Shown: positions 1 through 12,540 of the stretch, piece after piece | Numbering within the stretch: the stretch's first letter is position 1 | Layout of the letters: every line of letters starts with the position of its first letter | Assembly (NCBI GenBank): GCA_029933365.1 | Contig: JAOZOH010000081.1 | Location: forward strand, 1 to 12,540 | DNA: 12,540 bases | Origin: Desulfuromusa sp. | GTDB lineage: Bacteria > Desulfobacterota > Desulfuromonadia > Desulfuromonadales > Geopsychrobacteraceae | Reading direction: 5' to 3' | Made by a program: the position numbers and the translations under genes | Notes under the pieces: generated by a model | Database searches by the model: none | What the model saw: only the letters and a program-made list of their open reading frames with translations | What the model was told of the DNA's origin: nothing

Positions 1-54
1 CAGCTTGCTCTCAAACCAAAGATTTAGAGTTGCACTTACAAGTTGAATTCAGGG

Positions 55-93
55 AAAGCCGGGCAATCAGTTGAATATTGATTGCCCGGCTTT
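55..93. terminator. Strong hairpin, probable bidirectional terminator
   Basis: A perfect 15-bp inverted repeat (AAAGCCGGGCAATCA at 55-69 and its reverse complement at 79-93) encloses a 9-nt loop. It begins one base beyond the stop codon of the minus-strand antiporter gene. On the plus strand the stem is followed by a T-rich stretch (tttcttattt), so it could also end a plus-strand transcript entering from the left of the window. On the minus strand only three Ts follow the GC-rich part before CCC, so the T tract is weak in that direction. The first 54 bases hold nothing I can identify. Confidence 0.8.
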
Positions 94-94
94 C

Positions 95-1831
95 TTATTT
101 CTCCAGACTCAGCTGTCTGAATGCTGCCAGGACGTCATTCTGACTGAGAATGCCGAGCAGCTTTTTTGGTTCCTCCGGGTCGACAACCGGGAAGTAGCTG
201 ATATTGCGTTTTTTCTGCAATGTCTTCAATGCTTCACGCAAGGGGATATCGGGAGAAATAGCGTGGTGTGGTGCCGAAACCAGATCGCGGGCGACCAATA
301 ATCCTGAGAGGGATTGATCAAACAGGAGGTTGCGAATATCAGTGTAATTGATAATGCCAACAAAGTTCTGGTCGTCATCAACGACCGGAAAGCGGTCGTA
401 GCGGCTGTGAGCAATAATATTTAAAAGCTCCTGAAATGGCGTACCATGATGGATGGTCTCAACATTGTGCCGCATCACATGGCGGACCAGAATATCCCCA
501 GGATTATCCAAATTATGTCCAGCGGGGAGGCCGAGATTGTTGCGGAAATGGTTGGCGACGCTATGCAGTCCTTCCATGCCACTTTGCGGCGCTCGCTTAC
601 GTAATAATGAGAGTAATGGAACCTCGCCCGATTTAACCAATCCGCAGCGAACCGCCAGTGGGCCGATCAACTCAAAAATAACAACCGAGCCAAGAATGAT
701 CGTTTCGACCAGTCTGCCACCTTCTGGCCACTGTTTGGATAGTGTCGCTGCGAGTCCGATGGCCATCCCGGCCTGAGCAAGTAAGGTCATACCGACATAG
801 GTTTGCTCGCGTTGTCCAAATTTCCCCAAGCGGGCGCCGAGAGAGGCGCCAACCAGCTTTCCACAGGCTCTGGCAAAAACATAGGTGACCCCGAGCAGGC
901 CGATATGTGCCAGAGTGGCAATATGCAAGTTGGCTCCGGCGAGGACAAAAAACACCACATAAAGAGGGTAGTCAATTTCATTTAGAGATTTTAACAGTCG
1001 CTCCCAGCGAGGTGAACTGTCAGCCAGAATCATCCCTAAAGCCATACAGGATAGAAGTGGTTCCAGTCCAAGAGCACGGCTGATAACGGCAACTGCTGTC
1101 ACCCCACCGAGCAGCAGAATTTTATGCTCGCTGGGTAATTCCATCCGTTGTGCCCAGAGCGACATCAAAAAGCCAAAGCTACCTCCCAGAAGCAAAGGAA
1201 CACTCAACTGATAGAAAATTGATATAAATCCACCATCAGGGGAAACCAGTAACTGTACTGCAATCGTAAAGGCAAAGACTGAAAACAGATTATTCAGACT
1301 GACCAGTGTCAATACCAATCTGGTAATTGGTCCTTCGGCTTCATATTCGCGCACCACCATCAAGGTTGCCGCCGGAGCTGTGGCTATACTGATGGTTCCG
1401 GTAAACATGCCGAATAGCAGAGAGGTTTGTCCAAGACTCAAACCGGTGACGGTTTGCTGTACCATAAACTGATTGGCGACAAAAACGGAGATCCCGACCA
1501 GAACACCGGTAAGTATGACTTCAGTCAACGAAAAGATGAGGATGCGCTGTTTCCAGCGGCGCAGATTCTCAGTGCGCAATTGACCACCAATATTCATCAG
1601 GATTAATGCCAGAGCAACATCAGAAATCAGGCGTAGTTCTTCCAAAGCCTGGTGGGAAACTAGCTGGGGAAGTTTAAGCAGTTCCGCAAACGAAGGACCA
1701 ACCAGTAATCCGGCAAGCAGATAACCGGTGACGCGGGGAATTCGACAGAAAGATGCAAAACGACCACCAATCAGGGCGGCGATTAAAATAACGGCAAGGG
1801 TGTAAATTATGTGAAAAGAATCTACAGGCAT
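95..1831 (-). CDS. CPA2-type cation:proton antiporter with C-terminal CBS pair
   Basis: An inner-membrane monovalent cation/proton antiporter of the Kef/NapA (CPA2) type, 578 residues. About 12-13 hydrophobic segments span residues 8-400. The early segment with RIPRVTGYLLAGLLVGPS (30-47) is typical of CPA2 antiporters. After a soluble linker, two CBS domains follow (about 450-505 with YDRFPVVDDD, and 513-572 with ISYFPVVD). These usually bind adenine nucleotides and gate transport; no RCK/TrkA-N domain is present, unlike KefB/KefC. The stretch where CPA2 proteins usually carry a Q/N-D pair reads LNN (179-181) here. Start: ATG at 1831 with an in-frame stop a few codons upstream and no convincing Shine-Dalgarno sequence. 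It is transcribed alone, diverging from the MBL gene, and ends at the hairpin 55-93. The transported ion (K+ or Na+) cannot be read from sequence. Confidence 0.9.
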   Translation of the reverse strand: MPVDSFHIIYTLAVILIAALIGGRFASFCRIPRVTGYLLAGLLVGPSFAELLKLPQLVSHQALEELRLISDVALALILMNIGGQLRTENLRRWKQRILIFSLTEVILTGVLVGISVFVANQFMVQQTVTGLSLGQTSLLFGMFTGTISIATAPAATLMVVREYEAEGPITRLVLTLVSLNNLFSVFAFTIAVQLLVSPDGGFISIFYQLSVPLLLGGSFGFLMSLWAQRMELPSEHKILLLGGVTAVAVISRALGLEPLLSCMALGMILADSSPRWERLLKSLNEIDYPLYVVFFVLAGANLHIATLAHIGLLGVTYVFARACGKLVGASLGARLGKFGQREQTYVGMTLLAQAGMAIGLAATLSKQWPEGGRLVETIILGSVVIFELIGPLAVRCGLVKSGEVPLLSLLRKRAPQSGMEGLHSVANHFRNNLGLPAGHNLDNPGDILVRHVMRHNVETIHHGTPFQELLNIIAHSRYDRFPVVDDDQNFVGIINYTDIRNLLFDQSLSGLLVARDLVSAPHHAISPDIPLREALKTLQKKRNISYFPVVDPEEPKKLLGILSQNDVLAAFRQLSLEK

Positions 1832-1852
1832 GGCAAACCAATGTTAAAGTAT

Positions 1853-1878
1853 TGTTACTATTTATTTTTTGTCATAAT
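1853..1878 (-). promoter_or_regulatory. Possible promoter of the antiporter gene
   Basis: Reading the minus strand upstream of the antiporter start there is ATGACA (5 of 6 to the -35 consensus), a 16-bp AT-rich spacer and AATACT (4 of 6 to the -10 consensus). The -35 end touches the left target-site repeat of the MITE-like element, so the element would have landed immediately upstream of, or inside, this control region. This is a weak match in AT-rich DNA and may be chance. Confidence 0.25.
1874..1878. repeat. Left target-site duplication ATAAT
   Basis: ATAAT directly abuts the left terminal inverted repeat and is repeated at 2040-2044, directly abutting the right one. Five identical bases could be chance in AT-rich DNA, but the exact abutment on both sides supports a transposition footprint. 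Confidence 0.65.
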
Positions 1879-2039
1879 CTTGGATCAGTGAGTAAACGGT
1901 AGATAAAGAGTATAGGTGCTTGGATTGAATAAGTGGTTCAAAAATCTCAAGCTGCACCCAGAGGTTCAGCGGTAATTTTGGAACGCTTAGGCAATTCAAT
2001 GACTTGTGCTATTTGCCGCCGAGGACTCACTGATTCAAG
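1879..2039. mobile_element. MITE-like element, 161 bp, with TIRs and target duplication
   Basis: The left end CTTGGATCAGTGAGT (1879-1893) and the right end ACTCACTGATTCAAG (2025-2039) are inverted repeats matching at 14 of 15 positions. A further CCG/CGG match lies just inside (left CGG at 1897-1899, right CCG at 2019-2021). Both ends are flanked by the direct repeat ATAAT (1874-1878 and 2040-2044), as expected for a 5-bp target-site duplication. The element is too short for a transposase, so it would be a non-autonomous miniature element mobilised in trans. Inside, on the minus strand, there is one open stretch of 28 codons (2030 to 1947, GTG to TGA) without a Shine-Dalgarno sequence; I regard it as a remnant or chance. 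I cannot name the parent IS family. The element fills most of the divergent intergenic region. Confidence 0.75.
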
Positions 2040-2044
2040 ATAAT
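2040..2044. repeat. Right target-site duplication ATAAT
   Basis: The second copy of ATAAT, immediately after the right inverted repeat. It pairs with the copy at 1874-1878. Confidence 0.65.
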
Positions 2045-2123
2045 ATCATGTTTATTAGTAAATAGTGTCGAAAATGGAAATGTTTGGTAGTTGCATTTGG
2101 CATATTTGGAAAAGAAAGGTGCA

Positions 2124-2879
2124 ATGACTATGATAAAAACTTCTGTCTCTCTTTACTGTATTGGTACGGGAGATGCTTTTGGCAGCGGCGGGCGCCTCAA
2201 TAGCTGTTTTCATCTTGCCGCTGCGGGTGAACAGATACTGCTTGATTGCGGATGCTCCAGCTTGATTGGAATGCAACGTTGTGGAATCATCCCATCTGAG
2301 ATCGATACGGTTATTATCAGTCATCTCCATGGCGACCATTTTGGTGGGATTCCCTATCTGTTACTGGAAGGGAAATATGCCAGTCAGCGGACCAGACCTT
2401 TGACTTTAATCGGGCCGCCAGGATTACAGCAACAGGTTGAGGCCGCGGCAGAAGCACTTTACCCTGGGCTTCTCTGTAAGAGGTTTAACTTTCCAATCGA
2501 ATATCTGTTGCTCGATCCAAAAAAACCGTTGCAGATAAAATCTGCACAAATTGAGGGTTTTCAGGTCAAACATGGTAACAGCCAGCATGCTTATGGATTA
2601 CGCGTTGAAATTTCTGGAAAGATTATCAGTTATACTGGCGACACTGAATGGACAGCCAACCTGGTTCCTCTGGCGCAGGGAAGTGATCTGTTCATTGCAG
2701 AATGTTTTGCTTATGACCAGCCGGTTCCCTCGCATCTGGATTATCTGACTTTGCTGCAAAAGAAAAATCAGTTGGGTTGTCAAAGGATGGTGCTCACCCA
2801 CATGGGGCCGGCGATGCTGGCACAAGCAGACCAATTGGAACTGGAAACCCTGAATGACGGAAAGATCATAGTCCTCTGA
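2124..2879 (+). CDS. MBL-fold metallo-hydrolase (RNase Z/PhnP-like)
   Basis: A cytoplasmic metallo-beta-lactamase-fold hydrolase, 251 residues from this start, full length for the RNase Z/PhnP-like group. The metal-binding set is visible: SHLHGDH (H67, H69, D71, H72), H150 in VKHG, D173 in YTGDTEW and H226 in LTHM; H204 in PSHLDY is a further candidate. An active dinuclear, probably zinc, phosphodiesterase or related hydrolase is therefore likely. The substrate is unknown; the long exosite arm of tRNase Z is not evident, so I do not call it rnz. Start: ATG at 2124, with AAAGG at 2115-2119 just upstream; ATG at 2130 is equally possible. It lies downstream of the MITE-like element and probably shares a transcript with the secreted-protein gene that follows after 50 nt. 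Confidence 0.88.
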   Translation: MTMIKTSVSLYCIGTGDAFGSGGRLNSCFHLAAAGEQILLDCGCSSLIGMQRCGIIPSEIDTVIISHLHGDHFGGIPYLLLEGKYASQRTRPLTLIGPPGLQQQVEAAAEALYPGLLCKRFNFPIEYLLLDPKKPLQIKSAQIEGFQVKHGNSQHAYGLRVEISGKIISYTGDTEWTANLVPLAQGSDLFIAECFAYDQPVPSHLDYLTLLQKKNQLGCQRMVLTHMGPAMLAQADQLELETLNDGKIIVL

Positions 2880-2890
2880 TGGGTGGGTTC

Positions 2891-2903
2891 CTTCGTGTCG
2901 AAG
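2891..2903 (+). other. Small intercistronic hairpin
   Basis: CTTCG-tgt-CGAAG forms a 5-bp stem between the MBL gene and the secreted-protein gene, followed by a T-rich stretch (atctctttat). It might be a weak attenuator or a processing site. The stem is short and may be chance. Confidence 0.25.
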
Positions 2904-2929
2904 ATCTCTTTATATAAAAAGGAGAAATT

Positions 2930-3424
2930 ATGAAGATTATGGCAGTGGTTCTTTTGGCTTTCCTGATGACCTCATCCTCTGTGTTTGCATTGGAGTATCA
3001 AGTCAATGTGGTGCAAAAAGGGGGCAACCTTTATTGGGCAGCAACTGAAAAAATGTACATCCAGACCGAATATTGTTTTGAGAGTGCTGATCCGGCAGTT
3101 CTTCTCCTGCGTATAGATGGTGATAGTGGGGAAATAACGTTCACGGAATCCGGGCGTAAATGCGATGTGAAGATGATCTACGGACAAGCTCAACTGGAGG
3201 CGGGGAAATACTCGATAAAAGTGAGCCGGGATGACGATAATTGGTATGGGATCGTGGGTAAAAATATGGCATTAAATACCAGTGGCTGCTTGAGTCTGGT
3301 TGATGACATGCAGGCCAGCCTGCAGATGAACGCGGATGGAACAGGGATCTTGTCCATCCCTGATGCCGACGAAAAATGTGCGGTTGAAGGGGTTTATTCA
3401 AAAGCTCAGCTGAAGCTGGAATAA
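2930..3424 (+). CDS. Secreted protein with two copies of a two-cysteine module
   Basis: A family I do not recognise; 164 residues. Residues 1-20 form a clear Sec signal peptide (hydrophobic MAVVLLAFLM, cleavage probably after VFA at 18-20), so the protein is periplasmic or secreted. The mature part contains two related units. Unit 1 runs from C49 to C78, then V80, Y84 and AQLE. Unit 2 runs from C120 to C150, then V152, Y156 and AQLK. In both, two cysteines are 29-30 residues apart, a Gly and Ile-containing strand lies between them (GEITF, GILSI), and the unit closes with KC-x-V-x3-Y-x2-AQL. All four cysteines are in these units, suggesting one disulfide per unit. Start: ATG with GGAG at 2921-2924, 5 nt upstream. 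It sits behind the MBL gene on the same strand and ends before the shared terminator at 3531-3560. Function unknown. Confidence 0.85.
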   Translation: MKIMAVVLLAFLMTSSSVFALEYQVNVVQKGGNLYWAATEKMYIQTEYCFESADPAVLLLRIDGDSGEITFTESGRKCDVKMIYGQAQLEAGKYSIKVSRDDDNWYGIVGKNMALNTSGCLSLVDDMQASLQMNADGTGILSIPDADEKCAVEGVYSKAQLKLE

Positions 3425-3530
3425 TACCAGCATATTGATCAGAGCTGCCAATAAAGATGATGCGGAAACTTTGACGGCATTGACCTTCAAATCAAGGGGA
3501 TACTGCTGGGGATATCCAGATAGACCAATA

Positions 3531-3560
3531 AAAAAAGGCAGCCAATCGGCTGCCCTTTTT
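3531..3560. terminator. Bidirectional intrinsic terminator
   Basis: GGCAGCC (3537-3543), loop AATC, GGCTGCC (3548-3554). A run of A precedes the stem and CTTTTT follows it on the plus strand; on the minus strand the stem is followed directly by six Ts. It is a good rho-independent terminator in both directions and separates the plus-strand secreted-protein gene from the converging minus-strand mini-membrane-protein genes. Confidence 0.92.
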
Positions 3561-3583
3561 GCGTTAAATTTCTATTCGTTATC

Positions 3584-3808
3584 TTAGTTCTTAGCGGTAG
3601 CAGCTTTACGACCACTTTGCTTGACAGCAGCTTTAGTCATACCGAAGAGGGTCAATACAGCAGGAACCAGTTGAGCAACGATCAACAAGGCACAGAACCC
3701 GACAAACAGAAGAACCAGGATGCCACTATTATAGGTTTGAGTTGTATCAACAGCAAATGCAGGTACGGCGAACAGGCTCAGGGTCAGTGTAGTGATGATT
3801 GCTTTCAT
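3584..3808 (-). CDS. Mini membrane protein, paralog B (74 aa, QLVPA motif)
   Basis: A small protein of unknown function. Residues 1-19 look like a Sec signal peptide (cleavage after AFA). The mature protein of about 55 residues has a short polar N-terminus (VDTTQTYNSG), one hydrophobic segment (about 30-57) and a basic tail (KQSGRKAATAKN). The membrane segment carries Gly, Gln and Pro in the shared signature GF-x-AL-x-IV-x-QLVPA. It is clearly paralogous to the 74-residue product of the next gene upstream: 14 of 21 residues are identical across the core. Start: ATG at 3808 preceded by AAGGAG with a 6-nt gap, an excellent site. It lies 47 nt behind its paralog with no terminator between and probably shares its sigma-54 promoter. 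It ends before the terminator 3531-3560. The good ribosome site, the paralog and the signal peptide make it a real gene despite its size. Confidence 0.85.
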   Translation of the reverse strand: MKAIITTLTLSLFAVPAFAVDTTQTYNSGILVLLFVGFCALLIVAQLVPAVLTLFGMTKAAVKQSGRKAATAKN

Positions 3809-3855
3809 GATGATCTCCTTTAAAAGTTTAATTTATTTGTTTATTTCGTATCGTT

Positions 3856-4080
3856 TTAGTGAGTTGTAACTTCTTTATGATCACGGCCAAATAGCCCTTT
3901 GAGAGCACCAATCAACATGATTGTTGCAGGAACCAATTGACAGACAATGATTAGAGCAAAGAAGCCGATGAACAAAGAGAGGAGCAATCCACCACCACTT
4001 GCACTGTTGCTACCTGCTGCAAAAGCTGAAGAAGAAAAAGTGATCAGGGCGATTAATGTATTGCGTAATGTGTTTTTCAT
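3856..4080 (-). CDS. Mini membrane protein, paralog A (74 aa, QLVPA motif)
   Basis: Unknown function; the same length and architecture as its downstream paralog. Signal peptide 1-21 (hydrophobic LIALITFSSSAFA, cleavage near AFA/AG), a short Ser/Gly-rich N-terminus (GSNSASGGG), one membrane segment (about 31-60) with the signature GF-x-AL-x-IV-x-QLVPA, then a short charged tail (GRDHKEVTTH). The reading frame stays open far upstream to 4233, but ATG at 4080 is the right start: GGAGG (4086-4090) lies 5 nt upstream, the signal peptide begins there, and the sigma-54 promoter at 4138-4155 is inside the longer version. After cleavage the predicted topology is N-outside, C-inside. Small signal-peptide plus one-TM proteins include filamentous-phage coat proteins, VirB2/TrbC pilins and stress-related mini-proteins; I see no decisive similarity to any of these. 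Confidence 0.85.
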   Translation of the reverse strand: MKNTLRNTLIALITFSSSAFAAGSNSASGGGLLLSLFIGFFALIIVCQLVPATIMLIGALKGLFGRDHKEVTTH

Positions 4081-4137
4081 GATGTCCTCCATCTCTATGT
4101 TTGAATTGCTTTTTTGTTTGCTTATGACCAGATATAA

Positions 4138-4155
4138 AGCAGTGACCGTGCCAAG
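4138..4155 (-). promoter_or_regulatory. Sigma-54 (RpoN) promoter
   Basis: The minus strand reads TTGGCACG-GTCA-CTGCT. The -24 element TTGGCACG is a complete consensus match. The -12 element CTGCT differs from TTGCT/A at one base. GG and GC are at the required spacing (TGGCACG, four bases, then xTGC). The predicted start is near 4127, leaving a leader of about 46 nt before ATG 4080. Sigma-54 promoters depend on an AAA+ enhancer-binding protein acting from upstream, so these two mini-membrane-protein genes should be switched on by a specific signal. No regulator gene is in the window. Confidence 0.82.
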
Positions 4156-4392
4156 TTGAAATAAAAAACATAAAATAATCCATAACTCACTGAAAACAAA
4201 AGATAAATAATTTATTTTAGAGATGAGAAACAAAGATGCTTAGATATTCACCTGTATAAAGAGGACATACAGTTGGAGGGAGGAACTCCGCAAGACAGTA
4301 AGCTAATAAAATCATAACTACTTGAAATAAAAGCAATTTATCAGGAAATATAAATTGTATATATTTTTATTGGCGTAAATATTTTTTTTATG
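4156..4392. other. AT-rich non-coding region upstream of the sigma-54 promoter
   Basis: No gene is supported here. The region is strongly AT-rich from about 4300 to 4390. It contains an inverted repeat AAATATA-n7-TATATTT (4346-4366), about 200 bp upstream of the -24 element, a usual distance for an enhancer-binding-protein site, but in such AT-rich DNA it may be chance. A short G-rich patch with GGAG-gaa-CTCC occurs near 4280-4290. Bent AT-rich DNA upstream of a sigma-54 promoter could help DNA looping; that is inference. Confidence 0.4.
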
Positions 4393-4441
4393 CACAGAGG
4401 GAAAGGGCTTTGTGGCTTCTTAAAAACCCTTTCCCTCTGTG
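4393..4441 (-). terminator. Long hairpin just after the dehydrogenase stop codon, no T tract
   Basis: CACAGAGGGAAAGGG (4393-4407) pairs perfectly with CCCTTTCCCTCTGTG (4427-4441) around a 19-nt loop. It starts three bases beyond the stop codon of the D-2-hydroxyacid dehydrogenase gene. On the minus strand the stem is followed by CATAAAAAAAT, not by T, so it is not a classical intrinsic terminator. It may stabilise the 3' end of the mRNA or act with rho. On the plus strand it is preceded by, not followed by, a T run. Confidence 0.6.
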
Positions 4442-4444
4442 GTA

Positions 4445-5401
4445 TCAGACAACCTGATTTTGTGGGGTAGCATTCTGAAAGGCGACAATATTTGCAACGA
4501 CAATATCAAGCAAGCGTTGCCTTGCCTCAGCGGTTGCCCAGGCTATATGTGGGGTGATGAGGCAGTTTGGCGCAGAGAATAGAGGATTGTCTTCGGACGG
4601 AGGTTCCTGAGATAGAACATCGGTGGCATAGCCCCCCAGATAGCCATCCTCTAGAGCTTCGGCAACTGCCTCTTCATTGATAAGTTGGCCGCGGCCGGTA
4701 TTGATCAACAATGCTCCTTGTTTGACGCGTGCCAGACGGGCCGTGTTGACCAGATTCTCGGTTTCTTCTGTGAGGGGACAATTCAGGCTGATGATATCGG
4801 AGTCAGAAAATAGGTTATCGATATCAACAAATTCAAATTCTGTCTCCTGCTGATGTTTCTCAGGATGAGCAGTCTGTATCAGGATTTGCATGCCAAACGC
4901 TTTGGCAATTTGTGCCACTTGTCGTCCAATCTGACCATAGCCGACGACTCCCATAGTTTTCCCCGCCAGTTCAATCAAGGGACGATCTCTGAAACTGAAG
5001 TCAGGGCAGGTTGCCCAATCTCCCTGTCGTACCATTGCGGCATGATGGCCAACTTGCTGGGTCATTTCCAGCAACAGGGCAAATACCATCTGCACCACCG
5101 ATCCGGTACTGTAACCGGGAACATTTGTGACAATAATATTGTGTTTTTTGGCGGCTTCCAGGTCGACAACATTAACACCCGTAGCCAGCACACCGATATA
5201 TTGCAGTTTTGGTAGCTTGGCTAATGTATCGGCTGAAATAACGGTTTTATTGGTGAGTATAATCTCTGCATCGTATGCACTATCGACAATCTGCTCAATA
5301 CTTGTGCGTGGATGAATAATACAAGAGCCTAATTCCTTTAATGGCGCCCAATCGAGGTCTCCGGGATTAAGAGTATAGCCGTCCAGAACGACAATTTTCA
5401 T
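4445..5401 (-). CDS. D-2-hydroxyacid dehydrogenase, glycerate dehydrogenase/hydroxypyruvate reductase type
   Basis: A cytoplasmic NAD(P)-dependent oxidoreductase of the D-isomer-specific 2-hydroxyacid dehydrogenase family, 318 residues, the usual full length. Seen: the segment NVPGYSTGSVVQ (93-104) typical of the glycerate dehydrogenase/hydroxypyruvate reductase branch; the nucleotide-binding GYGQIG (154-159); and the catalytic triad R237 (NTGRGQ), E266 (QEPP) and H285 (TPHIAW). An acidic residue at the end of the second strand is not evident (QTAHPEK, 176-182), so NADPH may be used as well as NADH; this is a guess. The likely reaction is hydroxypyruvate or glyoxylate to D-glycerate or glycolate, but 2-ketoacid substrates are possible. 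The start codon overlaps the stop of the diguanylate cyclase gene (ATGA), indicating translational coupling. A 15-bp hairpin follows the stop. Confidence 0.9.
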   Translation of the reverse strand: MKIVVLDGYTLNPGDLDWAPLKELGSCIIHPRTSIEQIVDSAYDAEIILTNKTVISADTLAKLPKLQYIGVLATGVNVVDLEAAKKHNIIVTNVPGYSTGSVVQMVFALLLEMTQQVGHHAAMVRQGDWATCPDFSFRDRPLIELAGKTMGVVGYGQIGRQVAQIAKAFGMQILIQTAHPEKHQQETEFEFVDIDNLFSDSDIISLNCPLTEETENLVNTARLARVKQGALLINTGRGQLINEEAVAEALEDGYLGGYATDVLSQEPPSEDNPLFSAPNCLITPHIAWATAEARQRLLDIVVANIVAFQNATPQNQVV

Positions 5402-6111
5402 GGTAGATCCTTTTTTGTAGTTCCACTGCCGAATAGCTCAGACAGTGCTTGCTTCTCTTCTGTGGTGACAATATCGACGCTTGGTAACTCAGCATGGCAG
5501 ACTTGATTGCGCCCGTGTTCTTTTGCCTGATAGAGGTATTCATCGGCTTGTTTTACCAAATCCTCTACCGTGGTTTCCTGCTTGTCCGTATAGGTTGCGA
5601 TGCCCAGACTGACAGTTATATATAGGGATCGCCCGGTAACATCCAACGGTGATTTTTCTATCCCATCTCTGATTCGTTCAGCGACCGGAAGGCAGGCTGA
5701 CAGGTTGGTATCGGGGAGTATAATAGCAAATTCTTCCCCACCGTAACGGCAGGGGATATCCAGCTTCCGTACAATTTTTTGCAACAGCCGAGAAAGATGG
5801 ATCAACGCTTGATTACCAATTTCATGGCCCCATTGATCATTAACTTTTTTAAAAAAGTCGATATCGAGCATAATCAGGGAGGTTGGCTGACCACTGCGCT
5901 GGGTTCGTTCAATTTCCTGTTCCAGGGCTTGGACGAAGTAGCGATAGTTGGCAATGCCGGTCAGGGGATCGGTACGCACCAGATTGGACAGCTCTGCTAA
6001 ATTATGACGTAATTCGGCAAGTTCACTGATAATTCCACAATCGGTTTCACCGACAGGACAGATGGGTAATGTTGGTTGAGGTTTATATGGTTCTTCCTGC
6101 GTGGGAGTCAT
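5398..6111 (-). CDS. Soluble diguanylate cyclase (GGEEF) with I-site
   Basis: Makes cyclic di-GMP from two GTP. 237 residues, no membrane segment or recognised sensor domain. A short N-terminus has two cysteines in CPVGETDCG (18-26), followed by a helical, possibly coiled-coil linker (about 28-45). The GGDEF domain runs from about 46 to 208: DPLTG (48-52), the metal and substrate segment LDIDFFKKVND (82-92) and the active-site loop GGEEF (124-128), a fully active variant. The product-inhibition I-site RKLD (115-118) lies exactly five residues before the loop, so feedback inhibition is expected. A tail of about 30 residues follows. Start: ATG at 6111; no Shine-Dalgarno is visible and a good -10 box ends 6 nt upstream, so the mRNA may be leaderless. 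Its stop overlaps the dehydrogenase start. Confidence 0.92.
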   Translation of the reverse strand: MTPTQEEPYKPQPTLPICPVGETDCGIISELAELRHNLAELSNLVRTDPLTGIANYRYFVQALEQEIERTQRSGQPTSLIMLDIDFFKKVNDQWGHEIGNQALIHLSRLLQKIVRKLDIPCRYGGEEFAIILPDTNLSACLPVAERIRDGIEKSPLDVTGRSLYITVSLGIATYTDKQETTVEDLVKQADEYLYQAKEHGRNQVCHAELPSVDIVTTEEKQALSELFGSGTTKKDLP

Positions 6112-6117
6112 GCTGCT

Positions 6118-6146
6118 GTTATATGCAAATATCGAGCAGGGATCAA
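6118..6146 (-). promoter_or_regulatory. Putative sigma-70 promoter of the diguanylate cyclase gene
   Basis: On the minus strand: TTGATC (6146-6141), a 17-bp spacer and TATAAC (6123-6118), matching 4 of 6 and 5 of 6 consensus bases. The expected start, 6-7 nt downstream, falls on or next to the ATG at 6111. A second TATAAT at 6177-6172 has no good -35 box at the right distance. Confidence 0.5.
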
Positions 6147-6232
6147 TTCATATTTCAAATAAGTTCTGGCCATTATAATTATTGTTGCGAGATCAACAGT
6201 CTTAATGCGTTGTAGAAACGGGGCTAGCAGGG

Positions 6233-7066
6233 TCAGCTCAGGGCTTCAGAGAGTTCAGCACTTTGCTCCAGAGCTTCTTCAAGCAATGGCAGAAGCTGTT
6301 CATAATCAAGATCAAATATCTGTGCAGCTTGCTGTGAGAGTGTTTCGGCAGAATCCTTGTCCCAATTTTCTTTCATCAATGCGGCGATTCTAACGGAAAG
6401 GGGGATAGACAGATTTTCCACTTCATGATGTTCACCAATTCCGGCAATGAGTGACTCAGGAAATCCCCAGTGTTCTGCCATTTGCGCACCAAGAGTTGCG
6501 TGGTCAATTCCGAACAACTGCAGTTCCTGTTCTGCCAGATCAATTTCTTCGGTTTGCCAGTGTTGATACAGGGTGCGATAGCGTTCCCCTTCACGATTTG
6601 CCAGGACCGGAATCGCCATATTTTGCAGTAAGCCAATGGTAAACACATCACTTTGGGTGTTTGGGTGGAGAGCCGTCGCCAATATTCGCGCCACAGCCGC
6701 TTGACGGGAGGCTGTTCTCCAGAATTCTGTCATGTCAAGCCAAGCCGCTTGCTGGTTTGTCGCAAGGTTGTTTTTTGCAGTGACCGAAAGAACCAGAGAT
6801 TCCAGGCGACCACGACCCAACAGATTAACCGCATGTTTGATATTGCTGACTTTGCGTGACAATCCGAAAGCGGAGGAATTAACAGTTTTGAGAACTCGGA
6901 TATGCAGGCCGGGATCAAGTTCCAGTTCTGCAGCGAGTTCGTTGACACTGATGTCGGGATTACGCAGTTTGCCGAGCAGATTGATCACCGCTGCTGAGAA
7001 ACTAGGAATGTCAAAATCTGCCAGATTCGCTGCTGTTTTTTTCTTTTTGCCGAATAAAAATGCCAT
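6233..7066 (-). CDS. HDOD domain signalling protein
   Basis: A cytoplasmic HDOD-domain protein, 277 residues. The domain spans about 18-215 with the hallmark stretches IPSFSAAVINLLGKL (20-34), LDPGLHIRVLKTVNSSAFGL (50-69), the segment ending in LLGRGRLESLVLS (82-94), FTIGLLQNMAIPVLA (142-156) and HWGFPESLIAGIGEHHE (199-215). HD-type phosphohydrolase metal ligands are missing: where an HD or HDIG motif would fall, the sequence reads LLQNMA. Such proteins are generally regulatory scaffolds rather than enzymes, affecting c-di-GMP, motility, stress or cell-cycle signalling. The gene starts 8 nt after the pentapeptide-channel stop, so the two are co-transcribed and its ribosome site lies within the end of that gene. 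A diguanylate cyclase lies next downstream, 121 nt away. The N-terminus is basic (GKKKK). Confidence 0.9.
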   Translation of the reverse strand: MAFLFGKKKKTAANLADFDIPSFSAAVINLLGKLRNPDISVNELAAELELDPGLHIRVLKTVNSSAFGLSRKVSNIKHAVNLLGRGRLESLVLSVTAKNNLATNQQAAWLDMTEFWRTASRQAAVARILATALHPNTQSDVFTIGLLQNMAIPVLANREGERYRTLYQHWQTEEIDLAEQELQLFGIDHATLGAQMAEHWGFPESLIAGIGEHHEVENLSIPLSVRIAALMKENWDKDSAETLSQQAAQIFDLDYEQLLPLLEEALEQSAELSEALS

Positions 7067-7074
7067 GGATGTGC

Positions 7075-8028
7075 CTATTCTCCGCGTCTGGCCAGTTTGT
7101 TAGAAAAAATTGAGAGCAAGCCACCAAGCATGATATAGCCGGTTGAGACTTCCAGCATGACGACAATCTGTCCGCCGATGCAATTGGGTGCAACATCCCC
7201 AAAACCAAGGGTGGTCAGCGTGACGACGCTAAAATAAAGTGGTGACAGGCTGGTTGGATAGCTGCCGTAGTCGATACCAACCAAGGTGTAAAAGTAACTA
7301 AAAAGAAGCAGCAGAGCACCGATACAGCAACACCAGCGCAACATGCTGCGACCGCAGTCGCAAGTCCATAGCCAGGGGTAATAGAGTATTTTGGATAGCC
7401 AGTTATAGGCACGGAACTCTTTGATAAAGTTTTGATCAACAATTTCCCGACGCATCAGATAGGCGCCGGAAAAATTGACATCACGGATATCAACCCCAAT
7501 CCAGGTGGCAGATTTGAATTGCCGTAACATTCTTAGCCGGGCATGGCGCAAATCGGCATTAGTGAAATCAGCTTTGCGGATATTAGATAACGACATCTCT
7601 GCATAGCGAAGATCGGCATCTGTTAAGTTGGCTTCTGTCAGGTTGGCCTCACGTAAACGACTATGGTTCAGGTTGGCCAAGCTTAGGTTGGCGTGCTCAA
7701 GACTGGCTTGCGTCAAAGTGGCACCTTCGAGGTTAGATTTGAATAGGCTTGCATGGCTCAGATTTGCTCTACCGAAACCAGCTTGTTTACAATTTGCTCC
7801 ATCTAGAACTGCACCTTCAAGGTTGGCGGTAGAAAGTTCAGCACCTTCAAGGTTGGCGTCCTGCAGATTGGTGCCACGCAGATCTGCATTAAATAATTGA
7901 ATACCTCTTAAATCCCGTCCCGAAAGGTTTAAATCGCGCAGATCTGCGCCATTAAAATTTGTTCCACGCAAATCTTCATCGGAAGAAAGAGCTTTTTGTC
8001 GAAGTTGTTCGGAATTGAGCTGATGCAT
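7075..8028 (-). CDS. Pentapeptide-repeat protein fused to a two-TM K+ channel module
   Basis: 317 residues in two parts. Residues 17-165 are pentapeptide repeats, A(D/N)LxG-type, which fold as a right-handed quadrilateral beta-helix; many are arranged as ten-residue pairs such as ANLEGAELST. Residues 231-310 form an Ion_trans_2-type channel module: TM1 (about 234-250), a pore loop with selectivity filter TLGFGD (273-278), the K+ channel TVGYGD signature with Phe for Tyr, and TM2 (about 286-307). The protein is expected in the inner membrane, with the beta-helix in the cytoplasm. A short segment before TM1 has five cysteines within 13 residues (C223, C225, C233-235). The usual RCK or cyclic-nucleotide gating domain is absent, so the beta-helix may be the gate or an assembly scaffold. 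Start: ATG at 8028 with AGGG 5 nt upstream. Followed 8 nt later by the HDOD gene. Confidence 0.9.
   Translation of the reverse strand: MHQLNSEQLRQKALSSDEDLRGTNFNGADLRDLNLSGRDLRGIQLFNADLRGTNLQDANLEGAELSTANLEGAVLDGANCKQAGFGRANLSHASLFKSNLEGATLTQASLEHANLSLANLNHSRLREANLTEANLTDADLRYAEMSLSNIRKADFTNADLRHARLRMLRQFKSATWIGVDIRDVNFSGAYLMRREIVDQNFIKEFRAYNWLSKILYYPWLWTCDCGRSMLRWCCCIGALLLLFSYFYTLVGIDYGSYPTSLSPLYFSVVTLTTLGFGDVAPNCIGGQIVVMLEVSTGYIMLGGLLSIFSNKLARRGE
7811..7858. repeat. Direct repeat with 30-bp period inside the pentapeptide region
   Basis: The 18-mer GCACCTTCAAGGTTGGCG occurs at 7811-7828 and again at 7841-7858, exactly 30 bp (ten codons) apart; a diverged relative begins near 7724. On the coding strand each copy encodes the ANLEGA portion of a pentapeptide pair. 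Identity at DNA level suggests recent duplication or gene conversion of ten-residue units rather than protein-level convergence alone. Confidence 0.8.
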
Positions 8029-8065
8029 AGTGACCCTGACAATTAAAATAATTTAGTAAAAAGAA

Positions 8066-8092
8066 ATTATAATAAATTTTAATATTTGTCAA
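8066..8092 (-). promoter_or_regulatory. Promoter of the pentapeptide-channel/HDOD genes
   Basis: On the minus strand: TTGACA (8092-8087), a perfect -35 box, and TATAAT (8071-8066), a perfect -10 box. The spacer is only 15 bp, shorter than the usual 17, so the promoter may be weak without an activator that changes DNA twist. It lies about 40 bp before ATG 8028. Confidence 0.65.
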
Positions 8093-8107
8093 GTTACCCG
8101 GTAACTT
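8091..8107. promoter_or_regulatory. Inverted-repeat operator overlapping the -35 box
   Basis: AAGTTACC-C-GGTAACTT is a perfect 8-bp inverted repeat around one central base. It shares two bases with the -35 box of the promoter at 8066-8092 and extends upstream from it. This is the arrangement of a dimeric repressor or activator site. The regulator is unknown; no regulator gene is adjacent. Confidence 0.6.
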
Positions 8108-8165
8108 TGAGGTAAAGTATCCATGGTAATAGAAAGAGCGAGGCAAAAAGATGGAGAAAAGACTG

Positions 8166-8180
8166 TCAGCCGAAGGCTGA
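8166..8180 (-). terminator. Weak candidate terminator after the DUF4019 gene
   Basis: TCAGCC-TTC-GGCTGA forms a 6-bp stem with a 3-nt loop. On the minus strand it is followed by CAGTCTTTTCTCC, which is T-rich but not a clean run. It lies about 75 nt after the stop of the DUF4019-type gene and before the next promoter, the right place for a terminator, but the signal is weak. Confidence 0.35.
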
Positions 8181-8253
8181 ATGGGCATGTCTGCAATATC
8201 TTCACGTGCTGTGGAGGGTTTCAGTTGATTTGTAACTGATCTACATGCTTGCT

Positions 8254-8697
8254 TTATTCAATAAAATAACCGGCAACCCGCCAGGTGTTATCCCGTTCAA
8301 GCATGATGGTAAGGGTTTCGGCAAGATGATCTTTATTTTGAAATTGCGAGTCGAAATGATAGACCATGTATTCCCCGTCAGGGATACTTTTCCCGGCATC
8401 TCTGGTGTAAGTGTAATCTTTTTGTTTCCGTTCCAGCAACTTCCCTGAGACAGAGCGAACCGCAGAGAGGCGCTTAATCCAGTCTTGCTGCGAAACTTCA
8501 TTTTTTAAGTAGGCAGCACAAGCCTCCCAGCTTTGTTCATATTGACCAGAATCGACCAACTCCAGAAAATGGGTTGCGGCAATAGTTGAAGCTTCAACCC
8601 GCTGTTGATCGGGTTTGCGACTGATACTCGGATAAAAGATAATCACTAACGCTATCAATGCAAGAAACGCATGGACACGGTATTTTCTTGGGAACAC
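8254..8697 (-). CDS. Membrane-anchored DUF4019-type protein
   Basis: 147 residues from the chosen start. Residues 9-23 are one hydrophobic segment (HAFLALIALVIIFYP), an uncleaved anchor or signal peptide, leaving a domain of about 120 residues outside the cytoplasm. That domain has the pattern of DUF4019 proteins: A-x2-FLELVDSGQYEQSWEACA (41-60), then VSQQDWIKRLSAVRSVSGKLLER (68-90) and a C-terminal strand TWRVAGYFIE. The family's function is unknown. Start: GTG at 8697, because GGAGG (8704-8708) lies 6 nt upstream; the longer frame to GTG 8742 has no ribosome site and adds 15 residues in front of the hydrophobic segment. It lies 92 nt after the LOG gene on the same strand. Confidence 0.75.
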   Translation of the reverse strand: MFPRKYRVHAFLALIALVIIFYPSISRKPDQQRVEASTIAATHFLELVDSGQYEQSWEACAAYLKNEVSQQDWIKRLSAVRSVSGKLLERKQKDYTYTRDAGKSIPDGEYMVYHFDSQFQNKDHLAETLTIMLERDNTWRVAGYFIE

Positions 8698-8703
8698 GTT
8701 TAA

Positions 8704-8708
8704 CCTCC
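8704..8708 (-). promoter_or_regulatory. Ribosome binding site fixing the GTG start at 8697
   Basis: GGAGG on the minus strand, 6 nt before GTG 8697. It lies inside the frame that would begin at GTG 8742, so it argues for the shorter protein. Confidence 0.75.
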
Positions 8709-8756
8709 AAAATTGGTGTAACGGGATAAAATCAACGCTCACTATAAATCAGGATT

Positions 8757-8785
8757 GTTATACAGAGCAATAAATCTTGTGAAAA
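8757..8785 (-). promoter_or_regulatory. Possible promoter of the DUF4019 gene
   Basis: On the minus strand: TTTTCA (8785-8780), 17 bp, then TATAAC (8762-8757), matching 4 of 6 and 5 of 6 consensus bases. It would give the DUF4019 gene its own transcript independent of the upstream operon. Moderate to weak evidence. Confidence 0.35.
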
Positions 8786-8789
8786 GTTT

Positions 8790-9332
8790 TCATTTTCCCT
8801 TGGTAAATTTTTCCAAGATTTCTACCGGAGTGTCCCCTTTGATGACTAAATTTCGATCAGACGAATCCAGAAACCCCTCTTGCTCGGCATTGTCAAGAAG
8901 TGCATCCAGTGGTGCATAATAGTTGTTGACGTTGAGAAGACCGCAAGGCTTGGAATGAAATCCAAGTTTGGCCCAAGTATAGACTTCGAAAAATTCCTCA
9001 AAAGTACCGATCCCCCCCGGCAGCGCAATAAAACCGTCGGACAGCTCCGCCATCATTTGCTTGCGTTCGTGCATGGTGGAAACCACGTGAAGCTCAGTTA
9101 AGCCAGGGTGATAAATCTCCTTATCGCGTAAAGCAGTTACGGTCACACCGATGACCTTGCCACCCGCTTCCAAAACGCTGTCGGCCAGTAACTTCATGAG
9201 GCCCGTGTTGGAACCACCATAAACGCAGGTGATACCACGTTCAGCCAGCTCTCTCCCCATTGACATTGTGGCCTCTGCATAATCGGGATTCGTGCCTGGT
9301 TCAGAGCCGAGAAAGATACAAATTGCTTGCAT
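8790..9332 (-). CDS. LOG-family (TIGR00730) Rossmann-fold phosphoribohydrolase-like protein
   Basis: 180 residues, the full length of the LOG family. Members hydrolyse the N-glycosidic bond of nucleotide monophosphates; plant and some bacterial members release cytokinin bases from cytokinin riboside 5'-monophosphates. Seen: VYGGSNTGLM (37-46), MHERKQMM (87-94, with the conserved Arg-Lys) and the family signature PGGIGTFEE (105-113). The bacterial substrate is commonly AMP-like, so no cytokinin role is implied. Start: ATG at 9332 with AGAGG (9338-9342) 5 nt upstream; a GTG two codons earlier overlaps that ribosome site and is rejected. It is the last gene of the probable dsbC-like/U32/LOG operon, 35 nt after the U32 stop. 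Confidence 0.92.
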   Translation of the reverse strand: MQAICIFLGSEPGTNPDYAEATMSMGRELAERGITCVYGGSNTGLMKLLADSVLEAGGKVIGVTVTALRDKEIYHPGLTELHVVSTMHERKQMMAELSDGFIALPGGIGTFEEFFEVYTWAKLGFHSKPCGLLNVNNYYAPLDALLDNAEQEGFLDSSDRNLVIKGDTPVEILEKFTKGK

Positions 9333-9367
9333 ATTCACCTCTTCTGCAGAGTTCTTAAAAAACGGAA

Positions 9368-11737
9368 TTATTCCAATCCTCGTTCATAATTAAATTTACT
9401 ACTCCCCTGTGGGTCATAGCATTGCTTTGTTGCTTCAAGAACCTGTTTCCCCGGCTGACTGAACGGGCCAAGGTGGGACAGGTCGACGATAAAATGATGA
9501 CAACCAAAACTTTCCAGCTCTGGAATATTGGCAATAAAAGAGAAATCCGTTTCACTGTTCAGCCAGGTTAACCCCTGTCGTTGTTGCACCCGGTAAGCAT
9601 CGTCACGATCAGAAAGAACCGGATTGTCGGAACGGACATTTTTGATTTTGATTCGTGAAGTGAGGAGTGAAACACTTGCATAGACGGTCATGGCTGTCGG
9701 AATTGGTAGTTGATGGCGTAAAATGTCAGATAAGTTCTTGCGGTCATCTTCGATATAAAGTTCAGCTTCTTTGATCCCCAGTTCTGCCAGGGCAGCAATG
9801 GCCTGACTATTCAGGGAAAAGAGGCGAAAACTGCTGTACAGATTCAAACCCTGAACTTTATCAAAAAGGGGGAAATGTCCGAGGTTATTAAGGCGGTAAT
9901 TAACAAACCCCATCTGTACCAGTTGCCGAATCGTATTCCGAGTATCAAGCCAGTCTTTATCAAAGATGACAAAAGGGATGTCCCAGATGAGTTGTTTTGC
10001 GCGACGGGTTAATTTATGGGCATGCTGTAAGTTTTGCCCGGTTAAAGGAACCAGAATTTGCTCGACAGATTGATCCTGAAGGATGCGTTGATCCCTTGAA
10101 TCTTTCAGTTGTATCCGGATTTGCCGTTTCTCCGCTCGAGTGGAGGCTAAGGGGAACAGTGCGGCGCGGGCAGCTTGTAAATGTGCTGTTCTGAGCTGTT
10201 GTTTTTGCGGTTGGTGATTTTTACGTAACTCAGCATAGAATTCCCGGCGGATCTGTTTCAGTTGTTTAGGGGGAATAACAATCTCTGGTAACTGGCCACA
10301 CTCAAATTTTCCTAACACAAACGGTTCTTCGGCTGTAACCGCAAAGGTTTGCTGCAAGATATTTTTATCCAGACCTTCCTGTTTGGCAGGAAAACTGTCG
10401 ATAGAAAATTGAAACTGTTGGGTCACAGCACCAATCGTTGCACTCAGTTGTAGTTGCTGTGGGTTAACCTCGACCTGTAAATCGACGGTTTCAGCCGGCG
10501 GTCGAACGTTACTTAGCTTCCGGCGACAGGCCGAATCACTCATGGTAAAAGCGCTGGAGGAGGAGACCATAAAAACGCTGTCGCCAACGTTGAACTGATT
10601 GTTAAAAGTGGAAGGGACGCTGACAAAACTATGTGCTGGAACCTTGTTGACGGTGCGCTTATCCAGAATTAATTGCCGGATGGTAAAGGCTGTGCCACTT
10701 TTATCGATAGCGGGCTGGACCCGCAGACGTGCTCCAAGCTGGAGGCTCTCTTTGGTTTTAAAACTGATTTCTCCGCCACGGACCCGATTGATCTCTCCCA
10801 GAAATCGCCCGGTTGCCCCTTTGTGTGATGGGATAGCCATATCACTGGGTTGTCCACCCGACAAGAAACCTTTGGTTGGCTGGCGACCGAAGCTTTCTTT
10901 CAGTAAGACTTTTGCTTCTTTCAGGATTGCTTTACGTTGGTCAGCGGGTGCATCGAGAGCCTGCCGATAGGCTCTGATCACTTTATGGACATATTCGGCA
11001 CTTTTCATCCGCCCTTCAATTTTCAAACTGCAGATACCGGCTTGTTCTAGCTCTGGCAAGAGATCAATGGCAGATAGATCATTGGGAGAAAAAAAATAAC
11101 CTTCTTGCTGGCGGTAGCGATGGTTGCGGCGACAGGGTTGCGCACAGCGTCCCCGATTGCCACTTTTGCCACTGAGGAATGAAGAAAAGTAACATTGTCC
11201 GCTGTAAGAAAAGCAGAGGGCGCCGTGAATGAACTGTTCCAATTCCAAGGTAGTTTGTTGCCGAATTGCAGCAATCTCGTCGAGAGTCATCTCTCTGGCC
11301 AGAACACCACGGGTGAAACCCATCCGTTCCAGCATTTTTACCCCGGCCGCATTGTGGATGGTCATCTGTGTCGAGGCGTGGAGTTCCAGTCCGGGAAAAT
11401 GATCTTTCGCCAGTTTCCAGACCGCCAGATCCTGTATAATCAACGCATCAACACCAATCTCTTCCAGAGCCCCCAAGGTATCGATCAGCTGCGATAACTC
11501 GTTCTCTTTTACCAGGGTATTGAGAGTAATATAGAGCCGTTTCCCCCGCTGTTGCATATAGTGGGTGATTTTTTCAATTTCTTTCAAATTGAAGTTCTTG
11601 GCTTTGGCTCGGGCAGAAAACTCCTTCAAACCGGTGTAAACGGCATCCGCTCCCGCATCGACTGCAGCAAAAAAGGCCTCCATGCTCCCTGCGGGGGCAA
11701 GCAGCTCTGGACGTTGTAATGATTTGGTCTGATTCAT
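9368..11737 (-). CDS. U32 family protein, RlhA-like, with degenerate second barrel half
   Basis: 789 residues. U32 'peptidases' of this type are now known mostly as Fe-S proteins of RNA hydroxylation: E. coli RlhA makes 5-hydroxycytidine in 23S rRNA, TrhP acts on tRNA. Seen: PELLAPAGSMEAFFAAVDAGADAVY opening the TIM-like domain; LHASTQMTIHN (119-129); a cysteine set C175, C182, C198 and C202 in LCFSYSGQC and GRCAQPC, the expected Fe-S cluster ligands; and KIEGRMKSAEYVHKV following. A middle region (about 300-560) corresponds to the DUF3656-type insert. The C-terminal part (about 570-780) carries GLNLYSSFRLF-x2-N (630-643), resembling 116-129, suggesting a degenerate repeat of the barrel. It is longer than RlhA (about 650 residues). 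Start: ATG at 11737, 13 nt after the dsbC-like stop, with a weak ribosome site. rRNA hydroxylation is inference. Confidence 0.85.
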   Translation of the reverse strand: MNQTKSLQRPELLAPAGSMEAFFAAVDAGADAVYTGLKEFSARAKAKNFNLKEIEKITHYMQQRGKRLYITLNTLVKENELSQLIDTLGALEEIGVDALIIQDLAVWKLAKDHFPGLELHASTQMTIHNAAGVKMLERMGFTRGVLAREMTLDEIAAIRQQTTLELEQFIHGALCFSYSGQCYFSSFLSGKSGNRGRCAQPCRRNHRYRQQEGYFFSPNDLSAIDLLPELEQAGICSLKIEGRMKSAEYVHKVIRAYRQALDAPADQRKAILKEAKVLLKESFGRQPTKGFLSGGQPSDMAIPSHKGATGRFLGEINRVRGGEISFKTKESLQLGARLRVQPAIDKSGTAFTIRQLILDKRTVNKVPAHSFVSVPSTFNNQFNVGDSVFMVSSSSAFTMSDSACRRKLSNVRPPAETVDLQVEVNPQQLQLSATIGAVTQQFQFSIDSFPAKQEGLDKNILQQTFAVTAEEPFVLGKFECGQLPEIVIPPKQLKQIRREFYAELRKNHQPQKQQLRTAHLQAARAALFPLASTRAEKRQIRIQLKDSRDQRILQDQSVEQILVPLTGQNLQHAHKLTRRAKQLIWDIPFVIFDKDWLDTRNTIRQLVQMGFVNYRLNNLGHFPLFDKVQGLNLYSSFRLFSLNSQAIAALAELGIKEAELYIEDDRKNLSDILRHQLPIPTAMTVYASVSLLTSRIKIKNVRSDNPVLSDRDDAYRVQQRQGLTWLNSETDFSFIANIPELESFGCHHFIVDLSHLGPFSQPGKQVLEATKQCYDPQGSSKFNYERGLE

Positions 11738-11750
11738 TTAGGATTCCGGA

Positions 11751-12464
11751 TTATTTCTTCAACAGTGCTGCAAATTGCTGTGGATTAAATCCGGACACAT
11801 GCTGACCGTTAACCCAGAATTGAGGCGTTCCGTTGATACCGATTTTTTCAGCAATTTTTCGATGTCGTTCGAGTTGACCATTATCGCTAAAGGGAGGGAG
11901 AGGTTGTCCATCGTACATGCCACTAAAAACGTCCTCGTAGGCCAGTTCCTGATCTTCCGCAGAAAGAATATAACGTGCCTTGGCAGCGGCTTGAGGATGG
12001 AGCTGGTCGAGAGGAAAGAGAAAAACATAACGGGTTACATCATCCCTTCCGGTAAAGAATTCAGAGCCCTGGCGGCAAAAAGGGCAATCGGGATCTGTGA
12101 CTTCAATCACCTGATTTGGACCATCACCAATTTTAATCGCCTGGTCGAGGGGAAAATCCTTCAATTTGGCAGACATTAGACGATTTTTGCTCTCTCGAGT
12201 CAGATTGCGGGCATCGTCGGTCCAGAGTTCACCAAAAAACATATGTCCCGAAGCAGGGGAAAAATAGATGATCTCACCATTTTCCACGACAACTTCATAA
12301 ACGCCTGTCACCGGCGTTGGGTTGATCTGTTGATATTTTATTTGTGGATAATGTGCGGTAAGAGCGGCGGGAACATTATTCGATTGCTCTTGCTGTTGAA
12401 CAGCACAGGCACTTATAGAAAGAAGACTCAGTAATAGTAACAATGACAGAATAATACGTGGCAT
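11751..12464 (-). CDS. DsbC-like thioredoxin-fold lipoprotein
   Basis: 237 residues; a periplasmic disulfide oxidoreductase or isomerase of the DsbC/DsbG type. Signal peptide with lipobox ISAC (17-20): C20 would be lipidated, and Ala at +2 favours outer-membrane sorting. Residues about 32-95 resemble the DsbC dimerisation region. The thioredoxin domain follows with the active site CPFC (127-130) and the cis-proline loop GTPQFWVNG (212-220). A helical insert (about 158-205) between them is usual for the family. E. coli DsbC has CGYC and is not lipidated, so this is a variant. Start: ATG at 12464 with AAGGAG 7 nt upstream. First gene of the probable operon with U32 and LOG genes. No membrane reductase partner (DsbD-like) is in the window. 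Confidence 0.9.
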   Translation of the reverse strand: MPRIILSLLLLLSLLSISACAVQQQEQSNNVPAALTAHYPQIKYQQINPTPVTGVYEVVVENGEIIYFSPASGHMFFGELWTDDARNLTRESKNRLMSAKLKDFPLDQAIKIGDGPNQVIEVTDPDCPFCRQGSEFFTGRDDVTRYVFLFPLDQLHPQAAAKARYILSAEDQELAYEDVFSGMYDGQPLPPFSDNGQLERHRKIAEKIGINGTPQFWVNGQHVSGFNPQQFAALLKK

Positions 12465-12540
12465 GGAATAACTCCTTTAATTATTTTTTTGGTAGTGTAA
12501 CTTCTTTTCTGTAATTTCGATTCTACCCTGATTTTTTAGA
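12465..12540. other. Upstream region of the dsbC-like operon
   Basis: AT-rich, with the AAGGAG ribosome site of the dsbC-like gene at its inner end. The promoter of the operon should lie here or just outside the window; I see no convincing -35/-10 pair. No gene is recognisable in these 76 bases. Confidence 0.4.

Follow-up and report, generated by a model that had tools for sequence, protein, structure and literature searches.

The window analysed here is a stretch of DNA of 12,540 nucleotides from Desulfuromusa sp., and it carries two small neighbouring genes that raise a simple question: what are these two similar proteins, and which system do they serve? An earlier note on this DNA had described them as a pair of paralogous 74-residue proteins, and both open reading frames are present as it stated. 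Gene A, the first of the pair, lies at 3856-4080 and gene B, its paralogue and the second of the pair, at 3584-3808, both on the minus strand; each encodes 74 residues, with the stop codon included in the coordinates. In a single pairwise comparison the two proteins align with 38% identity across 66 residues (E 3e-13). They share a core, GFFALIIVCQLVPA in A and GFCALLIVAQLVPA in B, for which the consensus is GF(F/C)AL(I/L)IV(C/A)QLVPA. Good ribosome-binding sites (ggagg and aaggag) stand one ahead of each ATG. A signal peptide and a transmembrane segment were assigned to both proteins by eye from the sequence, so that the predicted topology is an export-type N-terminus followed by one conserved helix. 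The AlphaFold2 model of A (mean pLDDT 75) places helices at residues 2-24 and 31-69, and the first of these is taken as the export signal because an AxA-like site, again read by eye, lies at its end.

The transcription unit in the window appears to be confined to these two genes. Past the 3' end of B, at about 3530-3555 on the minus strand, the sequence reads GGCAGCC-loop-GGCTGCC and then a T run, a probable terminator that would close a two-gene A-B unit; the window scan lists the palindrome on the plus strand, one being found against 1.0 expected from shuffles. Genes for cytochrome c, cytochrome b and FeS/NrfD proteins are absent from the unit, as is a receiver gene. Elsewhere in the window, a gene convergent with B (2930-3424, plus strand) encodes a secreted-looking protein of 164 aa that has no match in Pfam or NCBIfam, and one at 7075-8028 (minus strand) encodes a protein of 317 aa that joins a pentapeptide-repeat domain to an Ion_trans_2 channel domain.

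Neither A nor B has a match in Pfam, NCBIfam or PADLOC, in agreement with the earlier note, which knew of no named system or family for the pair. PHROGs gave a single weak match for A (E 0.039) and none for B, plasmid records gave no match for A, and in the PDB one chain matched the joint profile at a non-significant E of 0.34, leaving no solved relative there. The parts of the mostly open-access literature that were searched nowhere describe the A-B pair or the dyad TGTAT-N9-ATACA discussed below. Within these databases and this literature, the protein family of A and B is undescribed.

With E limited to 0.01, protein searches returned 180 relatives of A and 387 of B; the joint A/B profile, with the limit at 1, returned 892. 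Close named relatives, among the matches listed (120 for each protein), are mostly annotated as Desulfuromusa, and the 62 loci from a scan of species genomes bear titles of Desulfuromonadales groups or plain Deltaproteobacteria, with one Pseudomonadota. The earlier note had also asked how often the family occurs and what accompanies it: of the 136 genomes scanned from the order, 88 carry it, each with between 1 and 17 matches, and receiver genes and Cbc-type operons stand beside some copies. Part of the window's surroundings is kept as well, with a 2-hydroxyacid dehydrogenase gene upstream of A-B at four loci (L001, L004, L016, L020) and a metallo-hydrolase gene beyond B at four (L001, L004, L007, L020).

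A tree of 129 copies separates first-position (A) from second-position (B) genes throughout the order; this separation, which rests on 75 columns with several long branches, has a support of 89/73, and an ancient duplication is therefore likely rather than proven. Recent tandem duplication in this genome is disfavoured, since the tree groups the genes by position across the order. A gene labelled A has one labelled B within 1,700 nt in 52 of 71 cases (two others lie at contig ends and 17 are unpaired), a count that understates the pairing, and is therefore left aside as evidence, because the labels were given by a text rule that mislabels some copies (e.g. L029, L051, L058 and L059). The earlier note had read the equal size of A and B as a sign of a hetero-oligomer. 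Such an assembly is compatible with the long-standing A/B split and with the pair staying together, without following from them; equal length is not general, the relatives measuring about 72 to 81 aa and more. Two irregular copies were seen along the way. The gene at L002:5752-5976 is chimeric, with the N-terminal half of an A and the C-terminal half of a B joined at the conserved QLVPA, and looks like either a recombination between neighbours or an assembly fault; at L047:9351-9591, ahead of a second B, a second A-type copy lies in two frames, by frameshift or sequencing error.

What controls the pair can be read upstream of A. The minus strand carries TGGCACGGTCACTGCT at 4138-4153, 60 nt ahead of the ATG of A; this is a sigma-54 (-24/-12) promoter with one mismatch to TGGCACN5TTGC. 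We do not accept this match as proof on its own: with up to two mismatches the pattern occurs 13 times in the window against a shuffle mean of 13.9, and one other site there is also at one mismatch. The promoter becomes convincing because it is conserved in the family. TGGCAYN6TGY stands 39-101 nt before the start codon in 56 of the 61 family transcription units, that of the window among them, for which 130 nt or more of upstream sequence is available, where dinucleotide shuffles predict 0.06; these units are not independent, being drawn from related loci of which a few overlap (L003/L008, L018/L022). The units scored as lacking it have particular features: at L013 and L053 the element is there with one base altered, at L047 the scripted start codon is too far upstream and the element is 4 nt away, L039 probably shows the same fault, and the contig of L056 holds the receiver-B part only. 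The near-perfect promoter that the earlier note saw ahead of the pair thus stands, and the conditional, regulator-driven expression that it deduced would follow from this conserved sigma-54 promoter. A sigma-70 promoter was rejected, the three candidates in the window equalling the shuffle mean of 3.1 and none lying on the coding strand.

Looking for dyads farther upstream than the promoter in family members brought out a second control element, which the earlier note had missed. In the window, an exact enhancer-like dyad, TGTAT-N9-ATACA, lies at 4253-4271 on the minus strand with its centre 109 bp upstream of the -24 box, and adding one base per side extends its arms to the six-base CTGTAT/ATACAG. 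With up to one mismatch the pattern has two matches in the window against 0.32 expected, that at 4253-4271 being exact. Among 59 promoter-bearing family genes (the window's included, and one place, L003:14508 = L008:5912, counted twice), the best dyad scores 10/10 in 29, 9/10 in 21, 8/10 in seven and lower in two, compared with shuffle expectations of 0, 1.3 and 10.5 for the first three classes over 58 regions of at least 150 nt. The centre usually falls 105-110 bp upstream of the -24 box, and at some loci a dyad near 206 bp occurs instead or additionally. We regard the dyad as the putative binding site of a sigma-54 response regulator. The place counted twice, L003:14508-14729 (= L008:5912-6133), holds a B-type gene that stands alone, behind a sigma-54 promoter of its own and a dyad scoring 9/10.

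The genomes of seven relatives contain the exact combination of dyad and promoter 16 times and a looser form of it 27 times, the reversed pattern occurring 0 times in either case. The 27 looser sites comprise 22 at family genes (one of these truncated at the edge of its contig), one at the operon of L084, one chance site inside an unrelated gene (L086) and three at contig ends. Over the whole order, the exact combination is found at 61 places in 35 of the 136 genomes (reversed control 0), and all 35 are family-positive. The downstream gene was inspected at 40 of these 61 places. Lenient E-values assigned 33 of the 40 to the family, and a stricter repeat resolved these into 27 clear family genes (>70 bits), three family-like starts that run into a contig end (3 to 22 bits) and three weak matches of 16-21 bits (L120, L121, L139). 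The others are a receiver gene (L117), a cytochrome b gene (L119), a gene for a 55-aa protein (L138) and four places that could not be judged, with the contig edge within 80 nt. At L084 a putative membrane protein of 53 aa comes directly after this dyad and promoter, and genes for cytochrome c and an FeS protein come next; the 55-aa product at L138, directly under the same elements, is a putative membrane protein like that of L084.

The same dyad and promoter lie ahead of most relatives of the pair, including those that head operons for Cbc-type menaquinol:cytochrome c oxidoreductases. These operons are of two kinds, one with a 7-haem cytochrome and a cytochrome b (Geobacter Cbc5/CbcBA-like) and the other with cytochrome c, FeS and NrfD proteins. 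In L058 (Geobacteraceae), the order is histidine kinase, sigma-54 response regulator, A, receiver protein, B and then the cytochrome complex, which, according to Pfam and to haem motifs counted by eye, consists of a 7-haem cytochrome with doubled CxxCH, a cytochrome b561, a 12-haem cytochrome, a HAMP protein and a further membrane protein. Two papers describe Cbc5 as heptaheme CbcA (PF09699), cytochrome b CbcB (PF01292), 12-haem CbcC and the HAMP protein CbcD (PMC7726332, PMC7894505). The Cbc5/CbcBA locus of Geobacter sulfurreducens (GSU0590-0594, with GSU0595-0597 upstream) thus encodes the same kind of complex as L058 has after A-receiver-B, whereas the window has neither receiver nor cytochromes. 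In the part of a further study that covers these genes, GSU0597 is hypothetical, GSU0596 is a response receiver and the two co-vary (PMC10599522); we infer that GSU0597-0595 correspond to A-receiver-B. CbcBA is described as induced once easier acceptors are gone and as used near -0.2 V (PMC12307469).

Desulfuromusa and Malonomonas have the same head part ahead of genes for cytochrome c, an FeS protein and an NrfD protein. Such operons, found in relatives from Desulfuromusa, Malonomonas and Pelovirga, have the same genes of the family and the same receiver at or near their head, together with the dyad, promoter, kinase and regulator, and, by the subunit names given in the literature consulted, are comparable to Geobacter Cbc3. 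They differ from the window in that their complex genes are missing from it, and the control region upstream of their A is weaker, with TGT for TGC in the promoter and a dyad of 8-9 of 10. In the genome G041 and its relative G042, what comes after the family genes is a receiver-like protein (Pfam E 0.0017, short of the cut-off) and no cytochromes; a 7-haem/cytochrome b operon lies elsewhere with its regulator. A-B often occurs with no adjoining cytochromes, and a role as a subunit is therefore not forced. Small single-helix subunits are familiar from respiratory enzymes, CydX and CcoQ being examples, and A and B resemble these in size, in their one conserved helix and in the link to an oxidoreductase. 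Searches of Pfam, NCBIfam and the PDB nonetheless showed no sequence relation, and A and B are set apart by their export-type N-terminus, their occurrence as paired paralogues and their fusions to receivers.

A candidate switch lies beside these operons: in relatives, the Cbc-type operons are adjoined by a histidine kinase whose sensor part contains CxxCH and by a sigma-54 response regulator in which the helix that reads the DNA hardly varies. Among the ORFs with sigma-54 activator motifs at the first 62 loci, 22 of 24 end in EETGMLRPNFQ or EEVGMLRPNFQ (the exceptions being L053 and L055), and 18 of the 19 listed kinases have CxxCH in the sensor part, the remaining one (L034) being cut by a contig end. 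Searched for as a DNA pattern, the regulator helix occurs exactly once per genome in 45 of the 136 genomes, all of them within the 88 that are family-positive. The exact helix is missing from 43 of those 88 and from six of the 35 dyad-positive genomes, which may be explained by regulator variants, as in L163. At the CbcBA locus the sigma-54 response regulator is BccR, and the regulators of L058, L037 and others resemble it in their position beside a Cbc operon and in their sigma-54 activator domains. In D. kysingii the single such regulator lies on C16 beside a cytochrome operon and the window-type pairs lie on C9 and C14, which suggests control in trans. A regulator of the same kind would presumably act on the pair in the window.

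Family, promoter, dyad and operon context are thus legible in the sequences, and together they alter the standing of the pair. The earlier note had named it the best candidate in the window for an undescribed system. That judgement holds for the proteins, which matched no named family in the searches above, and fails for their isolation, as dyad and promoter are common to the Cbc-type operons of relatives; an isolated new system is rejected on this ground. The kind of system is already known, a two-component/sigma-54 respiratory regulon, and the shared control region makes the pair look like an orphan branch of it. At the level of sequence, membership of A and B in the Cbc regulon is strongly supported. 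We consider it probable, with appreciable room for other readings, that A and B are a stand-alone accessory pair of this regulon, that is, undescribed small inner-membrane proteins switched together with Cbc complexes. Their molecular role would be that of a small subunit or of a partner of the degenerate receiver.

The receiver raises the foremost competing explanation. Receiver ORFs run in frame into B in 26 of 34 cases (23 flagged by script, with L033, L035 and L039 added from full ORFs). In 19 of these 26 fusions an AAGGNG-type ribosome site lies shortly before an in-frame ATG of B, and in 15 it is exactly AAGGAG (L005, L009, L010, L011, L013, L014, L017-L019, L027, L028, L031, L036, L044 and L056), so that one such gene may yield both the fusion and free B. 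No separate inner start for B was seen in L033, L035, L039 and L047, where B is hence plainly fused, and the inner start is ambiguous in L021, L030 and L060. The model of a receiver-B fusion is poor (mean pLDDT 59) and serves only for the order of the elements. These fusions, together with cases in which A, B and receiver occur as a group with no cytochromes, favour a signalling module: A and B would form a membrane platform tethering the receiver and acting by feedback on the kinase or the regulator, and the cytochromes would merely be co-regulated. Against this, a receiver is missing beside the window copy and beside several others, and the receiver itself is degenerate, the Asp at the presumed phosphorylation position, which we assign from general knowledge of the receiver fold, being present in 14 of 34 and missing in 20. 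We find this explanation rather unlikely. A bolder proposal, which we hold to be unlikely and advance only tentatively, is that A, B and the degenerate receiver make up a membrane module tuning quinol:cytochrome c oxidoreductases after translation, with the receiver either forming part of a small membrane subunit or docking to it, the whole under one dedicated haem-kinase/sigma-54 switch and the dose set by multiplying stand-alone A-B copies.

A more general protection of the membrane or the proton-motive force, with A and B as stress proteins co-induced with the complexes and acting on the membrane, would suit the small conserved helix, the many stand-alone copies (up to 17 matches in a genome) and the fact that a complex does not always adjoin; it fits poorly with an enhancer common near-exclusively to this family and to respiratory operons, and with the lack of similarity to stress families in Pfam or NCBIfam, and we think it doubtful. 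Toxin-like, defence or phage-derived small membrane proteins, e.g. holin-like ones, are very improbable indeed, as size and a single conserved helix are all that recommends them, and a defence or phage origin is rejected on the PADLOC, PHROGs and plasmid-record results given above, with the synteny kept in relatives and the control common to respiratory genes.

Under the preferred reading of A and B as an accessory pair of the Cbc regulon, the sensor kinase with its CxxCH (c-type haem) motif would phosphorylate the sigma-54 response regulator, and this would bind TGTAT-N9-ATACA on the upstream side of the -24/-12 promoter, at a distance of about 109 bp, with sigma-54 polymerase then transcribing the genes. 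Where the operon is complete, these would be the genes for A, the degenerate receiver, B and the cytochrome complex; the window unit, an extra stand-alone copy driven in trans, would yield A and B alone. Both proteins would be exported, would be held in the membrane by their single conserved helix and would carry a charged tail; most likely they would serve the Cbc complex, or the receiver that partners it, in the manner of accessory or assembly subunits, with the window copy raising the A/B dose when the switch fires.

Since the pair shares its switch with the electron-transport complexes of metal-breathing bacteria, A and B are probably helper parts of that respiration. For the Desulfuromonadales, the analysis supplies a candidate enhancer defined by its sequence, and a narrow set of targets for the switch that lies beside Cbc-type complexes. 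The most multiplied of its putative targets are unnamed small membrane proteins, often accompanied by a degenerate receiver, and not the cytochromes. The part that A and B may play in low-potential respiration and extracellular electron transfer thereby becomes directly testable by deletion.
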